A stretch of DNA of 64,000 bases, from the IMG/VR virus record IMGVR_UViG_3300026459_000010, positions 1-64,000 of that record. The stretch is one strand, 5' to 3'. Position numbers and translations under genes: made by a program. The notes beneath the pieces were generated by a model. The model did no database searches, was not told where the DNA came from, and was given only the letters and a program-made list of their open reading frames with translations. Below, piece after piece: positions 1-64,000 of this stretch. Position 1 is the first letter of the stretch. Each line of letters starts with the position of its first letter. This stretch comes from a virus.

Positions 1-2
1 AT

Positions 3-3000
3 GTTACAAGAACAGATGGTGTTTATTCAGCGGTAGTTAGTGCTGGTGTAGGTGCAGGTGGATCAGGTTATAATGTAGGAAATAGAATTTTAATTTCTGG
101 TTCAAGTTTAGATGGATCGTCGACTACTAATGATTGTATATTAACCGTTACCTCGGCTGGTGGAGGAACAATTGGCGCAGTATCTGCATCAGGTACTCCT
201 TATGCAGGAGATACGGTTTCTGTTTATCCAACATTAACAATCAGTGAAGCATTAACTGGCGCAATTCCAGACGGAACAACATTAAGTGTTGGTGCTATTG
301 CAACCGTTCAGGTTGATTTTGCAAGTAATCACGGATTATTGCCAGGCACTACAATTTTAACAAGTATTTCATCACAGCCAGCACCGGGATTTACTGCTAC
401 AGCAAGAACGTTACCAACTTCAATTACATGGTCAAGCACTTCAGCTCTTAATGGCGTGTTCATTGCAACAGGTAGTTCTTCTGCAAACACCGCAAGATCA
501 ACAGATGGACAATCATGGAGCGCAGGCGGAGCGTTGCCTTCGAGCGGAAATTGGGTTGCAACAGCCGCAGGAACCATTGGTGCAAATGATGTATTTGTAG
601 CAATTGCCAGTGGAGGCACAGCCGCAGCATTTTCTACTAACGGCGGCACAACATGGACTGCTGCAACAATGCCATCTTCCGGATCTTGGTCATCAGTATC
701 ATTCTATGGAGGATATTTTGTAGCAATTGTTTCAGGTGGCACAGCAACCGCATATTCGATAGACGGTGCAACTTGGATAGCAGGTGGTGCATTACCAAGT
801 TCGACAACATGGACTGATGTATCTGCAGGATTAATTGGATCGTCAGCATACTTTGTGGCAATTGCTTCAGGCGGCACAGCCGCAGCATATTCCGCTGATA
901 ACGGACTAACATGGACAGCTACAGGAGCATTGCCTGCTTCAGCAACATGGAGCTCAATAACTTACGGATACAATAGATTCTTTGCAGTAGCAAGAGGATC
1001 AGCAACCGCAGCTTATTCAACAACTGGAACAACATGGACTTCGGTTACATTACCTTCTGGAGCAAACTGGAATAATTGTACCTACGGTGACAGCAACTTT
1101 GTTGTTATTGCAGACGGTGCTACCAGCGCACTTACATCATTTACAGGTGAAACTGGTTCATTTACTGAAAGAACTACAACAGGAACAGCAACTTGGGAAG
1201 AAATTGCCTATACCACATATTTAGGTATTGGTAGATTTGCCGTAGTAGGTAACGGTACAAGCGCCATGAGTATTGATTTGTTATCAGCTAATCATCAACT
1301 AGCAACTGGTCCTCATGTAGTAACACAAGTTCCAACACCAACTCAAATTAGATTTCCTGCTAGAACAACAGGTACAATCGATACCTCAGCATCTGCACTA
1401 ACCGGAGTATTATACGCTCGTCCAGATACTTTCTTTACACATAGACCATTTGACGGCGGTGTTCAGCTAGGTACTGGTAATCCAAGTCACGGTGCACAGG
1501 CAATTCGTCAAAGTAAAAAATACATTCGTTACCAATCTGGTAAAGGTATTATGTATACCACCGGTGGTTTGTTTGCACCAAGTTATACACTTGCCTCTGC
1601 TACAGCAGCTGACACGGTAATTAATAGTTATATTACATTTACCTGTGACGACAACGACCACGGACTACAACCAGGTGCAGAAATTGAAGTTATTGGTATG
1701 GTAGATTTTGAATTTAATGGTGACTATACCGTTGAAAGTATTGTTGATGCACGTAGATTCCGTGTTAGATCAAATGCACCATTGTCATCAACCACAGGTA
1801 CACTAGGACCTGATGCCAAAGTTCTTTTAAAACGCTGGCACGGATCAACCGTTCGTATTGGTGCATTTGATGAGCAAAACGGTTTATTCTATCAATACGA
1901 TGGTCAAGAAATGGCGTTGGTTCGTCGATCAAGTACAAACCAATTAACAGGAACCGTTTCAATTACACTAGACAGCAATACCGTAACTGGTACAAATACT
2001 AGGTTCCAAGATCAATTAAAAGTTGGAGACAAAATTGTTATTCGTGGGATGAGCCATATTGTAACAAGTATAGCAAGTCAAACATCAATGACTATGGCTC
2101 CAGACTGGCGCGGCGCAAACTCTATTACAGGAGCAAGAGTCTGTGTAACTACAGAATTGTATATTCCTCAACGTGACTGGAACATTGATCCTATTGACGG
2201 AACAGGACCAAGTGGTTACGAAATGTTACCATGGCGTATGCAGATGTTAGGTATGCAATACTCATGGTATGCTGCTGGTTTTGTAGAATGGATGCTTCGT
2301 GGAGCTGATGGTAGATTTGTATTCTTACATAAGGTAAGAAACTCTAACGTAAATACCGAAGCGTATATGCGTACTGCTAACTTGCCTGTGCGCTACGAAG
2401 TTGAAAATAGATCAGCAGTTAGCAAATTATCAGCAGCTATGAATTCCGGTCAAAACTATATGGATCTTACAGATGCATCAAGATTCCCAACAACTGGAAC
2501 CGTATATGTTGATAACGAATTAATTTCTTACTCTGGAAAATCTGGAAATAGACTACTAGGATGTACAAGAAATGCTTCTTTCTTAGCCTTTACAGCAGGC
2601 CAAAACAGAACTTTCTCGGCAGGAACAGCCGCAGCACATTTAGTAAATGCAGGAGTTCAATTAATTAGTTGTACAACAACCCCAACAATTAGTCACTGGG
2701 GTTCAGCTTTACTAACTGACGGTATGTTTGATACAGACCGCGGTTACATTTTTAACTATGCGTCAACTGGTTTGAGTTTTACAACATCAAAACAAACAGC
2801 ATTTATGATTCGACTAGCGCCTTCAGTTTCTAACGCTATTGTTGGAGATTTAGGTGAACGCGATCTGCTAAACAGAGCGCAGTTACTCTTAAATGAAATT
2901 GCGTTAACTGCTGACTCTGGTACGGGTGCTATTGTTGTTGAAGGTATTTTAAACCCAAGAAATTATCCAACAGATCCTACCAAGATTACCTGGACTGGTT

Positions 3001-4178
3001 TATCCAGTGCTGCATCTGGTGGACAACCAAGCTTCGCACAAATTGCACTTGGTGGTTCTATTAACTGGGGTGGTGTTGCACCGTTTACAACAACAGCTAC
3101 CGTTCAAGGAGCATTAACTACAACAATTAGTGCTAGAGGATTTACTACCGTATCGAATACAATTACTGCTATTGCTAATCCTGCAGGAATTTCAGGATAT
3201 GCTAATGCGTTGCAGTTAGGAAACATTACGTTCTATATTCTTAATACTGCATATGATGCATTATTATCTACAACACCATTACGTGTTGGCGATCGACTAG
3301 CAGCGGCAACATACATTACCGGTGGCCAATCTATATCCGGTATTACTAGAGGATATTTAGGAACAATTTATACTAGGATTGATATGAGTTCTGGTGCAAA
3401 CGCAACCAGTCCGGCAAGTTCTAATATATCAATAACCGTTTCTAGCGCAGCATCTATTTCTTATGCTAGTGCATTTAGTAATGCTAGAAACGATTTCTTA
3501 ATAACCAATGCAGATTATACCGCATCAAAACTTCAAGTTGGTGATATTTTAAGTGCTACAACTTATGTTATTAGTAGTCAAACCGTAGCAAGTGTTACTA
3601 CTTCATATGTAACTATTGCAGGAACTGCTTATACTCGTATTGTTATGAGTGCCAATGGTAATGCTTTATCTCCCGGTAACACTAACATAACAACAACGGT
3701 GCAGGCAGCAGGTACAGCAGCATCTTACTCAAATACTAACTATTTGTTCTTTACATCAGCAACTTGGAATGCATCAAGTGCATCGGTAGGAACTCGTATT
3801 GCAACCAGCTATACACAATTCCCAGCTGGTACTTCTGTAGGTTCAGTAACATCAAGACAATTAGGAACAACAATTGTACAGCGTGTTACATTTACACAAA
3901 CTTCTAGTGCAACTATTAGTGCAGCAGGTACGGTTACATTCCAGTTTGGTGATCCGCAGTATGCGCTACCGGGTGAACAGGTATTCTCGTTCGTTGCTAA
4001 CCCAGGAAACACTACAGCTATATCATTAACTGAACTTAAAGAATTAACAACTACAGCTATTGGTGGTAGAGGTGCGTTCCCGAACGGGCCAGACGTACTA
4101 GCTATTAACGTGTATAAGGTTACAGGAACCGCAACGCCAGGATCAATTATTCTTCGTTGGGGTGAGGCACAGGCTTAA
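3..4178 (+). CDS. Large virion protein with Asp-box (BNR-like) repeats, 5' partial
   Basis: The reading frame is open from the first bases of the window, so the N terminus lies upstream and at least 1391 residues are present. Nucleotides about 480-1150 encode five to six repeats of roughly 42 residues, each with an Asp-box-like core such as STDGQSW, STNGGTTW or SIDGATW followed by LPSSGNW. This is typical of beta-propeller sialidase-like or adhesin folds. The rest is rich in Thr, Ser, Ala and Gly and predicted beta structure, as in tail fibre or baseplate-attached proteins. It lies next to the neck genes. I infer a host-binding or tail-periphery structural protein; the exact T4 counterpart is not recognisable. 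Its 3' end overlaps the convergent gene by 32 bases. Confidence 0.75.
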   Translation, partial: VTRTDGVYSAVVSAGVGAGGSGYNVGNRILISGSSLDGSSTTNDCILTVTSAGGGTIGAVSASGTPYAGDTVSVYPTLTISEALTGAIPDGTTLSVGAIATVQVDFASNHGLLPGTTILTSISSQPAPGFTATARTLPTSITWSSTSALNGVFIATGSSSANTARSTDGQSWSAGGALPSSGNWVATAAGTIGANDVFVAIASGGTAAAFSTNGGTTWTAATMPSSGSWSSVSFYGGYFVAIVSGGTATAYSIDGATWIAGGALPSSTTWTDVSAGLIGSSAYFVAIASGGTAAAYSADNGLTWTATGALPASATWSSITYGYNRFFAVARGSATAAYSTTGTTWTSVTLPSGANWNNCTYGDSNFVVIADGATSALTSFTGETGSFTERTTTGTATWEEIAYTTYLGIGRFAVVGNGTSAMSIDLLSANHQLATGPHVVTQVPTPTQIRFPARTTGTIDTSASALTGVLYARPDTFFTHRPFDGGVQLGTGNPSHGAQAIRQSKKYIRYQSGKGIMYTTGGLFAPSYTLASATAADTVINSYITFTCDDNDHGLQPGAEIEVIGMVDFEFNGDYTVESIVDARRFRVRSNAPLSSTTGTLGPDAKVLLKRWHGSTVRIGAFDEQNGLFYQYDGQEMALVRRSSTNQLTGTVSITLDSNTVTGTNTRFQDQLKVGDKIVIRGMSHIVTSIASQTSMTMAPDWRGANSITGARVCVTTELYIPQRDWNIDPIDGTGPSGYEMLPWRMQMLGMQYSWYAAGFVEWMLRGADGRFVFLHKVRNSNVNTEAYMRTANLPVRYEVENRSAVSKLSAAMNSGQNYMDLTDASRFPTTGTVYVDNELISYSGKSGNRLLGCTRNASFLAFTAGQNRTFSAGTAAAHLVNAGVQLISCTTTPTISHWGSALLTDGMFDTDRGYIFNYASTGLSFTTSKQTAFMIRLAPSVSNAIVGDLGERDLLNRAQLLLNEIALTADSGTGAIVVEGILNPRNYPTDPTKITWTGLSSAASGGQPSFAQIALGGSINWGGVAPFTTTATVQGALTTTISARGFTTVSNTITAIANPAGISGYANALQLGNITFYILNTAYDALLSTTPLRVGDRLAAATYITGGQSISGITRGYLGTIYTRIDMSSGANATSPASSNISITVSSAASISYASAFSNARNDFLITNADYTASKLQVGDILSATTYVISSQTVASVTTSYVTIAGTAYTRIVMSANGNALSPGNTNITTTVQAAGTAASYSNTNYLFFTSATWNASSASVGTRIATSYTQFPAGTSVGSVTSRQLGTTIVQRVTFTQTSSATISAAGTVTFQFGDPQYALPGEQVFSFVANPGNTTAISLTELKELTTTAIGGRGAFPNGPDVLAINVYKVTGTATPGSIILRWGEAQA
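480..1150 (+). repeat. Asp-box repeat array
   Basis: Five to six in-frame units of about 125 bases each contain an S-x-(D/N)-G-x-T-W core and GGCACAGC(C/A)-type Gly-Thr-Ala sequence. They are clear in protein and only partly conserved in DNA. Confidence 0.75.
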
Positions 4179-4443
4179 TCGAAGATTCCCAACTAGTCAA
4201 CATACGATCTAACTCACGTCTTACTTGGGTTAGATCGTTTCTAGTTTCAGTAATGTCATTAGGAACCTTGCCTGTTAAAAAGACATGATCATGCTGTTGA
4301 TCAAGTGCTTGAACTCTAGATTTGATCGTCAATAGCATGTCGATCATTTTTTTCTGTAGATCAGAATCAGTTACCAAAGAAATTCTTTCTTGAAATTTTT
4401 GATATTCCTGTTTGAAGCGTTCGCTATTTTGTATTTTCATCAT
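4147..4443 (-). CDS. Small hypothetical protein of the neck operon
   Basis: This 98-residue protein is mostly charged and predicted helical, with heptad-like spacing (KEEYQKF…MIDMLLTIKSRVQALDQQ) suggesting a coiled coil. It begins with two consecutive ATG codons (4443 or 4440) and overlaps the upstream Nudix-like gene by 20 bases. This suggests translational coupling at the end of the gp14-gp15 minus-strand operon. I do not recognise the family. The context suggests a late accessory or structural role. Confidence 0.6.
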   Translation of the reverse strand: MMKIQNSERFKQEYQKFQERISLVTDSDLQKKMIDMLLTIKSRVQALDQQHDHVFLTGKVPNDITETRNDLTQVRRELDRMLTSWESSIKPVPHPNEE

Positions 4444-4813
4444 TTTCTAAGACCAATATAGTTTCAATTTTTGTTTTAATAAGCTGATTATTTAGTGTGG
4501 TTTTTAAACCATTATGAAGATTTTTAGGCAAGTATTCGATGCTGCTCCAACATATTGTTGGGCTAGCCCTTGTTAAAAATTCTTCTTCAACTAAACAAAC
4601 ATAAGTGCCGTATTCAAACCCCTTATCTTCGCTAAGATATAATTCAATAGGTAATATTCTACCCTGAGAATAATCTCTTAAAAGACCCTGGGCATCTTCT
4701 AATAAAGTATTTTGTCTTGGAAAAGTAGGAACGGTCCATTTGTAATCTTCTAAGATTAACAAAATCCGTTCTGTTTTTTTGGCAAGAAATAGTAGTCCGG
4801 CACGCTGTTGCAT
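4424..4813 (-). CDS. Nudix-fold-like protein with a degenerate active-site box
   Basis: This 129-residue protein opens with RAGLLFLAKKTERILLILED and then WTVPTFPR. This resembles the first strands of Nudix hydrolases (aG.l......llL..r...W..P.G). However, the catalytic Nudix box GX5EX7REUXEEXGU cannot be found where it should follow. The middle EDAQGLLRDYSQG retains only a helical remnant. It follows gp15 closely and shares the minus-strand operon. I infer a Nudix-derived protein that has probably lost hydrolase activity. The assignment rests on pattern only and is moderate. Confidence 0.5.
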   Translation of the reverse strand: MQQRAGLLFLAKKTERILLILEDYKWTVPTFPRQNTLLEDAQGLLRDYSQGRILPIELYLSEDKGFEYGTYVCLVEEEFLTRASPTICWSSIEYLPKNLHNGLKTTLNNQLIKTKIETILVLENDENTK

Positions 4814-4821
4814 ACCTTTAC

Positions 4822-6330
4822 TTATTCTCCGTCGAGGTTAAATCTCCACGTTCCGGCAGCATATTCGCCTTCGAATGATTTGAGCCACTGCTCTAAATCC
4901 CATTTATATTGAATACCTGTTTTTAAATTGGTAACATATGTTAGTTCAGTAGCCGCAGCTGGATCAAAAACGGTTACCCATGTAGTACCATCCCATTCAA
5001 TAATAGAATTTGCTTTAAGATATAGGTCATATCCGTTTACATCTTTCCATCCATCTGGACCGTCGTAAGGATCTCCGCTGCTTCCGTCTGCAGGACTTTG
5101 GCCATATTGCATTACTCCGCCTCTATTTTCACTAGGGTTTACATCTTCTAGCATCAAATATCTAATACCAGGAGTTATTAACGATGCAGAACCAAACACT
5201 TCGATTGGATTAAATTTATAAGGATCGATAATTGCATCTATTGTTGTCCAACTATTATTTGATCTTGCTGGTCCGGGAATCGATGTATTTGAAGGTTTAT
5301 CTTCAATTGTTACAACAAGATATGTTGGATCTATCTGATTAATTGTAAATGTTCCTCGAATTTCATTACCGTTAGGCTGTAAGAAGTAGACCATACTTAA
5401 TCCCGGAGTATAACCACCGTGATGTTCTAACACAAGATTCCAATCTAATCTATCTCCATATTTTACTGGAACATCAAGGCCTGCAGCCTGAACGGCTTCA
5501 TAAACGTCTAAAATAGATAAATCGTAGTCATTGGATTGACCGTTATTACTTTTTAATAACAAGACACCGTATTGATCATAGGTTCTAAATAACTGAGTAC
5601 CGGCTTTTCCAAGGTCCATTGTTAAGTCTTCAAGTCCTAGCACATCACCGTCTTCAGTAAAGATATTAGTAACAATGTTTTTAACAACTCCAAGTTTTTT
5701 AACTTTAGCAGGAGCTGTAATAAAGATAGGCATATCAAATTCTATACTACAAATATCAATATCGCTTTCTGCTGCTTGCGGAATTGTTCTAGAACTAAAC
5801 GTTAAATTTTTTAAATTTACAACACTAAGACTAGTCCAATCAACAAAGTTATCAGTGGTTTGAATTTCGAAACTTGGATTAAAGAAAACAAGAATTTGTT
5901 CTAACAATTGCAATTTTTGATCAGTGTTTGAAGTCCATATATCTGCTTTCATGCTTAACTTATACGGAGTTGGCATTAAACGTTCTATAGTATAATGACC
6001 ACCTTGAGTACTTTCATATATAGGATCACCTGCTTCATCAAAGTCTGAATATTTTCTTTCTCTAATATTGATTTTACTTACAAAGGTAGCATCGCTTAGT
6101 CTAGTCATGTCAAGCTCTAGACCTGTAATATAACAAGCAATTCTTGGTACGGTAGGCATTTTATTTTCAGAGTTATCTCTAATAATAGAAGCTACTTGAC
6201 GTGTTAAATCACCGTACATTACTGGCACATGGCGTTCTTCGCCGTCACCGGCCTTATACTTGAATCCAATAAAAAAGCGCATGAACTGAGTCACATAGCG
6301 TCTTATCTGCCCATCATAAAAGAAGTCCAT
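4822..6330 (-). CDS. gp15: Tail sheath stabiliser/completion protein gp15-like
   Basis: The N terminus FFYDGQIRRYVTQF matches the T4 gp15 opening (FYNSSFRRY). The next 200 residues follow the gp15 pattern of RVP(I/V).Y, PRI…Y, P.PYKLSMKADIWT and EQIL.FF.P.F. In T4, gp15 caps the tail tube and sheath and joins tail to neck. At 502 residues it is almost twice the T4 length (272). The extra C-terminal half carries Trp-rich segments (GTTWVTVFD, YKWDLEQWLKSF) like those inserted in gp14 and gp18 here. The start overlaps the gp14 stop as TAATG, so the two are coupled. Confidence 0.85.
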   Translation of the reverse strand: MDFFYDGQIRRYVTQFMRFFIGFKYKAGDGEERHVPVMYGDLTRQVASIIRDNSENKMPTVPRIACYITGLELDMTRLSDATFVSKINIRERKYSDFDEAGDPIYESTQGGHYTIERLMPTPYKLSMKADIWTSNTDQKLQLLEQILVFFNPSFEIQTTDNFVDWTSLSVVNLKNLTFSSRTIPQAAESDIDICSIEFDMPIFITAPAKVKKLGVVKNIVTNIFTEDGDVLGLEDLTMDLGKAGTQLFRTYDQYGVLLLKSNNGQSNDYDLSILDVYEAVQAAGLDVPVKYGDRLDWNLVLEHHGGYTPGLSMVYFLQPNGNEIRGTFTINQIDPTYLVVTIEDKPSNTSIPGPARSNNSWTTIDAIIDPYKFNPIEVFGSASLITPGIRYLMLEDVNPSENRGGVMQYGQSPADGSSGDPYDGPDGWKDVNGYDLYLKANSIIEWDGTTWVTVFDPAAATELTYVTNLKTGIQYKWDLEQWLKSFEGEYAAGTWRFNLDGE

Positions 6331-7598
6331 TATTCATCCGCCTTTGGTCTTAGAGCTTTACTTAAACTCTGTCTTTCTTTGATCATTTTATTATTGATCT
6401 TATTAACCGTTTCATTATTAATAAATCCAGTCTTCTGCGTCTTGCGATCATCCTTGCCTTCAAATGTAGCGCCAATTTCTGTATCGGAAGGACCTAGATT
6501 GCTCATAGTCATGCGTATATTATCCTCAAATTTAACCCATCGTGCTCCGTTAAATCTAAACAATCTATTTGGAAAATAATCAGTACGTAAATGAAATTGT
6601 CCTTCTGCAGGATTTAAAGGAAACGCAATACCACTTGAGAACGGTGTTCCGTTCGGAGGAATTCCGTCACCGGTGATATAACCGCCATAGTCTTCCCATT
6701 CCGGAGTCTTATAAATTGTTGAAGCAGTTGCACCTACATAAATTGGATCTCCGTTCTCGTCAAACAACGGATCTCCAGTCTCATCAGTGGCTTGAGTTTC
6801 AAAAGAAACATTTAATTGTGTGTTATCCGATGTAACTAGCTCAGTTTCGCCTGTAGTTAAATTTTTCTGCAAAGTATAAAACTTGCTTGTGTCATATCCG
6901 CTCTTTGGTGCATCTGCTTCAGCTTGGTCAAGAACTGCTTGTGTAATCTGCATTTCTTTTTCATAAGTTGACATAATGTCGCGTAATGTTTGGTTTGTAC
7001 CTTCACCTGCAACGCCGTCAAGAATTTGTTTAAACTCTTGACTATCTACTAGAGGTTTGCATTTAGCACGATATAAATGTGGATACCAAGTTACTGAAAA
7101 ACCTTCCGCAGCACGACTAACTTCTTCAATAACATAAAAACGTTTTAACGCAAAGTTAAAATCGTTAAGTGCATATTCGTCTTTTAAATGAGGCAATTCT
7201 AACACATCGCCTGATATAATTTTTCTACCAAGTTTTTCTACGGTATCATTAATATGAAACGTTATAAAAATTGTATCATTTTGCAAGAACAAACCAAATT
7301 GACTTAGATTAAAATCAATGTCTTGCAGGTTATATACGCCTCTTAAAATATAAACATCAGGATCATATTTTCGGTCACGATTTTCTAAAAATAAAAGATC
7401 TTGAATATTTGACACAGAATCGGTTCCGTAAGTAGGAGTACTAGGATTATCTCCTTGTACAGAACTACCGGGCCCTAAATACTTGTGAACAAGCACATCT
7501 GTACCGCCAACTTGGAACATTTCCCAGACGGTTTTATCAATGAATTTGTAGTCGTTGCCCTTTTCGGGACGATATAGCGAAAGTCTTGGCATAGTCAT
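6330..7598 (-). CDS. gp14: Neck protein gp14-like
   Basis: This 422-residue protein has the conserved segment LFLENRDRKYD, then LRGVYNLQDIDFNLSQFG, FLQNDTIFITFH and GDVLELPHLKD, which I associate with gp14 neck proteins of marine T4-like phages. T4 gp14 has 256 residues. The excess is partly a C-terminal module (EGQFHLRTDYFPNRLFRFNG-ARWVKFED) shared in style with gp15 and gp18. gp14 and gp13 together form the neck that closes the head after packaging. Start codons are possible at 7598 or 7592. A late-promoter box GTAAATA lies 1 or 7 nt upstream of these, and 7592 would suit it better. Confidence 0.75.
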   Translation of the reverse strand: MTMPRLSLYRPEKGNDYKFIDKTVWEMFQVGGTDVLVHKYLGPGSSVQGDNPSTPTYGTDSVSNIQDLLFLENRDRKYDPDVYILRGVYNLQDIDFNLSQFGLFLQNDTIFITFHINDTVEKLGRKIISGDVLELPHLKDEYALNDFNFALKRFYVIEEVSRAAEGFSVTWYPHLYRAKCKPLVDSQEFKQILDGVAGEGTNQTLRDIMSTYEKEMQITQAVLDQAEADAPKSGYDTSKFYTLQKNLTTGETELVTSDNTQLNVSFETQATDETGDPLFDENGDPIYVGATASTIYKTPEWEDYGGYITGDGIPPNGTPFSSGIAFPLNPAEGQFHLRTDYFPNRLFRFNGARWVKFEDNIRMTMSNLGPSDTEIGATFEGKDDRKTQKTGFINNETVNKINNKMIKERQSLSKALRPKADE

Positions 7599-7599
7599 A

Positions 7600-7606
7600 T
7601 ATTTAC
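7600..7606 (-). promoter_or_regulatory. Late box of gp14
   Basis: GTAAATA on the minus strand, 1 nt before the ATG at 7598 and 7 nt before that at 7592. It is back to back with the gp13 box. Confidence 0.6.
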
Positions 7607-7613
7607 CGCTACG

Positions 7614-7620
7614 ATAAATA
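7614..7620 (+). promoter_or_regulatory. Late box of gp13
   Basis: ATAAATA, 5 nt before the ATG at 7626, with no Shine-Dalgarno. T4 late promoters have TATAAATA as the -10. Confidence 0.7.
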
Positions 7621-7625
7621 CAAGC

Positions 7626-8384
7626 ATGAGCTCAACTGATCAAGTAAAACAAGAGGTTTATAACTACTGCAAAGCTATGCTAGGCGACGGCATGGTTGAT
7701 GTAGAGTTAGACCCAATCCACTACGAAACAGCCCTTAATCGTGCCCTAGCGGTTTTCCGTCAGCGTTCAGATAATGCTGTAGAAGAAAGCTATGCCTTTT
7801 TAGTGCTAAAAACCGATGTTAACGAATATATTTTGCCTAAGGAAGTACAACAGGTTAGGCAAATTTTTAGAAGAAGCGTTGGTTCAAGAACTGGAGGCGG
7901 TACCGGAGGTACGGTATTTGAACCTTTTAATTTAGCCTATACTAATACATATTTGTTAAGCTCGACAAATATGGGCGGTTTGTTAACCTATGAACTCTTT
8001 TCGCAATATCAAGAGCTTGTAGGAAAAATGTTTGGAGCATTTATTAATTTTACTTGGCATCCGCAGAGTAAAAAGTTAATAATTCATCAAAGACCAAGAA
8101 CTGATGAGTCAGTTATGTTACAAATCTATAACACAAAACCAGATAGCTCTATCATAACCGATACCTATTCTGGGCAATGGATTAAAGATTATGCTTTAGC
8201 TAACTGCAAAATGATGCTAGGACAAGCTCGTGAAAAATTTGCTCAAATTGCCGGTCCTGGCGGCGGAAGCTCATTAAACGGAGCAGCACTCAAAACAGAA
8301 GGGCAAGCCGAAATTGATAAGTTAACTGAAGATCTAATGAAATTGGTGCCAGGCGGCTCCGGTTATACCTGGATAACTGGTTGA
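7626..8384 (+). CDS. gp13: Neck protein gp13-like
   Basis: This 252-residue protein begins with a helical segment (VKQEVYNYCKAMLGDGMVDVELDPIHYETALNRALAVFRQRSDNAVEE, read in shorter blocks) and continues with VNEYILPKEVQQVRQIFRR. This is the usual pattern for gp13 of T4-like environmental phages. gp13 docks on the portal after DNA packaging and binds gp14. The gene is divergent from gp14, with only 27 bases between them holding back-to-back late boxes. GATAAATA ends 5 nt before its ATG and no Shine-Dalgarno is visible. A Gly-rich loop (TGGGTGGT) sits near residue 100. Confidence 0.8.
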   Translation: MSSTDQVKQEVYNYCKAMLGDGMVDVELDPIHYETALNRALAVFRQRSDNAVEESYAFLVLKTDVNEYILPKEVQQVRQIFRRSVGSRTGGGTGGTVFEPFNLAYTNTYLLSSTNMGGLLTYELFSQYQELVGKMFGAFINFTWHPQSKKLIIHQRPRTDESVMLQIYNTKPDSSIITDTYSGQWIKDYALANCKMMLGQAREKFAQIAGPGGGSSLNGAALKTEGQAEIDKLTEDLMKLVPGGSGYTWITG

Positions 8385-8409
8385 CCTTCAAATAAATTTC
8401 ACGTATAAT
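8381..8409 (+). promoter_or_regulatory. Sigma70-type early promoter of the dNMP kinase gene
   Basis: TTGACC at 8381-8386 and TATAAT at 8404-8409 are separated by 17 bases. A GGAGG site at 8421-8425 and the ATG at 8431 follow. It is the only clear early promoter in the late structural region. Confidence 0.8.
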
Positions 8410-8430
8410 ATCCTTTAACTGGAGGATATT

Positions 8431-9084
8431 ATGATTATAGGTGTATGCGGGTTTATTGGATCGGGCAAAGATACTATTGCCGATTATCTAGTTAATTTCC
8501 ACGAATTTAGACGAGAGTCTTTTGCTAATACATTAAAAGACGCAGTAAGCTCTGTGTTTGGTTGGGATCGAACTATGTTAGAAGGTCGAACCAAAGAAGC
8601 AAGAGAGTGGCGCGAACAAGTTGATCCTTGGTGGGCAGAAAGACTTGCAATGCCTACACTTACTCCAAGGTGGGTACTTCAATATTGGGGCACAGAGGTA
8701 TGCCGCAAAGGCTTCCATGATGATATTTGGATAGCATCATTAGAAAATAAACTTCGTAATTCTAAGGATAATGTAGTAATTTCAGATTGTCGTTTCCCCA
8801 ACGAAATTAGCAGTATTAGAAATGCGGGTGGTAAAATTGTATGGGTACGCAGAGGAGAACTTCCCGAATGGTATGATATAGCGTTAGCCGCTAATCAAGG
8901 ACATAACTGGGCGTTCCAAGAATTAAAAATGCGTAAAATTCATGCTAGTGAAACTGCATGGGTAGGAACAGAATTTGATCATTTTATAGATAATAACGGA
9001 ACTATCGATGATCTATTTAAGCAGACAGAATTAGTAGTCAGAGACCAAATCTCCTTGACGCCAAGTAATGCCCTCTTTGCTTAA
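8431..9084 (+). CDS. gp1: Deoxynucleoside monophosphate kinase (T4 gp1 type)
   Basis: This 217-residue protein starts IIGVCGFIGSGKDTIADYL, a P-loop of the GxxGSGKDT type used by phage dNMP kinases. VISDCRFPNEI follows, containing the DxRFxxE motif also typical of this family. It phosphorylates dNMPs to dNDPs for phage DNA synthesis. It has its own sigma70-type promoter (TTGACC-N17-TATAAT at 8381-8409) and a good GGAGG ribosome site, so it is probably expressed early although it lies among late genes. Its 3' end overlaps the convergent HNH-like gene by 54 bases. Confidence 0.88.
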   Translation: MIIGVCGFIGSGKDTIADYLVNFHEFRRESFANTLKDAVSSVFGWDRTMLEGRTKEAREWREQVDPWWAERLAMPTLTPRWVLQYWGTEVCRKGFHDDIWIASLENKLRNSKDNVVISDCRFPNEISSIRNAGGKIVWVRRGELPEWYDIALAANQGHNWAFQELKMRKIHASETAWVGTEFDHFIDNNGTIDDLFKQTELVVRDQISLTPSNALFA

Positions 9085-9369
9085 AACTTGAGAACAATTA
9101 CAACATATTGTTTTTAGATTACTAGGACGGCAGTTATCTAAATTGCCGTCTACGTGAAATACTCTAAATACTTCAGAATGCGGACTTTTAAATCCGCATT
9201 TTTCGCATTGCGATTTCATTTTGTATCCAGCACGTTTCCAACGAGGTATATGTGCTTTAGACCCGTGAGCTAGACACGCTTCGCAGAGCGTTCTATAATA
9301 AGGTTTTTTACCTTTATAATAATTTAATGCTCTAGGCCGTTCATTACAGGCCTTACAAAGTGGTCTCAT
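9031..9369 (-). CDS. HNH-type zinc-ribbon endonuclease-like protein
   Basis: This 112-residue protein has several Cys pairs (CKAC, CEAC, CEKC, CCNC). A C-terminal segment, FHVDGNLDNCRPSNLKTICC, resembles an HNH nuclease core: His-Val-Asp-Gly-Asn, then Asn-Leu-x-Thr-x-Cys-x-x-Cys. Such freestanding nucleases are common between structural genes of T4-like phages, often as homing endonucleases. GTAAATA lies exactly 5 nt before the ATG with no Shine-Dalgarno. It sits convergent to the dNMP kinase and divergent from the sheath gene. Enzymatic activity is inferred only from the motif. Confidence 0.65.
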   Translation of the reverse strand: MRPLCKACNERPRALNYYKGKKPYYRTLCEACLAHGSKAHIPRWKRAGYKMKSQCEKCGFKSPHSEVFRVFHVDGNLDNCRPSNLKTICCNCSQVLSKEGITWRQGDLVSDY

Positions 9370-9374
9370 AAAAA

Positions 9375-9381
9375 TATTTAC
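9375..9381 (-). promoter_or_regulatory. Late box of the HNH-like gene
   Basis: GTAAATA on the minus strand, 5 nt (TTTTT) before the ATG at 9369. Confidence 0.62.
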
Positions 9382-9435
9382 ACCTTTTCTTCCCCTTTTT
9401 CTGATGTTATAAGAAGGTATTTTTACCTTTTACCG

Positions 9436-9442
9436 CTAAATA
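9436..9442 (+). promoter_or_regulatory. Late box of the sheath gene
   Basis: CTAAATA, 33 nt before the ATG at 9476. The leader contains AGGAG and AGGG, a normal ribosome site. Confidence 0.65.
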
Positions 9443-9475
9443 CTTTGAGTAAAACTATTACCAGGAGAATAGGGA

Positions 9476-12400
9476 ATGGCACTAACATCACCAGGCGTAC
9501 AAGTAACGGTAATTGACGAGAGTTTTTACACACCTGCAGAACCAGGTACAACTCCGCTTATCGTTGTGGCCACAGGACAGAATAAAACAAATGCAGCAGG
9601 CACAGGCACCGCTGCTGGAACATTAAAAGCAAATGCTGGTAAGGCTTATAAGATGACAAGCCAGAAAGATTTGGTAGATACATTTGGTGTTCCGTTCTTT
9701 GAAAAGACAGCCAGTGGATCACCAATCCATGGCGGAGAGCGTAACGAATACGGTCTACTAGCAGCATATAGCTATCTAAGCGCATCGAACGCAGCTTTCA
9801 TTGTAAGAGCAGACATAGATCTTGATCAACTAGAAGCAACAGCAGACGCCCCGGGAGCAAATCCAACAGACGGCGCATGGTGGCTAGACACACAAAATAC
9901 AACATGGGGTATTCAAGAATGGAACAGCGCAACCGTTCCAAACGGTGGACAAAAGTTTGCCGCAAAAACTCCAATTGTTTTATCCGATGACGATACATCA
10001 AAATTAGACGGTTCAGATGTTCCTTTAGCATCAGTTGGTTCTATTGGAGATTATGCCGTAGTTGCAGTATCAACAGGTCCAGCAGCAGTATACTTTAAGA
10101 CTCCTGGAAACAGCGGTGCTGGTGTAACAGCCGGTAGCTGGGTTTTAGTAGGCAGCAATGACTGGGCAGCAAGTTGGCCAACCGTTAGCGGTGGCGCCGT
10201 GACAGCGTTAACAGCAGCAGATACATTCTTAATCAATGGAACATCAGTTGCAGTTCAATCAGGCGGCAGCGTAAGTGCAAGATTATCAGCAACAGCAAGT
10301 TATATTAACGGCTTAGGCATTACTGGTGTGAGTGCTAAAGTAGCAAACAGCAGATTATATCTATACTCAGATGGTTCTACAGATACAGCAGGCGATTCAA
10401 CACTAAGTGGTGCTATTGTAATTGCAACAGGTTCGGGAACCGTTCTAACTGATCTAGGAATTGCAACAGGTACATACCTACAACCAAAACTAGTTCACGC
10501 TCCACACACTTCTGTTCCAACATTTAAGAGAACAGATAATCCTTCAACAAAACAAGGATATCCAACAGGTTCTGTATGGATTAAAACTACAGAGCCAGGA
10601 AATGGTGCTCGTTGGAGAGTTAAGAAATATAGTTCAGCTACACAAGCATGGACAGCAATTTCTGCTCCAATCTATGGAACAACACATTCCGCAGATTATT
10701 ATTTAGATCGCTCAAATGGCGGTTTAGCAATTGACAAAGATTCTTTATTTGTTCAATTTAACAGCGACGAAGAATTTAGTTATTCAACACCAAACGGTAC
10801 TCCGTCAACTGACACTACATTAGAAACTTCTAAATTTAAAATTTGGAGACGTGCTGTTAAAGGTGCAACAACAATTACTTCTAAAGTAATTACTAATGGA
10901 ACACTAAGTGGTGCTAAGACATTTACAATTAAACAATCTGTTGTAGGTGATGCAGCTCTAAGTACAGCAGCTACCGTTACATTTACAGCAGCAGGCGACA
11001 GCACTGATGCAGAAACAATTGCAGCAGCAATTAACGCATTAACATTTTATGACTCAACTGGCTTAGTTGAAATTACAAACAATGTTGAAGCAAGTGTTTC
11101 AGCAGACAACCAGTTAGTAATCAAACACAAAGCTGGCGGCGAAATTAGATTTAAAGATACATCAAGCACAGCATTTGCAACATTATTCAGTGCATCTGCT
11201 TATGTGTTAGATTTAAGCTCAGCAGCACCTGGCGCAGCTGACGGTTATCTAGCAACTTACTGGCAACCACTAGCAACTGCTGGATTTACAGCAAGTGGCG
11301 ATGCTCCATTAAATGAAGCAGAAGACGGCCAATTATGGTTTAACAACGTTTATAGCGATGTTGACATCATGGTTCACAATGGTTCTACATGGAAAGGTTA
11401 CAAAAACGTATTTGCTTCAACAGATCCAGCAGGTCCGTATGTAGGTGCAAGTATGCCAACAACACAACAAGACGGTGTAACATCTCTTGTAACTAACGAT
11501 TTGTGGATCAGCACAGCTGATATGGAAAACTTCCCAACAATTTATCGCTTTAATGATGACATTCAAGGCGGTATTACCGATAAGTGGGTTTTAGTTGACA
11601 AGACTGATCAAGTTTCAGAAGAAGGAATTGTATTTGCTGATGCACGTTGGGCAACTAGCGGCGGCGACACATCTGTAAGTCCAACTCTTGCAGCATCAAC
11701 AATTGTTGATTTATTAAGCAGTGACTTCTTAGACTTTGACGCTCCAGATCCAGCACTATATCCAAAAGGCATGTTGCTATGGAACCTACGTCGTTCTGGC
11801 GGTAACGTAAAACAATATAGAAATAGTTACATCGATGTCACAGCAGACAACGGACGCATGGGCAATGTAAGCATGGAACTATACGTAACAGATCGTTGGA
11901 CAACAGCATCTGGTAATAACGAAGACGGTTCTGGTACATTTGGTCGCAAGGCACAACGTAAAGTTGTTGTTCAAGCACTTAAGAGTGTAATTGATACAAG
12001 TTCAGAAATCCGCGATGAAGAGCGCAGAAACTTTAACTTAATTGCTGCACCTGGATATTCAGAAGTGTACAGCAACCTAGTTAACCTAAACATTGATCGT
12101 GGCATGACAGCATTTGTTCTTGCAGATACTCCATTCCGCTTAAAGAGCAACGCAACAGAACTTATTAATTGGGGTACAAACGCAAACGCAGTAACCGACA
12201 ACGGTGATGCAGGTGTTGTAACTTATGATGAATATTCTGCAATGTGGTATCCAAATGGATTTACAACAGACTTAAGTGGTGTTAATGCAGTTGTTCCTGC
12301 AACACACATGATGCTTAAGACAATTGCACTAAGCGATCAAGTTTCTTATCCATGGTTTGCACCAGCAGGTACAAGACGTGGCGGTATTACTAATGCAACA

Positions 12401-12877
12401 TCAGTTGGTTACATTGATTCTGTATCAGGAGAATTCCAAACCGTATTCCTAAACGAAGGTATGAGAGATGTTCTTTATGACCTAAAGATTAATCCAATTC
12501 CATTCTTTGTTGGCGTAGGACACGTAGCATTTGGTCAAAAAACAAGAGCAAAGAATGCTTCTGCACTAGATAGAATTAACGTAGCACGTTTAGTTGTATA
12601 CCTGAGAAGCCAATTAAACAAACTAGCTCGTCCATACATTTTTGAACCTAATGATAAAATCACTAGAGACGAAATTAAAGGCGCAGTAGAAAGTTTATTG
12701 CTTGAATTAGTAGGCTTAAGAGCACTATACGACTTTGCGGTGGTTTGTGATGAAAGTAATAACACACCATCAAGAATCGATCGTAACGAACTTTATGTTG
12801 ATATCGCAATTGAACCAGTGAAAGCAGTTGAGTTCATTTACATTCCATTGCGTGTTAAGAACACAGGAGAGATTTAA
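9476..12877 (+). CDS. gp18: Tail sheath protein gp18-like, greatly enlarged
   Basis: The N terminus (LTSPGVQVTVIDESFYTP…GTTPLIVVATGQ) and C terminus (the RNEL-VDIAIEPVKAVEFIYIPLRVKNTGEI region) are diagnostic of contractile tail sheath proteins. The protein forms the contractile outer cylinder of the tail. It has 1133 residues against 659 in T4. The surplus lies in the middle, where at least four Trp-rich modules occur (around residues 131, 367, 617 and 675), with cores such as GAWWLDTQ, GSVWIKTTE, GQLWFNN and NDLWIST. The modules probably decorate the outside of the tail. A late box CTAAATA, a 33-nt leader and an AGGAG site precede it, unlike its leaderless neighbours. It is followed after 2 bases by the tube gene. 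Confidence 0.92.
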   Translation: MALTSPGVQVTVIDESFYTPAEPGTTPLIVVATGQNKTNAAGTGTAAGTLKANAGKAYKMTSQKDLVDTFGVPFFEKTASGSPIHGGERNEYGLLAAYSYLSASNAAFIVRADIDLDQLEATADAPGANPTDGAWWLDTQNTTWGIQEWNSATVPNGGQKFAAKTPIVLSDDDTSKLDGSDVPLASVGSIGDYAVVAVSTGPAAVYFKTPGNSGAGVTAGSWVLVGSNDWAASWPTVSGGAVTALTAADTFLINGTSVAVQSGGSVSARLSATASYINGLGITGVSAKVANSRLYLYSDGSTDTAGDSTLSGAIVIATGSGTVLTDLGIATGTYLQPKLVHAPHTSVPTFKRTDNPSTKQGYPTGSVWIKTTEPGNGARWRVKKYSSATQAWTAISAPIYGTTHSADYYLDRSNGGLAIDKDSLFVQFNSDEEFSYSTPNGTPSTDTTLETSKFKIWRRAVKGATTITSKVITNGTLSGAKTFTIKQSVVGDAALSTAATVTFTAAGDSTDAETIAAAINALTFYDSTGLVEITNNVEASVSADNQLVIKHKAGGEIRFKDTSSTAFATLFSASAYVLDLSSAAPGAADGYLATYWQPLATAGFTASGDAPLNEAEDGQLWFNNVYSDVDIMVHNGSTWKGYKNVFASTDPAGPYVGASMPTTQQDGVTSLVTNDLWISTADMENFPTIYRFNDDIQGGITDKWVLVDKTDQVSEEGIVFADARWATSGGDTSVSPTLAASTIVDLLSSDFLDFDAPDPALYPKGMLLWNLRRSGGNVKQYRNSYIDVTADNGRMGNVSMELYVTDRWTTASGNNEDGSGTFGRKAQRKVVVQALKSVIDTSSEIRDEERRNFNLIAAPGYSEVYSNLVNLNIDRGMTAFVLADTPFRLKSNATELINWGTNANAVTDNGDAGVVTYDEYSAMWYPNGFTTDLSGVNAVVPATHMMLKTIALSDQVSYPWFAPAGTRRGGITNATSVGYIDSVSGEFQTVFLNEGMRDVLYDLKINPIPFFVGVGHVAFGQKTRAKNASALDRINVARLVVYLRSQLNKLARPYIFEPNDKITRDEIKGAVESLLLELVGLRALYDFAVVCDESNNTPSRIDRNELYVDIAIEPVKAVEFIYIPLRVKNTGEI

Positions 12878-12879
12878 AA

Positions 12880-13521
12880 ATGGCACTATCATCACTGAAT
12901 AGATTTTCTATTCCACCATCAGGTGCAAACAGCAACACAGCGTTGCTAATGCCAAAACTAAAGTATCGCTTTAGAGTAACATTACTTGGTTTCGGTGTTG
13001 AATCTAGCGTAGAATTAACTAAGCAGGTTCAAGACGTTACAAGACCTAAAGTATCTTTTGAAGAAATGACACTAGATGTTTACAACTCAAAAGTATACCT
13101 AGCAGGTAAGTACTCATTCGAAACCGTTACATTAACACTACGTGATGATGCATCTGGTTTTGTACAAAAACTTGTTGGTCAACAAATTCAGAAACAATTT
13201 GACTTTATGGAACAGGCATCTGCACGTTCTGGTATCGACTACAAGTTCCAAACTAACGTTGAAGTACTTGACGGCGGTAACGGTGCTAGCGAAGCAAACG
13301 TTCTTGAAAAATTTGAAATGTATGGTTGCTTTGTTCAAAATGCAGACTACGGCGAGTTAGCCTACGGTACTAACGAACATGCTACCGTGGCATTAACAAT
13401 TCGTTTCGATAACGCAATTCAGTTTGCAGGAGCAAACGGCTCCGGAACAGATCGTGGTATTGGCGCAGTTGTTGGTCGTACAATTGGCGAAGCTGTTACT
13501 GGACGTTCAGGCGCACAATAA
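12880..13521 (+). CDS. gp19: Tail tube protein gp19-like
   Basis: This 213-residue protein follows the sheath gene by two bases, the standard order in T4-like phages. It has the tube-protein pattern: an early YRFRVTLLGFG strand, then KQVQDVTRPKVSFEE, YLAGKYSFETVTLTLRDD, and a late FVQNADYGELAYGTNEHATVALTIRFDNA. T4 gp19 has 163 residues, so this one is somewhat longer with a Gly-rich tail. It polymerises into the inner tail tube. A rho-independent terminator follows at 13544-13567, so sheath and tube form one strong late transcription unit. Confidence 0.9.
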   Translation: MALSSLNRFSIPPSGANSNTALLMPKLKYRFRVTLLGFGVESSVELTKQVQDVTRPKVSFEEMTLDVYNSKVYLAGKYSFETVTLTLRDDASGFVQKLVGQQIQKQFDFMEQASARSGIDYKFQTNVEVLDGGNGASEANVLEKFEMYGCFVQNADYGELAYGTNEHATVALTIRFDNAIQFAGANGSGTDRGIGAVVGRTIGEAVTGRSGAQ

Positions 13522-13543
13522 TAACTCATTTGAGTCAAAAGAG

Positions 13544-13567
13544 CCCGGAAATATTCCGGGTTTTTTT
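13544..13567 (+). terminator. Terminator after gp18-gp19
   Basis: CCCGGAA/TTCCGGG hairpin followed by seven T. A weaker ACTCA/TGAGT hairpin precedes it. Confidence 0.88.
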
Positions 13568-13572
13568 GTGGC

Positions 13573-13579
13573 ATAAATA
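13573..13579 (+). promoter_or_regulatory. Late box of the tube-initiator-like gene
   Basis: ATAAATA, 5 nt before the ATG at 13585, right after the gp19 terminator. No Shine-Dalgarno is possible in the remaining space. Confidence 0.72.
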
Positions 13580-13584
13580 TTTGT

Positions 13585-14676
13585 ATGGCAAATAAATTTA
13601 CTCGTTTCCTTACAGGTGTCGGTCAAGGTCTAACAAATCCAAAAGGTGTTTGGGGGAATTGGCAACACGCAACTCGTCTGTATATAGACGATACAATGAG
13701 GTTGGCTCCGAGAACCAAGTTCTTATTTTATGTTCGATTTGAATTAGATAAGACTGCAATTAAAGCACCTCAATTTACAAATAGACATGCCGACGAAATT
13801 GGATTCTTAGTAAAATCTACCGACTTGCCTAAGTACACAATCGAATCTGTTACTAAAAATCAATATAATCGTAAAAAAATAATTTACAAAAACTATACTT
13901 ACGATCCTGTTAATCTAACATTCTACGATGACAGCGCAGGAATTATCAATGCACTATGGGCATTGTATATGGGATATTATATTGCTGATCGAAATCTTCC
14001 TGATCAGGCATTTTCTAAAACAAACTATAGACAGACTGAGACAGGATTAGACAACTTCCAATACGGATTTGACAATAACAGAGGCCCAGATTTTATTAAA
14101 AGTATTTCTGTGTATACTATGAGTCGTAGAAGATTTAACGGATACACATATATTAATCCAAAAATAACATCCTGGAGTCACGGTAATGTTGATTACTCGG
14201 CAAGCAGTGAGGCATTAGAAAACACAATGAGTTTTCAATATGAATCTGTTAGATATAGTTCAGGACAAGTAGCCATTGGAAGTCCTAAGGGATTCGCTAC
14301 ATTACACTACGATACCACACCAAGTCCATTAAGTGTTGCCGGTGGAGGTGTTGCAACATTAACAGGACCTGGAGGTGTTCTAGACGGTCTTGAATCAGTG
14401 TTTGGTGCTGTAGGTGATGGTACTGCATTTGGTAGTATCGGCGGCTTCTTAGGAACTGCCATTGCTGCTGCAAATACCGTTAAAAATATCAAAGGTTTAA
14501 GTAAAGACGGACTTAAACAAGAAGCAATTAATATTTTAAGTAGTCCTGCAACAATTCGTGGAGCAATCAATACCGTTGGCGGTATTGTTGGAGCAACATT
14601 TCCAAAGAATTCAAACAATACAGATACCACAATAGCAAGCCCTAAAATAATGGCCGGCGGGGATAACATAGTATAA
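13585..14676 (+). CDS. Tail tube-like protein, candidate tube initiator (gp54/gp19 related)
   Basis: This 363-residue protein has a first 240 residues resembling a tube-fold protein: LAPRTKFLFYVRFELD, VKSTDLPKYTIESVTKNQYNRKK and YDPVNLTFYDDSAGIINALW. The PKYTIES…NQYNRK strand is typical of tube and tube-initiator proteins. The C-terminal 110 residues are Gly/Ala rich and hydrophobic. It lies directly after gp19 but under its own late box (ATAAATA, 5 nt before ATG). I infer a baseplate-proximal tube initiator like T4 gp54 or a second tube protein. The tube-fold family is likelier than the exact gp number. Confidence 0.65.
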   Translation: MANKFTRFLTGVGQGLTNPKGVWGNWQHATRLYIDDTMRLAPRTKFLFYVRFELDKTAIKAPQFTNRHADEIGFLVKSTDLPKYTIESVTKNQYNRKKIIYKNYTYDPVNLTFYDDSAGIINALWALYMGYYIADRNLPDQAFSKTNYRQTETGLDNFQYGFDNNRGPDFIKSISVYTMSRRRFNGYTYINPKITSWSHGNVDYSASSEALENTMSFQYESVRYSSGQVAIGSPKGFATLHYDTTPSPLSVAGGGVATLTGPGGVLDGLESVFGAVGDGTAFGSIGGFLGTAIAAANTVKNIKGLSKDGLKQEAINILSSPATIRGAINTVGGIVGATFPKNSNNTDTTIASPKIMAGGDNIV

Positions 14677-15044
14677 TGTCAACTAATCTACCAGCACCTA
14701 TAATCGAAGATAGCGCAGAAGCTACTAAATTATTTTTTGATCAGTATGGAATCAGTCCTTTAGAATTTTCTGCAAACGAAGTATCAGCAGCAATTGGTTT
14801 TTTTGAGTCAAAAGGATTTTCTGGCCAAGCGGGCACCGCCACAGCATACACATTATTAAACCAAGCTAAAATAGATGGAGTTTCTGTTTTTAAATTATTA
14901 GATACATTAAAAACTTTTGATGGTGTTGAGCTAAGTGCTGTCGTAAGCGAAATATTGAATAATAATAGACGATCAACATCTACACTAGGCTATAGATCAT
15001 TATCTATTAGTAAAGCCGAAATTCTTAGAAATATATCACCGTAA
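14676..15044 (+). CDS. Hypothetical protein of the late structural operon
   Basis: This 122-residue protein starts on the last base of the preceding stop codon (TAATG) and its own stop overlaps the gp4 start the same way, so the three genes are translationally coupled. The sequence has a predicted helical middle (SAAIGFFESKGFSGQAGTAT-AYTLLNQAK) and ends SISKAEILRNISP. I do not recognise a named family. Its position between the tube-like gene and gp4 suggests a virion assembly role. Confidence 0.65.
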   Translation: MSTNLPAPIIEDSAEATKLFFDQYGISPLEFSANEVSAAIGFFESKGFSGQAGTATAYTLLNQAKIDGVSVFKLLDTLKTFDGVELSAVVSEILNNNRRSTSTLGYRSLSISKAEILRNISP

Positions 15045-15484
15045 TGCCTAAATTTGCATCAGGAAGGTTTGAGATGAAAAATCCCGACAAATACGTTGGG
15101 AAAAAAACACCGTTAGCTCGTAGTAGCTGGGAATTTATTTTTATGAGAATGCTTGATGAACATCAGGGCGTTCAAAATTGGGCTAGCGAAAGTATACAAA
15201 TACCTTATCGAGATCCTTTAACAGGAAAATATACCGTGTATGTCCCAGATTTTTTTATTGTCTATGTTGATAAGAACGGAAATAAACATGCAGAAGTTGT
15301 AGAAGTAAAACCGGAAAGTCAAACTAAATTAGAAAGTGTTGGAAAAAGTCTTTATAACCAGGAACAATATGTAAAAAATATGGCCAAATGGGAAGCTGCT
15401 AGTAAGTGGTGTAAACAGCAAGGTGTAAGATTTCGTATTGTAAACGAAGGCGATATTTTTCATCAAGGTAAAAAACGTAGATAA
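15044..15484 (+). CDS. gp4: Head completion protein gp4-like (TnsA/endonuclease-like fold)
   Basis: This 146-residue protein matches T4 gp4 (150 residues): KFASGRFEMKNPDKYVG, the SSWEFIFMRMLDEHQGVQNW segment, the YVPDFFIVYVDKNG strand and VVEVKPESQ. The arrangement E…PDF…EVKP is the nuclease-fold core shared with TnsA-type endonucleases. gp4 (also called gp50/gp65) is required to finish DNA-filled heads before tail joining. The C terminus is basic. It sits just upstream of the small terminase gene. Confidence 0.85.
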   Translation: MPKFASGRFEMKNPDKYVGKKTPLARSSWEFIFMRMLDEHQGVQNWASESIQIPYRDPLTGKYTVYVPDFFIVYVDKNGNKHAEVVEVKPESQTKLESVGKSLYNQEQYVKNMAKWEAASKWCKQQGVRFRIVNEGDIFHQGKKRR

Positions 15485-15491
15485 GTAATAT

Positions 15492-15974
15492 ATGACCAAA
15501 AAACTTGAAGAACTTTTTAATTTAGACTCTGCCGAACCAGAGAAAAAAACAGAAGAATCTGCTCCTGTTGTTTCGCACGAACAAGTTAATTCTCTTGAAG
15601 ATAGCTATAAAGCAGTAGCAGAAATAACCAAAGGGTTACCTGTTATCAAAGAGTTAGAAGAATTAGACGATAAAGAACTTGACAATCTAGCAAAGAAAGC
15701 AGAAGATGCCTACGACGATTTAATGGATTTGGGCATGAATGTAGAAGTACGATACAGCGGCCGTATTTTTGAAGTAGCAGCAAGCATGATGGGCAATGCT
15801 ATTAACGCTAAAACTGCTAAAATTGATAAAAAATTAAAAGCAATTGATCTTCAACTTAAGAAGTATAAGATTGATAAAGATAATAACGAAGATCCAAACG
15901 ATGTGTTACAAGGCCAGGGCTACATCATTACAGACCGCAACGATCTTCTTAAGAAATTGGGTCAAAAGGAATAA
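15492..15974 (+). CDS. gp16: Small terminase subunit gp16-like
   Basis: This 160-residue protein is close to T4 gp16 (164). It has an acidic, disordered N terminus and two long predicted helices. The segment GRIFEVAASMMGNAINAKT aligns in style with T4 gp16 RHMEVFATLMGQMT, the coiled-coil oligomerisation region. It would form rings that regulate the gp17 motor and recognise DNA for packaging. The neighbourhood (gp4 before, gp17 after two structural genes) supports the call. Its stop codon overlaps the ATAAATA late box of the next gene. Confidence 0.8.
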   Translation: MTKKLEELFNLDSAEPEKKTEESAPVVSHEQVNSLEDSYKAVAEITKGLPVIKELEELDDKELDNLAKKAEDAYDDLMDLGMNVEVRYSGRIFEVAASMMGNAINAKTAKIDKKLKAIDLQLKKYKIDKDNNEDPNDVLQGQGYIITDRNDLLKKLGQKE

Positions 15975-15977
15975 ATA
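15971..15977 (+). promoter_or_regulatory. Late box of the gene at 15983
   Basis: ATAAATA, 5 nt before the ATG, overlapping the gp16 stop codon. Confidence 0.62.
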
Positions 15978-15982
15978 TAGTT

Positions 15983-16567
15983 ATGAAGACTTTTAGAGAA
16001 TACCTTGCTGAAAGCAAAAAATCGTACCCTTTTAAAGTAAGGGTAGCTGGCGAACTGCCTGAAAATTTTGAGAAAAATTTCAAAGAATGCTTGGGAGCAA
16101 CAAATCCTACTATTGTAGAAAAATCAAAAACTCCTATACAAGCATCACCCATTGATTTTCCAGAATTAAGTAATGTGGAAGTTCATACATTTGAAGTTGT
16201 TTGTGAATATCCTATTACTGCACCAGAAATTGCAGAACATGTCAAGTACTTTGTACCGGAGAGCCATTTCCGTATTAGAAACGGCGGTGATTCTCACGAA
16301 GCAGACATAGTATTTGTTGACTCTGAGCCAAGTGGTAAAGCTGTTTTAGAAGAACCAGTATTGTCAAACGACAAGATTAAGGTTAAAGATTATTTCGGTG
16401 ATGATTTTAATAAAGGATTTTTAAAAGATCTAGAAAAAACATCAAAGACTAGAAAGAAAGAAAACGGCACACAGGTCGAATACAAATTACCTAAATTTAA
16501 ACAAGACAAGGCGGGTGCAAGCTCACCTATGAGTAAAGTTGATAACCCTAACCCAGTCAAAGGATAA
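15983..16567 (+). CDS. Candidate internal head protein with capsid-targeting leader
   Basis: The first eleven residues, MKTFREYLAES, closely match the T4 capsid-targeting sequence of internal proteins (MKTYQEFIAEA). The LAE followed by Ser fits the (I/L)-x-E cleavage rule of the T4 prohead protease. The remaining roughly 184 residues have a compact acidic N-terminal domain and a basic, Lys-rich C terminus ending in a Ser/Pro-rich tail. I infer a protein packaged in the head and perhaps injected. ATAAATA lies 5 nt before the ATG. The function after injection is unknown. Confidence 0.6.
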   Translation: MKTFREYLAESKKSYPFKVRVAGELPENFEKNFKECLGATNPTIVEKSKTPIQASPIDFPELSNVEVHTFEVVCEYPITAPEIAEHVKYFVPESHFRIRNGGDSHEADIVFVDSEPSGKAVLEEPVLSNDKIKVKDYFGDDFNKGFLKDLEKTSKTRKKENGTQVEYKLPKFKQDKAGASSPMSKVDNPNPVKG

Positions 16568-16570
16568 AAA

Positions 16571-17311
16571 ATGAATTTTCATGAATTGCTAACAAAAATG
16601 CAAGAATTAGACAGGCCAGTTGAAGAGTGCGGTGAGCCAATGAACATGCCTGCTCCAGCAATGCAAACTCCTCCAACGACACCTCCAAGCATGAGTGTTA
16701 ACCTAAATGCTCAAGGCATGGATAATATTGAGGACTTATTAAAGTTAATTACTAAAGTCAATCCTGATACAATTAAATCAGATCCAACTTTACCATCTTT
16801 AACACCTCCAGGTCCTTCTATCGCTAGCATTAAACCAGAATTACCCCCACTAAAAATGTTACCTGACTTTGATAAACCAGGTGATGACAAAATGAATCCT
16901 CCGGGATTACCTGGCCTTGGCGGCGGTGGTGACGAACCAAAAGTTATCGATATCGATATTGACGGTGATAAAGAAAAAGAAGGTCCCGGCCCAGACGGTA
17001 GTCCTGAACATGAAGGTCCAGAAGGCGAAAAACCTGAACCAGAAGAAATGGACGACAAAGAAGAAAAAGACGACGACGAAGATAAAGAAGATGAGGCATT
17101 TGGTAATTCAGTTGGAAGTTCAGAGCCAGAAACTAAAGATGCATCATTTTCAACACACGACGGCAACGATTTAAACAAATCAAAAGGAACATATCCTAAA
17201 GTTGCTGGTGGCGATAACCCAATGCAAAAACAAAAATTTGAGGGCGATTTAAGATCTCAAATTCGTGCAGAACTAATGCAACGATTAGCAGAAGCTAAAG
17301 GAGCGAAATAA
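16571..17311 (+). CDS. Pro/Gly/acid-rich virion-associated protein
   Basis: This 246-residue protein has an amphipathic N-terminal helix (MNFHELLTKMQELDRPVEEC), a long Pro-rich stretch, a Gly/Pro/Glu/Asp-rich disordered centre with an acidic run (EEKDDDEDKEDE), and a C-terminal helix (RSQIRAELMQRLAEAKGAK). Only three bases separate it from the previous gene, and it overlaps the next start. The low complexity explains a long spurious minus-strand frame here. I infer a scaffold-like or linker component of the virion. No family is recognised. Confidence 0.65.
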   Translation: MNFHELLTKMQELDRPVEECGEPMNMPAPAMQTPPTTPPSMSVNLNAQGMDNIEDLLKLITKVNPDTIKSDPTLPSLTPPGPSIASIKPELPPLKMLPDFDKPGDDKMNPPGLPGLGGGGDEPKVIDIDIDGDKEKEGPGPDGSPEHEGPEGEKPEPEEMDDKEEKDDDEDKEDEAFGNSVGSSEPETKDASFSTHDGNDLNKSKGTYPKVAGGDNPMQKQKFEGDLRSQIRAELMQRLAEAKGAK

Positions 17312-17667
17312 TGGCAAGCGTAACAAGAACTAATGGCTTACAGGCAACCGTAGGTACATTGTATTCTCCTAATTGCAACTTGTTTAAGATTCAAGTTCAA
17401 AATAACAGCAACTCTAACATTGATCTTCGCGCAGAAGATGACGCAGTTGACGAAGTAGTAGAAGTTATTGTTAAAGAATTAAATCCTATGGCTTACTTTA
17501 CCGTAGATGCTGCTACAGGGTTAATTTATGTTGTAATGGATAAAAACATCAACGATGCTAGCGAACTACAAACTAGAATTCGTAATTTGGGTTCTTCAGT
17601 AGGTGCAAACGGCGTCGATGTTCGTGGAACTGACGTTACATTAGGTACAAGTTTTACCGTTGCTTAA
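17311..17667 (+). CDS. Small predicted structural protein
   Basis: This 118-residue protein contains VTRTNGLQATVGTLYSPNC, the NSNIDLRAEDDAVDEVVEVIV segment and repeated beta-like segments ending in a Gly/Val/Thr-rich tail. It starts at the stop of the preceding gene and ends just before a strong terminator (17685-17710). This makes it the last gene of the gp16 late unit and probably highly expressed. Size and composition fit a head decoration or similar beta-rich protein, but I recognise no family. Confidence 0.6.
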   Translation: MASVTRTNGLQATVGTLYSPNCNLFKIQVQNNSNSNIDLRAEDDAVDEVVEVIVKELNPMAYFTVDAATGLIYVVMDKNINDASELQTRIRNLGSSVGANGVDVRGTDVTLGTSFTVA

Positions 17668-17684
17668 TCTACAAATATAGTCAA

Positions 17685-17710
17685 ATAGGGCCGCAAGGCC
17701 CTATTTTTTT
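17685..17710 (+). terminator. Terminator before the terminase gene
   Basis: An 8-bp stem ATAGGGCC/GGCCCTAT with a GCAA tetraloop, then a T run. Confidence 0.9.
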
Positions 17711-17712
17711 CA

Positions 17713-17719
17713 GTAAATA
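17713..17719 (+). promoter_or_regulatory. Late box of the terminase gene
   Basis: GTAAATA, 5 nt before the ATG at 17725, directly after a strong terminator. Confidence 0.7.
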
Positions 17720-17724
17720 ATAGT

Positions 17725-19311
17725 ATGGCAAAATCATTAGATGGCGTATTAATTAAGAAGGCGCATAAACAGCAACGATACACACTTGAAGAAGTTAAAC
17801 ATCTCGAAGCGTGTATGGATCCTGTTACAGGTCCTCTTTATTTCGCTAAAAATTTTATTAAAATTCAACATCCTGTTCGAGGTAGTATTCCCTTTGAACC
17901 GTACGAATACCAAGAACGGTTAATTGAAGCCTATCACGGCAACAAACAATGTATTGCTATGTTGCCTCGTCAGATGGGTAAGACCACATGTGCCGTTGCT
18001 TACTTACTCTGGTACACAATGTTTGTACCTGATTGTCAAGTTCTTATTGCCGCACACAAATACGAAGGTGCAAAAGATATTATGGATCGTTACCGTTATG
18101 GTTACGAAAACCTTCCAGATTTTATACGTGCAGGTGTTTATTCATACAATAGAAATACAATCGAATACGATAACGGTGCTCGTATACAAGCAACCACAAC
18201 TACAGAAAATACTGGTCGTGGTAAATCTCTATCATTGATTTATTGTGATGAGTTTGCGTTTGTGCAACCTCCCGAGAAAGCTAAAGAATTCTGGACTGCC
18301 CTATCGCCTACACTAGCAACAGGCGGTAAGTGTATCATTACATCAACACCTAACTCAGACGAAGATCAGTTTGCGTTAATTTGGACCGAAGCAAACAAAA
18401 GATTTGACGAATTTGGCAATGAACAAAAATTAGGAGTTAACGGATTTCATAGTTATTTTGCCCACTGGAGCGAACATCCAGACCGAGATGACGAATGGGC
18501 AAGATTAGAACGTGCAAAAATTGGAGAAGAACGTTTCCGTCGTGAATTTGAATGTGAATTCTTGATCTTTGACGAAACGTTAATTAACTCAGTTAAACTT
18601 GCTGAATTAAAAGGTACTGAGCCTATGTTATCTATGGGACAAACACGATGGTACAAAGAGATTAATCCGCAAGCAACATATCTTGTAGCATTAGATCCTA
18701 GTTTAGGAACAGGCGGTGACAATGGTGCTATTCAAGTATTTGAAATGCCCCATATGGATCAAGTAGCAGAATGGTATCATAATTTAACTCCAGTACAAAG
18801 TCAAGTAAAAATATTAAGAGAAATTTGTTCTTATATCCAGGATCAGGGAGAATTAAAAGGCGGTCATCCTCAAATTTATTATAGTGTTGAAAATAACACT
18901 TTAGGTGAAGCTGCTTTAATTTGTATTCAAAATATTGGCGAGGAAAATTTCCCCGGATTATTCTTGAGTGAGCCTATACGTAAAGGACATGTGCGTAAAT
19001 TCCGCAAAGGGTTTAATACTACACATAAGACAAAAATTTCTGCATGTAGCCAACTTAAACACATGATTGAAACTCATAAAATGAAGTTATGTTCAAAACC
19101 TTTAATTTCAGAGTTAAAAACATTCGTTGCTACTGGAATTGGATTTAAAGCTAAATCTGGGGAACACGACGACTTAGTGGCTGCATTATTGTTAATAATT
19201 CGCATGTCTAGCATACTAGCGGACTGGGACCCTAAAGTATACGAAAAAATGACTGATAAATTATCAGAAGACCAAATGCCTATGCCGATCTTTGTATCGG
19301 GCTTTATGTGA
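17725..19311 (+). CDS. gp17: Large terminase subunit gp17-like (packaging ATPase/nuclease)
   Basis: This 528-residue protein has all terminase landmarks. These are the adenine/Q region near FEPYEYQERLI, a Walker A variant MLPRQMGKTT (about residues 79-88), Walker B LSLIYCDEFAF (about 169-179), the coupling motif TSTPNS, and the C-terminal nuclease aspartates ALDPSLGTGGDNG (about 322-334) and HDDLVAALL (about 480). It powers DNA translocation into the prohead and cuts concatemers. T4 gp17 has 610 residues. GTAAATA ends 5 nt before the ATG, after the terminator of the previous unit. Confidence 0.95.
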   Translation: MAKSLDGVLIKKAHKQQRYTLEEVKHLEACMDPVTGPLYFAKNFIKIQHPVRGSIPFEPYEYQERLIEAYHGNKQCIAMLPRQMGKTTCAVAYLLWYTMFVPDCQVLIAAHKYEGAKDIMDRYRYGYENLPDFIRAGVYSYNRNTIEYDNGARIQATTTTENTGRGKSLSLIYCDEFAFVQPPEKAKEFWTALSPTLATGGKCIITSTPNSDEDQFALIWTEANKRFDEFGNEQKLGVNGFHSYFAHWSEHPDRDDEWARLERAKIGEERFRREFECEFLIFDETLINSVKLAELKGTEPMLSMGQTRWYKEINPQATYLVALDPSLGTGGDNGAIQVFEMPHMDQVAEWYHNLTPVQSQVKILREICSYIQDQGELKGGHPQIYYSVENNTLGEAALICIQNIGEENFPGLFLSEPIRKGHVRKFRKGFNTTHKTKISACSQLKHMIETHKMKLCSKPLISELKTFVATGIGFKAKSGEHDDLVAALLLIIRMSSILADWDPKVYEKMTDKLSEDQMPMPIFVSGFM

Positions 19312-19317
19312 TAAATA
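19311..19317 (+). promoter_or_regulatory. Late box of the gene at 19322
   Basis: ATAAATA, 4 nt before the ATG; it overlaps the gp17 stop. Confidence 0.6.
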
Positions 19318-19321
19318 CAGA

Positions 19322-21037
19322 ATGGACGCTACAAACAATATTGCTACAGATTTATTTTATAAAATTAGAAGCCGCTTTAAAGGGTTAAAGCTAGGTTCAG
19401 AAACCAGCGAAATTACAATAAACCCAGAAGAAGCAAGATTTTTTGATTTTGATTACATGGAAGGTGAAACACCTGTAGGCCATGTTAGCATCAGCCTAGC
19501 TGAACCAAACTCTATGAAGGTATATTTCAGTACAGGAATTACTGAATCAATGAACGATCTTCAAAAGAAGAATTGGTTTGGATTTTTAAGAGAATTAAGA
19601 TTATTTGCTAAACGTAGGTTAATGGCGTTTGATACTCGTGACATTACTAAAGACAATTTAGATAAACGAGATTATGCATTTTTAAGCCGCCATAATTCAC
19701 CAGAACCTGCGGTTACAACACAACCAACACCAGTCGGAGAAAGCACAATGAATGTTACTGAAAGCACAATGTACGGATCTAAGACCGTAAGCTATCAAAA
19801 ACTAATGGATACACGTTTGATTATTAAACATAGTCAAGCATTAACAGACGATCAAGCACCAGGTGCTAGAACACGTAATATTTCAGCATTATTTGTTGAA
19901 AACCAAGACGGTGAAAGATTTAAATATCCTTTCATTCATTTAGCAGGAGCTCGTGCTATGCAACGTCACGTGGCTAATGGCGGTGTACCATACGACGATA
20001 TTGGTAAATCAATTGTACAAATGAGCGAAGAAATTGCTCAACTAAAAAGTTTTAGCAACTATGTTGTTCGTAATGATTTAATGAATTCAGATACAAACAA
20101 TATTGTTGAAAGAAGCGGAGAGGCTCTAAATAGACTACGTGAACAAATTAAGGCACTATCTAAACAAAGTCATTACGAAGCATATAGAGAAAATTTCCAG
20201 GCATACGATAGTGAAGAAATACCACAAGACGTTGTAGAAGATTTTAAAGAAAAATTTACCGTTAGAAATTTTAAAGAAGACATTGCTAATGTATTTCCGG
20301 TCTTATATAGACTAATGAAAGAAGGAAACACGATAGGCTACGACGACATAGTCGCAATGACCAACAATGCCGCTGTCGAAGAAGAAACATTTGAAATGGA
20401 AAATTATGATCCATTTGAAAAATTTGAAAACTGGGTTTATCAATTAGGTGAAGCAAGCCCTATTCAAGATCCCGATCAAAAAGACGCAGCGATTAAAGAA
20501 TTACAAGAATTAGTTGGACAACATTTTCCAGCAGGTGTAGATGGTAGCAATGCCATTGAAAGTTTAAAAGGCATCATTGAAGATCCTAAACTTGACCAAG
20601 CCATTAAAGATAAGGCAAAAGAAGATCCAGAGGCATGTTGCAGAGGGTTGGTTAAAGATTGGTTAGAACAAAACGCACCAGATGTAGTCGGCCAATTAGA
20701 TTTTGGTGACTACTCAGAAGAAGAACCCGAAGCAGGAGGCGAAGAAGCACCCGAAGACGAACCTCAAATGGCCAGTGACGACAATGAGCAAGGAAAAGAG
20801 CGTACAGCAATTAATGTTCAAGAACTTGCAGAGTTTATCACAAGTTTCTATGATAAGGAATCTAATACATTCCCTAAAGGCCCAGAGGGTGTTTGCACAA
20901 TGGTAGGCAAGAAGTTTGGTGAGCAGGCAGAACAAGTTGCTCGTAAATTTGTAGAAAGAATGGCACCACAACAATCAACAGAACAAAATCCTGAATTAGC
21001 AGAATTGGCAAGAGTTAGAGAATTAGCAGGCCTATAA
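19322..21037 (+). CDS. Large hypothetical virion-linked protein after the terminase gene
   Basis: This 571-residue protein starts at the ATG at 19322, which ATAAATA precedes by 4 nt. An in-frame ATG at 19292 lies inside gp17 and is less likely. The N-terminal domain (MDATNNIATDLFYKIRSRF) resembles a compact alpha/beta fold. A middle region is helical with coiled-coil tendency (LNRLREQIKALSKQSHYEAY), and the C terminus is acidic (SEEEPEAGGEEAPEDEPQ). The position and late control suggest a structural or assembly protein. I do not recognise a named family. A terminator follows at 21059-21083. Confidence 0.65.
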   Translation: MDATNNIATDLFYKIRSRFKGLKLGSETSEITINPEEARFFDFDYMEGETPVGHVSISLAEPNSMKVYFSTGITESMNDLQKKNWFGFLRELRLFAKRRLMAFDTRDITKDNLDKRDYAFLSRHNSPEPAVTTQPTPVGESTMNVTESTMYGSKTVSYQKLMDTRLIIKHSQALTDDQAPGARTRNISALFVENQDGERFKYPFIHLAGARAMQRHVANGGVPYDDIGKSIVQMSEEIAQLKSFSNYVVRNDLMNSDTNNIVERSGEALNRLREQIKALSKQSHYEAYRENFQAYDSEEIPQDVVEDFKEKFTVRNFKEDIANVFPVLYRLMKEGNTIGYDDIVAMTNNAAVEEETFEMENYDPFEKFENWVYQLGEASPIQDPDQKDAAIKELQELVGQHFPAGVDGSNAIESLKGIIEDPKLDQAIKDKAKEDPEACCRGLVKDWLEQNAPDVVGQLDFGDYSEEEPEAGGEEAPEDEPQMASDDNEQGKERTAINVQELAEFITSFYDKESNTFPKGPEGVCTMVGKKFGEQAEQVARKFVERMAPQQSTEQNPELAELARVRELAGL

Positions 21038-21058
21038 TAAAAAGAAAATACAATAGTT

Positions 21059-21083
21059 AGGGCACTTAGGTGCCCTTTCTTTT
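21059..21083 (+). terminator. Terminator after the gene at 19322
   Basis: AGGGCAC/GTGCCCT with a TTAG loop, then TTCTTTT. Confidence 0.85.
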
Positions 21084-21133
21084 GGGCAAAATAATTTAAA
21101 CTTTTTAGTCAACGTTCGGTCCTATTAATGCGT

Positions 21134-21139
21134 TATAAT
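21134..21139 (+). promoter_or_regulatory. -10 element of the exported-protein block
   Basis: TATAAT lies about 45 bases before the ATG at 21185; no clear -35 with 17-base spacing is seen. CACAG and CTGTG in the leader could form a small hairpin. Confidence 0.5.
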
Positions 21140-21184
21140 ATTACACAGGCACTGATTGTCTGTGCTTTTAAAAAGGAAATTACT

Positions 21185-21358
21185 ATGAAACTAGTAGCAA
21201 CTTTAGTAGCATCATTATTTGCAGTATCCGCTTTCGCTGCAGATGCACCTAAGAAAGAAGAAAAGAAAGCAGAAGCCAAACCAGCTGCATCTGCGCCAGC
21301 ACCTGCTGCTAAGGAAGCTCCAAAAGCTCCTGCTAAGAAAGAAGAAGCTAAGAAGTAA
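21185..21358 (+). CDS. Exported Ala/Lys/Pro-rich small protein
   Basis: This 57-residue protein has a clear signal peptide (MKLVATLVASLFAVSAFA, cleavage likely after AFA). After it comes a low-complexity tail of repeated Lys, Glu, Ala and Pro (KKEEKKAEAKPAAS-type). An upstream in-frame ATG at 21128 lies before the TATAAT at 21134-21139 and cannot be the start. AAAGGA precedes 21185 properly. The tail resembles small periplasmic proteins of Gram-negative bacteria. It heads a block of three exported proteins. Function is unknown; envelope modification is an inference. Confidence 0.7.
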   Translation: MKLVATLVASLFAVSAFAADAPKKEEKKAEAKPAASAPAPAAKEAPKAPAKKEEAKK

Positions 21359-21372
21359 TTTTAGTTGCCCCT

Positions 21373-21405
21373 TGTCAACGAAAGTTGGCATTGGGGCGTT
21401 ACTAT
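21373..21405 (+). promoter_or_regulatory. Intercistronic hairpin between two exported-protein genes
   Basis: GCCCC…TTGTCAAC, a GAAA loop, GTTGGCA…GGGGC form a long imperfect stem without a T tract. The next ribosome site AAGGAGGG follows. It could adjust translation or protect the upstream message. Confidence 0.5.
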
Positions 21406-21423
21406 AATATCAAGGAGGGTTTT

Positions 21424-21720
21424 ATGAAAAAACTCTTAATTGCAGGTTTAATTGGTTTATCTGCTTTTGGTGCGCAAGCAGGTCCACATCATGGCTATCA
21501 TGGCGGACACCATATGCATCATGGGAGAGGTTGGAATTGGGTAGTTCCAGCTGTAGTTGGAGGTGCTGTGGTATATGCCGCAACTCGTCCTGTAGTTGTT
21601 CAACAACCGCCAGCGGTTATTCAACAACCGCCCGTTTATACGCAACAACAAGTATGTAGTCCTTGGACTGAAGTGCGCAATCCAGACGGTAGTGTAACAC
21701 TTACAAGGACTTGTCAATAA
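21424..21720 (+). CDS. Exported His/Gly-rich protein
   Basis: This 98-residue protein is preceded by a strong AAGGAGGG ribosome site. A signal peptide (MKKLLIAGLIGLSAFGAQA) is followed by a His/Gly-rich segment (HHGYHGGHHMHHGRG), a short hydrophobic stretch (WVVPAVVGGAVVYAATRP), a QQPP repeat, and a C-terminal CSPWTEVRNPDGSVTLTRTC with two Cys that could pair. Proteins like this are common in proteobacterial genomes, so a host origin is possible. It probably acts in the periplasm or outer envelope. Confidence 0.72.
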   Translation: MKKLLIAGLIGLSAFGAQAGPHHGYHGGHHMHHGRGWNWVVPAVVGGAVVYAATRPVVVQQPPAVIQQPPVYTQQQVCSPWTEVRNPDGSVTLTRTCQ

Positions 21721-21738
21721 TGTTAATGAGGACTAGAA

Positions 21739-22143
21739 ATGAAAAGGTTAGCAGTAATCTTAGCTGCGATGAGTTTAATTGGGACAAGCCAGGCAAATAC
21801 GAGTCTCAATGGGAAAGAACTCTTTGGGAGACCTACAACTATAGAGTCACCAGCTCAGATTGCGATCAAAAAAGGACCGGTCCTTGCAAGATCTATCAAA
21901 ATACAAAAACCTAAAATTTTTACAGGCAATCCTCACAAAATTGTTTTATTTGCAGATGACAGCGAAGATAACATTATTGAAGTTGACGATATCATTACAT
22001 CTTATCGAAGAAAAGATCTACAAAGAATTCAAACAGACCCAACACCGGATGATCCTGAAGGTTTAATTACTGAAGAAATCCGGTGGAAATTATTTTTAGC
22101 AAGAACAGCGGCTATGATTCGTTATCACCAAATCCACTCATAG
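21739..22143 (+). CDS. Third exported protein of the block, function unknown
   Basis: This 134-residue protein has a likely signal peptide (MKRLAVILAAMSLIGTSQA) after a GAGGA site, followed by about 115 residues with no recognised domain. The mature part is charged (DDSEDNIIEVDDIITSYRR) and ends RYHQIHS. The stop codon lies inside a perfect terminator hairpin (22131-22157), so the exported block ends here. I infer a periplasmic protein expressed together with its two neighbours. Confidence 0.65.
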   Translation: MKRLAVILAAMSLIGTSQANTSLNGKELFGRPTTIESPAQIAIKKGPVLARSIKIQKPKIFTGNPHKIVLFADDSEDNIIEVDDIITSYRRKDLQRIQTDPTPDDPEGLITEEIRWKLFLARTAAMIRYHQIHS

Positions 22144-22157
22144 AGTGGATTTTTTTT
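22131..22157 (+). terminator. Terminator after the exported-protein block
   Basis: AATCCACTC/GAGTGGATT with eight T; the stop codon of the last gene lies in the loop. Confidence 0.88.
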
Positions 22158-22182
22158 GGTGAAATAAATTTTTAGAAAGGAC

Positions 22183-22222
22183 TTGATCTTGCTAAATAAA
22201 AAGCGCATAATAGTTGTTATGC
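22183..22222 (+). promoter_or_regulatory. gp32 promoter and leader hairpin
   Basis: TTGATC (22183-22188), a 17-base spacer and CATAAT (22206-22211) make a sigma70-like promoter. A CTAAATA late box lies inside the spacer. CGCATAA and TTATGCG (22203-22222) pair with 7 bp around a 6-base loop, close to the expected start from the late box. T4 gp32 mRNA also carries a 5' structure used for autoregulation; a similar role here is inferred. Confidence 0.55.
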
Positions 22223-22268
22223 GATAGGCATAAAGTCATTTACATTAAAGGCATAAGGAGGCTATAAA

Positions 22269-23249
22269 ATGGCAACATTAGCAGAAATTCGTGCTAAACT
22301 TCAAGAAGCACAATCAAAGTCCACAGGACAAACATCAAGCGGCGGCGACAACGCAATTTACCCACATTGGAACATGCAAGAAGGCAAGGAAGCCGTAGTT
22401 CGTTTCCTACCAGATGGCAATTCTAACAACACATTTTTCTGGGTTGAACGTGCAATGATCAAATTGGAATTCGCAGGAATTAAAGGCGAAACCGATTCAC
22501 GTAAAGTTCAAGTACAGGTTCCCTGTGTTGAAATGTATAACGATGGTTCCGTATGTCCAATCCTTTCAGAAGTGCGTGGTTGGTTTAAAGACAAATCATT
22601 AGAGGATATGGGTCGTAAATATTGGAAAAAGCGTTCATATATCTTCCAAGGCTTTGTTGTTGAAGATGCTCTCAAAGAAGAAAAAACACCAGAGAATCCA
22701 ATTCGCAGATTCATCATCGGTCCTCAAATCTATCAAATCATTCGTTCAGCACTAATGGACCCAGAGTTGGAAGAACTACCAACTGATTACCTCCGCGGTG
22801 TAGATTTCCGTATCGCAAAAACAAGCAAAGGTGGTTTTGCTGATTATTCTACAAGTAAGTGGAGCCGTCGTGAACGTGCTCTAACCGATGCAGAAAAATC
22901 CGCAGTTGATACCCATGGTTTGTTTAACTTGTCAGACTTCTTGCCTAAGAAGCCAACCGATGTTGAGCTTAAGGTTATGAAAGAAATGTTTGAAGCATCA
23001 GTTAATGGCGAAGCATATGACATGGACCGTTGGGGTCAATACTTCAAACCAGCAGGCATGGGTGCTGCAACAGGCGATCCTAACAAAGCTCGCTCAAGTG
23101 CTCCTGCTGAAGAAGTTGACGAAGAACCTACTCCTGTAGCAAGTGCTCCGGCAGCTCAGTCTACTCCTGTAGCAAGTGCTCCGGCAGCAGAAGGTGCTAG
23201 TCGTGCGCAAGACATTCTTGCCAAGATTCGCGCTCGTCAAAGTCAATAA
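22269..23249 (+). CDS. gp32: Single-stranded DNA-binding protein gp32-like
   Basis: This 326-residue protein has the gp32 landmarks of marine T4-like phages: the N-terminal LAEIRAKLQEAQSK (LAST-like cooperativity region), then EAVVRFLPDGN…FFWVERAMIKL, PCVEMYNDGSVCPI, KKRSYIFQGFVV and NPIRRFIIGPQIY. It coats ssDNA and organises the replisome and recombination. Only two Cys and no neighbouring His are seen where T4 has its zinc site, so zinc binding is doubtful. The C-terminal tail contains two exact copies of TPVASAPAA (28-nt direct repeat at 23128-23155 and 23161-23188). A strong AAGGAGG site precedes it. Confidence 0.92.
   Translation: MATLAEIRAKLQEAQSKSTGQTSSGGDNAIYPHWNMQEGKEAVVRFLPDGNSNNTFFWVERAMIKLEFAGIKGETDSRKVQVQVPCVEMYNDGSVCPILSEVRGWFKDKSLEDMGRKYWKKRSYIFQGFVVEDALKEEKTPENPIRRFIIGPQIYQIIRSALMDPELEELPTDYLRGVDFRIAKTSKGGFADYSTSKWSRRERALTDAEKSAVDTHGLFNLSDFLPKKPTDVELKVMKEMFEASVNGEAYDMDRWGQYFKPAGMGAATGDPNKARSSAPAEEVDEEPTPVASAPAAQSTPVASAPAAEGASRAQDILAKIRARQSQ
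23128..23188 (+). repeat. 28-nt direct repeat in the gp32 C-terminal tail
   Basis: Two exact 28-base copies, 33 bases (11 codons) apart, encode TPVASAPAA twice. They add a flexible Ala/Pro linker before the C-terminal helix. Confidence 0.85.
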
Positions 23250-23260
23250 TAATAAAGTAA

Positions 23261-23285
23261 AGAGTGTGGGCAATACCCGCACTCT
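23261..23285 (+). terminator. Hairpin between gp32 and uvsX
   Basis: A 10-bp stem AGAGTGTGGG/CCCGCACTCT with a CAATA loop. The T tract is poor (CTCTT), so it may be an attenuator or mRNA-stabilising structure rather than a full terminator. Confidence 0.6.
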
Positions 23286-23308
23286 CTTACCACTACAGGG
23301 AACATAAT

Positions 23309-24388
23309 ATGGCAAAAGCATTTGATATTTCTAAATTTAGAAAGTCAATTACAAAGTCTATTGAAGGCTTGTCAATTGGCTTTAATGATCCTACTGATTG
23401 GATCTCAACAGGTAACTACGCTCTCAATTATTTGATTAGCGGTGATTTTAATAAAGGTGTACCGCTAGGTAAAGTTACGGTATTCGCCGGTGAATCTGGC
23501 GCAGGTAAATCATATATCTGTTCAGGTAACCTTATTAAGGCAGCACAGGCACAAGGAATTTATCCAATCCTAATCGATACAGAAAATGCTCTCGATGAAG
23601 ATTGGTTAAAAGCACTTGGTGTTGATACTAGCGAAGATAAGTTGCTTAAACTTAATATGGCAATGATTGACGATGTAGCAAAAACTATTACAGAATTTGT
23701 TGCTGAATATAAAGCAATGCCTGAAGATAGCCGTCCTAAGGTTCTGTTTGTACTTGATTCACTAGGTATGTTGTTAACTCCTACAGATGTTAATCAGTTC
23801 GAAGCAGGCGATTTAAAAGGCGACATGGGCCGTAAACCTAAAGCACTTACAGCACTTGTTCGTAATTGTGTTAATATGTTTGGTAGTTTAAACATTGGTT
23901 TAGTTGCTACTAACCACACATACGCAAGTCAAGATATGTTTGATCCAGATGACAAAATCAGTGGAGGACAAGGTTTTATCTACGCAAGCTCTATTGTTGT
24001 TGCTATGCGTAAGTTAAAGTTGAAAGAAGACGAAGACGGCAACAAGATTTCAGAAGTTAAAGGTATTCGTGCAGCTTGTAAGATTATGAAAACACGTTAT
24101 GCAAAACCTTTTGAAAGTGTACAGGTAAAGATTCCTTATGAAACAGGTATGAATCCGTATAGCGGAATGGTAGATCTGGCAGAAGAAAAAGGTCTTCTAA
24201 AGAAAGAAGGAAATAGCCTTGTATACACAACAGCCGATGGCGAAATTATCAAACAATTCCGCAAGGCTTGGGAAAGAAACGAAAACGGTGGGCTAGATGC
24301 AATTATGTCCGACATCATCAAAAACGGTGAAAAATCCGTTTCTGAGATAACTACAAATATTGAATCCCAACCGGAGAGCGTAGAATGA
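23309..24388 (+). CDS. uvsX: RecA-like recombinase UvsX
   Basis: This 359-residue protein starts at the ATG at 23309; the upstream in-frame ATG at 23264 lies within a hairpin. It has the RecA core: GKVTVFAGESGAGKSYICS (Walker A at about residues 61-68), LFVLDSLGMLLTP (Walker B) and a DNA-binding loop DKISGGQGFIYASS. UvsX catalyses strand exchange in recombination-dependent replication. The order gp32-uvsX-small gene-uvsY groups the T4 recombination machinery, and the 3' end overlaps the next gene by ATGA. Confidence 0.93.
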   Translation: MAKAFDISKFRKSITKSIEGLSIGFNDPTDWISTGNYALNYLISGDFNKGVPLGKVTVFAGESGAGKSYICSGNLIKAAQAQGIYPILIDTENALDEDWLKALGVDTSEDKLLKLNMAMIDDVAKTITEFVAEYKAMPEDSRPKVLFVLDSLGMLLTPTDVNQFEAGDLKGDMGRKPKALTALVRNCVNMFGSLNIGLVATNHTYASQDMFDPDDKISGGQGFIYASSIVVAMRKLKLKEDEDGNKISEVKGIRAACKIMKTRYAKPFESVQVKIPYETGMNPYSGMVDLAEEKGLLKKEGNSLVYTTADGEIIKQFRKAWERNENGGLDAIMSDIIKNGEKSVSEITTNIESQPESVE

Positions 24389-24618
24389 AAGAAGATTTAA
24401 TTGCAGATTTATGGTCAATTGTTGTAGAGCATATTCCTGAAAAACAACGCAAAGACGTTGCCGCTGACTTTGTTAACACATTGTTAGATTATGGTATTAA
24501 AGAAAGTGTTTTAGATAGTCTACTAGGCGTAGATCCATATTTAGACACAGCTATTGAATATGCTATTGATGGCGAAGAGATCGAAGAAGAAGATGAATAT
24601 TACGAAGATGAGGATTAA
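24385..24618 (+). CDS. Small acidic protein between uvsX and uvsY
   Basis: This 77-residue protein starts within the uvsX stop (ATGA) and ends immediately before the uvsY ATG, so it is coupled to both. The N-terminal half is helical (DLIADLWSIVVEHIPEKQRK) and the tail is strongly acidic (EEIEEEDEYYEDED). I recall similar small acidic genes here in marine T4-like phages, with no assigned role. A modulator of the recombination or SSB complex is a reasonable inference from the position only. Confidence 0.65.
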   Translation: MKEDLIADLWSIVVEHIPEKQRKDVAADFVNTLLDYGIKESVLDSLLGVDPYLDTAIEYAIDGEEIEEEDEYYEDED

Positions 24619-25074
24619 ATGAATTGGTATGATCGAGTTTCAAAGGACATCTCAAATATCCCTGATGCAGTGGCATACTATGAGGCTGAATTATTGGCAG
24701 CAAAGAATGATGCTCGCATAGCGGGAAATATTGAAAAGGCCGCTGCCAGTATGCCCGGCATTGTTGAAAATCGATTCAATCAGCTTCAAGAAATTGAAGC
24801 AATTCTCGAATATCTTAATATTGAACTTCGTAGACTTCGAAGTCAACATTTTCGTAAGTACCTTGAAAACTATCAACGTGCTTTGTCCTCTAGAGATTGT
24901 GAAAAATTTGTAGAGGGCGAAGCCGACGTTGTAGACTTTGAAAAAATTATCAATGACTTTGCTTTGCTACGTAACAAATGGTTAGGTATCATTAAAGGTC
25001 TTGACATCAAGCAATGGCAATTATCTAACATTGTTAAATTAAGAACAGCTGGCCTGGAAGATGCTACTCTATGA
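24619..25074 (+). CDS. uvsY: Recombination mediator UvsY-like
   Basis: This 151-residue, mostly helical protein has a central segment, ILEYLNIELRRLRSQHFRKY. The later WLGIIKGLDIKQWQLSNIVKLR resembles the UvsY C-terminal half (WGILLDFCSGALDAIKSRGFAIKHIQDMR in T4, seen here in the same spacing). UvsY loads UvsX onto gp32-coated ssDNA. Size (T4: 137) and linkage to uvsX agree. The last bases overlap the following sugar dehydrogenase start as ATGA. Confidence 0.8.
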   Translation: MNWYDRVSKDISNIPDAVAYYEAELLAAKNDARIAGNIEKAAASMPGIVENRFNQLQEIEAILEYLNIELRRLRSQHFRKYLENYQRALSSRDCEKFVEGEADVVDFEKIINDFALLRNKWLGIIKGLDIKQWQLSNIVKLRTAGLEDATL

Positions 25075-25880
25075 AAATAGGAATTATTGGTCTAGGTTTT
25101 GTTGGAGAAGCAATTTATTGGGCACATCGTAATGATGAAAGAGTAGTTCGAGATCCAAAATTTGAAGATAGTGCCGACTATGAAAAATTCTTAGATTGCG
25201 ACGGAATCTTTATTTGTGTTCCAACTCCAGCTTTAGACAATGGTAGTTGTGATGCCTCTATTCTTGAACAGGTTTTAAAAGAATTATATAATGCAGGCAT
25301 TAGCGAAAAAATACCGTTAATATGCAAATCGACAGCAACTCCTAGCATATACAATCAACTTTTAAAAGAATATCCTTCAATAATTCATTGCCCAGAATTT
25401 TTAACTGCGGCTAATGCTAGCGCCGATTATCAAAATAGTAGATATTTTATTCTAGGCGGTAACGGAGAATTATGTGTTACTGCTAGAGATGTTATTCGAT
25501 CAGGTGTTCCTCTAGTCCACAGGCAATTTTTAGTTACTGATATTAAGTCTGCTGCCTTATACAAGTATATGATGAATGCGTACCTTGCCACTAAGGTAAC
25601 ATTTATGAATGAATTTTATAAGTTAGCAAAGGCAGAGAATGTAAGTTTTGAATCGTTAAAAGATCTAACCATTTATGATGATCGAATTGGTTATACACAT
25701 TTAAATGTTCCCGGACCAGATGGAAAATTTGGTTGGGGTGGCATATGCTTTCCAAAAGATATTAGTGCTATTCAAACAGAAGCGTCTAGTCTAGGAATTG
25801 ATTTAGAATTATTAAAACAAGTTAACAACATCAATAATAAAGATAGAAATATTGAGTTGTTTTTTAGCTCAACGCCTTGA
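25071..25880 (+). CDS. UDP-glucose/GDP-mannose dehydrogenase-family protein, short form
   Basis: This 269-residue protein has the N-terminal Rossmann motif IGIIGLGFVGEA, the ICVPTP strand and the catalytic loop WGGICFPKDISA with the active-site Cys (about residue 226). Full-length enzymes have about 390-450 residues and an extra C-terminal UDP-binding domain, which is missing here. The catalytic and NAD parts seem intact. It opens the glycan island and is coupled to uvsY by ATGA, so it shares transcription with recombination genes. It could oxidise a nucleotide sugar to a uronic acid. Activity without the last domain is uncertain. Confidence 0.78.
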   Translation: MKIGIIGLGFVGEAIYWAHRNDERVVRDPKFEDSADYEKFLDCDGIFICVPTPALDNGSCDASILEQVLKELYNAGISEKIPLICKSTATPSIYNQLLKEYPSIIHCPEFLTAANASADYQNSRYFILGGNGELCVTARDVIRSGVPLVHRQFLVTDIKSAALYKYMMNAYLATKVTFMNEFYKLAKAENVSFESLKDLTIYDDRIGYTHLNVPGPDGKFGWGGICFPKDISAIQTEASSLGIDLELLKQVNNINNKDRNIELFFSSTP

Positions 25881-26511
25881 TACAAAATTCGTCAAGATGT
25901 TGTAATTTCCATTGATCCCAAATTTCGTGGTCAGGATGTTTTAAAGTTTTTAACTCTTTGTATGTGTTGTCCAATTCAGCTTTGTCAAATCGATAATGCG
26001 CATGTTCAACAACTACATCTGAAAGATATTTTAAAATTTCTGGATTTCTTTTAGTAAGCTCTTTCCAAGGAAGTTCAACACAATAATGGGTGCATACAGG
26101 TAAAGCAAACCATCCAATTTTTCTTATCAAATCTCCCCCTATACAAGGATGACAGCAGTTTTGTGGCTTTCTTGTTAAATCATTACATTGAGATATAAAA
26201 TTATTAGAAGCAGCAATTACAAGTTTTTGATCCCAATTTTGAGTTTGTGGGATTAAATCGTCTGCTAGTAATCCATACCACGGTTCGTTTGGATACCTTT
26301 CAACCATCTCGTTCATTGCCCGTCCTAACCTGGCTCGAGATTCTATTACAACATGAAATTCTTTTGGATAATTTAATTTTTTATAATTTTCAATTTCTGG
26401 ATCGCATTCATCTAATCTAATATAAACTGGAGTTGATCCTTTAGTTTCTTTCCAGCATTTAATAAACCGTTTTAGGTTCTTTGGTCTTCCGCGACTTGCT
26501 AATACCCACAT
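25864..26511 (-). CDS. GT-A-like glycosyltransferase-type protein
   Basis: This 215-residue protein begins WVLASRGRPKNLKRFIKCW, a pattern typical of GT-A glycosyltransferase N termini. WYGLLADDLIPQT follows, where the ADD pair could be the metal-binding DxD-like site. A Cys-rich segment (CCHPCIGGD, CTHYC) sits in the middle. It is convergent with the dehydrogenase (17-base overlap). It is divergent from the next glycosyltransferase, sharing an overlapping pair of late boxes. It probably transfers a sugar to the phage or host surface polymer. Confidence 0.65.
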   Translation of the reverse strand: MWVLASRGRPKNLKRFIKCWKETKGSTPVYIRLDECDPEIENYKKLNYPKEFHVVIESRARLGRAMNEMVERYPNEPWYGLLADDLIPQTQNWDQKLVIAASNNFISQCNDLTRKPQNCCHPCIGGDLIRKIGWFALPVCTHYCVELPWKELTKRNPEILKYLSDVVVEHAHYRFDKAELDNTYKELKTLKHPDHEIWDQWKLQHLDEFCIKALS

Positions 26512-26534
26512 ATTCTAATCCTTAAAATGCCAAA

Positions 26535-26541
26535 TATTTAT
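26535..26541 (-). promoter_or_regulatory. Late box of the minus-strand glycosyltransferase
   Basis: ATAAATA on the minus strand, 23 nt before the ATG at 26511, with AAGGA in the leader. Confidence 0.6.
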
Positions 26542-26544
26542 TTT

Positions 26545-26551
26545 ATAAATA
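26545..26551 (+). promoter_or_regulatory. Late box of the CAP59-like gene
   Basis: ATAAATA (within TATAAATA), 4 nt before the ATG at 26556. It is divergent with the box at 26535-26541. Confidence 0.68.
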
Positions 26552-26555
26552 GTTC

Positions 26556-27284
26556 ATGAAAAACATTTTGATATACACTATTTTTAGAAATTCTAGTCAA
26601 AAAATAGAACAATATTATTCTCAAATAAAATCAATAGTTGAGCATTTTCCTAATTATAATTTTTATATTTCTTTGTATGAAAACGATTCAACTGATGATA
26701 CCAAAATTAAATTGAATAATTTAGATTGGTCCTTCGCTAAAGATTTTTCTATTATCTGCGAAAATATAGGAACAGAATTTTTTCATTCTGTTAAAGATGA
26801 ACAGCGTGTAAAAAATTTAGCAGCAGCAAGAAATAAAGCAATCGAAGCAAAAAATTTTCTTAACAATGTAGATCATATATTAGATATTGAATCCGATATG
26901 AGATTTGATCTACAAGATGTTGAAAAAATTTTAAATTTTCAAGAAACATATAATTTAACAAAAGTTGATATTGTATCAATGGTTTCAAAAGGAACAAACG
27001 GAAAATTATATGATGTTTGGGCTACACGAAGACACGCCGACGAAGACAGAGGAAAATTACATAAAGATTGGGATATTACTCCTTTTGGAAAATATTATTC
27101 AACATGTAACGGAGTATGCTTATTTGATGCAAAACCATTTCAGGACGGTGCACGGTACGGCTGGTTTAATGAAAGATTTAAAAAATTTGATTGCGATACT
27201 TCAATTATTTGCGAAGAATTTCATCTTCGCGGCTACTCGGAAATTTATATAAACCATACGGCAATTTGTTACCATGATCAATAA
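26556..27284 (+). CDS. Mannosyltransferase-like protein (CAP59 family style)
   Basis: This 242-residue protein has ILIYTIFRNSS, FYISLYENDSTDDT, NLAAARNKAIEA and HILDIESDMRFD. These are spaced like the cryptococcal CAP59/CMT1 mannosyltransferase family (YENDS.D.T…LA..RN.A.…D.D). It ends EEFHLRGYSEIYINHTAICYH. TATAAATA sits 4 nt before the ATG with no ribosome site. The stop overlaps the following ColD-like gene. It probably builds a surface glycan with the other island genes. Confidence 0.65.
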   Translation: MKNILIYTIFRNSSQKIEQYYSQIKSIVEHFPNYNFYISLYENDSTDDTKIKLNNLDWSFAKDFSIICENIGTEFFHSVKDEQRVKNLAAARNKAIEAKNFLNNVDHILDIESDMRFDLQDVEKILNFQETYNLTKVDIVSMVSKGTNGKLYDVWATRRHADEDRGKLHKDWDITPFGKYYSTCNGVCLFDAKPFQDGARYGWFNERFKKFDCDTSIICEEFHLRGYSEIYINHTAICYHDQ

Positions 27285-28458
27285 ACCACCAATACTAAAA
27301 TGGCCTTTAATGAAAGATACAATTACTTGGCCAGACAAATTTAAAATGATCAAGTTCATTTTAACTTCAAAAAAATTCACTAACGGAGAAAAAGTAAAAT
27401 TATTTGAGGCTCAGTGGAATGAATGGTTAGGTTCTAAATATTCTTTATTTGTTTCGTCTGGCAGCACAGCAAATTTATTATTATTATCTGCTATTAAAGA
27501 GTTATATAATTTTAAAGACGGGGATAAAGTTTTAGTTCCTGCGTGTACATGGGTCACAAACGTTGCCCCAGTAATTCAAACTGGATTTAAACCAATCTTT
27601 GCAGATATTGATTTATCAACTTTTAGTTACGATGTTGAAAAGTTAAAAAAATTAAAAAATAAACATAAAGACATTAAAATAATATTTGTCACACATCTGT
27701 TGGGCTTAGATGCTGAAATAGAAAAATACAAAGAAATATTTCCAGATGCGCTCATACTAGAAGACATTTGCGAATCACACGGTGTTTGCGATCCTAATAA
27801 CAAAAAAAGAGGTTCAGATTCTTTAGGGGCAACTTTTAGCTTTTATTTCGGCCATCACATGACTACCGTTGAGGGAGGAATGATTTCCACAAACAATCAA
27901 GAATTATATGAATTGATGAGATTAAAAAGAAGTCACGGTCTAGCTAGAGAAGGATCTCCCGAATATTTTAAAAAATATCAAGATGAATATCCAAACTTGC
28001 CTCCTAGTTTTCTGTTTATGACAGACGGATATAATTTTAGAAATCATGAGTTACCTGCAATTTTAGGTATGTCACAACTAAAAAGATTGGATAGCATGAT
28101 TCATATCCGTAAAGAAAATTTTAAAAAATATTTAAAAATTATTAAACAATATCCTGATAAATTCTTTTTTCCTAAAGAAGATGAAACTAATAGTAGTTTC
28201 TGTTTTCCTTTTATTTGTAAAAGTAAAGAAACATATATAACACTATTAGACGAATTTAAAAAACACGGCATCGAATATCGGCCTGTAGTAAGTGGAAATT
28301 TATTAAAACATCCATTTTTAAAAAAATATAATATTGAAACAGACAGCCCTCATAATGCCGACATATTACACGATGTTGGTGTTTATATTGGAAACAATCA
28401 TTTTGTTAATGACAACGATTTACTATTACTAGAAACTATTTTGAAAGGACTAAAATGA
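27274..28458 (+). CDS. ColD-like PLP-dependent sugar 3-dehydratase (DegT fold)
   Basis: This 394-residue protein has the DegT/DnrJ/EryC1 fold: FVSSGSTANLLLLSAI, VPACTWVTNVAPV, LEDICESHG (PLP-binding Asp) and FSFYFGHHMTTVEGG. In ordinary sugar aminotransferases the residue six before the Glu is the PLP lysine. Here it is His194 (His195 follows). This Lys-to-His change is known for GDP-4-keto-6-deoxymannose 3-dehydratase (ColD) and E1/RfbH-type dehydrases. I therefore infer a dehydratase that makes a 3-deoxy sugar. Its likely substrate is made by the GDP-mannose 4,6-dehydratase at 33907-34887. Confidence 0.82.
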   Translation: MINKPPILKWPLMKDTITWPDKFKMIKFILTSKKFTNGEKVKLFEAQWNEWLGSKYSLFVSSGSTANLLLLSAIKELYNFKDGDKVLVPACTWVTNVAPVIQTGFKPIFADIDLSTFSYDVEKLKKLKNKHKDIKIIFVTHLLGLDAEIEKYKEIFPDALILEDICESHGVCDPNNKKRGSDSLGATFSFYFGHHMTTVEGGMISTNNQELYELMRLKRSHGLAREGSPEYFKKYQDEYPNLPPSFLFMTDGYNFRNHELPAILGMSQLKRLDSMIHIRKENFKKYLKIIKQYPDKFFFPKEDETNSSFCFPFICKSKETYITLLDEFKKHGIEYRPVVSGNLLKHPFLKKYNIETDSPHNADILHDVGVYIGNNHFVNDNDLLLLETILKGLK

Positions 28459-29216
28459 AAAATATAGTGTTAGTTACTGGAGGATTTGATCCTATTCATT
28501 CTGGCCATATTGCTTATATTAATGAAGCTAAAAAATTAGGTGATGTTCTAGTTGTTGGTGCAAATTCCGATGCATGGTTAAGAAGAAAAAAAGGTCAAGA
28601 ATTTATGCCTTGGGAAGAACGTTCAAGCATATTAGGCGCTTTAACAAATGTATCTCGAGTTATTAATTTTAACGACGACGACGGTTCAGCTAAAGATGCT
28701 ATTAGAAAAGTTCGTGAAATTTATCCCAACGATAAAATTATATTTGCTAACGGCGGTGATAGAACAAATGCTAATATTCCCGAAATGGATATTAAAGACG
28801 ATAATTTAGAATTTGTATTTGGAGTTGGCGGCGAACATAAGATGAATTCTAGCTCATGGATTTTACAAGAATGGAAAGCACCAAAGACCGAACGTCCGTG
28901 GGGATATTATCGTGTCTTGCACGAAGTACCAGGAATGAAAGTAAAAGAACTAACCGTTGATCCTGGAAAAAAATTAAGTATGCAACGACATAAATTAAGA
29001 GCAGAATACTGGATAGTCAGCGACGGTGAAGCAGAAGTAAACAGACTAATGAACAGCGGTTACGCTATGCCTAGCGTTCATTTAAGAAAGCACGTTGAGT
29101 ACAAAGTACCAGTTAACGAGTGGCATCAACTTACTAATCCGTTTGATGTTCCTGTGAAAGTTGTTGAAATTCAATACGGTGAACAATGCATTGAAGATGA
29201 TATAGAAAGACAATGA
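28455..29216 (+). CDS. Fusion of cytidylyltransferase-like and mannose-6-phosphate isomerase-like cupin
   Basis: Residues 1 to about 135 have the HxGH nucleotidyltransferase signature (GGFDPIHSGHIAYINEAK) and VVGANSDAWLRRKKG, as in RfaE/HldE C-terminal or TagD-type enzymes. From about residue 143 the sequence changes to RPWGYYRVLHEVPGMKVK, then KKLSMQRHKLRAEYWIV, the type II phosphomannose isomerase cupin found at the C terminus of ManC. So activation and isomerisation modules of nucleotide-sugar synthesis are joined in one chain. Both ends overlap neighbours by ATGA. Confidence 0.82.
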   Translation: MKNIVLVTGGFDPIHSGHIAYINEAKKLGDVLVVGANSDAWLRRKKGQEFMPWEERSSILGALTNVSRVINFNDDDGSAKDAIRKVREIYPNDKIIFANGGDRTNANIPEMDIKDDNLEFVFGVGGEHKMNSSSWILQEWKAPKTERPWGYYRVLHEVPGMKVKELTVDPGKKLSMQRHKLRAEYWIVSDGEAEVNRLMNSGYAMPSVHLRKHVEYKVPVNEWHQLTNPFDVPVKVVEIQYGEQCIEDDIERQ

Positions 29217-30028
29217 AACAGATGACCAATTGGATCTTTCTTAGTAAAGACGGACAAGATGAATATATCAACATGTTTGCACTTGGCGCTAATGGTCGAG
29301 TGATAAACACAGATGATTTTATATATGAGCACAGCAGAGACCCCATTGTCCTTAGAGGTATTCTTAAGAAAAAAATCATGCAACGTTGTTGGTTTGATAA
29401 TAGAGATTTTTATTTTATGGATACCGGATATATGGGTAATCAAAAAAGTGCATTAAATCCCATGGGTTGGAAATATTGGCATAGGATTGTTAAAAACGAT
29501 ATACAACACGGAAATACTATAATTCAAAGGCCAGACGATAGATTTAGAAAATTAGGAATTCCTATTCACAATTGGAAAAAAGGCGGCAAAAAAATTCTTA
29601 TTGCAGCCCCTGATGAAAAACCTTGTAAGTTTTATAATATTGATTTAGAAGAATGGATCAACGATACTATCTATACTCTTAAACAATATACAGATAGAGA
29701 AATTGTTGTACGCCAACGAGTTAAAAGCAGAACAGATCGTGTACTTACAAATACGTTAAAAGAAGCACTTGATGACGATGTTCATGCGTTAGTTACATAT
29801 AATTCAAATTCAGCAACCGAAGCAATTTTATACGGATATCCTGCATTTACGCTAGCACCTACACATGCAGCTTCTCCTGTTGCATCACAAGATTTGAGTC
29901 AAATCGAAACTCCGTACTATCCCGACAAAGATAAAGTATATGCATGGGCTTGCCATTTAGCCTACGGACAATATCACATTGATGAATTAAAAAATGGCGC
30001 AGCCTGGAGAATGTTAAATGAATTTTGA
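29213..30028 (+). CDS. KpsC/KpsS-like capsule glycosyltransferase paralogue 1
   Basis: This 271-residue protein has a C-terminal half carrying TDREIVVRQR, ALVTYNSNSATEAILYGYPAF and a terminal AWRMLNEF. The same skeleton (Y/F-N-S-x-x-x-x-x-A-x-x-G-x-P) recurs in the products at 31442-32380 and 35344-36183, so these are paralogues. It resembles the nucleotide-sugar-binding half of capsule polysaccharide transferases KpsC/KpsS. Its exact substrate cannot be read. It overlaps the following two-domain transferase by 11 bases. Confidence 0.62.
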   Translation: MKQMTNWIFLSKDGQDEYINMFALGANGRVINTDDFIYEHSRDPIVLRGILKKKIMQRCWFDNRDFYFMDTGYMGNQKSALNPMGWKYWHRIVKNDIQHGNTIIQRPDDRFRKLGIPIHNWKKGGKKILIAAPDEKPCKFYNIDLEEWINDTIYTLKQYTDREIVVRQRVKSRTDRVLTNTLKEALDDDVHALVTYNSNSATEAILYGYPAFTLAPTHAASPVASQDLSQIETPYYPDKDKVYAWACHLAYGQYHIDELKNGAAWRMLNEF

Positions 30029-31445
30029 TTTTTTACCTGTTTATATCGGTTACGATTCTAGAGAAGATATTGCATATAAGGTATGCGAATTTTCAATCTA
30101 TAAAAATACACCTGATGCTATTGTTAAGCCTTTAAAACAGGACCAATTAAGACGAGACGGTCTATATACAAGAGATGTCGATTCTTTAGGAAGCACCGAA
30201 TTTACATTTACTAGATTTTTAGTGCCATCTTTACAAAAATACAAAGGTTGGGCTTTATTCTGCGATTGTGATTTTGTTTGGGACGGTAACATATCAGAAT
30301 TATTTGCTCAAGCAGATCCAAAATATGCTGTAATGGTTGTTCAACATAATCATCAACCAACAAATACCGTAAAGATGGACAACAAACAACAGGCCCAGTA
30401 TCCAAGAAAGAACTGGAGTTCGATGATTTTATGGAATTGTGAGCATCCATCAAACAGAGCATTAACACCAGAGGTGGTAAATTCTCAAACAGGACAATTT
30501 TTACATAGGTTCCAATGGTTACAGGATCACGAGATTGGTTCTGTTTCAACAAAATATAATTTTCTTGTCGGATGGAATGATGAAACAAAAGACGGAAAGC
30601 CTGTTGCATACCACTGGACTGAGGGCGGACCTTGGTTCCCCCATTACATGGATTGTTTATATAAAAATGTATGGTATCAATACTTAATTGATTATGCTAA
30701 TGAGTTGGGATTAGAATTTGGTTCTAAGCCTCGTCCTCCATTGACGTTTGTTACTAGTCTTTCTAGAGATTATTTTAACGAAGTAGGTAGTATTACACTT
30801 GCATCTTGGAGAAATACATTACCGGGCGATGTTGTTTTTGTTTGGGATGACAAACCTGTAGATCTAGGATTTGGTAAAAATTTTATGTTCTGGAAAGATG
30901 TTGCTAATACACAGGACCCTTGGGTTCAAGAAGCAATGGGAGGAACTAAAGCAGATAGATTCTGGAAAAAGAGTCGTGTACAGGTATGGGCAGCAAGAAA
31001 ATTTGGTGGTCTTGTAGTTTGGTTAGACGCTGATATTTCTGTTAAACGTCCCTTATCTTTCTCAAAAGCAAAAGAATTACTGAGCCCCGGCGCTCGAGTA
31101 TGTGCAACATTAATTCCTGGTACGGGGTTAGATTTAGAAACTGGAATTGTTGCGTTTAATACAAAACACGAAGCATTTCCGGCATTTATTAGAGAATATT
31201 CTACTGGTTGGTATAATGGACAAATTTATCAACAAAGGCAAATATACGATAATCATATGCTAGGGTCTTTAATAGGAAAATATGGAATTGGTTCTTATTG
31301 CGATACAGCAGATAAGTGGCAACTCAATGGCGCCGATGAACGAAAAAATGAATTTTCCATTAAGTACAGCCCGTTGAATGAATATTTTCATCATCACATT
31401 GGTATTCTAAATAAAGAACTTTTAATTAAAAATACTAATAAATGA
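30018..31445 (+). CDS. Two-domain glycosyltransferase
   Basis: This 475-residue protein seems to contain two GT-A units. The N-terminal one (PVYIGYDSREDIAYKVCEFS, FCDCDFVWDG) is GT8-like with a DCD metal motif. The C-terminal one, from about residue 240 (PPLTFVTSLSRDYFNEVG, VVWLDADISVKRPL), resembles the single-domain proteins at 32377-33096 and 33086-33910. This suggests duplication and fusion. It lies inside a tight plus-strand run, overlapping the next gene by ATGA. It probably adds two linkages in a row or works processively. Confidence 0.7.
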   Translation: MNFDFLPVYIGYDSREDIAYKVCEFSIYKNTPDAIVKPLKQDQLRRDGLYTRDVDSLGSTEFTFTRFLVPSLQKYKGWALFCDCDFVWDGNISELFAQADPKYAVMVVQHNHQPTNTVKMDNKQQAQYPRKNWSSMILWNCEHPSNRALTPEVVNSQTGQFLHRFQWLQDHEIGSVSTKYNFLVGWNDETKDGKPVAYHWTEGGPWFPHYMDCLYKNVWYQYLIDYANELGLEFGSKPRPPLTFVTSLSRDYFNEVGSITLASWRNTLPGDVVFVWDDKPVDLGFGKNFMFWKDVANTQDPWVQEAMGGTKADRFWKKSRVQVWAARKFGGLVVWLDADISVKRPLSFSKAKELLSPGARVCATLIPGTGLDLETGIVAFNTKHEAFPAFIREYSTGWYNGQIYQQRQIYDNHMLGSLIGKYGIGSYCDTADKWQLNGADERKNEFSIKYSPLNEYFHHHIGILNKELLIKNTNK

Positions 31446-32380
31446 AATTTGCAGCATACCTAGCTTGTATTCCTCCTAACAACAAAAATGTTGAAAAAGG
31501 AGAAATTTTAAAATTATATGCCACTGGGGTTCAAAAATACGGTGACGAAGTTGAACTTGTGACCGACATGCGAGTTGTTCCTGCTGACGTAGGTATGAGC
31601 ATAGGATGGGTTCATGCAGGATCTAAAGGAACTGCACATTTAGAATTTAGAAGAAAAATCATTGATTATCAACTTAATGCAAATAAAAAAGTTTTATTGG
31701 CAGATAGTAATTTATTTTTATATAAAGATAATACAAATCCTAAACATTATTTAAGATATAGTTTTAACGGAATATTTCCTAATACAGGAGAGTATTGCGA
31801 TAAAGAAATTGATCCTCAACGTTGGATAACTCTTTCTAAAAATTTAAATTTATCTTTAAAAGACTATCGCACTACAGGAAATCACATTTTATTTTGTTTA
31901 CAACGAAATGGCGGATGGTCGATGGGTGGATATGATGTGGTAGAATGGACCGCAGCAACCTTAAAAGAGATTAGAAAATACACTGATAGAGAAATTGTAT
32001 TAAGAGCACATCCAGGTGACAAAGGCTCAAAAGATTATTTAAGTCCTCAAAACTTGATAAAAAAACTTGGTCACAAAAATAACAATATTAGGTTATCACA
32101 ACCAGGCACAACACTAGAACATGATTTAAAAAATTGCTGGGCTGTGGTAAATTATAATTCAAGTCCAACCGTAGGAGCCGCAATTGAAGGATATCCTATT
32201 TTTGTCACCGATCCTGAAAAAAGTCAGTGTGCAGAAATTTCAAATATGAATTTATCTGACATTGAAAATCCTAATTTACCAGACAGACAAAAATGGGTAG
32301 AACGGTTGGCTATGTTCCATTGGAACTTTGAAGAAATTACCAACGGGGAATGTTGGTCTCATATGAGAAAGTATGTATGA
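31442..32380 (+). CDS. KpsC/KpsS-like glycosyltransferase paralogue 2
   Basis: This 312-residue protein has ILFCLQRNGGWSMGG, TDREIVLRAHPGD and AVVNYNSSPTVGAAIEGYPIF. FEEITNGECWSHM follows at the end, a tail also seen in paralogues 1 and 3. The RAHPGD His-Pro matches the conserved HPxD/HPR of KpsC/S-type domains. It is coupled on both sides by ATGA overlaps and is very AT rich like its neighbours. It likely acts in the same glycan pathway as the other island genes. Confidence 0.65.
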   Translation: MKFAAYLACIPPNNKNVEKGEILKLYATGVQKYGDEVELVTDMRVVPADVGMSIGWVHAGSKGTAHLEFRRKIIDYQLNANKKVLLADSNLFLYKDNTNPKHYLRYSFNGIFPNTGEYCDKEIDPQRWITLSKNLNLSLKDYRTTGNHILFCLQRNGGWSMGGYDVVEWTAATLKEIRKYTDREIVLRAHPGDKGSKDYLSPQNLIKKLGHKNNNIRLSQPGTTLEHDLKNCWAVVNYNSSPTVGAAIEGYPIFVTDPEKSQCAEISNMNLSDIENPNLPDRQKWVERLAMFHWNFEEITNGECWSHMRKYV

Positions 32381-33096
32381 AAATAGAAGTTATAACAAGT
32401 TTCAACGAATATTATTATAATCTCATCGGAAGAGACTCTGTAGAGTCTTGGTTAACATATTGGCCAGAAGAATTAACACTGACTTGCTATGTCGAAGAGT
32501 TTCAATTACCAAACATAAACCGAATTAAACAAATAGACTTTAAAGAATTAGACCCTGCATATGAAATTTTTCAAAATACTAAAGGTATAGGCGGTCAAGA
32601 AAGAAAATTTGCTAAAAAATCTTTTAGTTTTATACACGCAATGTTTAACAGCGATGCTGATCGAATTATTTGGTTAGACGCCGATGTTATTACAAAGAAA
32701 AAACTTCCTTTAGACTTGTTAAAATCAGTTTTACCTGACAATGTTCTTAGCACTCACATGGGAGTTACATATTTGTCAGCTAAAGACGGAACTCCTGGTA
32801 GATGGTTTGTTCCTGAGACTGGTTTTTCTGCTGTAAACACAAAACATCCAAACTTTTTTAATTTTAGAAATGAGTATCGTAGACACTTTGTTGAACAAGA
32901 TTCAAAAAATTTAAGAAGATTTTACGATAACGATGTATATGGTTATGTTTTTGAAAAAATCGGAGCAAAAGGCAATGATTTATGCAAAGATTTTAAAAAG
33001 CCTTACAAAACTCCAATGAAGCATACCGTGCTTGGGGAATATTTAGATCATTACAAAGCCAAGCATTCAAAACACGAATATCAAATTACTGAGTAA
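32377..33096 (+). CDS. GT-A glycosyltransferase, single domain
   Basis: The start is set at the ATG at 32377, which overlaps the preceding stop as ATGA; an in-frame ATG at 32350 lies deeper in that gene. The 239-residue protein has IEVITSFNEYYYNLIG, RDSVESWLTYWPEE, the metal site IIWLDADVITKK and a C-terminal EYLDHYKAKH. It is similar to the C-terminal half of the two-domain transferase and to the convergent neighbour (33086-33910), which also end in an AYLDHLK-like motif. They form a local paralogous family. Confidence 0.7.
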   Translation: MKIEVITSFNEYYYNLIGRDSVESWLTYWPEELTLTCYVEEFQLPNINRIKQIDFKELDPAYEIFQNTKGIGGQERKFAKKSFSFIHAMFNSDADRIIWLDADVITKKKLPLDLLKSVLPDNVLSTHMGVTYLSAKDGTPGRWFVPETGFSAVNTKHPNFFNFRNEYRRHFVEQDSKNLRRFYDNDVYGYVFEKIGAKGNDLCKDFKKPYKTPMKHTVLGEYLDHYKAKHSKHEYQITE

Positions 33097-33910
33097 TCCA
33101 ATATTTTTCAGTACGCTGACGAATAAAATCTGTTTTTAGGCTTTTTCCGGTATTTTTTCGGTTACCTTTAAGGTGATCGAGATAAGCACCCCAAGGACTA
33201 TTAACCAGCGGATGGCCTTCTCCTTTGATTAATCCCTTACTCCAGTTGTACCAATACCAGTCAGGATGAAGTTTTTTAATTTCTTCTCGAACAACGTCAA
33301 AAACCCAACAATCATTCCACTCTTTCATGGTGAAAATTCTGCCAGTGTCGTAGGCCTTTTGAAATTCTTTTAAAAATTCTTGAGTAGCAGGATTTCTTAA
33401 ATTCATCGAATATAATCCACATTCGGTAAATTTATTTTCTCTACCTAAAAATCCCAAACCCACATGAGTACCTGCCATTTTTTCTAAAAAATGCACCGGA
33501 AGTGTGGTATGGCAAACCATGTCAGCATCCATCCAAAGCAGTATATCGGCATCGGTATTTTCTGCCGCATGACATACCGAATAAATTTTATGACTAAATC
33601 TAATAGCATCCCAACGAAAACCAATTCCGGGAATCTTTCCCTTAGGTCCAGGAGGTCCCATGGCTACTTCCCCTCTGGCTTTTGGGTCATTTTTCCACTT
33701 TTCTTTAAATGCAACTAGTTCGGGACTTGACGAGTGTAAATCTCTCACAACGAGGTTTGGAGCAGTTTCAATTACTGCACAATTCTCAGGATACACATAT
33801 AAGGTTACATCTTTAGGCCATGATTCTAAAAAGGTTTGAATCATCCTTCGACCGTATTTTTCGTACCCAGCCTGATGAAAAGTAGTGACTACTGCAAATT
33901 TTGTTGTCAT
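33086..33910 (-). CDS. GT-A glycosyltransferase, minus-strand paralogue
   Basis: This 274-residue protein has FAVVTTFHQAGYEKYGRRM, FLESWPKDVTLYVYPEN, ILLWMDADMVCHTTLP and ending GAYLDHLKGNR. These parallel 32377-33096 position by position, but with extra Gly/Pro-rich sequence near residue 85. It converges on that paralogue with an 11-base overlap and is coupled to the downstream end of the GDP-mannose dehydratase gene. Less AT-rich wording than its plus-strand sisters hints at a different history. Confidence 0.7.
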   Translation of the reverse strand: MTTKFAVVTTFHQAGYEKYGRRMIQTFLESWPKDVTLYVYPENCAVIETAPNLVVRDLHSSSPELVAFKEKWKNDPKARGEVAMGPPGPKGKIPGIGFRWDAIRFSHKIYSVCHAAENTDADILLWMDADMVCHTTLPVHFLEKMAGTHVGLGFLGRENKFTECGLYSMNLRNPATQEFLKEFQKAYDTGRIFTMKEWNDCWVFDVVREEIKKLHPDWYWYNWSKGLIKGEGHPLVNSPWGAYLDHLKGNRKNTGKSLKTDFIRQRTEKYWITQ

Positions 33911-34887
33911 TTAGTATAACGTTTGATATCTGCTTCAACCATCATTTTAACTAGATCGTCAAAACTAGTTTTACGTTTCCACCCAAGGACATTTTCTGCT
34001 TTAGCGGGGTTTCCACAAAGGCTATAAAGCTCTGCCGGTCTCTTAAATCTTGGATCTGATTCAATATATTTTTCCCAGTCTTCGATGCCTGCATATCTAA
34101 ATGCACGTTCTAATAAATCACCAATAGTGTATTGAACTCCTGTGGCAATAACATAATCGCCCGGTTCGTCTTGTTGTAACATTAACCACATAGCTTCAAC
34201 AAAATCACCGGCAAAACCCCAGTCTCTTCTAGAATCTAAATTACCTAAAGTAATTTTGTCAGCAAGGCCACATTTAATTTTTGCTACGCCATCTGTAATT
34301 TTTCTTGTAACAAATTCTTTACCTCGAATAGGACTTTCGTGATTAAACAATATTCCATTTGAAGCATGAATTCCGTAACTTTCTCTAAAATTTACGGTGA
34401 TCCAGTAAGCATATAATTTTGCAACTCCGTATGGACTACGGGGCCAGAACGGTGTTGTTTCGTCTTGGTGTCCTCCGGAAATTTCAATGCTATTACCGTA
34501 CATTTCGGAAGTGCTTGCTTGATAATATTTTGTTTCTGGACTATGCTGCTTAATAGCATTAAGATTATTTAAAGGGCCAACAGCATTAACTTCAGTGGTT
34601 AATTTATTAAGGTCCCAGCTTGCTCCTACAAAACTTTGAGCGGCAAGATTATAAAATTCATTTGGTTTAAGACTTTTAACTAAATGGTTGATACATCCGT
34701 CGTCTGTAATATCGCCGGTGATCAACTCAATGTCGTTTTCAATACCTAAATATTTGATATTATCTAAATTTGGATTAGAATATCTTTTTACAAGACCATA
34801 TACTTTATAATCTTTTTCTAGAAGAAGTTTAGCAAGATATGGACCGTCTTGTCCTGTCATTCCTGTTACAAATGCTGTCTTTTTCAT
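33907..34887 (-). CDS. gmd: GDP-mannose 4,6-dehydratase
   Basis: This 326-residue protein starts at the ATG at 34887 (overlapping the upstream stop as ATGA). It is an extended short-chain dehydrogenase: TAFVTGMTGQDGPYLAKLL, EFYNLAAQSFVGASW, STSEMYG, the catalytic SPYGVAKLYAYW (Tyr and Lys) and LFNHESPIRGKEFVTRKI. LGNLDSRRDWGFAGDFVEAM is diagnostic of GMD. It converts GDP-mannose to GDP-4-keto-6-deoxymannose, the precursor of fucose, rhamnose, perosamine and colitose. With the ColD-like gene it suggests a 3,6-dideoxy sugar. Confidence 0.92.
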   Translation of the reverse strand: MKKTAFVTGMTGQDGPYLAKLLLEKDYKVYGLVKRYSNPNLDNIKYLGIENDIELITGDITDDGCINHLVKSLKPNEFYNLAAQSFVGASWDLNKLTTEVNAVGPLNNLNAIKQHSPETKYYQASTSEMYGNSIEISGGHQDETTPFWPRSPYGVAKLYAYWITVNFRESYGIHASNGILFNHESPIRGKEFVTRKITDGVAKIKCGLADKITLGNLDSRRDWGFAGDFVEAMWLMLQQDEPGDYVIATGVQYTIGDLLERAFRYAGIEDWEKYIESDPRFKRPAELYSLCGNPAKAENVLGWKRKTSFDDLVKMMVEADIKRYTK

Positions 34888-35300
34888 AATTGTCCTAATA
34901 ATCGTTTCTTTTTCCATAGTTGACGATGAGTGTCGAGTTCAACTAGTTCATAATGCATTTCTTCAATTAGCCACTTTGAAAAACGTTTATGTATATATTC
35001 CCCTGAAAGTATCATAACCAGCGGTTTTGAATTTTTTAATATTGGTGTAATATTTGGCATTTCTTTAATATTTTCAGGATTAATAAGTATAAAATTTACT
35101 TCCGGTAATTTGGCCATATCGTTAAAGTTTTCAAAATAGATTACGTTTCTATTTTTAAACGACTGATCTATAGAAGAAAATACAAATACAGATTGAAAAA
35201 CGTTTGATGCTGTTTCAATCTCGCTAGGCCCTAATCCCAATAGAATAGTATTTTGGGGCTTTCCTACTTTCTTTCTTAACGTTTTTTCAAATTTACTCAT
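34884..35300 (-). CDS. Hypothetical protein coupled to gmd
   Basis: This 138-residue protein has an early ILLGLGPSEIE strand and alternating strands and helices (VFVFSSIDQSF, NFILINPENI, PLVMILSGEY), suggesting a small Rossmann-like fold. It ends basic (HRQLWKKKRLLGQL). It is the first gene of the minus-strand gmd transcript. A full TATAAATA late box lies upstream on the same strand (35324-35330), with a 22-nt leader. It could be a partial methyltransferase or sugar-modifying domain; no catalytic motif is clear. Confidence 0.6.
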   Translation of the reverse strand: MSKFEKTLRKKVGKPQNTILLGLGPSEIETASNVFQSVFVFSSIDQSFKNRNVIYFENFNDMAKLPEVNFILINPENIKEMPNITPILKNSKPLVMILSGEYIHKRFSKWLIEEMHYELVELDTHRQLWKKKRLLGQL

Positions 35301-35323
35301 TGAATTAGAATTAAATACTCTGT

Positions 35324-35330
35324 TATTTAT
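35324..35330 (-). promoter_or_regulatory. Late box of the gmd transcript
   Basis: Full TATAAATA on the minus strand, about 23 nt before the ATG at 35300. Confidence 0.65.
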
Positions 35331-35343
35331 AATTCAAAAAACT

Positions 35344-36183
35344 ATGAAATTTAAATTGTATAGAAAGTATGGAGCCATGAATAGTGGGCCTGTATTTGAT
35401 GCCTTTGAACTTGGACTAAAAAAATTAGGACATACTATTGTCGATAAGGAAGAAGATGTAGCTGTTATCTGGAGCGTACTTTGGCATGGAAGAATGTTTA
35501 GTAATAAATCTGTTTACGAACAATGCCAAGCAGCTAATATTCCTGTGATGATTATTGAAGTTGGAAATTTGGTTAGAGGATTAACGTGGAGGGTTAGTTT
35601 AAATAATATTAACGGCCTAGGTGAATTTGGAAATCAAGATGAGATTGACGAAGCACGACCACAAAAATTAAATATTCAATTAAAACCAGAAAATACACTA
35701 CGACGAAAAGAAATACTAATTGCTAGTCAGCATGAAAAAAGCCTCCAGTGGGTTGGTCAACCGTCTATGTCTGTTTGGGTAAAAAATACCGTAGCAGAAA
35801 TAAGAAAATATACTGATAGGTTAATTGTTGTAAGGCCACATCCACGGTCGCCTGTAGTTGTAAATTCTCCAAATGTGTTGGTACAATATCCAAGATTAGT
35901 GGCAAATACCTACGATGATTTTGATATAGATTATAATTATCATTGTGTAGTAAATTTTAATAGTGGTCCAGCAGTTAAAGCATCAATTAACGGTGTACCT
36001 GTAATTTGCGATCAAACAAGTCTTGCAGGCGAACTTTCTAATAACTTTGAAAATATAGAAAACCCAATTATTCCTGAACGGAGCGACTGGTTCAAAAAAC
36101 TTTGTCATACCGAGTGGTTATTATCAGAAATGGTTGACGGAATTCCTCAAAAAAGGTTAGTAAATATTTTACAAAAGTCTTGA
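35344..36183 (+). CDS. KpsC/KpsS-like glycosyltransferase paralogue 3
   Basis: This 279-residue protein has EILIASQHEKSLQWVGQPSM, TDRLIVVRPHPRS, HCVVNFNSGPAVKASINGVP and WLLSEMVDGIPQK. It is the same architecture as the products at 29213 and 31442. The HPRS motif is the best match of the three to the family HPR. It closes the glycan island and is separated from the next gene by a sigma70-type promoter. The function is probably transfer of a sugar to the surface glycan made by the island. Confidence 0.65.
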   Translation: MKFKLYRKYGAMNSGPVFDAFELGLKKLGHTIVDKEEDVAVIWSVLWHGRMFSNKSVYEQCQAANIPVMIIEVGNLVRGLTWRVSLNNINGLGEFGNQDEIDEARPQKLNIQLKPENTLRRKEILIASQHEKSLQWVGQPSMSVWVKNTVAEIRKYTDRLIVVRPHPRSPVVVNSPNVLVQYPRLVANTYDDFDIDYNYHCVVNFNSGPAVKASINGVPVICDQTSLAGELSNNFENIENPIIPERSDWFKKLCHTEWLLSEMVDGIPQKRLVNILQKS

Positions 36184-36207
36184 TTTTTAAATTATTTCTG
36201 CTATAAT
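36180..36207 (+). promoter_or_regulatory. Sigma70-type promoter before the gene at 36214
   Basis: TTGATT at 36180-36185 and TATAAT at 36202-36207 are separated by 16 bases. The -10 ends 6 nt before the ATG, so the transcript should start at or within a base or two of the start codon, leaderless. Confidence 0.72.
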
Positions 36208-36213
36208 ATTATT

Positions 36214-37395
36214 ATGGCGGCGAATGAATATTTCGAAGACATCTTTACCGAATTTTATACTTCGGTTATATCTACAAATTTCTTGAATAATCAGGACATT
36301 GTCGTATTGACAAATTTTTTCAATTTAATTGCAGATAACAAAAATCTTACCCAAGCGCAGGCAAACTATGTTATCAAGTTAATGGAAAAATATAAAAATC
36401 ATTTTAGTACACGACAATTAAATTTAAATTTTAGATTACAAAACGCAACATGGAAAAATCCTTTTAGAAATTTAGATATGACTAAAAGCATTTTTGTTGA
36501 AAAAGACAAAAATGATAAACTTTGGTTATGCTTAAAACATCCTTATTCTCTTAAAGAAGTTTTTGAAAAAGAAGTTCTTAAAAATAACAGAGAAGATCGA
36601 TCTCTTTGGAATCCAGACGATAAAGTTAGAAAATATAACATCTACGATTTAAATTTAATTTTAGTAAATGAATTTGCAATTAGACACGGATTTAATATTG
36701 ACGAATCATTTAATCATGCACTAGCAGATGTTGAACAGATTTGGAACGACGCAGAGTATTATGCTCCAGCCTGCAAAATTGTAAACGATGAAGTAGTATT
36801 ACAAAACGCAACTTCGTCTGCACAAGAGTATTTTGATTCTAGAAAATTAAAAGAATTAGATCACGACCTAATGCTGGCAAAGCGTATGGGTTATGTATTG
36901 TACGGGTCTACATCAAAAAATCTTATTCATAGAGTAGCCTCATATAATACAAATTATTTTTGGACCGACGATTTTAGTAAATTTTTTAATTTGTATAAAA
37001 CCGTAAAGAAAAAAGTTATTTTAATAGTCAGTGAAGATAATCATTTAAAAAGTTGGTTAGAGTCGTTTGTTATCTCCGCCATTAACAATGGAGTTAGCAA
37101 AGAGGAAATAAAAATTTGTTTTCGAAGTAGGAACGACGAAGATCCAAAGTTCAACGAATGGGTTAGAGCTTCGGGTCTCGGTGGAGATTTGTCTGAAGGT
37201 AGATTACTAATCTTTAAAAAGCCTGCAAAGTGGTTGATTAAAGAAGAAGACGATGTTAGTATTATAGTAGTGAACAAATCTTTTCCTCCTATGAGCAATA
37301 TGTCTCAAACGTGGATTGATAACCACTATTGTGTTTTATATCTAAGCGATGTAAAACCAGCTGTTCAAAAGGATAGGAATATTGTCGACTTGTAA
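36214..37395 (+). CDS. Hypothetical protein upstream of uvsW
   Basis: This 393-residue protein has an N-terminal helical region of about 70 residues (FFNLIADNKNLTQAQANYVI). A middle of about 170 residues contains WNPDDKVRKYNIYDLNLI, and the C terminus has alternating strands (KKKVILIVSEDNH, VSIIVVNKSFPPM, HYCVLYLSD) like a degenerate P-loop or helicase-related fold without visible Walker motifs. A good promoter (TTGATT-N16-TATAAT) ends 6 nt before the ATG, so the mRNA may be leaderless. The gene end overlaps the proposed uvsW TTG start. The role is probably linked to replication or recombination. Confidence 0.65.
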   Translation: MAANEYFEDIFTEFYTSVISTNFLNNQDIVVLTNFFNLIADNKNLTQAQANYVIKLMEKYKNHFSTRQLNLNFRLQNATWKNPFRNLDMTKSIFVEKDKNDKLWLCLKHPYSLKEVFEKEVLKNNREDRSLWNPDDKVRKYNIYDLNLILVNEFAIRHGFNIDESFNHALADVEQIWNDAEYYAPACKIVNDEVVLQNATSSAQEYFDSRKLKELDHDLMLAKRMGYVLYGSTSKNLIHRVASYNTNYFWTDDFSKFFNLYKTVKKKVILIVSEDNHLKSWLESFVISAINNGVSKEEIKICFRSRNDEDPKFNEWVRASGLGGDLSEGRLLIFKKPAKWLIKEEDDVSIIVVNKSFPPMSNMSQTWIDNHYCVLYLSDVKPAVQKDRNIVDL

Positions 37396-38834
37396 ATTAA
37401 TAATTAAGGATGAGGTTAATATTAAACTTGACGGTTTGCCTGTTGAAGTTCGAAGAAAGCTAGCAAACAAACTAGTATGACCTTCCCTATGCACGTCATA
37501 TGCCCGCTTACAAACTAGGTAGATGGGACGGTACTAAAACATATTTTGGTATTGGCGGCAATGGATATCTAGCACACTTAGATGTTATATTACCTATTAT
37601 TGAAGAATCAGGATTTGATATTGATGTAGAGGATCTAAGACAACCTCATGCGTTTGACTTTAAGCAAATAAATGAAAACTATTGGGCTGACAAAGGCAAG
37701 ACATGGCCAAAAGGTCATCCAGAAGCAGGTAAACCTATCATATTGAGAGATTATCAATACGATGTTGTTAATAAATTTTTAGAAAATCAACAAGCCTTAC
37801 AGGAGGTAGCAACAGGTGCAGGTAAAACGATTACTACAGCGACGTTGTCGCATCTTTGTGAACCGTATGGTCGTACGATGGTTATTGTTCCGAACAAATC
37901 GCTTGTTGTCCAGACTGAAGAAGACTACAAAAACCTAGGTTTAGATGTTGGTGTGTATTTCGGTGATCGAAAAGAATTAAATCGAACACACACTATCTGT
38001 ACATGGCAAAGTCTTAATGTATTAGACAAAAAAAGCTATGATGAAGAAAGTCTTAGCCTTGCAGAATTTTGCGAAGGGGTTGTGGCTATTATTGTTGACG
38101 AAGTTCATCAGGCCAAAGCAGATGTTTTAACAAAATTATTGACTCAAAATTTTAAAAACTGCGCTATACGTTGGGGATTAACAGGCACCATACCTAAAGA
38201 AGCTTGGGAGTTTCAAGGCATACTTGCAAGTATAGGTCCAGTTATTAATCGTGTATCTGCTTATGATTTACAACAAAAAGATGTTCTTGCTCAACTCAAT
38301 ATTAATATTTTACAAACTAACAACATAGAAGTATTCAGAAGTTACGCCGAAGAATATTCATGGTTAGTTACCGATCCTACTAGAATTAGTTGGATTGCAA
38401 ATAAGGTTAAAGATATTTCCACTTCAGGAAATACACTTGTCTTAGTCAACAGGATTGACACAGGAGACAAGTTAATTAACCTACTACCCGGTGCGGTCTT
38501 TATCAACGGCTCTGTTAAATTAGATGACAGGAAAGAAGAATACGATGATGTTAAAACAAGTGATGACAAGATTATTGTGGCGACTTACGGTGTGGCCGCT
38601 GTGGGTATTAATATTCCAAGGATTTTTAATCTGGTTCTTATTGAGCCCGGAAAGAGCTTTGTCCGCGTTATCCAATCTATTGGACGAGGCATTAGAAAAG
38701 CAGAAGACAAAGACCATGTAGAGATTTGGGATATTACCTCTACATGCAAATATGCCAAACGGCATTTAACTGAAAGGAAAAAATATTATAAAGAAGCAAA
38801 ATATCCTTTCACAATTACAAAGGTAACAACATGA
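37382..38834 (+). CDS. uvsW: DNA helicase UvsW with an apparent frameshift near 37478
   Basis: The long frame from 37500 encodes a superfamily 2 helicase: EVATGAGKTITT (Walker A), IIVDEVHQAKA (DEVH), RWGLTGTIPKE, VATYGVAAVGINIP and VIQSIGRGIRKA. The UvsW N-terminal domain is incomplete there. Immediately upstream, a different frame from a TTG at 37382 encodes CKLIIKDEVNIKLDGLPVEV and RRKLANKLV, then TGA at 37478-37480. The 37500 frame read upstream gives YDLPYARHMPAYKLGRWDG. Together they read as one UvsW N terminus if one base is skipped or two are re-read. The full protein would have about 483 residues. UvsW drives branch migration and the switch from origin to recombination replication. 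Confidence 0.75.
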
Positions 38835-39337
38835 GAATTTTAACATTAAACAATAAATCATTTGATTTAAATGATTTACCAGAAGAGGTAGATGAAGATA
38901 CGAGATTTAGTGTATTAGATAATTCTAACCCTAGCGAACCAGATTTTTATTTTATGCCTCTAATATTTTTAGAGTCATTTAATAGCCCAGCCATTTTATT
39001 AAACATTGGCGGGTATGAAGTACAAATGCCTTTGGATTGGTGTATGGTAGTAGGGGATAAAGACTGCGGATTAGATCCAGAAGTATTGCCGTTAACTAGC
39101 ATCAATGAACGGGGATTTGATGCTCTTATTTTTAATCCTATTAAAGGATTTAAGGCAGAATATTTTCCTATTGAAATTATTAATATCTATCAAGATGTTC
39201 GTTGGTATTTTCCTAAAATGAAAAACGGACATATGCTCACGGTTCCATTGCACGACGGAGATAATCCTCCGTGTGCATTTTTTGTTAAAGAAGTAAGTAG
39301 ACAATGCGAGATACTTCAACTCGATAAGGTCATTTAA
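38831..39337 (+). CDS. Hypothetical protein downstream of uvsW
   Basis: This 168-residue, acidic protein has a start overlapping the uvsW stop (ATGA). It reads as alternating strands (MRILTLNNKSFDLNDLPEEV, FYFMPLIFLES, ILLNIGGYEVQMPLDWCMVV, KNGHMLTVPLHDGDNPPCAF). No catalytic motif is recognisable. I recall nothing specific for it beyond its position in the replication block of the phage. An all-beta or alpha/beta accessory protein is likely. Confidence 0.65.
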   Translation: MRILTLNNKSFDLNDLPEEVDEDTRFSVLDNSNPSEPDFYFMPLIFLESFNSPAILLNIGGYEVQMPLDWCMVVGDKDCGLDPEVLPLTSINERGFDALIFNPIKGFKAEYFPIEIINIYQDVRWYFPKMKNGHMLTVPLHDGDNPPCAFFVKEVSRQCEILQLDKVI

Positions 39338-39347
39338 AAGGATTATG

Positions 39348-39701
39348 ATGAAAGCAGGTAAAGTGTGGGGTCAAACAGAACTCCTTGAAGCCAATGGTGT
39401 ATTAGAGTTTCACCGTATTGAAGCCCGGAAAGGCGGCGTCTGTTCAAAGCATAAACACAAATATAAGTGGAATGGATTTTTTGTTGAATCAGGTAAACTT
39501 ATTATTCGTGTTTGGAAAAACAACTACGATCTTGTCGATGAGACTATCTTAGAAGCAGGCGATTTTACTAAAGTGATGCCTGGCGAATATCATCAATTTG
39601 AAGCCCTTGAAGATACGGTAGCATTTGAATTGTATTGGGCAGAATTTGATCATGACGACATTGAAAGAGAAACGGTGGGATATAATCATGGGCAGTCTTA
39701 A
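39348..39701 (+). CDS. Single-domain cupin (mannose-6-phosphate isomerase-like)
   Basis: This protein has about 117 residues with a choice of ATG at 39345 or 39348, after an AAAGGA site. The cupin motifs are visible: GGVCSKHKHKYKWNGFFVESG (metal-binding His pair, Glu) and PGEYHQFEALEDTVAFELYW (second His). It could act as a sugar isomerase or epimerase, or as a sensor. It stands away from the glycan island, amid replication genes, and overlaps the next gene by 14 bases. Confidence 0.75.
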   Translation: MKAGKVWGQTELLEANGVLEFHRIEARKGGVCSKHKHKYKWNGFFVESGKLIIRVWKNNYDLVDETILEAGDFTKVMPGEYHQFEALEDTVAFELYWAEFDHDDIERETVGYNHGQS

Positions 39702-39972
39702 ACCAGGTGCCGAGTATATCTATGAACGCCAAGAAGGTGTTGTATATGCTCGAGAAAAAGGTGCACCGGTTGAAGAAAGAATGCCAATAGGGTGGGACTG
39801 GATACCCGAAGATAATCCGTCAAGAGTTCGCGGTGCTTCAAGAGAAAGCATTTTAGAAAATCAACTTTGGTACAATATTCGGCAGGCCGCGAAGACTAAT
39901 CCTGCTTTACACGAGGCGCTTAATCGTGTTAAAATGTTGTATTACCTGAGTAAAAATAATGGGCAAGAATAA
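39688..39972 (+). CDS. Small hypothetical protein
   Basis: This 94-residue protein starts at the ATG at 39688, inside the end of the cupin gene; the longer in-frame start at 39625 would overlap too far. The sequence (GAEYIYERQEGVVYAREKGA, IGWDWIPEDNPSRV, NQLWYNIRQAAKTNPALHEA) is well structured and ends RVKMLYYLSKNNGQE. I remember this type as a common unannotated protein of T4-like environmental phages. It overlaps the next gene by 14 bases, so it is coupled. Confidence 0.65.
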   Translation: MGSLKPGAEYIYERQEGVVYAREKGAPVEERMPIGWDWIPEDNPSRVRGASRESILENQLWYNIRQAAKTNPALHEALNRVKMLYYLSKNNGQE

Positions 39973-40438
39973 ACACGTAGACCTTTTTAAAGATATGATC
40001 CCAGCAGTGGACATGGGATTAAAAGAACTTTGGGATGCTGCTACAGAAGATGGTCGTAAAGAAATCAAAGGCGACTTGTGGAATCTTACACGTTATATTA
40101 GTAATGTAAAATCGAGTAATCGAGAATTACAAGAACATTTTGTATTAACCGTAAATGAATTTTATAACAAGAATTGGGCAGGAATACAAAAACATCCTAA
40201 ACTTTTATGGCAGTCTTTGTGTTTATGCTCTCACGAAACTAAGAAAACATATTTTCACGAATGGCTTCCTTTAAAACGTGAGAAAAACAAAAAAGAAGAG
40301 TTTTTAGCAAATTTATTTCCAAACATGAAATGGTCGGATGTCGAGACTCTTGCCATGATATCTACCGATAAAGAAATTAAGGAATATTGTGCGTCACTTG
40401 GTTGGGATAAAAAAGAAATCAATGCAATCAAATTTTAA
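39959..40438 (+). CDS. Helical hypothetical protein of the replication block
   Basis: This 159-residue protein is predicted largely helical: LWNLTRYISNVKSSNRELQEH, HFVLTVNEFYNKNWAGIQKH, HPKLLWQSLCLCSHETKKTY and KEIKEYCASLGWDKKEI. I considered clamp-loader small subunit gp62, but no gp44, gp45 or regA gene lies nearby and the match is not convincing. It overlaps the following zinc-finger gene by 17 bases. Confidence 0.62.
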   Translation: MGKNKHVDLFKDMIPAVDMGLKELWDAATEDGRKEIKGDLWNLTRYISNVKSSNRELQEHFVLTVNEFYNKNWAGIQKHPKLLWQSLCLCSHETKKTYFHEWLPLKREKNKKEEFLANLFPNMKWSDVETLAMISTDKEIKEYCASLGWDKKEINAIKF

Positions 40439-41105
40439 ATGCGAGCATTGCGGTAAGGAATTTGTCAAAGAAAAAACTTTGACCGTGCATATTTGTGAAC
40501 AAAAACGTCGATACCTAGCCAAAAATGAAAAACATGTTCAGGCAGGACTTTTAACATTTCAGAAATTTTATGAATTGTCTAGCAAAGGAAAAGTTCAAAA
40601 AACCTTTGACGAATTTGCATCAAGTCCTTATTACACAGCATTTGTAAAATTTGGAAGTTTTTTAGTTAACACCGCCCCCATTTATCCGGAAATGTTTATA
40701 GACTACGTTTTACGAAGTGGGGTGAAATTAGACCACTGGTGTAGAGATGAATTGTACGAAACTTATATCACCGAGATGATTAAGAAAGAACCTGCAGACG
40801 GAGCAATTCAAAGAACTATATCAACTATGATGGATTGGGGTGAAAAAAACAATGCTCCGTGGGAACATTATTTTGCATTTGTTAATTTAAATAGAGCTGC
40901 TCACGATATTCGAGAAGGATTAATTAGTCCATGGATATTGTTAAATAGCAAGTCTGGTAAAGACATGCTTACACGCATGAACGACGAGCAGTTAGAAATA
41001 GTTGGTCCAGTTATTGATCCTCAGTTCTGGCTTAGACGTTTTAAATCACTGCCCGCCGATATTGAATTAGTTAAAGATGTCATCAAGGAGGCGAAGATAC
41101 AATAA
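40422..41105 (+). CDS. Zinc-finger protein conserved in T4-like environmental phages
   Basis: The start is the ATG at 40422, giving MQSNFKCEHCGKEFVKEKTL-TVHIC, a C2HC-type finger (Cys-x2-Cys…His-x-Cys), and 227 residues in all. The rest is helical (YYTAFVKFGSFLVN, LDHWCRDELYETYITEM, ISTMMDWGEKNNAPW). I recall a family with the same KCE.CG.EF.KE.TL…C…R.....YV opening in marine T4-like phages, always unassigned. Zinc and possibly nucleic-acid binding are inferred from the finger. Confidence 0.68.
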   Translation: MQSNFKCEHCGKEFVKEKTLTVHICEQKRRYLAKNEKHVQAGLLTFQKFYELSSKGKVQKTFDEFASSPYYTAFVKFGSFLVNTAPIYPEMFIDYVLRSGVKLDHWCRDELYETYITEMIKKEPADGAIQRTISTMMDWGEKNNAPWEHYFAFVNLNRAAHDIREGLISPWILLNSKSGKDMLTRMNDEQLEIVGPVIDPQFWLRRFKSLPADIELVKDVIKEAKIQ

Positions 41106-41329
41106 TGCCAAAACGACAAAAAGAAGAGATAGTAGAAGAAGAACTTAAAGAAAACGAGGAATTTATTTCAAGGGATGACATTGATATTGAGGTAGTGGTT
41201 GGTTCTGATTCGCCCGATGTTTATGTTAAATTTAGCGGGTTTGACGACGAAGAAGATGCCGAAGAATATGCACAATTCTTAGCAGACACACTACCTTTAT
41301 TATTATTTGAAAGCACTAGGTTGCAGTAA
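41105..41329 (+). CDS. Small acidic protein before the DnaE-like gene
   Basis: This 74-residue protein is Glu/Asp rich (KEEIVEEELKENEEF, GFDDEEDAEEYAQFLADTLP). It starts on the last base of the previous stop (TAATG) and overlaps the next ATG in the same way. It probably folds as a small alpha/beta unit with a terminal helix LLLFESTRLQ. Coupling to the DnaE-like gene suggests that the two act together, but I recognise no family. Confidence 0.6.
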   Translation: MPKRQKEEIVEEELKENEEFISRDDIDIEVVVGSDSPDVYVKFSGFDDEEDAEEYAQFLADTLPLLLFESTRLQ

Positions 41330-41907
41330 TGCCAGATATCGATATAGACTTTGTTAACAGAGACGAGGCTCTTAAATTTTTTAAGACTACATCTGCAAGT
41401 AGACTTGAAGATACTAAATTAGTCAAACATAATACAGGAATATACCTACACGATGTTCCTGTTGATGCCGTTTCTGGACTTTGTTCTATTCCTTACGATC
41501 AGGCAGAGGATTTAGGTTATTTTAAGATAGATTTTTTAAATGTTCACATATACAAAGGTGTACGTAATGAAGAACATCTTATCCAACTAATGAATACGGA
41601 GCCACTATGGGATCTTTTAGAGCAAGACGATTTCGTCAACTTACTCTTTCACGTAAACGGGCATGGTTCTATATTAAGACAAATGAAGCCAAAGAGTGTG
41701 GAACAACTGGCGGCCATTCTAGCAATGATACGCCCAGCGAAACGTTATCTGATTGGCAAAGATTGGACTACGGTGATGACGGAAGTATGGACGAAACCGG
41801 AGAATGACGAATACTATTTTAAGAAAAGCCATGCTACAGCATATGCCATGGCTATTGTTGTTCAGATGAATCTAATCTGCGAAGGTGTTAGTTACGGATT
41901 TAGTTAA
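41329..41907 (+). CDS. Condensed DnaE-like protein (bacterial DNA polymerase III alpha motifs)
   Basis: This 192-residue protein strings together motifs of the bacterial replicative polymerase in the right order. MPDIDIDF at its very start matches E. coli MPDFDVDF, which holds catalytic Asp401 and Asp403. KHNTGIYLH matches KHAGGVVIA. YFKIDFLNV (Asp68) matches KFDFLGL, which holds the third catalytic Asp. LAAILAMIRPAK matches ALVALFRPGP, and FKKSHATAYAMAI matches FNKSHSAAYALVS. The intervening parts of the roughly 300-residue palm/fingers are cut down. It might be a minimal polymerase, a replisome decoy or a clamp-binding accessory. The homology is clear; the activity is not. Confidence 0.78.
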   Translation: MPDIDIDFVNRDEALKFFKTTSASRLEDTKLVKHNTGIYLHDVPVDAVSGLCSIPYDQAEDLGYFKIDFLNVHIYKGVRNEEHLIQLMNTEPLWDLLEQDDFVNLLFHVNGHGSILRQMKPKSVEQLAAILAMIRPAKRYLIGKDWTTVMTEVWTKPENDEYYFKKSHATAYAMAIVVQMNLICEGVSYGFS

Positions 41908-42275
41908 GTACTTCGCCTAACTAGTGTAATTGATTTACGCTTAATTCTTTTTGTGATAATATCATTTAAACTAGTACACGGTCCAAACATTACCCTTACA
42001 TCTTTAGTTGCAAAATTTTTAATAGCGTATCTAAATACCTGTATTTCTTTAGCTAGGAATATGTTGATAGGAATTTGTCTATTTGATTCCCACCACCATG
42101 CTTCTCCAAGCTCTAAAAACTTAGATTTTTCTTCTTCGCTCCGTAATGCTACGTAATCGTAAAAGCTGGTTACCTGCGCATCCTGATTAATGATAATACC
42201 CACGTATTCTTGATTTACGTGGTTTATAACACTTATAAAAGGAAAGTTTTGTTGTAAATTTTCTGTTATTCTCAT
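41904..42275 (-). CDS. Hypothetical protein, minus strand
   Basis: The likely start is the ATG at 42275 (123 residues, MRITENLQQNFPFISVINHV), because the longer frame from 42377 would overlap the divergent structural gene. The sequence contains EYVGIIINQDAQVTSFYDYVA, AWWWESNRQIPINIFL and MFGPCTSLNDIITKRIKRKS. I recall similar proteins as unassigned genes of T4-like phages. It overlaps the stop of the DnaE-like gene by 4 bases, convergently. Confidence 0.62.
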   Translation of the reverse strand: MRITENLQQNFPFISVINHVNQEYVGIIINQDAQVTSFYDYVALRSEEEKSKFLELGEAWWWESNRQIPINIFLAKEIQVFRYAIKNFATKDVRVMFGPCTSLNDIITKRIKRKSITLVRRST

Positions 42276-42276
42276 A

Positions 42277-42283
42277 CTAAATA
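42277..42283 (+). promoter_or_regulatory. Late box of the beta-sandwich protein gene
   Basis: CTAAATA, 21 nt before the ATG at 42305. Confidence 0.5.
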
Positions 42284-42304
42284 TGCTAAAGGGCTCACTA
42301 GTGT

Positions 42305-43135
42305 ATGCAACTAAATCCAGTTTATTTATATCCAAATAGAATCGATGTCTATACAAATGTTCCCGGATCTTGGACAACAGAGAGGTATCGTAGAGTGTAT
42401 AATAGAAATATAAAAATTTATCGCGGTATTGATAATCCTATAGATATACAGGTTAGAAATTCAGACGAAAAAGCAATTGATTTAACAAACAAAAACTATT
42501 CATTTGTTTTTAATCTTGTTAATCGTGAAAATCGAGAACTTGTATTATCCAAAGATTGTACCGTAGTTACGCTGTCGTCTGGTAAACTCAATGTCGAGTT
42601 AACCGCCAGCGAACTTTATGATTTACGACCTGGTTTTTATCAATATAGCATCTATAAAGAAGAACGTACTTTAGATAGTGCAGATACAACCAAATACGTT
42701 GCCAAAAAAACTCCGGTATACATTGATAGCCAATACGGCACCGAAGCTGTTATTGAGATTAAAGGAGATGCCCAAGGCGATCCGTTAGATAGTATTGAAA
42801 TAACAAAGTTTTTATTATTACAGCCTAGCGTAACAGGTGACACCGGAAATCCAATTTATTATAGCAGTTTAATTGACGCTAGTTATGAATTATCAACATC
42901 AAAAAGCACACATACCTTTGCTTTTTATATGACCAATTATTCCGGCGAAGTTACTATAGAAGGTAGTATGTTTGAAGGTGGAACTCCAACATCCTGGACC
43001 ACATTGGACACACTGACCTTTACCACTAATAATCTTTCCTATTCAAATATTGAAGGAAAATGGAAATGGTTAAGAGTCAAACACAAACCGGCAATTCCTA
43101 ATACAGGAACATTTGACAAGATACTATACAGATAG
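42305..43135 (+). CDS. Predicted baseplate/tail beta-sandwich protein
   Basis: This 276-residue protein has an N-terminal region (NIKIYRGIDNPIDIQVRNSD, KNYSFVFNLVNRENRELVLS, LRPGFYQYSIYKEE) resembling the beta-sandwich of BppU-like baseplate proteins. A second beta domain (FAFYMTNYSGEVTIEGSMFE, WKWLRVKHKPAI) resembles a carbohydrate- or discoidin-like unit. A late box CTAAATA lies 21 nt upstream. It is a structural gene among replication genes. Receptor or tail decoration is an inference. Confidence 0.6.
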   Translation: MQLNPVYLYPNRIDVYTNVPGSWTTERYRRVYNRNIKIYRGIDNPIDIQVRNSDEKAIDLTNKNYSFVFNLVNRENRELVLSKDCTVVTLSSGKLNVELTASELYDLRPGFYQYSIYKEERTLDSADTTKYVAKKTPVYIDSQYGTEAVIEIKGDAQGDPLDSIEITKFLLLQPSVTGDTGNPIYYSSLIDASYELSTSKSTHTFAFYMTNYSGEVTIEGSMFEGGTPTSWTTLDTLTFTTNNLSYSNIEGKWKWLRVKHKPAIPNTGTFDKILYR

Positions 43136-43147
43136 TATAATAAGTTT

Positions 43148-44176
43148 ATGACTATGGTCGTAGACTTATTTCGTAGATTGCTTCCTGTTAAAACTAAACC
43201 GAGCCCTTCTGGTTGGCTCAGTTTCAACGCACCTTGTTGCCAGCATCGCGGACATAGTCCGGATACTCGTAAACGGGCAGGCGTTCGCTTCGACGGTAAC
43301 GGAATAGTCTATAACTGCTTTAACTGCAAATTTACCACCGGATGGCAACCAGGAAGTCCAATTGGCGAAAAAATGAAAACGTTGGTTCGATGGATGGGCG
43401 CCAGCGATGATATAGTTAAAGAAATGATCTTTGAAGCTCTTAAAACAGAAAGCGAAGAGTACAAGCCTGAACAATACCAACCTAAAGTAGACTTTACAGA
43501 AAAAGAGCTTCCAGAAGGCGCAATGCCAATAGCCAAATGGCTTGACATGTATGACGACATGACTGCTCTTTGGTTAGATCCTGTTATAGAATACATATCT
43601 TTGAGAGGATTTGATCCATTAGATAATCATTTTTATTGGAGTCCTGCTGCCGGTTACGAAACTCGAGTCATTATTCCGTTTTTCTATCAAGGAAAAATCG
43701 TTGGCAATACTGCCAGAAAAGTCACCGACGGAAAACCAAAATATCTATCAGATCAACATCCGTTTTTTGTCTTTAATGTTGACGAACAATCTGAAGATCA
43801 CAAATATGTATTTGTATGCGAAGGACCATTTGATGCATTAGCTGTAGGCGGTGTTGCACTTCTCACTAATGAAGTTTCTGAACAACAAAGTAGGATAATT
43901 AATAGTCTAGGCAAGGAAGTTATTGTGATTCCTGACCAAGACAAAGCAGGTTTAATTTTGATAGAACAGGCCAAAGAATTAGGATGGAAGGTAGCTTTTC
44001 CAACGTGGGACAATGATGTAAAAGATACTGCCGATGCAGTACAAAAATATGGAAAATTATTTGTCATTGTCGATGCTATTAAAACAGCACAAGAAGGTCC
44101 TATTAAAATTGAAATTGCTAAACGTAACCTTCAAACTAAATTAGAGATATTAAAAAATGCTGAAAACAATAATTGA
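43148..44176 (+). CDS. gp61: DNA primase gp61-like
   Basis: This 342-residue protein is the same length as T4 gp61. An N-terminal zinc-binding region (APCCQHRG…YNCFNCKF, about residues 28-63) precedes a TOPRIM domain with KYVFVCEGPFDALAV and VIVIPDQDKAG. It makes RNA primers with the gp41 helicase encoded at 45824-47269. Starts at 43148 or 43154 are possible. Its end overlaps a 38-codon gene by 20 bases. Confidence 0.92.
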   Translation: MTMVVDLFRRLLPVKTKPSPSGWLSFNAPCCQHRGHSPDTRKRAGVRFDGNGIVYNCFNCKFTTGWQPGSPIGEKMKTLVRWMGASDDIVKEMIFEALKTESEEYKPEQYQPKVDFTEKELPEGAMPIAKWLDMYDDMTALWLDPVIEYISLRGFDPLDNHFYWSPAAGYETRVIIPFFYQGKIVGNTARKVTDGKPKYLSDQHPFFVFNVDEQSEDHKYVFVCEGPFDALAVGGVALLTNEVSEQQSRIINSLGKEVIVIPDQDKAGLILIEQAKELGWKVAFPTWDNDVKDTADAVQKYGKLFVIVDAIKTAQEGPIKIEIAKRNLQTKLEILKNAENNN

Positions 44177-44273
44177 TTTTATTACATTTCCCTGGAGGAA
44201 ATATCAAGAACACAAGGCATGGAAAAAACGTCTTGCTGAACTGAGAAAACGTGATCCGTTTATCTACAAATGA
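44157..44273 (+). CDS. 38-residue basic protein between primase and carbamoyltransferase
   Basis: The peptide begins MLKTIIDFITFPWRKYQEHK and ends KKRLAELRKRDPFIYK. It is basic and helical with a hydrophobic N terminus. The start lies inside gp61 and the stop overlaps the next ATG as ATGA, which supports translation of this short frame. I recall small proteins with the same RLxELRxRDPFIY ending in T4-like phages. The function is unknown. Confidence 0.65.
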   Translation: MLKTIIDFITFPWRKYQEHKAWKKRLAELRKRDPFIYK

Positions 44274-45214
44274 TTAATTGGGGAATTAACGCACTCAATC
44301 ACGGCTCGAGTCTAGCCGTGTTTAAAAATAACGAATTTGTTTCGAACACATTCGATAAATCTGATACACTAGAAAGTAGCACTATCAGGAAGGCTCTTGA
44401 TGTAGGGACTCCGGATAATATTTTTTGGTATGAACGCCCCTGGGTTAAGAAAACACGCCAGGCCTATGCAGGTCAATGGAATAGAGTGTTTGATTTTTCT
44501 GCATTACCATCAAATTATATTAGACAAATTAGAGCCGACTATGCAAAGATTCATTATACCCCACATCATGCTAGCCATGCTGCTGCCGGATATTATACCA
44601 GTCCCTTTAATCATTGTGCAATTGTAGTCCTTGATGCTATAGGTGAGTGGGAATGTGCTAGTATCTGGGAAGGTAAGCACGGAGAAATTAAAAAAGTTTG
44701 GCATAAAGATTATCCTAATAGCCTAGGATTATTTTATTCTGCATTCACAGAACTTATTGGTTACAAACCGGTTCAAGATGAATTTTTATTACAACAAGAT
44801 TCCGATAAGGGAGATCCTAACAAATATTATTTTGCTGTAAAAGAATATATGGGAACTTTAGTAACTGCATATAAAAACATGCATAAAGGTATTTGGGATT
44901 GGCCGTTTGAAGTTACAGAAGAAAACAAATATCACATAGCTGCCGCTGTTCAAGAAGTGTTTACTGAACAAGTTGATATGGTTATGAAAAAAGCCAAAGA
45001 TCTAACAGGTACTGATTGTCTAGTATACATGGGCGGTTGCGCGATGAATAGTAAAACAAATAAATCAGTAGTAGAGCCAAAGTTTAACTATATTTGGAGC
45101 CTGCCACAACCTGGTGATCCTAGTAGTAGTATCGGTGCTGTATTATATCATACCAAGCAACGAGTCTGGAATGCTAACCTTGGGGTTGTAAAACACATAG
45201 AGGTTCGTGTATAA
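44270..45214 (+). CDS. Carbamoyltransferase (NodU/CmcH type), short form
   Basis: This 314-residue protein has WGINALNHGSSLAVF, KIHYTPHHASHAAAGYYTSP (metal-binding His cluster), AIVVLDAIGEWE and LVYMGGCAMNSKTN. These are signatures of the N-terminal, ASKHA-like kinase domain of NodU/CmcH carbamoyltransferases. Full enzymes have about 530-600 residues, and the C-terminal YrdC-like carbamoylating half is not present. Genes like this occur in marine T4-like phages. It may carbamoylate a sugar or modify a nucleobase with host help. Confidence 0.8.
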   Translation: MINWGINALNHGSSLAVFKNNEFVSNTFDKSDTLESSTIRKALDVGTPDNIFWYERPWVKKTRQAYAGQWNRVFDFSALPSNYIRQIRADYAKIHYTPHHASHAAAGYYTSPFNHCAIVVLDAIGEWECASIWEGKHGEIKKVWHKDYPNSLGLFYSAFTELIGYKPVQDEFLLQQDSDKGDPNKYYFAVKEYMGTLVTAYKNMHKGIWDWPFEVTEENKYHIAAAVQEVFTEQVDMVMKKAKDLTGTDCLVYMGGCAMNSKTNKSVVEPKFNYIWSLPQPGDPSSSIGAVLYHTKQRVWNANLGVVKHIEVRV

Positions 45215-45827
45215 TAAAGTTATGAAATATGTTAGTGGAACACAATGGCTTGTTGATTCATTTTATCCCAATTACAAAGAACTATTTGTATTAACAACAG
45301 ATTTAGATGAAACAAAAGAATATAGCAAAGAAACCGTAGCAGTCAATGCCAGGCAGTATCCACTTTGGTGCGATAATAAATTATCAGAAACATTTTATCA
45401 TAGGCAATTTTCAGGCAATTTTAAACCACATAATAATTGGCAAAACATTCAGGAAAAACTTTTTGAATGGACTAAAAAGACATTATTTGATCACGAGTTG
45501 AATTTAAATATTCAGCCAACTATTGCGTGGTATATGGACTATCAAGAAAACGGATGGCAAAGTATGCATAATCATGATAGCGATTGTGTTACGCAGGTCA
45601 TTTATCTTGATAATTTATATCATTATAAACCGCAAGATCCGCCAAAAGAATCAGCGTGGGGTTCTATTTTTGCTGTAATAGCAGGTGGTGAGGAAACGAT
45701 TTATAAAACATTAATGCCTAAAGAAGGGCGTTGTATTTTAATGACAGGAAGTGTCTTACATGGTGTATATCCGGTAAAGTCAACACCGAGACGATGCATT
45801 GTTGTAGATTATAAAATTATAAGATGA
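45207..45827 (+). CDS. 2OG-Fe(II) oxygenase-like protein 1
   Basis: This protein of 206 residues uses a GTG at 45207, or has 201 residues from the ATG at 45222. The C-terminal half has a double-stranded beta-helix signature: SMHNHDSDCVTQVIYLDN (His-x-Asp), then GSVLHGVYPVKSTPRRCIVVDY (distal His and Arg). Such oxygenases hydroxylate proteins, sugars or bases using 2-oxoglutarate. Two more are encoded at 49239-49802 and 52434-52988. The stop overlaps the helicase start by 4 bases. Confidence 0.7.
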   Translation: MYNKVMKYVSGTQWLVDSFYPNYKELFVLTTDLDETKEYSKETVAVNARQYPLWCDNKLSETFYHRQFSGNFKPHNNWQNIQEKLFEWTKKTLFDHELNLNIQPTIAWYMDYQENGWQSMHNHDSDCVTQVIYLDNLYHYKPQDPPKESAWGSIFAVIAGGEETIYKTLMPKEGRCILMTGSVLHGVYPVKSTPRRCIVVDYKIIR

Positions 45828-47269
45828 TAAAAACATACGATTACGAAGTACAAAAATTATATCTCGAGTTGATGCTTGCAGATGCAGAAGTATTTGTTCG
45901 TTGTCAAGGTATCTTTGATCACACATTGTTTGATCGAAAGTTACAAGATGCAGCAGAATTTATCAATGTGTATGCAAAAGAATATGCTGTATTGCCTGAC
46001 TATGAAATGGTTAATGCAAGTTGCAGGATAGATCTTAAAAAACCTGAAGATATAAAAGAAGGTCACAACGAATGGCTAATGGATGAATTCGAGTCTTTTA
46101 CTAGGCACAAGGCGCTTGAACGTGCAATCATTGACTCAGCAGATTTATTAGAAAAGAAAGACTACGGTCAGGTTGAAACGAAGATTAAAGAAGCAGTTCA
46201 AATATCTTTAACTAAAGATATGGGCACTGATTATTTTGCAGACCCGAGAGCTCGTTTATTAAAAATTAAAGATAAGAACGGACAAATTAGCACAGGTTGG
46301 CCAAGTCTTGATCGTAAATTGTTTGGTGGAATGAACCGCGGAGAGTTGAATATTTTTGCCGGTGGTTCGGGTGCAGGTAAATCTTTGTTCTTGGCAAACT
46401 TAGGTGTTAATTGGTGTTTGCAAGGACTTAACGTCGTGTACCTAACATTAGAACTTTCGGAAGATTTAGTTGCTATGCGTATTGATGCAATGACAACTGG
46501 AATTCCAACAAAAGAAATTTTTAAAGATCTTGACGATGTTGAAATGAAAGTTAAGATCATTGGAAAGAAATCTGGAGCATTGCAAATCAAATATATGCCT
46601 TCTGGTAAAACTGCAAACGATCTGAGAGCATATCTAAAAGAATTTGAAATTAAAACAGGCAGAAAAGTTGATGTATTGTTAGTTGACTATCTAGACTTAT
46701 TAATGCCTATGAGTAAGAAAATTAGTCCAGCAGATTTGTTTATTAAAGACAAATATGTATCGGAAGAATTGCGTAATCTAGCAGTAGAAAAGAATTGTAT
46801 ACTTGTAACTGCGAGTCAGTTGAATCGTGGCGCTGTTGAAGAAGTAGAATTTGATCATTCACATATTTCAGGTGGTTTAAGTAAAATTCAAACCGCAGAT
46901 AATGTGTTTGGTATTTTTACATCACGTGCTATGCGTGAACGTGGACGCTATCAAATTCAACTTATGAAAACACGTAGTTCTAGCGGTGTTGGTATGAAGG
47001 TAGATTTAGAATTTAATCTAGAAAGTTTAAAGATTTCTGATCTACCAGAAGACGAACAAGAACACGCAGGGGCAAGTAGAGGAAGTTCTAGTATTATCGA
47101 ATCTATCAAATCAAGAACAACCGTACAAGCACCAAAGAACGTAGATAGTGATGGAGTTATTACAGATCCTACACAAGGTGCAAGTTTGGGTAAAGTAAGA
47201 GCTAATGTCGAATCTACAAAATTGCGTGAGATTTTAAATTCGATGAGCTCTGAAGATGAAACATACTAA
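45824..47269 (+). CDS. gp41: Replicative DNA helicase gp41-like (DnaB family)
   Basis: This 481-residue protein (T4: 475) has the DnaB/RecA-like core: STGWPSLDRKLFGGMNRGEL, Walker A IFAGGSGAGKSLFLAN (about residues 177-186), Walker B VLLVDYLDL and RSSSGVGMKVDLEF near the C terminus. It unwinds the fork as a hexamer and stimulates gp61 primase. The N-terminal domain (residues 1-120) is helical. Its last bases overlap the next small gene. Confidence 0.92.
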   Translation: MIKTYDYEVQKLYLELMLADAEVFVRCQGIFDHTLFDRKLQDAAEFINVYAKEYAVLPDYEMVNASCRIDLKKPEDIKEGHNEWLMDEFESFTRHKALERAIIDSADLLEKKDYGQVETKIKEAVQISLTKDMGTDYFADPRARLLKIKDKNGQISTGWPSLDRKLFGGMNRGELNIFAGGSGAGKSLFLANLGVNWCLQGLNVVYLTLELSEDLVAMRIDAMTTGIPTKEIFKDLDDVEMKVKIIGKKSGALQIKYMPSGKTANDLRAYLKEFEIKTGRKVDVLLVDYLDLLMPMSKKISPADLFIKDKYVSEELRNLAVEKNCILVTASQLNRGAVEEVEFDHSHISGGLSKIQTADNVFGIFTSRAMRERGRYQIQLMKTRSSSGVGMKVDLEFNLESLKISDLPEDEQEHAGASRGSSSIIESIKSRTTVQAPKNVDSDGVITDPTQGASLGKVRANVESTKLREILNSMSSEDETY

Positions 47270-47501
47270 AGTTACTCTAGCAGAGTGGTCGTCCCCAGAT
47301 ATTGAAGTTGTTGGCAACATTGATATAGATTGGCCTAAAATACAAAAGCTGATTGGTGTAGATCATTTAGAATGGATTTTAGCTCAGCCCAAAACAAAGT
47401 GTCAATTAGTTGTTGAAAAAATAGCTGAAAATCTTGCACTTGTAGTAGAATTTTACGATTCTAAAATAGAAGTAGAGTATCACCTAAGATGGGCTAAATA
47501 G
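47256..47501 (+). CDS. Small hypothetical protein after the helicase
   Basis: This 81-residue protein overlaps the helicase end by 14 bases. It reads TKVTLAEWSSPDIEVVGNID, WPKIQKLIGVDHLEWILAQP and EFYDSKIEVEYHLRWAK, a small alpha/beta fold. I do not recognise it. The stop codon lies within GGCTAAATAG, which is also the late box for the next gene. Confidence 0.6.
   Translation: MKHTKVTLAEWSSPDIEVVGNIDIDWPKIQKLIGVDHLEWILAQPKTKCQLVVEKIAENLALVVEFYDSKIEVEYHLRWAK
47494..47500 (+). promoter_or_regulatory. Late box of the capsid-leader gene
   Basis: CTAAATA, 22 nt before the ATG at 47523; it contains the stop of the preceding gene. Confidence 0.55.
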
Positions 47502-47522
47502 TGTATTAATCGGATTTACACT

Positions 47523-48149
47523 ATGCGAGCACAAGAATTTATTACAGAAGCTATAAAACAACGTTTAGACGCTAAATGTTGGAAAGGCAAGCACAAAGAG
47601 GGCACCAAAATTAAAGGTGGTGTTCGTGTTAATAATTGCGTTCCTAACGAAAGTGTCGATGAAGCAGGTAGCCCGGCACAACAGGCAGCTATTGCTGTCA
47701 ATATGAAAAAGCAAGGCAAAAAACCTAAAAATGAAAGTCTAGAACAAGAATTTGATTTAATCGAATCTATCATTTCTAGAATTGCAGAACATAATCAAGT
47801 TGATGTTGATCTAGTATGGGAAGATTTAGAATCTCTAACTGATGACGAATTATATGTGTTTGCAGTTACACAACCTGTATTAGAAGATTGGCAAAAAGTC
47901 AACAAGAAAGACAAAACCGATGGCATGAGCAAAAAAGCTGTTAATGCTTATCGTAGAGAACATCCAGGCAGCAAATTAAAAACTGCTGTAACTACCAAAC
48001 CAAGTAAACTTAAAAAAGGTTCTAAGGCCAGCAAACGTCGTAAGAGCTATTGCTCAAGATCAGCCGGTCAAAAGAAAATGCATCACATTGATTGTTCGAA
48101 AACTCCAGATAAGGCAATCTGTAAAGCACGTAGACGTTGGAACTGCTAA
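47523..48149 (+). CDS. Basic packaged protein with capsid-targeting-like leader
   Basis: This 208-residue protein begins MRAQEFITEAIKQRLDAKCW. The first ten residues resemble the T4 capsid-targeting leader, with ITE before Ala fitting the prohead protease site. After it comes KCWKGKHKEGTKIKGGVRV-NNCVPNE, a motif I recall from several phages. An acidic helix, a long Lys/Ser/Arg run and a Cys-rich end (SYCSRSAGQKKMHHIDCSK…RRRWNC, DUF6321-like) follow. It is probably a DNA-binding protein carried in the capsid. A late box lies 22 nt upstream. Confidence 0.65.
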   Translation: MRAQEFITEAIKQRLDAKCWKGKHKEGTKIKGGVRVNNCVPNESVDEAGSPAQQAAIAVNMKKQGKKPKNESLEQEFDLIESIISRIAEHNQVDVDLVWEDLESLTDDELYVFAVTQPVLEDWQKVNKKDKTDGMSKKAVNAYRREHPGSKLKTAVTTKPSKLKKGSKASKRRKSYCSRSAGQKKMHHIDCSKTPDKAICKARRRWNC

Positions 48150-48547
48150 TGAGAGCTAAAGAATTTATTCAAGAGTCTAGAGAGAATGGCATGGAAGACG
48201 ATGTCGCGGAAGCGATTCCAAGCGCATTTGTTATTCCTGCTCTACCTAATCAAGACCCATATAAGCAATACCGATTTGGTGTTGCTTTAGCAAATGCTCG
48301 AGCAAATAAAGCCAAAGACGACGTTATTAAAAGAGATACGTTTCAAGCAAAAAGTCCTTGGGGTGAAAACGCTATTGTTATTAGTTATACTAACACAACC
48401 AAAGATATTATTGATGATGCATTAAATCAAATTGGTTTAAGTTCTAGTGCTAAAAAACAAATTACATCAACAGGTAGTCATGAAACCAAAGACGTCAATA
48501 AGAGCAGTCCTGTTGCAACAAAAAAACGTAATCGATTTGGAGTTTAA
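48149..48547 (+). CDS. Second protein with capsid-targeting-like leader
   Basis: The true start is the ATG at 48149, which overlaps the previous stop as TAATG; the frame from 48137 is only four codons longer. The 132-residue protein starts MRAKEFIQESRENGMEDD, again with IQE followed by Ser. It goes on to a segment like PNQDPYKQYRFGVALANARA and ends KKRNRFGV. I recall PYKQYRFG…A-type proteins as unassigned head-associated genes in marine phages. Packaging in the head is inferred from the leader. Confidence 0.62.
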   Translation: MRAKEFIQESRENGMEDDVAEAIPSAFVIPALPNQDPYKQYRFGVALANARANKAKDDVIKRDTFQAKSPWGENAIVISYTNTTKDIIDDALNQIGLSSSAKKQITSTGSHETKDVNKSSPVATKKRNRFGV

Positions 48548-49258
48548 ATGAAGTTACGTGAGTTTACAGCATCTTCTGTTGTTACGGTCAATAAAAGATT
48601 AAATCCTAGAATATGGGACGGTGATTCATTAGATCTAGAAGTTGAAGCCAAACTAATGGACATTGCCAAAGCCTTTGTAGATTTTGTTGGAGTGGATCTA
48701 GATATTGTTGATTATACCATAACAGGATCTAATGCAAATTATACCTGGACTAAACATTCTGACCTAGATCTTCATGTCATTGTCAAAGGTTCTCCAACGG
48801 ACGACGAACGAGAATTATACAGCGCCAAAAAGGCACTTTGGGCAGAACAACACACTATCACTATCAAAGGTCTTCCAGTTGAATGTTATGTTCAAGGAGA
48901 AGATGAGCCGCACCACAGCACAGGAGTGTATAGCATAGCTAAAGGTCAATGGCTGGTAGAACCAAAGAAGGTCAAGCCGGAAGTAGACGATGCTGCCGTG
49001 GAAGCAAAGAAAGATGGTATAATGAAAGCCATTGAAGAAGCGATGGTTTCTAAGGATCTAGAAAAACTTAGAGCAGTAAAAGAAAAAATTACTACTATGA
49101 GAAAGGCCGGACTTGAGCGTGCCGGAGAATGGTCTGTGGAAAATCTAGTTTTTAAGATTCTACGTAACCTAGGTCTTATTGACGAGATTACTGAAAAGAT
49201 TCGTGAATTAGAAGATCAAGAACTTAGTCTAGAACAGACTAACAATATTCTGTATTAA
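48548..49258 (+). CDS. Nucleotidyltransferase-like protein with a leader-like N terminus
   Basis: This 236-residue protein has TITGSNANYTWTKHSDLDLH (about residues 58-77), which contains the G-S-x9-D-x-D pattern of polymerase-beta-type nucleotidyltransferases; VIVKG follows. VECYVQGEDEPHH could supply the third acidic residue. The N terminus MKLREFTASS resembles the leaders of the two genes before it, but without an (I/L)xE site. The C-terminal half is helical. It could modify a tRNA, protein or nucleotide in the newly infected cell. The substrate is unknown. Confidence 0.68.
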   Translation: MKLREFTASSVVTVNKRLNPRIWDGDSLDLEVEAKLMDIAKAFVDFVGVDLDIVDYTITGSNANYTWTKHSDLDLHVIVKGSPTDDERELYSAKKALWAEQHTITIKGLPVECYVQGEDEPHHSTGVYSIAKGQWLVEPKKVKPEVDDAAVEAKKDGIMKAIEEAMVSKDLEKLRAVKEKITTMRKAGLERAGEWSVENLVFKILRNLGLIDEITEKIRELEDQELSLEQTNNILY

Positions 49259-49802
49259 AACTAACCGTAATTCTACTATCGGTTTGATTATTATCGGTTC
49301 CGTGTTCTATCCAGCTAGGAAATAAAATTAGCTGACCTGTACAACATTCCATTTCAATAAAATTAGCATTAACAGCATTGTGATTTACAATCTGTTCGTA
49401 CATACGAAGTTGTGCCAAAGGACTGAATAATTTTAGTCCCACACTACCGGGATCTGCATGAACATAGAATGCTCCTGACACAACACTTAATTCATGTCTA
49501 TGAGTTTCTACACGTTGATGTTGACCTAGTTTATTAAACCAACTATTGGTTATTTTAACTGGTGCTATACCAAGTTCAATGATATATGCATCAACAGCGG
49601 CCTGTAGTTTTTGTCGTATGCCTTTGAGAATAAAATTATCAAAAAGACTACGGCCTACACCGTAACTGCTTTCTGCCCAGCCTACTAGTCTATGTGGTTC
49701 TGTTTTTTGTTTAGAAACAAAATCAGCAAGGACATGAAAATCTGGGTCCTTGCTGAAATCGTATTCCCTAACTATTGTAGGGAATAAAACATATTCGTTC
49801 AA
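49239..49802 (-). CDS. 2OG-Fe(II) oxygenase-like protein 2, TTG start
   Basis: This 187-residue protein has KITNSWFNKLGQHQRVETHR-H, SVVSGAFYVHAD and LILFPSWIEHGTDNNQTDSR, followed by ITVSFN. This matches the putative 2OG-Fe(II) oxygenase family often found in T4-like phages (His-x-Glu, distal His, Arg). The frame lacks an ATG at its start. A TTG overlaps the stop of the Bax-inhibitor gene (TTGA), like an ATGA coupling. The gene converges on the nucleotidyltransferase with a 20-base overlap. Confidence 0.78.
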   Translation of the reverse strand: MNEYVLFPTIVREYDFSKDPDFHVLADFVSKQKTEPHRLVGWAESSYGVGRSLFDNFILKGIRQKLQAAVDAYIIELGIAPVKITNSWFNKLGQHQRVETHRHELSVVSGAFYVHADPGSVGLKLFSPLAQLRMYEQIVNHNAVNANFIEMECCTGQLILFPSWIEHGTDNNQTDSRITVSFNTEYC

Positions 49803-50479
49803 TCTTTTCTACCGCCAAATAGTTGTAGAAGATTTAGGAAAAGATTAATAAAATCAAGATACAGAGTTAGTGCGCCAACAATTTCAGCATTGCCTTCCGC
49901 TGTATCATAGCTGACCATTTCTCGAATCTTTTGTGTGTCGTAGGCAGTAAGGCCTAGAAAGATAATAACAGCAATAGCCGAAATAACCATTTGCATTAAG
50001 GTGCTGCCAATAAAGATATTGATTAGACTAGCAATGATAATGGCAATTAGGCCTATGAACATAAACTGGCCTAGGCTATCTAAACTCTTCTTGGTAAAAT
50101 AACCATAAAAGCTCATAACGCCAAACAATACTGCGGCACTCATAAAAGCTGAAAAAATACTGCCCATAGTGTAGACAGCAAAGATAGTAGCAAAGCTCAA
50201 GCCCATTAGCGCGGCAAAGCCATGTAGAGCTAGTTGTGCTGTGCCCTTGCTCATAGAATCCATATTCATACTAAGAGCAATAATAGCTACCAGCGGTGCA
50301 AATATAACAATCCATTTTATAAAGCCTGTAAAGAAAAAGGCCAATAGTGCAGGATTGGTTCCTACAAACAATGAAACGATCATACTGGTCAATACTGCTA
50401 GACCCATGTGTTTATAAACACTGGCCATGGCACTATTGATAGCTTCAGCTGAACGATAAGTTGTAATTGAATCAAACAT
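49799..50479 (-). CDS. Bax inhibitor-1 (BI-1/YccA/YbhL) family membrane protein
   Basis: This 226-residue protein has seven predicted membrane segments. It carries the family hallmarks: LTAYDTQKIREM near residue 180 and ending GALTLYLDFINLFLNLLQLF-GGRKD, which is nearly diagnostic of bacterial BI-1 proteins. E. coli YccA is a substrate and inhibitor of the FtsH protease. Eukaryotic BI-1 affects calcium and cell death. A phage copy could protect phage membrane proteins from FtsH or delay host death. It has its own strong early promoter (50500-50528) and a GGAG site. Confidence 0.88.
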   Translation of the reverse strand: MFDSITTYRSAEAINSAMASVYKHMGLAVLTSMIVSLFVGTNPALLAFFFTGFIKWIVIFAPLVAIIALSMNMDSMSKGTAQLALHGFAALMGLSFATIFAVYTMGSIFSAFMSAAVLFGVMSFYGYFTKKSLDSLGQFMFIGLIAIIIASLINIFIGSTLMQMVISAIAVIIFLGLTAYDTQKIREMVSYDTAEGNAEIVGALTLYLDFINLFLNLLQLFGGRKD

Positions 50480-50499
50480 TGTGGTCTCCTTGTCTATGT

Positions 50500-50528
50500 A
50501 TTATACTAAGATTAACAGCAGGTGTCAA
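50500..50528 (-). promoter_or_regulatory. Early promoter of the BI-1 gene
   Basis: On the minus strand TTGACA (50528-50523), a 17-base spacer and TATAAT (50505-50500) precede the BI-1 start, with GGAG in the leader. Confidence 0.85.
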
Positions 50529-51394
50529 GCATCATCCTGTCCGGTTTGGATATTAACTCTGGTTTTCCACGGCAGTATTGGACCACGGCTCTTTTTGAGC
50601 TTTTCACGATTTTTTAGAAACGTAGGATAATCCAATTCTCGTTGAACAAAGTCTAGGTCATCAAGAGTATTGTTTTTAAGCAGACCTTGAATAAACCCTG
50701 TGGTAAGATCTAACTCTGCGCCTTTGGTTAGGGTGTCAAAGACCTTTTGAGCTAGGATGGTGTGATTGGATCTACACAGATGATTGTACCTGCTGTCTAG
50801 TCCTTTCCAAAAATCCGAACGAATATCTATGTCTATGTCCTCAAACTCATAACGTTGTATGTTCATTAGATCACCCTGAGCAATCTTAAGATCTGGCCAC
50901 GTATTGGCCTGTCCAAATTCCTGTGTAAAACATTTCATAATCACAGGCGGCCTTAGACCCTTAAGTCTAGTCATATAGGCCAAATAGGCCAAACGATTTT
51001 GAACTGCTATTAGATCTAAACTAGGACGTTGCATGTATTTGATAAACAGCTCTACGGTCTTGGCCTGCTCTCGAGTGACCCAACGATCTAGATCAATTAG
51101 ATTAGCATTGGCAATTTCAGGGCTGTTTTCAAAGAACCACTGACGGCTAGGATGAGTTAGAGCTATGACCACATAGTCATGTTCTGTGATTGTATGTTCG
51201 TACCAATTTTGAAGACTCAGCCAATTCCAATCTTGAGCACAGCCCATAAGGCTGTTATTGACCACCTGTAGGGTCTGTCCTAATTCCTGACCCAACAGGT
51301 CAGCTAAGAGCAGTCCCCAATTTTTCACTGGATCAGGATCTTTGGGAAATATGGCAAAGCTATCGCCGGTAATGAATAATCTCGGTTCTGTCAT
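50525..51394 (-). CDS. SGNH/GDSL hydrolase-like protein
   Basis: The ATG at 51394 (MTEPRLFITGDSFAI) is the likely start; two more in-frame ATGs lie upstream at 51400 and 51418. GDS holds the nucleophile Ser. DYVVIALTHPSRQW could be block III. RYNHLCRSNHTILAQKV near residue 215 supplies a terminal His. The 289-residue protein could remove an acyl or sugar-ester group, perhaps from the host surface. A C-terminal 60-residue basic extension is unlike other members. Confidence 0.65.
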   Translation of the reverse strand: MTEPRLFITGDSFAIFPKDPDPVKNWGLLLADLLGQELGQTLQVVNNSLMGCAQDWNWLSLQNWYEHTITEHDYVVIALTHPSRQWFFENSPEIANANLIDLDRWVTREQAKTVELFIKYMQRPSLDLIAVQNRLAYLAYMTRLKGLRPPVIMKCFTQEFGQANTWPDLKIAQGDLMNIQRYEFEDIDIDIRSDFWKGLDSRYNHLCRSNHTILAQKVFDTLTKGAELDLTTGFIQGLLKNNTLDDLDFVQRELDYPTFLKNREKLKKSRGPILPWKTRVNIQTGQDDA

Positions 51395-51433
51395 AAGCAT
51401 ACTTATCTGGTAAAACATTATCTGCTAGTTTTA

Positions 51434-51463
51434 TTGACAAGATGATAAGTAATGTTATATAAT
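51434..51463 (+). promoter_or_regulatory. Sigma70-type early promoter of the GNAT-like gene
   Basis: TTGACA at 51434-51439 and TATAAT at 51458-51463 are separated by 18 bases. The ATG at 51474 is only 10 bases from the -10, leaving a very short leader. Confidence 0.78.
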
Positions 51464-51473
51464 CATTAACATC

Positions 51474-51908
51474 ATGCTAGAAAAAATCACCACCATCAAC
51501 GAAGAACTATTGAGCCTACTCAAAGACGATCCTGTGCGTCCAGAAATTCCTGCGGACTTTCGAGTTGACGAACACGGCAAGGTCTATGTACTCAAAGATG
51601 AAGAAAACCGTCCTTTGGCTGTGACCTGTGTTAAGTTTCTAGCAGACATTCCTAAGAATGTTGATGATCTAGCCAATCTAGCAGTAAACTCTACCACTGC
51701 TGTGTTCTATACCATTTGGAGCTATGCCGCAGGTGCAGGTCGTGAGTTGATCACACAAGCACAGGCAGACATCAAAGAAAACAGCCCCGAAGTCAAGACC
51801 TTTGTTACTCTAAGTCCAAAGACAGAAATGGCCCGACGTTTTCATCATAAAAACGGGGCCGAGACATTTAGGGAAAATGAAGATTCAGTGAACTATATGT
51901 ATCACTGA
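51474..51908 (+). CDS. GNAT-like hypothetical protein
   Basis: This 144-residue protein stands alone on the plus strand in the minus-strand early region. The middle and C terminus (PLAVTCVKFLADIPK, GAGRELITQAQADIKENSPEV, FVTLSPKTEMARRFHHKNGA) resemble an N-acetyltransferase fold, with the usual strand-helix end RRFHHKNGA.xF. The acetyl-CoA loop is not clear. A strong promoter TTGACA-N18-TATAAT ends 10 nt before the ATG. Confidence 0.55.
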   Translation: MLEKITTINEELLSLLKDDPVRPEIPADFRVDEHGKVYVLKDEENRPLAVTCVKFLADIPKNVDDLANLAVNSTTAVFYTIWSYAAGAGRELITQAQADIKENSPEVKTFVTLSPKTEMARRFHHKNGAETFRENEDSVNYMYH

Positions 51909-52108
51909 CCGGGCTTGTTGCCCACGGTGTAGATTTCTACTTCGCCCACCCAAGTTTCGCGACTGCGTGAACTTTGACGCTGAGCTAGATCTTGAGCGTG
52001 TTCTAGAGCCATATCATAGTTTGTGACGGTGGCTCCATCTAGAAATTGTTTTTGTATTCTGACACCTGTTCTAGTGTTACGTGCCATGATTTTATAGGCC
52101 TGTGGCAT
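51902..52108 (-). CDS. Small basic hypothetical protein
   Basis: This 68-residue protein reads PQAYKIMARNTRTGVRIQKQ and then a helical stretch (ALEHAQDLAQRQSSRSRETW) and VGEVEIYTVG. It is preceded by an ACAGGAGC ribosome site and a late-type GATAAATA further upstream. It converges with the GNAT-like gene (7-base overlap). No family is recognised. Confidence 0.6.
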   Translation of the reverse strand: MPQAYKIMARNTRTGVRIQKQFLDGATVTNYDMALEHAQDLAQRQSSRSRETWVGEVEIYTVGNKPGQ

Positions 52109-52126
52109 GATTGCTCCTGTTTCGAA

Positions 52127-52134
52127 TATTTATC
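52127..52134 (-). promoter_or_regulatory. Late box of the gene at 51902-52108
   Basis: GATAAATA on the minus strand, 18 nt before the ATG, with ACAGGAGC in between. Confidence 0.58.
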
Positions 52135-52141
52135 AAGATCG

Positions 52142-52195
52142 GCGAAGCCGCAGCGCAATTTTTTAGCGCGAAGCGCCAAGCGCAAGATTTTTTAG
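52142..52195 (+). repeat. Tandem GCGAAGC hairpin units each ending in a T6 tract
   Basis: Two similar units lie in a row, 52142-52166 and 52168-52195. Each begins GCGAAGC, continues with GCGCAA or its variant, and ends TTTTTTAG. Each contains a small GC-rich hairpin (GGC-GAA-GCC and GCGC-GAA-GCGC). On the plus strand they look like tandem terminators. On the minus strand they sit between two small genes. Confidence 0.6.
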
Positions 52196-52416
52196 TCGAA
52201 TAAGGTCAGCATAATTCTTGAGTGTTCAGGGTATTTGATCAACCATATACTAGAGTAACGAGCATCCCTAAACAAGAGCCACCAATCTGTAGGTATAGCA
52301 GAGTTATAAGCATCTGTGTGCGCATAACTACGAGGCCAATAGTGTACTAGATCCCGCCAGGATTGTAGTAGGTCCTCTTGCTCACGAACAAAAGGTTCAA
52401 GATACACTAGAAGCAT
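52192..52416 (-). CDS. Small hypothetical protein
   Basis: This 74-residue protein is rich in Trp and Tyr (LLQSWRDLVHYWPRSYAHTD, AIPTDWWLLFRDARYSSIWL). GTAAATA lies 6 nt before its ATG and there is no Shine-Dalgarno, so it seems to be a leaderless late gene. Its 3' end touches the tandem hairpin repeat. The family is unknown. Confidence 0.58.
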   Translation of the reverse strand: MLLVYLEPFVREQEDLLQSWRDLVHYWPRSYAHTDAYNSAIPTDWWLLFRDARYSSIWLIKYPEHSRIMLTLFD

Positions 52417-52422
52417 ATCTTG

Positions 52423-52429
52423 TATTTAC
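52423..52429 (-). promoter_or_regulatory. Late box of the gene at 52192-52416
   Basis: GTAAATA on the minus strand, 6 nt before the ATG, with no Shine-Dalgarno. Confidence 0.62.
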
Positions 52430-52433
52430 GACA

Positions 52434-52988
52434 TTATTCTTGTATTCTGTAGTTTAGGGTCAAAACCAAGCGATTTTCGTGATCTACGGGAGTAGTGCTG
52501 CTGTGAAAATGTTCGCCGTCAAAGTCCATCCAAAGGTTAGCCCTAGGCTGTTGACTAGCCAACAGAGTATACGCACCATCAAGTTGTTCTGTTTTCTCTG
52601 CGTAGATAGTAGTAGGGCCGTCAGCGGTAATAGGGTAATATATGCCCGTACGATGCGGTCCTTGAAAATCTTGATGCGGTGTATGCTCCACAGCATAGGG
52701 TGTACGAGTACAAAAGCCCAGTCTAACACGAGCAATTTCTGCTAGTCGTTCACCGTGATGATCACAGGCAGCTAAGAGTATCTGTAGACTAAGATCCCAT
52801 AAGGGACTAATGGGTTCTCCATTTTTATAGATCAAATGACTAAAGCTGCCTGCATACTGCATTTGATCTTTTTCACAGCTGGTCACGGGCATGTAGTACC
52901 AGTGTATGCCTAGATCCGTAAAACGTGATTGTGCATATTCAAATGTGCTGGGGCCTAATAAATTAGGTATTATTCTAGGTTCAGTCAT
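52434..52988 (-). CDS. 2OG-Fe(II) oxygenase-like protein 3
   Basis: This 184-residue protein has VEHTPHQDFQGPHRTGIYYP (His-x-Asp), YAEKTEQLDG and GEHFHSSTTPVDHENRLVLT (distal His, Arg). The order and spacing fit a small Fe(II)/2-oxoglutarate dioxygenase. It is the third such gene in the window and the most diverged. The start overlaps the preceding stop as ATGA. A run of four coupled minus-strand genes (53491 to 52434) suggests one transcript. Confidence 0.7.
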   Translation of the reverse strand: MTEPRIIPNLLGPSTFEYAQSRFTDLGIHWYYMPVTSCEKDQMQYAGSFSHLIYKNGEPISPLWDLSLQILLAACDHHGERLAEIARVRLGFCTRTPYAVEHTPHQDFQGPHRTGIYYPITADGPTTIYAEKTEQLDGAYTLLASQQPRANLWMDFDGEHFHSSTTPVDHENRLVLTLNYRIQE

Positions 52989-53182
52989 AGCGACTCCGTG
53001 AAAGTGGTTATGGGAAAAGCACTGGGAAATCTCAATAAAAACTCTAGGTGTAGACTAGAGTTTTCAACTAGGTGTACACGAGTACGATTAAGATGTATTT
53101 CGTGGCTGAGATTGTGTGCTTGTATAAATTCCGCAAACTTCAAAAAATCAGGATCCCGTGTGAGTACAGCGTATTCTATCAT
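52985..53182 (-). CDS. Small hypothetical protein coupled to the oxygenase
   Basis: This 65-residue protein has EYAVLTRDPDFLKFAEFIQA, HNLSHEIHLNRTRVHLVENS and FPITTFTESL, a small alpha/beta fold. It starts as ATGA over the previous stop and overlaps the oxygenase start in the same way. No family is recognised. Confidence 0.6.
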   Translation of the reverse strand: MIEYAVLTRDPDFLKFAEFIQAHNLSHEIHLNRTRVHLVENSSLHLEFLLRFPSAFPITTFTESL

Positions 53183-53343
53183 AGTTTAGGATGTATAACA
53201 GGATCGGGCTTGAACTCCCATGAGCTCTTTTGATTCAACAAGGGATCAGCGACAAATTCGGGCCTACGAGCAAGTATGGTCCATGGGTAAAATGGCAGAC
53301 TACTACGCCAATGTGGGCCAATATAATTATGTGAGTGTTGCAT
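53179..53343 (-). CDS. 54-residue hypothetical protein
   Basis: The frame reads MQHSHNYIGPHWRSSLPFYP and then WTILARRPEFVADPLLN, ending WEFKPDPVIHPKL. It is too short for usual cutoffs. However, its start lies within the end of the upstream small gene, and its stop forms an ATGA with the next gene. This coupling supports real translation. The function is unknown. Confidence 0.6.
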   Translation of the reverse strand: MQHSHNYIGPHWRSSLPFYPWTILARRPEFVADPLLNQKSSWEFKPDPVIHPKL

Positions 53344-53491
53344 AGGCTAGATAACAAATAACTAGAATTGTGCTGATAAAAATAACAAAACGTTGAAAAT
53401 CATACTGGTCTTCAGTGGGCACAGGATACCAACAATCGTCAGTGGCTGAGTACTCATAGAGTCGCCCGTTACGTTCAATTTGATCTTTCAT
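53327..53491 (-). CDS. 54-residue single-pass membrane protein
   Basis: The frame reads MKDQIERNGRLYEYSATDDC and WYPVPTEDQYD, then one hydrophobic helix (FVIFISTILVICYLAYATLT) at the C terminus. It has an N-out or N-in tail-anchored topology. GTAAATA ends exactly 5 nt before the ATG with no ribosome site, as for several virion genes. It heads the coupled minus-strand run that ends at 52434. Confidence 0.62.
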   Translation of the reverse strand: MKDQIERNGRLYEYSATDDCWYPVPTEDQYDFQRFVIFISTILVICYLAYATLT

Positions 53492-53496
53492 GAGTG

Positions 53497-53503
53497 TATT
53501 TAC
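53497..53503 (-). promoter_or_regulatory. Late box of the gene at 53327-53491
   Basis: GTAAATA on the minus strand, 5 nt (CACTC) before the ATG, with no Shine-Dalgarno. Confidence 0.65.
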
Positions 53504-53653
53504 AGCAAAATGGGTCTACAGGGGAAAAAATTGGCCGCGCAAAATTTTTAAGGGCAGTACTTTTCTTTTCAGGGTGGTGATTTGCTACCCCTTACTAGCT
53601 TGTTAGTACTTACTAACATATGTTACCCCTCACCACCGACCACCGACCGACCA

Positions 53654-53860
53654 TCAACACCGATCGGTCATACCAGGTCTCCTCACTCGGTCACCACCAC
53701 CACAGACTCTGAGGGCTTCATGCTGCCAATTTGGAATCTGTTCGTGAAGGTAACGACCTTGATCCTGCCTAGGATCCCACGCAGCATCACGTGGATCCCT
53801 AAAGGCTGTGCAGGCTGTTAAGCTAGCGGCTAGCAATACTATGAATAAGCGCACGAACAT
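53654..53860 (-). CDS. Small lipoprotein (candidate outer-membrane spanin or superinfection protein)
   Basis: This 68-residue protein begins MFVRLFIVLLAASLTAC, a signal sequence ending in a good lipobox (LTAC). The mature part has about 50 residues, charged and Cys-containing (RVCGGGDRVRRPGMTDRC). It overlaps the end of the gene at 53823 by 38 bases. Small phage lipoproteins are often outer spanins (Rz1) or receptor-blocking proteins. No partner inner spanin is recognised nearby, so the role is open. Confidence 0.62.
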   Translation of the reverse strand: MFVRLFIVLLAASLTACTAFRDPRDAAWDPRQDQGRYLHEQIPNWQHEALRVCGGGDRVRRPGMTDRC

Positions 53861-54050
53861 CTTCAGTGATCTCCATATGTTGGTCCATGACTGCTGCTAT
53901 CATTAGATCGTGTATGACCACAGCGTCCTTCTTATACTCTGCGGGCAGGTTATTGATCAAGCGTTGAACATCCTCTTGTGATTCACAGCTCCAGATCATG
54001 TCAGCGATCTGATACTGCTGGCGGGTCAGTCCGTGTAGTTGTATGCTCAT
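53823..54050 (-). CDS. Small helical hypothetical protein
   Basis: This 75-residue protein, IQLHGLTRQQYQIADMIWSC and EEDVQRLINNLPAEYKKDAV-like helices, resembles a small four-helix protein. I recall the same LT.QQ..IAD.IW.C....V...I..LP style in unassigned phage proteins. It overlaps the lipoprotein gene and lies 21 bases downstream of the SWIM gene, in the same early transcript. Confidence 0.62.
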   Translation of the reverse strand: MSIQLHGLTRQQYQIADMIWSCESQEDVQRLINNLPAEYKKDAVVIHDLMIAAVMDQHMEITEDVRALIHSIASR

Positions 54051-54071
54051 TGCATCAATACCTTTATCATG

Positions 54072-54383
54072 TTAGCCCAAGTGTTTGCAGGTACCTCTAA
54101 ATGTAAATCCTGGACAGGTACAGGTTTTCTCTGCGTCGTTGACTGAGTAGACTTGGCCTTTTGAGCCTTGGACAGATCTTGTGTCATTAGTTGCCTTTAC
54201 TTTGAATAAGTTGATGTTACCCTTAACGAACTGCCTACCACGCTTATCAAAGCCCTTGATACCGCTTTTGAAATAGACGGGCGTAGTTTCGTTGACCTTT
54301 ACATAGGCTACTAGGGTAGTACCGTCTAGTAGATATGTGTGCGCGGGGAACTGGCCCCCAGTTGTTTCAACTAGGGCTTCCAT
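54072..54383 (-). CDS. SWIM zinc-finger protein
   Basis: The probable start is the ATG at 54383 (103 residues). The body is beta-rich (THTYLLDGTTLVAYVKVNET, KGNINLFKVKATNDTRSV). The last residues, CTCPGFTFRGTCKHLG, fit the SWIM motif C-x-C-x(n)-C-x-H exactly. SWIM fingers bind DNA or proteins in MuDR-type and SWI2/SNF2-type proteins. Here the motif is at the very end of a small protein, which is unusual. Confidence 0.72.
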   Translation of the reverse strand: MEALVETTGGQFPAHTYLLDGTTLVAYVKVNETTPVYFKSGIKGFDKRGRQFVKGNINLFKVKATNDTRSVQGSKGQVYSVNDAEKTCTCPGFTFRGTCKHLG

Positions 54384-54384
54384 A

Positions 54385-54567
54385 TTAGTCCTCGGCTTGC
54401 CTAAGCATGAGCACACCACAGCCCATACAGCCTAGGCCAGTGATGGCCACTGCTAGACCTTGTAGAAGTTCTAGGTTAGAGATGCTGGCTTCTACACCAC
54501 CTGTGCCCAACATTGTGATTAGTAGTCCTACTACAAATACAAACATTGCCTGTGCTTGTGTAACCAT
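54385..54567 (-). CDS. 60-residue two-pass membrane protein
   Basis: Hydrophobic segments AMFVFVVGLLITMLGTGGVE and LLQGLAVAITGLGCMGCGVL surround a short loop, followed by MLRQAED. It has its own strong promoter (54600-54628) and a TAGGAGC site. It is the first gene of the transcript leading to the SWIM gene. It could modify the host membrane. No family is recognised. Confidence 0.62.
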   Translation of the reverse strand: MVTQAQAMFVFVVGLLITMLGTGGVEASISNLELLQGLAVAITGLGCMGCGVLMLRQAED

Positions 54568-54599
54568 TTTCTGCTCCTAGTTGTTTAGCGTATGTGTTA

Positions 54600-54628
54600 A
54601 TTGTATAGCCAAAGTGCCTGAGTGTCAA
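54600..54628 (-). promoter_or_regulatory. Early promoter before the 60-residue membrane protein
   Basis: TTGACA, 17 bases, TACAAT on the minus strand. It lies across the end of the gene at 54625-54849. Confidence 0.8.
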
Positions 54629-54849
54629 TCAAAATAACGAAATAACCCTGCGGCACACACGGCTATTCCTGCGAAGTTAACGATCATCTGTGGCTTATTT
54701 GCCACACGATACGACCACGCAAAATAGCATAGACCTCCCAGTAATCCTAAGAGGATATTCAGCGGATATCGCTCAGGAAAGAAGCTCATCACAATATACA
54801 TAGAGATCAGAGCGGCTGTGCCCAGCCATTGTAGGCCATGATTAATCAT
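54625..54849 (-). CDS. 74-residue membrane protein
   Basis: The start at 54849 (MINHGLQWLGTAALISMYIV) overlaps the stop of the preceding gene. Three hydrophobic segments follow (ISMYIVMSFF, ILLGLLGGLCYFAWSY, FAGIAVCAAGLFRYF). The longer frame from 55035 in the same phase is a shadow of the 82-residue gene. It is an early membrane protein without a recognised family. Confidence 0.6.
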   Translation of the reverse strand: MINHGLQWLGTAALISMYIVMSFFPERYPLNILLGLLGGLCYFAWSYRVANKPQMIVNFAGIAVCAAGLFRYFD

Positions 54850-55090
54850 AGTTCTTTTTGTCTCCATAACGCTCGTTGTAGTCGTAGCCTGCCAAGTATT
54901 CGGCCACGGATGCAGCATCGTTGACCGAGACTCGGCGGCCGGAATCGCCTCCCACTCCACCGTAGTGAGGTTGACGTGGACGGCCGTAGTAGGAATCTGC
55001 TGAGCCACGATCATACAAGCAACCATGGGTTCCACGGATGAACTGCCAACCCTTTAGGGCATTTACAACACGTTGTTTTTCTGTTATCAT
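54842..55090 (-). CDS. Early hypothetical protein, Gly/Tyr rich
   Basis: The start at 55090 follows GGAGCGTGAA, one of the GGAGCG leaders of this phage. The 82-residue protein reads ITEKQRVVNALKGWQFIRGT, a Gly/Tyr/Arg-rich centre (SADSYYGRPRQPHYGGVGGD) and a helical end. It has its own promoter (55114-55142). The function is unknown. Confidence 0.62.
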   Translation of the reverse strand: MITEKQRVVNALKGWQFIRGTHGCLYDRGSADSYYGRPRQPHYGGVGGDSGRRVSVNDAASVAEYLAGYDYNERYGDKKNYD

Positions 55091-55113
55091 TTCACGCTCC
55101 TTACTATACCTAT

Positions 55114-55142
55114 AGTATAGCACCAAAAGGCCCAAAGGTCAA
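55114..55142 (-). promoter_or_regulatory. Early promoter of the gene at 54842-55090
   Basis: TTGACC, 17 bases, TATACT on the minus strand, preceded by GG. The -10 flank TATAGG resembles that of the promoter at 59537-59565. Confidence 0.82.
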
Positions 55143-55159
55143 CCAAAAAGAAAGACCCT

Positions 55160-55399
55160 TTAGCTCTGCGGGTTATTCTTAACAAACTGCCACATCTTAA
55201 ACGCTTCCCCACGCAGACCCATTAAGATCCCTTCGTAGTCTGCATAGGAGCAGCAGGCCCAAGTGCTCTGAGGACGATAGATCCAGTCCTCATAGATTCG
55301 TTCTGTGTTGTGCTGCGTGACGATACTCTTGGCTGTACGGGCCAGCTTGTAATACTTTTGCATGTGCCCCGTACGAGCATCGTAGACTACCCATCCCAT
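55160..55399 (-). CDS. Small early protein
   Basis: The ATG at 55399 (MGWVVYDARTGHMQKYYKLA) overlaps the stop of the previous gene as TAATG, so the 79-residue product is preferred over the 108-codon frame. The sequence has RTAKSIVTQHNTERIYEDWI and CCSYADYEGILMGLR. It resembles small phage proteins that mimic binding surfaces, but has no recognised family. Confidence 0.6.
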   Translation of the reverse strand: MGWVVYDARTGHMQKYYKLARTAKSIVTQHNTERIYEDWIYRPQSTWACCSYADYEGILMGLRGEAFKMWQFVKNNPQS

Positions 55400-55635
55400 T
55401 AACAAACCTCTTTGAATACTCTGTAACCTCGACCCTGAAGCACACGGATCGCAGCCTGTACTTCTTGATGGTTCTTTTCTTCCCAATCCAACATCTCTTT
55501 GGCACCTTTGATAGTGTCTTCGTCGCAGGTGTTACCTGTAGCAAAGTGAGTGTAGAAGTAGTAGCGGCCTTCGTCACCCTGTACTGCCTGGATAGAGCCA
55601 ATGTTCTTGTAGATCTGTGTGTCTTTGCTTTTCAT
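55399..55635 (-). CDS. Small early protein
   Basis: Translation from the ATG at 55635 gives 78 residues (MKSKDTQIYKNIGSIQAVQG). It continues with RYYFYTHFATGNTCDEDTIK and helix KEMLDWEEKNHQEVQAAIRV, then LQGRGYRVFKEVC. It is coupled to the next gene by TAATG. The family is unknown. Confidence 0.6.
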   Translation of the reverse strand: MKSKDTQIYKNIGSIQAVQGDEGRYYFYTHFATGNTCDEDTIKGAKEMLDWEEKNHQEVQAAIRVLQGRGYRVFKEVC

Positions 55636-55651
55636 TTTAGGCTTTCTAGAA

Positions 55652-55834
55652 TTAGTTGATCTTTTCGTAGCTTGCTCGGAAGTAGCATTCGCTATCACCC
55701 GAGGCGTATTCTAGGCAGAACTGCTTGGCTTCTTCTTCTGTGTCAAAGAACACCACACCCATGTCCCTTTGACCATAGCCTCTTTCATACTCTGTGCATT
55801 GAACTCTGTATAGGCTTTTGACTTCTACTCTCAT
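55652..55834 (-). CDS. Small early protein
   Basis: The start at 55834 follows AGAAGGAGAAG (61-64 residues depending on the start chosen). The product reads RVEVKSLYRVQCTEYERGYG, QRDMGVVFFDTEEEAKQFC and SECYFRASYEK. It is the first gene after the promoter at 55859-55887. No family is recognised. Confidence 0.62.
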   Translation of the reverse strand: MRVEVKSLYRVQCTEYERGYGQRDMGVVFFDTEEEAKQFCLEYASGDSECYFRASYEKIN

Positions 55835-55858
55835 ACACTTCTCCTTCTGTGTAAGTGT

Positions 55859-55887
55859 ATTATATGTCCAAAGTGCCAAAAGGTCAA
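55859..55887 (-). promoter_or_regulatory. Early promoter of the gene at 55652-55834
   Basis: TTGACC, 17 bases, TATAAT on the minus strand. It lies between a terminator (55888-55916) and the gene start. Confidence 0.85.
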
Positions 55888-55916
55888 GAAAAAGCCCTAC
55901 GGAGTGTAGGGCTTTT
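55888..55916 (-). terminator. Terminator of the gene at 55922-56275
   Basis: AGCCCTAC/GTAGGGCT hairpin with an A run on the plus strand, giving a T tract on the minus-strand transcript. Confidence 0.82.
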
Positions 55917-55921
55917 GTTGT

Positions 55922-56275
55922 TTAAATTGCTTCAAAAGCCTTAAGGGCTTCTTGTGCGCTCTCGTCCAAATAGACAGCGTCCATAGCCCGTTGCTTCTCA
56001 GCGGCTACCAACTTGCGATATGCTTCCAGCTCTGCCTTTTTGGCTTCCATAGCAGGCCACTCCACGTCCGTAGGGTTGAGGTAAGGACCCGTATAGTCCA
56101 CCTTGTCTGCTTTAAGGGTAATCTCGCCGGATTTAATGCCCTCAAACACCATGCCCCAAGTAGGCTGTTCTGGACGGCCACTTGCGCCGTAAAGTTCTAC
56201 TGCTTTGGCCTGCACTTTTTCTTGTGCTACTTCGTTAAGACGACGGACAAAATACTCACGTGCTTGTGCTTCCAT
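55922..56275 (-). CDS. Early hypothetical protein, helical
   Basis: This 117-residue protein begins MEAQAREYFVRRLNEVAQEK and has a long C-terminal coiled segment (AMEAKKAELEAYRKLVAAEK). The ATG is preceded by TAGGAGCGAAAC, the GGAGCGAA leader. It has promoter 56307-56335 and terminator 55888-55916, so it is a complete monocistronic unit. I recognise no family. Confidence 0.65.
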   Translation of the reverse strand: MEAQAREYFVRRLNEVAQEKVQAKAVELYGASGRPEQPTWGMVFEGIKSGEITLKADKVDYTGPYLNPTDVEWPAMEAKKAELEAYRKLVAAEKQRAMDAVYLDESAQEALKAFEAI

Positions 56276-56306
56276 GTTTCGCTCCTAAGTTGTTTGTTGA
56301 GCTTGT

Positions 56307-56335
56307 ATTATATGCGATCTAGAGGCTGTTGTCAA
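56307..56335 (-). promoter_or_regulatory. Early promoter of the gene at 55922-56275
   Basis: GG then TTGACA, 17 bases, TATAAT on the minus strand. The leader ends TAGGAGCGAAAC before the ATG. Confidence 0.88.
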
Positions 56336-56354
56336 CCACTTTTTTGAATAACCC

Positions 56355-56906
56355 TTAGGCTGCTAGGGTTTCTTGTTGTGGAACCCAAAGCCCGTGATAG
56401 CCTTCTAAAAGCCCCGTATCTTCCCAACGGCCCGCACTTTCCTGCATGTTCAAGTAAGGATGCTTGCTCTCGACCAGCACGAAGTGATCCACGTAGCTCT
56501 TCTCAATGGTATGATAGTCTACAGGAATGTGTACGGTTACATGTCCCAGGGGACCTGGAATGGTTGCTTCAACCAGGGGAGCAAATGTAACATAGATCTC
56601 AACCGTGTGCCCTTGATCGATCTGCTGGCGCATGAAGTTCCATACGCAATAGGTCCTGGCGCTCATGCCCTTGGCAAAACCAGTGAAGTAGGCCCCTAAG
56701 GTTCCCTTGAGTCCGCCCTTGGCCTGTGAGCCGCCAATCTTCTTGATTTCACCGTTGACTACGATGAAGTAAACACGGCCAACTTCTTGTCGAAACAGCT
56801 CGCGAGTCATTGTGGGATCCAATTGGATGTCCAACTTGTCTGCGTGATCTGCCTTGCGGATGATCTGGCCTGCGCGGTATAGGTTCTGGAGTTCTGTAAT
56901 TTTCAT
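56355..56906 (-). CDS. GIY-YIG-like nuclease candidate
   Basis: This 183-residue protein has RVYFIVVNGEIKKIGGSQAK then GGLKGTLGAYF, which resembles the GIY-YIG fold (G-x-Y/F-x-I…K-I-G-x-S…). Later HTVEIYVTFAPLVEATIPGP and SYVDHFVLVESKHPYLN follow, where the Glu-Ser-Lys could be the metal end. The family is known in restriction and homing nucleases. The promoter ends 6 nt before the ATG, so the mRNA is predicted to be leaderless. Nuclease activity is only inferred. Confidence 0.5.
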   Translation of the reverse strand: MKITELQNLYRAGQIIRKADHADKLDIQLDPTMTRELFRQEVGRVYFIVVNGEIKKIGGSQAKGGLKGTLGAYFTGFAKGMSARTYCVWNFMRQQIDQGHTVEIYVTFAPLVEATIPGPLGHVTVHIPVDYHTIEKSYVDHFVLVESKHPYLNMQESAGRWEDTGLLEGYHGLWVPQQETLAA

Positions 56907-56912
56907 AACTCA

Positions 56913-56941
56913 ATTGTAAGCTCAAACCGCGGTCGTGTCAA
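56913..56941 (-). promoter_or_regulatory. Early promoter of the GIY-YIG-like gene
   Basis: GG then TTGACA, 17 bases, TACAAT on the minus strand. Only 6 bases separate the -10 from the ATG at 56906, which predicts a leaderless transcript. Confidence 0.82.
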
Positions 56942-57308
56942 CCGTTTTGGACTCCATGTATTCACGGCCCTCAACCACGATCAACCTTACATTCTTCATA
57001 CGCTGCGCCATGGCTTCGATCAGCTGCTCCTTGCTGTTGCCCTGCCCTAGGAACTGATCGTTGTCTTTACGAAACGCATAGAGTGTGTTACTATGCTTCT
57101 CAACTTTGATATCGATCTGATCCAGCTCGGGATCATCGGATGATTCTTCTTCTGATCGGTTAAGGAGTGCGAGTAGATCCTGCTGACTCACCCCAAGATC
57201 CTTCAGGATGCTGCGTAGTAGGTGCAGATGAAAGATCTTAGATGCCCACCAGCCTGAAAGTAGGCCAAGGCCGTAAAGGATGATCATGGTTACATCAAGG
57301 TCGCTCAT
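56922..57308 (-). CDS. Early single-pass membrane protein
   Basis: This 128-residue protein has an N-terminal membrane helix (MIILYGLGLLSGWWASKIFH), then a coiled segment (RSILKDLGVSQQDLLALLNR), an acidic linker and a small domain (IKVEKHSNTLYAFRKDNDQF and IEAMAQRMKNVRLIVVEGRE). It is coupled to the upstream gene at 57308. No family is recognised; the topology suggests action at the host inner membrane. Confidence 0.62.
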   Translation of the reverse strand: MSDLDVTMIILYGLGLLSGWWASKIFHLHLLRSILKDLGVSQQDLLALLNRSEEESSDDPELDQIDIKVEKHSNTLYAFRKDNDQFLGQGNSKEQLIEAMAQRMKNVRLIVVEGREYMESKTVDTTAV

Positions 57309-57634
57309 TAGGTTCTCCTGGGATTCAACAGGGCGGCTGCTTCCTTACGAAGTTTCCCTGCTCTTCGATACATTTCGTCTGCGGTTTCGCTGAGTTCTTC
57401 GCTTTTGAGCTGTTGCAGTTTGCCGCCCCCAAACTCGCGATCAATGTAGTATTCAGTTAGGTGGTTCTTGATCATTAGTGTTAGATCTGAACCGGAATCA
57501 CTGGGACAAATAAAGCGAACTGGACATCGCCCCCATCCACCGTATTCTAGGAACTCTGCGTAGTAGCGCCTATGATCTTTGTTATAAGCATCGAATGCTA
57601 CCAGAGGTCTTGCAAGGTATTCTAATTTGCTCAT
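57308..57634 (-). CDS. Early/late hypothetical protein
   Basis: The ATG at 57634 (MSKLEYLARPLVAFDAYNKD) is preceded by TTAAATA with a 5-nt gap, and further up by an early promoter (57674-57702). So this gene seems to carry both classes of signal. The 108-residue product has RYYAEFLEYGGWGRCPVRFI, a helical end and an RKEAAALLNPRRT tail. No family is recognised. Confidence 0.62.
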   Translation of the reverse strand: MSKLEYLARPLVAFDAYNKDHRRYYAEFLEYGGWGRCPVRFICPSDSGSDLTLMIKNHLTEYYIDREFGGGKLQQLKSEELSETADEMYRRAGKLRKEAAALLNPRRT

Positions 57635-57639
57635 GTGTG

Positions 57640-57646
57640 TATTTAA
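57640..57646 (-). promoter_or_regulatory. Late box of the gene at 57308-57634
   Basis: TTAAATA on the minus strand, 5 nt (CACAC) before the ATG. An early promoter lies further upstream. Confidence 0.55.
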
Positions 57647-57673
57647 GCTCCTGTGCTCCAATTCGTTAATACT

Positions 57674-57702
57674 ATTATATGATCAGTTAATCCAGTTGTC
57701 AA
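57674..57702 (-). promoter_or_regulatory. Early promoter of the gene at 57308-57634
   Basis: GG then TTGACA, 17 bases, TATAAT on the minus strand. A late box lies closer to the ATG (57640-57646). Confidence 0.85.
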
Positions 57703-57710
57703 CCGAAGTC

Positions 57711-57747
57711 AAAAAAAACGCCCTAGTATACGTGTGCATACTAGGGC
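57711..57747 (-). terminator. Terminator after hairpin copy A
   Basis: A 10-bp stem GCCCTAGTAT/ATACTAGGGC followed on the minus strand by eight T. Confidence 0.9.
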
Positions 57748-57752
57748 CCAAG

Positions 57753-57791
57753 GTTACCGCTACCGGGAGCGAATCGGATTTAAGCGGTAAC
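57753..57791 (-). ncRNA. Conserved 3'-end hairpin, copy A, with anti-Shine-Dalgarno loop
   Basis: On the minus-strand RNA, GUUACCGCU pairs with AGCGGUAAC (9 bp) and closes a 21-nt loop. The loop contains CCGAUUCGCUCCCGG. The stop codon of the preceding gene lies in the loop. A terminator follows at once (57711-57747). The same 15-nt motif lies in the loop of a second hairpin (63691-63725) with a different stem. AUUCGCUCC in the loop is complementary to GGAGCGAAU, the leader of some early genes. Confidence 0.5.
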
Positions 57792-58082
57792 AGCCTCTGC
57801 CTTCGCGGCAGTAGTCTTAACAGCTTTAGGGGCTGGATTCTTCTTCTCAGCGTAGGCGATCGCAGCTTGTACAGCAGCATTGCCTGAGCCGAAACCAACG
57901 CTCTTGAGGTGTTGTACAGCCTCAGCCTTGGTCATCTCTGATGGCAGCTCAACGAGCTCAACATCCTTGTGACCGTTCTTTGCCAAGATCTTGATGCGCA
58001 TAACATCGTTAGCGAAACGAAGCTTGGTCTTACCTTCCAGTGTCGAAACACCAGCAACCGCAAATTTCTTATCTGTAGCCAT
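57780..58082 (-). CDS. Small early protein with Ala/Lys-rich tail
   Basis: This 100-residue protein has MATDKKFAVAGVSTLEGKTK, MRIKILAKNGHKDVELVELP, a helical KAEAVQHLKSVGFGSGNAAV and a Lys/Ala/Pro-rich end. It resembles small abundant phage proteins found in T4-like and T7-like cyanophages, with no assigned role. The start at 58082 follows GGAGAAC. A strong promoter precedes it. A hairpin with the loop motif of copy A and a terminator end the transcript. It may be highly expressed. Confidence 0.65.
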   Translation of the reverse strand: MATDKKFAVAGVSTLEGKTKLRFANDVMRIKILAKNGHKDVELVELPSEMTKAEAVQHLKSVGFGSGNAAVQAAIAYAEKKNPAPKAVKTTAAKAEAVTA

Positions 58083-58138
58083 TTTAAAGTTCTCCAAAAA
58101 GTGTGTGTGTTAAAGATATGCCTATTGGGCATGTTAAT

Positions 58139-58167
58139 AATGTAGCATCACTATTCAAGTTTGTCAA
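58139..58167 (-). promoter_or_regulatory. Early promoter of the gene at 57780-58082
   Basis: GG then TTGACA, 17 bases, TACATT on the minus strand. The leader of about 50 nt holds a small hairpin (ATGCC/GGGCAT). Confidence 0.8.
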
Positions 58168-58358
58168 CCATTTGTTTGTCCAAATTGCGGAATTACTTGA
58201 ATAGTAACGCTGTCCTTCTCGTCCAAGGCGGCGATGAACTCGTCGTCGTAGACCAGATCCTGCATGGCCAAATCGATCATTTCTTCGACTCGGCCCACGT
58301 CTGCCTTGCCGTCCCCGGCGCAGACCACGTGAAAACTGAAGTTAAACTCTCTAGGCAT
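58164..58358 (-). CDS. Small early protein
   Basis: This 64-residue protein begins MPREFNFSFHVVCAGDGKAD and reads like a small ferredoxin-like fold (VGRVEEMIDLAMQDLVYDDE, SVTIQVIPQFGQ). It overlaps the upstream gene by 8 bases. The start codon lies inside the end of that gene. No family is recognised. Confidence 0.6.
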   Translation of the reverse strand: MPREFNFSFHVVCAGDGKADVGRVEEMIDLAMQDLVYDDEFIAALDEKDSVTIQVIPQFGQTNG

Positions 58359-58650
58359 TTTGCCATGACTCCCATTTCAAAACGAACATTGTGTAAGATT
58401 CGTCTTTCAAATATATAGCACTCTTAGAATCATCCCAGGCCCATTTTGGTTGGACCCCATCGAATAACTCTGGGCGAGCTAGGTGCAATTCGGCACTCGG
58501 ACCGAATTGCGTCCACAAGTAGTTGCGAGACTTAATCCAATTCTTTTGATCTGTAAGCCTCGCACCTGCGCCATAACTGATAAACTCGACACGATGGCTA
58601 AATCTTCCATAACCATCGTATCTCTTGTCGAGTTTAACAATGTGCATCAT
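58351..58650 (-). CDS. Small early protein
   Basis: This 99-residue protein starts MMHIVKLDKRYDGYGRFSHR (ATG at 58650 or 58647) and has SRNYLWTQFGPSAELHLARP and SAIYLKDESYTMFVLKWES. I recall a similar YDGYGRF…R..F..G..W…G.S.E…P.W….K.IYLK pattern in unassigned phage proteins. It is coupled to the upstream YubB-like gene. Confidence 0.62.
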   Translation of the reverse strand: MMHIVKLDKRYDGYGRFSHRVEFISYGAGARLTDQKNWIKSRNYLWTQFGPSAELHLARPELFDGVQPKWAWDDSKSAIYLKDESYTMFVLKWESWQNA

Positions 58651-59273
58651 TCTGAAACAAGTCCTAGTTTCTTGTTCTGCTCAACACCATCCTTGATCCA
58701 CTCTGTGAGCTCTTCGTCCTCTTCCTGGAATTCACGGATAGCCTCGGCGATGCAGAATGCTTCGTCCAACTCTGGATAGTTCTGCTCGATCTCATCGGCA
58801 CTCATGCCTTCTAGGCTAAAGTCCTCGCAGTTGCCATCTTCGTAAATACCAGCAAATGCCATACCGGATTCGTAGAACATTGCGTTCACACGGAAGCCAA
58901 GTTGTTCCAACTTCTGATAAGCATTCACGGGTGGTGACCATGCTGAATCAAAAGAAGTGAATAGACTCTTACCGTCTGGGTGGATGTCGCTTTGTCCATC
59001 ACCGCCTACATCCCATTTGGTTCCCCATTCACCCACGCAGAAGTCATACCAGTTGCTGTAGCCATATTTGGCCACATTGGCTTTCATCTGTGCTTCCAGA
59101 TCCTTTTGTTTGGCATCATCCCCGTAGGATCCTGCCATGGTCTCTGTGAGTTCTTTGGGCACAGGAATAAACTCCTGCAGGAACTCTCCACGATCAAGTG
59201 CTTCTTTAGCACGGGTAATCATTGCTGGATCATCATGCTCCAGCGTCAAGTTGTTGTTGCACCAATTAGGCAT
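58647..59273 (-). CDS. YubB/DUF1281-like ferredoxin-fold protein
   Basis: This 208-residue protein starts MPNWCNNNLTLEHDDPAMIT, the standard opening of the DUF1281/YubB family. Further family features are NWYDFCVGEWGTKWDVGGDG, SFDSAWSPPVNAYQKLEQLG and MAFAGIYEDGNCEDFSL. Such proteins occur on plasmids and phages with unknown role. The leader is GGAGCGAAT immediately before the ATG. This is the best match to the loop motif of the 3'-end hairpins. The promoter lies at 59299-59327. Confidence 0.85.
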   Translation of the reverse strand: MPNWCNNNLTLEHDDPAMITRAKEALDRGEFLQEFIPVPKELTETMAGSYGDDAKQKDLEAQMKANVAKYGYSNWYDFCVGEWGTKWDVGGDGQSDIHPDGKSLFTSFDSAWSPPVNAYQKLEQLGFRVNAMFYESGMAFAGIYEDGNCEDFSLEGMSADEIEQNYPELDEAFCIAEAIREFQEEDEELTEWIKDGVEQNKKLGLVSE

Positions 59274-59298
59274 ATTCGCTCCTTAAGTTAGTGTTAAA

Positions 59299-59327
59299 AT
59301 TATACAATCATTTTCTCAAAAGGTCAA
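59299..59327 (-). promoter_or_regulatory. Early promoter of the YubB-like gene
   Basis: GG then TTGACC, 17 bases, TATAAT on the minus strand. The leader ends GGAGCGAAT directly before the ATG. Confidence 0.86.
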
Positions 59328-59511
59328 CCAAATGTGCATTGGCCAAGTTCTGATCTACGCGGTCTTGGAACTCCCTCTCGATCACCACGGCACAGCGTCC
59401 GGCGATCTGCTCCATCGTCCTTAAGATCTTGACACGGGCCATCGGAGTTGTCTCTGACGATCCCAATGCATCAACGGCTCGCTTCAGGTATTCAAATTCA
59501 TTTTGATTCAC
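59308..59511 (-). CDS. Small early protein, GTG start
   Basis: The 67-codon frame starts with GTG at 59511 after GGAG with a six-base gap. The product (NEFEYLKRAVDALGSSETTP and RVKILRTMEQIAGRCAVVIE) is helical and ends DLLRK. An early promoter lies at 59537-59565, with a weaker -10 (TAAACT). The frame is used without an ATG, as for two other genes here. The function is unknown. Confidence 0.58.
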   Translation of the reverse strand: MNQNEFEYLKRAVDALGSSETTPMARVKILRTMEQIAGRCAVVIEREFQDRVDQNLANAHLVDLLRK

Positions 59512-59536
59512 AGCTGGCTCCTTTCACTATGCCTAT

Positions 59537-59565
59537 AGTTTAACACCAAAAAGCCAAGTTGTCAA
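59537..59565 (-). promoter_or_regulatory. Early promoter of the GTG-start gene
   Basis: GG then TTGACA, 17 bases, TAAACT on the minus strand. The -10 is weaker than in its sister promoters. Confidence 0.7.
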
Positions 59566-59580
59566 CCAAAATGATGTACG

Positions 59581-59772
59581 TTAGCTGTTGATTGTATCGA
59601 ATGGGCTGTAGGTGCGATCGTGAGCAGCTAGCTCTTTGTCCAACCATTCGCCGATGTCTTCGTTGTAGACTAGGTCGCCCGGGTCTGCAACATCTTCCCA
59701 ATCAGCATCCTCGTCAATGAGTACACCATCTTCATCATAAAAGGGATCTTCAACGATCATACCAAAAGTCAT
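59581..59772 (-). CDS. Small acidic early protein
   Basis: This 63-residue protein is rich in Asp and Glu (VEDPFYDEDGVLIDEDADWE, DVADPGDLVYNEDIGEWLDK). It starts within the stop of the upstream gene (ATGA). Strongly acidic small phage proteins can mimic DNA and inhibit host nucleases or polymerases, but nothing specific is visible here. Confidence 0.58.
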   Translation of the reverse strand: MTFGMIVEDPFYDEDGVLIDEDADWEDVADPGDLVYNEDIGEWLDKELAAHDRTYSPFDTINS

Positions 59773-59978
59773 GTTGTTTCCTTTGATTTTAAGAATGTTA
59801 CCAATTCATCTTCCACGTCTTCCAGCTCGAAGTTGTCAGTGGCCCAATCAACCCATTCTTCGGTCATTGGGTCCACTTCTCCATTCATGAGCTTTTCACG
59901 TGCTTCCTCTTCTGAACCTGCTTCAAGTTCGTAGACTTCGCAGATTATAGAATTGCGCCAGAACGTGTATCTAGGCAT
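59769..59978 (-). CDS. Small acidic early protein
   Basis: This 69-residue protein has PRYTFWRNSIICEVYELEAG, SEEEAREKLMNGEVDPMTEE and an acidic end DNFELEDVEDELVTFLKS. It resembles DpnD/PcfM-like small proteins (beta-hairpin then helix with EEA..K…G). It starts as TAATG over the stop of the gene upstream, in a four-gene coupled run from 60246. Confidence 0.6.
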   Translation of the reverse strand: MPRYTFWRNSIICEVYELEAGSEEEAREKLMNGEVDPMTEEWVDWATDNFELEDVEDELVTFLKSKETT

Positions 59979-60106
59979 TACTTCGCAGCTTCTTTAGATA
60001 CTTCCTGGACTTTGGCAACCCCATTATCGAAGATCTTAGCGATGCCCGATAATCCTACGGTAGCCACTACGAGACCAAAGATTGTACCTGCGATGAATAC
60101 TTTCAT
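59978..60106 (-). CDS. 42-residue membrane protein
   Basis: The frame reads MKVFIAGTIFGLVVATVGLS and then GIAKIFDNGVAKVQEVSKEA with AK at the end. An N-terminal hydrophobic helix could be a signal anchor. It is preceded by ACAGGAGCAATC and starts by ATGA overlap with the upstream gene. It stops as TAATG with the downstream gene. The tight coupling supports translation. Confidence 0.62.
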   Translation of the reverse strand: MKVFIAGTIFGLVVATVGLSGIAKIFDNGVAKVQEVSKEAAK

Positions 60107-60246
60107 GATTGCTCCTGTTCTGACATTTGTTTAAGGACTTTGCGATACTTCCAACGTGCCCAAAGCATCTGAGGGATGCCCAAGCGCCAGGCCCACATTA
60201 AGTCCATTACTATGAGCCCAAGGACAAATGCAATTACTAGTTCCAT
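60103..60246 (-). CDS. 47-residue membrane-anchored protein
   Basis: The product begins MELVIAFVLGLIVMDLMWAW, a membrane helix, and continues RLGIPQMLWARWKYRKVLKQ with a short tail. It follows a strong early promoter (60278-60306) and a purine-rich GAAAGGGGCGG leader. It is the first gene of a four-gene run. The function is unknown. Confidence 0.62.
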   Translation of the reverse strand: MELVIAFVLGLIVMDLMWAWRLGIPQMLWARWKYRKVLKQMSEQEQS

Positions 60247-60277
60247 TTACCGCCCCTTTCTGTGTCTGTGTATATGT

Positions 60278-60306
60278 ATTATAAGGCCAAATTATCTATC
60301 TGTCAA
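60278..60306 (-). promoter_or_regulatory. Early promoter of the four small genes 60246-59581
   Basis: GG then TTGACA, 17 bases, TATAAT on the minus strand. Confidence 0.85.
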
Positions 60307-60355
60307 CCATAATCTATATACGTGCATACGTGTAGCAGCGGGGCCTTTGGTGGAA

Positions 60356-60375
60356 GTGTGGCTTTTTAGCCACAC
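60356..60375 (-). terminator. Hairpin after the metallopeptidase/VWA gene
   Basis: An 8-bp stem GTGTGGCT/AGCCACAC with a four-base loop. There is no T tract on the minus side, so termination may need Rho. Confidence 0.6.
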
Positions 60376-60389
60376 CCCCCGGCACTCTC

Positions 60390-61598
60390 CTAGCCCGCCT
60401 CTTTTTCGTAGATCACCGTTTGACCAAAGGGCGCCTCTGCTTGTGTATTGCCCTTAACGATAAAGATTGTGTCGCAGTAGTCCTCAGGACCCCAACTACC
60501 ACAGGGATAGCCGTCTGTGAACATAATGAACTTCTTAGGGCGAATGTCATTCTCTTCCATGTAGGTAAAGTTGACATCAAAGTCTGTGCCACCGCCACCT
60601 TGAGGTTCATACTCAAGCAAGTCATGTGAGTTGTCATGAGTGATCTCTTGTGGGTTATAGATCTCTGTGTCAAAGCACCACAGGTTGATCTTGAAGTCCT
60701 CGTATTGGTCCATGATGCCTTTGATCTCCGAAAGGAATGTGCTGGCATCTTCTTCACCAATACTACCACTCATGTCAACAGCAATAGCCACGTCAATGGT
60801 AGTTGCTTCTTTCATGCCTGGCAAGATTGCGCCTGAGTGCATACTCTTGCGATTAACACGCTGGAAGGAGTAGTCGTTGCGAACAATGCTTTGGATCTCT
60901 TGTTGCACCAACTGACGCCAGTCCATCTTAGGCTCAGTCATAGACTTAATCATACGCATAATGCCTGCAGGAGTCTTGCCTGCACCAGCGGCCGCGGCAC
61001 TTTGGATCATTGCTTCTTTGATCTCTTGCTTGATGCGTTCTGCTTCTTCTTTGCTAAGGCTAGGCTTGCTCTTACCGTCTTTGGTCTTGTCATCTTCTGA
61101 GCCAGCACCCTCTTGTTCCTTAATGTGCTCGTCCAACAGATCGCCCAACTCTTTCATCAGTTGATCCATAGGAATCTTCTCTGCTTTTTCATACAGAATA
61201 TCGTAGATTTCTTCCCAAGCAAGTCCACGGAACTTAGGATCATAACAGATCTTAACCTCAGTGATCTTCTCACCAATACGCTCGTCTACAAGGATTTGGT
61301 TTACAGCAAAGTCCTGTGCGATGTTAGAAAGTTGACGATCACGGCTACCTACACGGCCAAAGTGATCAAACACGCAGTGAAGGATCTCGTGACCAAACAG
61401 GAACTCTAGTTTTTTCTCTGAAAGTTTTTCGATGAACTTTGTGTTGTAATAAAAGTCACGGCCATTGGTCGCCGCAGTAGGGCACCAGTCGTCAGCACAG
61501 ACTAAACGCATACGAGTTGCCATGTTGCCAAAGAACGGTGCTTTGAGCAATAGACCGACCCGTGCAGTAGTTAATTTATCAACGATGTTTGTAGACAT
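60390..61598 (-). CDS. Metallopeptidase-like/VWA domain protein (MoxR partner)
   Basis: This 402-residue protein has an N-terminal DUF2201-type zinc region (LEFLFGHEILHCVFDH, about residues 65-80) after GLLLKAPFFGNMA. An Ala/Lys-rich linker follows, then a C-terminal VWA-like domain with a MIDAS signature DVAIAVDMSGSIGE and later GGTDFDVNF and FIMFTDGYP. Such proteins are encoded next to MoxR AAA ATPases, as is this one, whose partner is the gene at 61756-62841. The pair probably acts as a chaperone or remodelling machine. It has its own early promoter. Confidence 0.85.
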   Translation of the reverse strand: MSTNIVDKLTTARVGLLLKAPFFGNMATRMRLVCADDWCPTAATNGRDFYYNTKFIEKLSEKKLEFLFGHEILHCVFDHFGRVGSRDRQLSNIAQDFAVNQILVDERIGEKITEVKICYDPKFRGLAWEEIYDILYEKAEKIPMDQLMKELGDLLDEHIKEQEGAGSEDDKTKDGKSKPSLSKEEAERIKQEIKEAMIQSAAAAGAGKTPAGIMRMIKSMTEPKMDWRQLVQQEIQSIVRNDYSFQRVNRKSMHSGAILPGMKEATTIDVAIAVDMSGSIGEEDASTFLSEIKGIMDQYEDFKINLWCFDTEIYNPQEITHDNSHDLLEYEPQGGGGTDFDVNFTYMEENDIRPKKFIMFTDGYPCGSWGPEDYCDTIFIVKGNTQAEAPFGQTVIYEKEAG

Positions 61599-61623
61599 TA
61601 GTCGCTCTCCTTAGTATGTGTAT

Positions 61624-61652
61624 ATTATAGCACCAGGATCCGGGTTTGTCAA
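61624..61652 (-). promoter_or_regulatory. Early promoter of the metallopeptidase/VWA gene
   Basis: GG then TTGACA, 17 bases, TATAAT on the minus strand, immediately after the terminator of the MoxR gene. Confidence 0.86.
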
Positions 61653-61654
61653 CC

Positions 61655-61697
61655 AAAAAGAAACCGGACGATGTTGCGTATTTACAACACCGCCCGG
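61655..61697 (-). terminator. Terminator after the MoxR gene
   Basis: A 13-bp stem (two G-T pairs) CCGGGCGGTGTTG/CAACATCGTCCGG then TTTCTTTTT on the minus strand. The loop contains TAAATAC. Confidence 0.88.
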
Positions 61698-61755
61698 CAC
61701 TCCAAAAGGTGGGCGGAAGCCCTGGGTGAGCCCCCGCCCGGCGATGGGCGAGGTC

Positions 61756-62841
61756 TTAATTCTCCATCGCTTTCAAAACATACTTACCAAAACGCTTGTG
61801 GAACTCGTCAAAGCTCTTCATCTTTGTAGCGTCCAACGGCAAGTCGTAGTTGGTAAGAGCAGTCTTAGCACCCATGACCACAATCTCAGTTGGGAAATTG
61901 TCCATCATGTAGCGGAAGAAGTTGTCTGCCTGAGCATCCCAATCTTTAACCTTTTTCTCTGCACGGTCTTTCAACTCGTAGCACAATGAAACGGTCAAAG
62001 AATACATCGCTGACACTTCCTTGATCTGAAGGTCCTTGACCTTGCCAATAAGGATGTCTTCTGCCTTAGGCAATTTGCCAGCAATCTTACGGTGAGCCAT
62101 AAACTTAACAGCCAAGCCGTCACCAATAGCACCACTTACCAATGTAGACAAAGTATCTTCGTCAACACCGTCATCACCTAACAGGTCGCTGACGAAACTC
62201 CAAGAACGAGGAGTAGCAAATGACTTGCTAGGGCTCTTAGGATCGAAGTCATACAAGTCTTGCTTGGCAAAACCCACATAACCTACAACCTCAGGATGCA
62301 CCTTGTTAAGGGTAGCCCAATCTTGCCAGTCATCAAAGTCCACCTTCATTTCCAAGTGCAGGAAGCGGTTAGCCAACGGAGCAGGCATACGATAGGTAAC
62401 ACCACGGTCACCTTCACGGTTACCAGCGGCGACTACGTCAACACCCTTAGGCAGAACATAGGTACCAACACGACGGTTCAGCACCAACTGATAGGCCGCG
62501 GCCTGAACAGCAGGAGGAGCAGAGTTCAATTCATCCAAGAAGATGATAGCAGTGGACTCTGGGTCAATGGGCAGTTCTGCGGGAGGAGCCCAAACCATCT
62601 TGCCCTGGTCTGCGTTGTAATACGGAATACCTTTGATGTCGGTGGGTTCCCAAAGTGCTAGGCGCACATCAATAACCTCACGGTTGGAATCATCACCGAT
62701 CTGCTTCACGAGATCGGACTTACCAATACCTGGAGGGCCCCACAGGAATACAGGACGACGCATTTTAATTGCGTGACGGATTGCTTTTTTGGCACCCTTA
62801 GGGCCAACTTGACGGACGGAAACGTCTTGTGCTTTTGCCAT
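61756..62841 (-). CDS. MoxR-type AAA+ ATPase
   Basis: This 361-residue protein has VFLWGPPGIGKSDLVKQI (Walker A, about residues 32-49), STAIIFLDELNSAPP (Walker B), VDVVAAGNREGDRG (sensor region) and APLANRFLHLEMKVD, typical of MoxR/RavA-type ATPases. MoxR proteins work with VWA-domain partners to activate or remodel targets. The VWA gene follows in the same direction. The early promoter (62894-62922) gives a leader of about 46 nt. The pair is transcribed early, so it probably acts on host or replication targets. Confidence 0.85.
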   Translation of the reverse strand: MAKAQDVSVRQVGPKGAKKAIRHAIKMRRPVFLWGPPGIGKSDLVKQIGDDSNREVIDVRLALWEPTDIKGIPYYNADQGKMVWAPPAELPIDPESTAIIFLDELNSAPPAVQAAAYQLVLNRRVGTYVLPKGVDVVAAGNREGDRGVTYRMPAPLANRFLHLEMKVDFDDWQDWATLNKVHPEVVGYVGFAKQDLYDFDPKSPSKSFATPRSWSFVSDLLGDDGVDEDTLSTLVSGAIGDGLAVKFMAHRKIAGKLPKAEDILIGKVKDLQIKEVSAMYSLTVSLCYELKDRAEKKVKDWDAQADNFFRYMMDNFPTEIVVMGAKTALTNYDLPLDATKMKSFDEFHKRFGKYVLKAMEN

Positions 62842-62893
62842 TCTAGACCTCGCTAATAAAAAGAGTTAAAACAATTACTTTCCCAGTATCATT

Positions 62894-62922
62894 ATTGTAG
62901 CACCTCTTGGTGCAGTTGTCAA
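62894..62922 (-). promoter_or_regulatory. Early promoter of the MoxR gene
   Basis: GG then TTGACA, 17 bases, TACAAT on the minus strand. The -35 overlaps the stop region of the preceding gene. Confidence 0.82.
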
Positions 62923-63563
62923 CCAACTTTTTTAACATAGTTGAGCTGTGTTGTTTTATCGCCACGAACATTCTTGATCTTGCCCTTGATACGGATAGTG
63001 CCTTTGACATCATCCTTGTACCAAAAATCAATAAAGCTCTCACCCATACGAGCAGTGATGCGATACTTGTTGTATTCAGGGTTGAATCGTGTGCGGATCA
63101 CTTCGATCTCCCCTACGATCTCATCACCTACAGCGCCGGAGAGTTGCTCGCTTTGATAGATCTCTCGCTTGAGCTCTGTTTGGGCCTTATCACGACGAGC
63201 TACGCTGGGTAAACAGCTGACAACAGCAAAGTCCAACATATCACGGCCAGTGAACTCGTCTTTGGCTGCAATCTTCATAGCTGTGGTCTCAAAGTCATTG
63301 ATCTTGCCAGTGAGTGCTTTGAGGGTGAATGTTTTGAAATAGTTACGATACTCTTGGCCAAGAGTGATCTCTTCTGCTGTAGGCTGAGCATTCTCTCTGA
63401 GCCAGTTCTTGACCAGAACCTTGTTGGCTTGTTTGATCACGTTATTGTAATCGATCCCGTGTGTAGCGGTAGCAGCGAATACAGGCTCTTTGCAGTAGCC
63501 GCCATTCTGTGTATCAGCCCTAACAGCTAGGCCCCAAACTTGATCTGCTGTAAATGTGCTCAT
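62919..63563 (-). CDS. Early hypothetical protein, possible OB-fold at C terminus
   Basis: The start could be the ATG at 63563 or 63566; the leader is GGAGCG followed by ATGATG, so 63563 gives better spacing. The product of about 214 residues has YCKEPVFAATATHGIDYNNV, a helical centre (RNYFKTFTLKALTGKINDFE) and a beta-rich end (KYRITARMGESFIDFWYKDD, TIRIKGKIKNVRGDKTTQLN). The end resembles an OB-fold or single-strand-binding module seen in phage host-take-over proteins. I do not know the family name. Confidence 0.62.
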   Translation of the reverse strand: MSTFTADQVWGLAVRADTQNGGYCKEPVFAATATHGIDYNNVIKQANKVLVKNWLRENAQPTAEEITLGQEYRNYFKTFTLKALTGKINDFETTAMKIAAKDEFTGRDMLDFAVVSCLPSVARRDKAQTELKREIYQSEQLSGAVGDEIVGEIEVIRTRFNPEYNKYRITARMGESFIDFWYKDDVKGTIRIKGKIKNVRGDKTTQLNYVKKVG

Positions 63564-63586
63564 CATCGCTCCTTAACAATAACTCT

Positions 63587-63615
63587 ATTATACCATCAAA
63601 CAGCAGTTCTGTCAA
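63587..63615 (-). promoter_or_regulatory. Early promoter of the gene at 62919-63563
   Basis: GG then TTGACA, 17 bases, TATAAT on the minus strand. The leader carries GGAGCGATG. Confidence 0.86.
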
Positions 63616-63661
63616 CCATTTTGGAGAGTGCCGGCCTGTGGCTTTTTTGCAACAAACGGCC

Positions 63662-63688
63662 AAAAAAATAGGGCCCTTAGGACCCTAT
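63662..63688 (-). terminator. Terminator after hairpin copy B
   Basis: ATAGGGTCC/GGGCCCTAT (one G-T) with a TAA loop and seven T on the minus strand. Confidence 0.88.
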
Positions 63689-63690
63689 TC

Positions 63691-63725
63691 CAAAACCGCC
63701 CCGGGAGCGAATCGGCTTGGTTTTG
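63691..63725 (-). ncRNA. Conserved 3'-end hairpin, copy B, with anti-Shine-Dalgarno loop
   Basis: On the minus-strand RNA, CAAAACC pairs with GGUUUUG (7 bp) around a 21-nt loop that again contains CCGAUUCGCUCCCGG. The stem shares no sequence with copy A, which supports structure rather than simple duplication. It lies between the stop at 63738 and a terminator at 63662-63688. The loop length equals that of copy A. Confidence 0.5.
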
Positions 63726-63737
63726 TGGAGCGACCTA

Positions 63738-64000
63738 TTAAGCCAATGTCATGCCCATGTTACGAGCTAAGTAGCCTAGAGCAACGATCTCGCGTGAAGG
63801 ACGGCCTAGTTCATACTCAGTAACGGTAACACCATTACCTGCCTTGCGAGAGTTAGCATAAACAGCATAACCAGCTTGGCGGAGACGGCTTGCTTCAGCA
63901 GCCAGGTTCTTTACGCCAAAACGCTTCTCAGCTTGGCTTGCAGTTAGTTTGTCACCATTTTGTAGTGCAGTAAAAATCTTAAAAGTCTTTGAGTCTTTAG
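63738..64000 (-). CDS. HTH-like phage protein, 5' truncated by the window edge
   Basis: The visible 86 codons read KDSKTFKIFTALQNGDKLTA, SQAEKRFGVKNLAAEASRLR, QAGYAVYANSRKAGNGVTVT and EYELGRPSREIVALGYLARN, ending MGMTLA. The order helix - LTAxQAxxRFGVKN - SxLRQxGYxVY - YxLGxPSRExVALGY is a winged-helix-like family that I recall from many cyanophages and other marine phages, usually unassigned. The start lies beyond position 64000. It is followed by hairpin copy B and a terminator, as the gene at 57780 is. Confidence 0.68.
   Translation of the reverse strand, partial: KDSKTFKIFTALQNGDKLTASQAEKRFGVKNLAAEASRLRQAGYAVYANSRKAGNGVTVTEYELGRPSREIVALGYLARNMGMTLA

Follow-up and report, generated by a model that had tools for sequence, protein, structure and literature searches.

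Two RNA hairpins, each at the 3' end of a minus-strand gene in the window (by which we mean the whole 64,000-nt stretch of viral DNA analyzed here), present the same loop, AUUCGCUCC, which is exactly antisense to GGAGCGAAU, an extended Shine-Dalgarno sequence. The hairpins, their near-fixed loop on compensated stems, the exact antisense match, the enrichment of the matching class of ribosome-binding site (RBS) in the neighboring gene cluster and the joint occurrence of the two features in relatives are shown here by sequence. The hairpins are likely to be a phage antisense element that, by pairing in trans with the extended Shine-Dalgarno of many early genes, silences them as a regulon; no expression data bear on this. 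Four parts of this account are inferences: the early timing of the cluster, action in trans by a stable fragment from the 3' end, repression instead of activation, and the role in early shut-off.

Two hairpins with one loop and unrelated stems

The window belongs to a virus record of 68,160 bases with T4-like, myovirus-like content, including tail sheath, tail tube, large terminase, ssDNA-binding protein and replicative helicase families. The initial annotation had claimed an identical 15-nt motif in two hairpins with 21-nt loops and unrelated, perfectly paired stems, and this held: the motif, CCGATTCGCTCCCGG, lies at 57763-57777 and 63701-63715, both on the minus strand, and the outer stems are unrelated in sequence and each fully paired (Table 1). 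These are the sole matches in the whole record at up to two mismatches, and the reversed pattern has none. At up to three mismatches the window contains one extra match, at 9851-9865, and three matches were reached in 1 of 100 shuffles. The claim of an open 21-nt loop held only in part. The motif parses as the 9-nt loop closed by an inner stem of 3 bp (CCG/CGG) within an outer stem that varies, and the 21-nt loop is probably partly closed by the inner pairing, for which there is comparative support (below). The folding z-score is -3.06 for copy 1 and only -1.12 for copy 2, which is therefore not established by energetics alone. Copy 1 begins within the upstream gene, whose final codons make up the 5' arm and whose stop codon falls inside the hairpin, so that ribosomes translating the parent gene could open it.

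Table 1. Hairpins, adjoining features and predicted target sites in the window
Feature	Position	Strand	Details
Anti-RBS hairpin copy 1	57753..57791	-	motif location, folding, homologue covariation
Copy 1 outer stem	GTTACCGCT 57791-57783 / AGCGGTAAC 57761-57753	-	
Copy 1 inner stem	CCG 57777-57775 / CGG 57765-57763	-	
Copy 1 9-nt loop	AUUCGCUCC 57774-57766	-	
Copy 1 terminator-like hairpin	57711..57747	-	12-bp stem 57747-57720, then U run; directly after copy 1; terminator scan
Copy 1 parent gene, 100 aa	57780..58082	-	own RBS GGAGAACU, no seed match
Anti-RBS hairpin copy 2	63691..63725	-	motif location, folding
Copy 2 outer stem	CAAAACC 63725-63719 / GGTTTTG 63697-63691	-	
Copy 2 inner stem	63715-63713 / 63703-63701	-	
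Copy 2 9-nt loop	AUUCGCUCC 63712-63704	-	
Copy 2 terminator-like hairpin and U run	63662..63690	-	seen in folding; missed by simple terminator scan
Copy 2 parent gene, winged-helix protein HTH_39 (PF14090)	63738..64000	-	likely ATG just past window, record position 64013
Predicted target RBS GGAGCGAAU, full 9-nt complement	59274..59282	-	adjoins ATG 59273 of 208-aa gene 58647-59273
Predicted target RBS GGAGCGAA	56278..56285	-	117-aa gene 55922-56275
Predicted target RBS GGAGCGA (7 nt)	63566..63572	-	214-aa gene 62919-63563
Weaker predicted target GAGCGA in RBS GGAGAGCGA	61602..61607	-	DUF2201/VWA gene 60390-61598
Weaker predicted target RBS GGAGCG	55095..55100	-	82-aa ORF starting 55090
Predicted target RBS GGAGCGAA, outside early cluster	17300..17307	+	upstream of 118-aa gene 17311-17667

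The order coding region, hairpin, terminator had also been claimed, and it held for both copies, each followed by a terminator-like hairpin and a U run. The terminator scan returned 5 sites over the whole region against a shuffle mean of 5.4 and is therefore little proof by itself. That the transcripts are early, as the annotation had it, remains an inference from sequence alone that rests on sigma-70-type promoters: promoter-like sites of this type number 16 compared with 8.6 in shuffles, and several small gene modules have perfect ones. Perfect TTGACA-17-TATAAT promoters occur on the minus strand of 57400-64000 at 63615, 61652, 60306 and 57702, apparently one per small transcription unit.

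The function of the 100-aa parent gene of copy 1 is unknown, and it has no match in Pfam, PHROG or NCBIfam. The HTH gene that precedes copy 2 has AAAGGAAAA before it. Given this sequence and the RBS GGAGAACU of the 100-aa gene, both copies would need to act in trans. The hairpin is found 3' of at least three different genes, namely the 100-aa gene, the HTH_39 gene and one for an AAA-ATPase-like protein, this last in other phages (Pfam AAA_16 at 31.0 bits, slightly below the cut-off of 32.6; phrog_1250, unknown function). The AAA-ATPase-like protein of the present record is 71% identical to that of G010 and 64% identical to that of G068, and its gene has the target RBS in all three.

No described RNA family had been recognized in the initial annotation, and this is supported by Rfam 15, which has no match in the window at the gathering threshold. 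Rfam found only tRNAs in 12 motif-bearing loci, and a lax search of copy 1, copy 2 and L031 gave sub-threshold matches or none. NsiR1, Spot 42, uc_338, STnc130 and Atu_C8 were rejected as candidates, their Rfam matches being sub-threshold only and several of them lying over terminators.

The stems covary in loci fetched by homology

Loci were fetched by protein homology to the upstream gene (the parent of copy 1 or copy 2), which avoids selection by the motif itself. Homologues of the 100-aa gene gave 27 distinct 3' regions, 26 of which have TCGCTC close behind the stop codon and 19 the exact ATTCGCTCC; the copy-2 hairpin is still present in the sole exception, L228. In a further 41 distinct regions, mostly more distant, TCGCTC is present in 25 and absent in 16, two of which (L246 and L251) have a one-base variant.

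The covariation set consisted of 49 hairpins chosen for TCGCT behind the stop codon. When aligned, these contain 62 both-side changes, compared with 30.0 +/- 5.1 after shuffling (0 of 500 shuffles reach 62); slid controls give 10-22. Pairing in the inner helix stands at 95.2%, each of its three pairs shows both-side changes (7 cells in total), and the inner pairs seen include CCG/CGG, TCG/CGA (L226) and CTG/CAG (L232); the weakest outer pair is formed in 32.7% of the 49. Three Watson-Crick inner pairs flank 103 of the 243 TTCGCTC contexts in the homology-fetched loci, compared with a mean of 2.35 and a maximum of 9 for permuted seeds (up to 60 seeds). In this second analysis, outer stems of at least 7 pairs occur in 62%, as against 19% with swapped 3' halves. 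RBS contexts were left out of the count, as the A-rich flanks of reverse-complemented RBSs mimic the inner stem (ATA/TAT).

Because the stems are compensated, the inner pairs exceed their controls and the loop is nearly fixed, the hairpin is an RNA structure under selection; its stems covary, and its least variable part is the loop UUCGCUCC. The annotation had proposed as much from the conserved loop and the exchanged stems, and would have withdrawn it had no further copies with compensatory stem changes existed; many copies were found, and compensation is frequent. An alternative is that the motif is a DNA site for recombination, module exchange or packaging that merely looks like a hairpin, and its occurrence after several different genes would fit such a role. 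However, the compensatory changes in both stems and the fixed orientation beside stop codons and terminators favor RNA, and a DNA site would be expected to have conserved stems, so that this alternative is all but excluded.

The loop matches an extended Shine-Dalgarno of the same phage

Read as its reverse complement, the loop gives GGAGCGAA(U), a Shine-Dalgarno core followed by a specific tail. The match of the loop to RBSs of early genes in the same phage was absent from the initial annotation. Besides the GGAGCGAAU and GGAGCGAA sites of Table 1, GGAGCGAA also precedes the AAA-ATPase-like gene at 65599, beyond the window in the same record, and about eight more early-strand ORFs have a shorter match (GGAGCGA, GGAGCG or GAGCGA) before them. 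The complementarity thus extends beyond the Shine-Dalgarno core to RBSs common to several genes, which meets a criterion for a trans-acting base-pairing sRNA. The loop:RBS duplex has a value of -14.3 kcal/mol, compared with -5.2 for the RBS of the copy-1 parent itself and -7.6 for the 16S tail (the 16S letters being background knowledge). A 9-nt match before a 52-aa ORF at 65847 was rejected as chance-like, the Shine-Dalgarno core not being involved.

Across six hairpin-bearing records, CGAA is the top 4-mer after GGAG at RBSs (tied in G001), with 4, 5, 7, 7, 9 and 11 sites, or 43 in total, while the next tail has 15. When sites within 15 kb of the hairpins and on the hairpin strand are counted as near, CGA follows GGAG at 55 of 151 near sites and at 5 of 274 sites elsewhere in the same six records (Fisher p = 1.15e-22). 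The contrast is not significant in the record of the window alone (5 of 24 near, 1 of 15 elsewhere; p = 0.24), and the claim of enrichment therefore rests on the family. Positions 1-50000 of T4, an outside control with few sites, have CGA at 0 of 15 GGAG sites.

Could GGAGCGAA be no more than a preferred early Shine-Dalgarno, or the target of some other factor, spread by module shuffling, with the hairpin having an unrelated role or acting on host mRNAs? In favor are the small modular genes, of which several have a perfect sigma-70-type promoter, and certain other phages whose genes have a different upstream or RBS sequence in common: for L321 (ACGGAGCAA), L320 (AGGGCAAA) and L264 (GCGAGGTATA), no hairpin antisense to that sequence was found in the stretches searched. 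However, this explanation leaves the antisense loop unaccounted for. The RegB nuclease of T4 cuts at GGAG; a search for RegB (PF10715) recovered it from T4, the positive control, and from none of 14 phage records, which may be fragments. Targeting of the host is not excluded and could coexist with targeting of phage genes. Overall we regard the preferred Shine-Dalgarno explanation as very unlikely.

Spread of the motif among viral contigs

The exact 15-mer is present in at least 120 viral contig stretches, in some of them by chance, as in GC-rich contigs. Many copies sit in hairpins with differing stems, often after TAA, and either a terminator-like hairpin follows or the hairpin is itself terminator-like. 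Whole-record motif searches took in 50 of the 120 loci, and 33 of these 50 records have at least two places within 2 mismatches, 43-81 nt apart in 13 of the 33; the reversed pattern had 0 of 50. Three antisense seeds occur within about 70 nt or less in L345 (8377-8444) and two tightly packed seeds in L352 (10303-10338), arrangements that resemble a multi-seed sRNA.

The full 15-nt reverse complement, CCGGGAGCGAATCGG, was found in ten contigs (L047, L028, L027, L025, L048, L102, L038, L009, L079 and L082), in eight of which it stands directly before an ORF. No second copy within 2 mismatches was found in the four such records searched whole (G007, G014, G015 and G026). In L009, L079 and L082 the complement precedes similar GTG-start proteins, identified as endonuclease VII (PF02945) by a check on L079 only. 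In L047 and L025 it lies downstream of a TAAATA element and before similar small proteins that, by eye, have a signal-peptide-like start and that have no Pfam match.

Hairpin and RBS class occur together in relatives

When homology-fetched loci of at least 8 kb were clustered and scored by a folding criterion (82 clusters kept, 3 of 85 dropped for length), CGA followed GGAG at 325 of 983 sites in the 48 clusters with a hairpin and at 67 of 497 sites in the 34 without (p = 1.1e-9). A second set was anchored on the HTH gene. Here 53 of 80 HTH loci entered and 39 were counted, those dropped being shorter than 8 kb, truncated in their 3' regions or duplicates, and CGA was found at 149 of 419 sites in 22 loci with the hairpin compared with 22 of 242 in 17 loci without it (p = 4.6e-7). 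This set was scored by sequence because fold-based calling had missed the motif-bearing loci L069, L284, L286, L288, L291, L293, L299 and L312. Relatives without both features tend to be more distant; the association tests are therefore not phylogenetically independent, and relatedness was not corrected for.

The 19 records behind loci scored as hairpin-less, which are not all such loci, were searched again whole. G064, G073 and G068 contain 11, 7 and 6 clustered genes with GGAGCGA sites, respectively. Behind each cluster, on its own strand, come tandem antisense seeds (139937/139981, 48910/48974 and 5006/5084), which lie about 0.1 kb behind the last GGAGCGA gene in G073 and G068 and about 1 kb behind it in G064. 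The second seed of each pair is a clean loop; the first has no clean fold in the stretch folded. Since these three records were at first scored as hairpin-less, features lying outside the 20-kb loci can be overlooked. A copy-2-type hairpin is present in G070 along with three matched genes, and in G067 and G077 the matched sites continue up to the end of the contig, which could have truncated a hairpin; G069 resembles these two, judged from positions alone. Leaving aside G066 (below), the other 11 records have 0-3 matches each to TTCGCTCC, by count alone.

This joint occurrence bears on a further alternative, in which the hairpin binds a protein or stabilizes or processes the 3' end in the manner of a retroregulator, so that a protein reads the loop and its RBS match is incidental. 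The hairpins do lie at 3' ends, directly before or inside terminator-like structures, and an RNA-binding protein would likewise select for a fixed loop and free stems. On the other hand, the fixed nucleotides exactly complement an RBS tail that is enriched in the neighboring genes, the hairpin and the RBS class co-occur, and the whole-record searches again found both side by side. We therefore consider this alternative unlikely and favor base pairing with the RBS.

Sharp coevolution of loop and RBS is not shown

No clean case of a changed RBS with a matching changed loop was found in L343, L313, L321, L320, L264, L273 or L349. In L349/L260, 6-7 RBSs read GGAGCGC(A), a one-base seed mismatch, and both nearby loops are unchanged AUUCGCUCC. 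L199 and L229 have the loop ACUCGCUCC, yet no GGAGCGAG is present among their listed RBSs, and L343 and L313, with GGAGCA-type RBSs, have an ATTGCTCCG element that no loop presents. L228 has GGAGCGGA at 5 RBSs, which still pair through a G-U wobble. G066 has eight matched sites and no UUCGCUC hairpin, and two hairpins with a CUCGCUC loop lie behind its 345-aa gene; its RBSs have GGAGCGAG at 3 of 8 compared with 9 of 144 (p = 0.017), a comparison chosen after the pattern had been seen. A variant loop CUCGCUCC matched to the RBS GGAGCGAG is thus possible in G066, and the hint is post hoc and suggestive only.

Discussion

What might a phage do with one loop carried on unrelated stems at the 3' ends of several genes? 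In the mechanism that we propose, early transcripts would end in a hairpin presenting the loop, followed by or fused with a rho-independent terminator, and the loop would base-pair with the GGAGCGAA(U) common to many early genes of the same phage. Predicted targets are the 208-aa, 117-aa and 214-aa genes of the window and the AAA-ATPase-like gene and others just outside it. Pairing would mask the Shine-Dalgarno and block ribosome loading, and as the 3'-end RNA built up with the early transcripts, translation of the early regulon would drop. Whether the element is a free small RNA or acts within the mRNA, whether it needs a chaperone, and whether the outcome is repressive are matters of inference, and the host is unknown.

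The principle has precedents in known anti-Shine-Dalgarno RNAs. The alpha-r14/NfeR1 sRNAs of alpha-rhizobia carry an identical anti-Shine-Dalgarno motif unpaired in hairpins with highly different stems, and NfeR1 silences a target through pairing at the translation initiation region (PMC10746234). The phage hairpins likewise keep an anti-Shine-Dalgarno loop while the stems differ. However, the generic motif CCUCCUCCC of the alpha-r14 RNAs is absent from the phage loop, with only CUCC in common, and NfeR1 is a bacterial sRNA, whereas the phage element lies at 3' gene ends and is matched to a CGAA-tailed Shine-Dalgarno of the phage's own genes. LhrC of Listeria is a multicopy sRNA in which several UCCC sites bind the target Shine-Dalgarno region, two of them located in loops, one being the terminator loop (PMC4132741). 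Unlike the phage element, LhrC and other UCCC-motif sRNAs are bacterial sRNA genes with a generic C-rich motif, and LhrC-type UCCC sRNAs are not known to have a co-adapted regulon. In the c4 antisense RNA of phages P1 and P7, sequences likely to lie in loops complement the RBS region of the ant mRNA and block its translation (PMC12197685). The hairpins described here resemble c4 in having a loop complementary to a phage RBS, and they have it for many genes; c4 differs in having a single target mRNA in the relevant section of that review, whereas here a seed of 8-9 nt faces many genes through their shared RBS. Rfam includes a c4 model, and no match to it was found in the window, the 12 motif loci or the lax searches of copy 1, copy 2 and L031. 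Skipping-rope RNA is a phage hairpin motif with a conserved loop, and it was not among the Rfam matches in these same searches, the inclusion of its model being unconfirmed. The phage element differs from the known anti-Shine-Dalgarno RNAs in its match to an extended Shine-Dalgarno shared by a phage gene cluster. The relevant sections of a 2025 review of phage-derived sRNAs give examples whose targets lie in the host or are limited to one or a few phage mRNAs (PMC12197685). In the open-access literature searched, the 13-mer GATTCGCTCCCGG is absent, and no phage sRNA acting on early genes or RBSs, nor any anti-Shine-Dalgarno sRNA of this description, was found as judged by titles and abstract openings.

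No cultured system with the hairpin was found in the phage-collection searches, which left out the hairpins of the HTH relatives. The isolated-phage collection has no DNA match to 57650-58120 or 40000-64000, and a search of 50,697 phage records at E 0.1 gave no relative for the 100-aa gene. For the HTH gene the phage records gave 9 distant relatives, and the L005 hairpin region used as a query gave 3 weak matches at E 5. As to the host, a profile search of genome contigs gave just two MAG contigs of doubtful origin.

By analogy, the job of the hairpin RNA would be comparable with that of the T4 RegA protein, which competes with the ribosome for the initiation region of about 30 mRNAs and so represses their translation (PMC3014915); in both, many mRNAs would be repressed translationally at that region. 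RegA differs in being a protein that reads AU-rich unstructured sites, whereas the hairpin RNA would read by base pairing. RegA (PF01818) was found in 0 of 22 records of the group, which may be fragments, and was found in T4. Because the 22 records include phages in which no hairpin was seen, this absence is not specific and a replacement of RegA is speculative. A bolder reading, which we offer tentatively and would not yet bet on, is that uncultured T4-like and jumbo phages, a large group of them, use base pairing for what RegA does in T4. In this reading the extended Shine-Dalgarno would be the address label of a regulon and the tandem or duplicated 3' hairpins its shut-off switch, and the pair of label and loop would persist across wide distances even as the stems, host genes and positions vary.

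If the antisense mechanism is correct, a lytic-type phage would encode its own regulon-level RNA switch, matched to the ribosome-binding signal of many of its genes. The hairpin family would gain a function, the regulons of metagenomic phages could be predicted by reading from loop to targets, and the translation-control part would be testable in laboratory E. coli.
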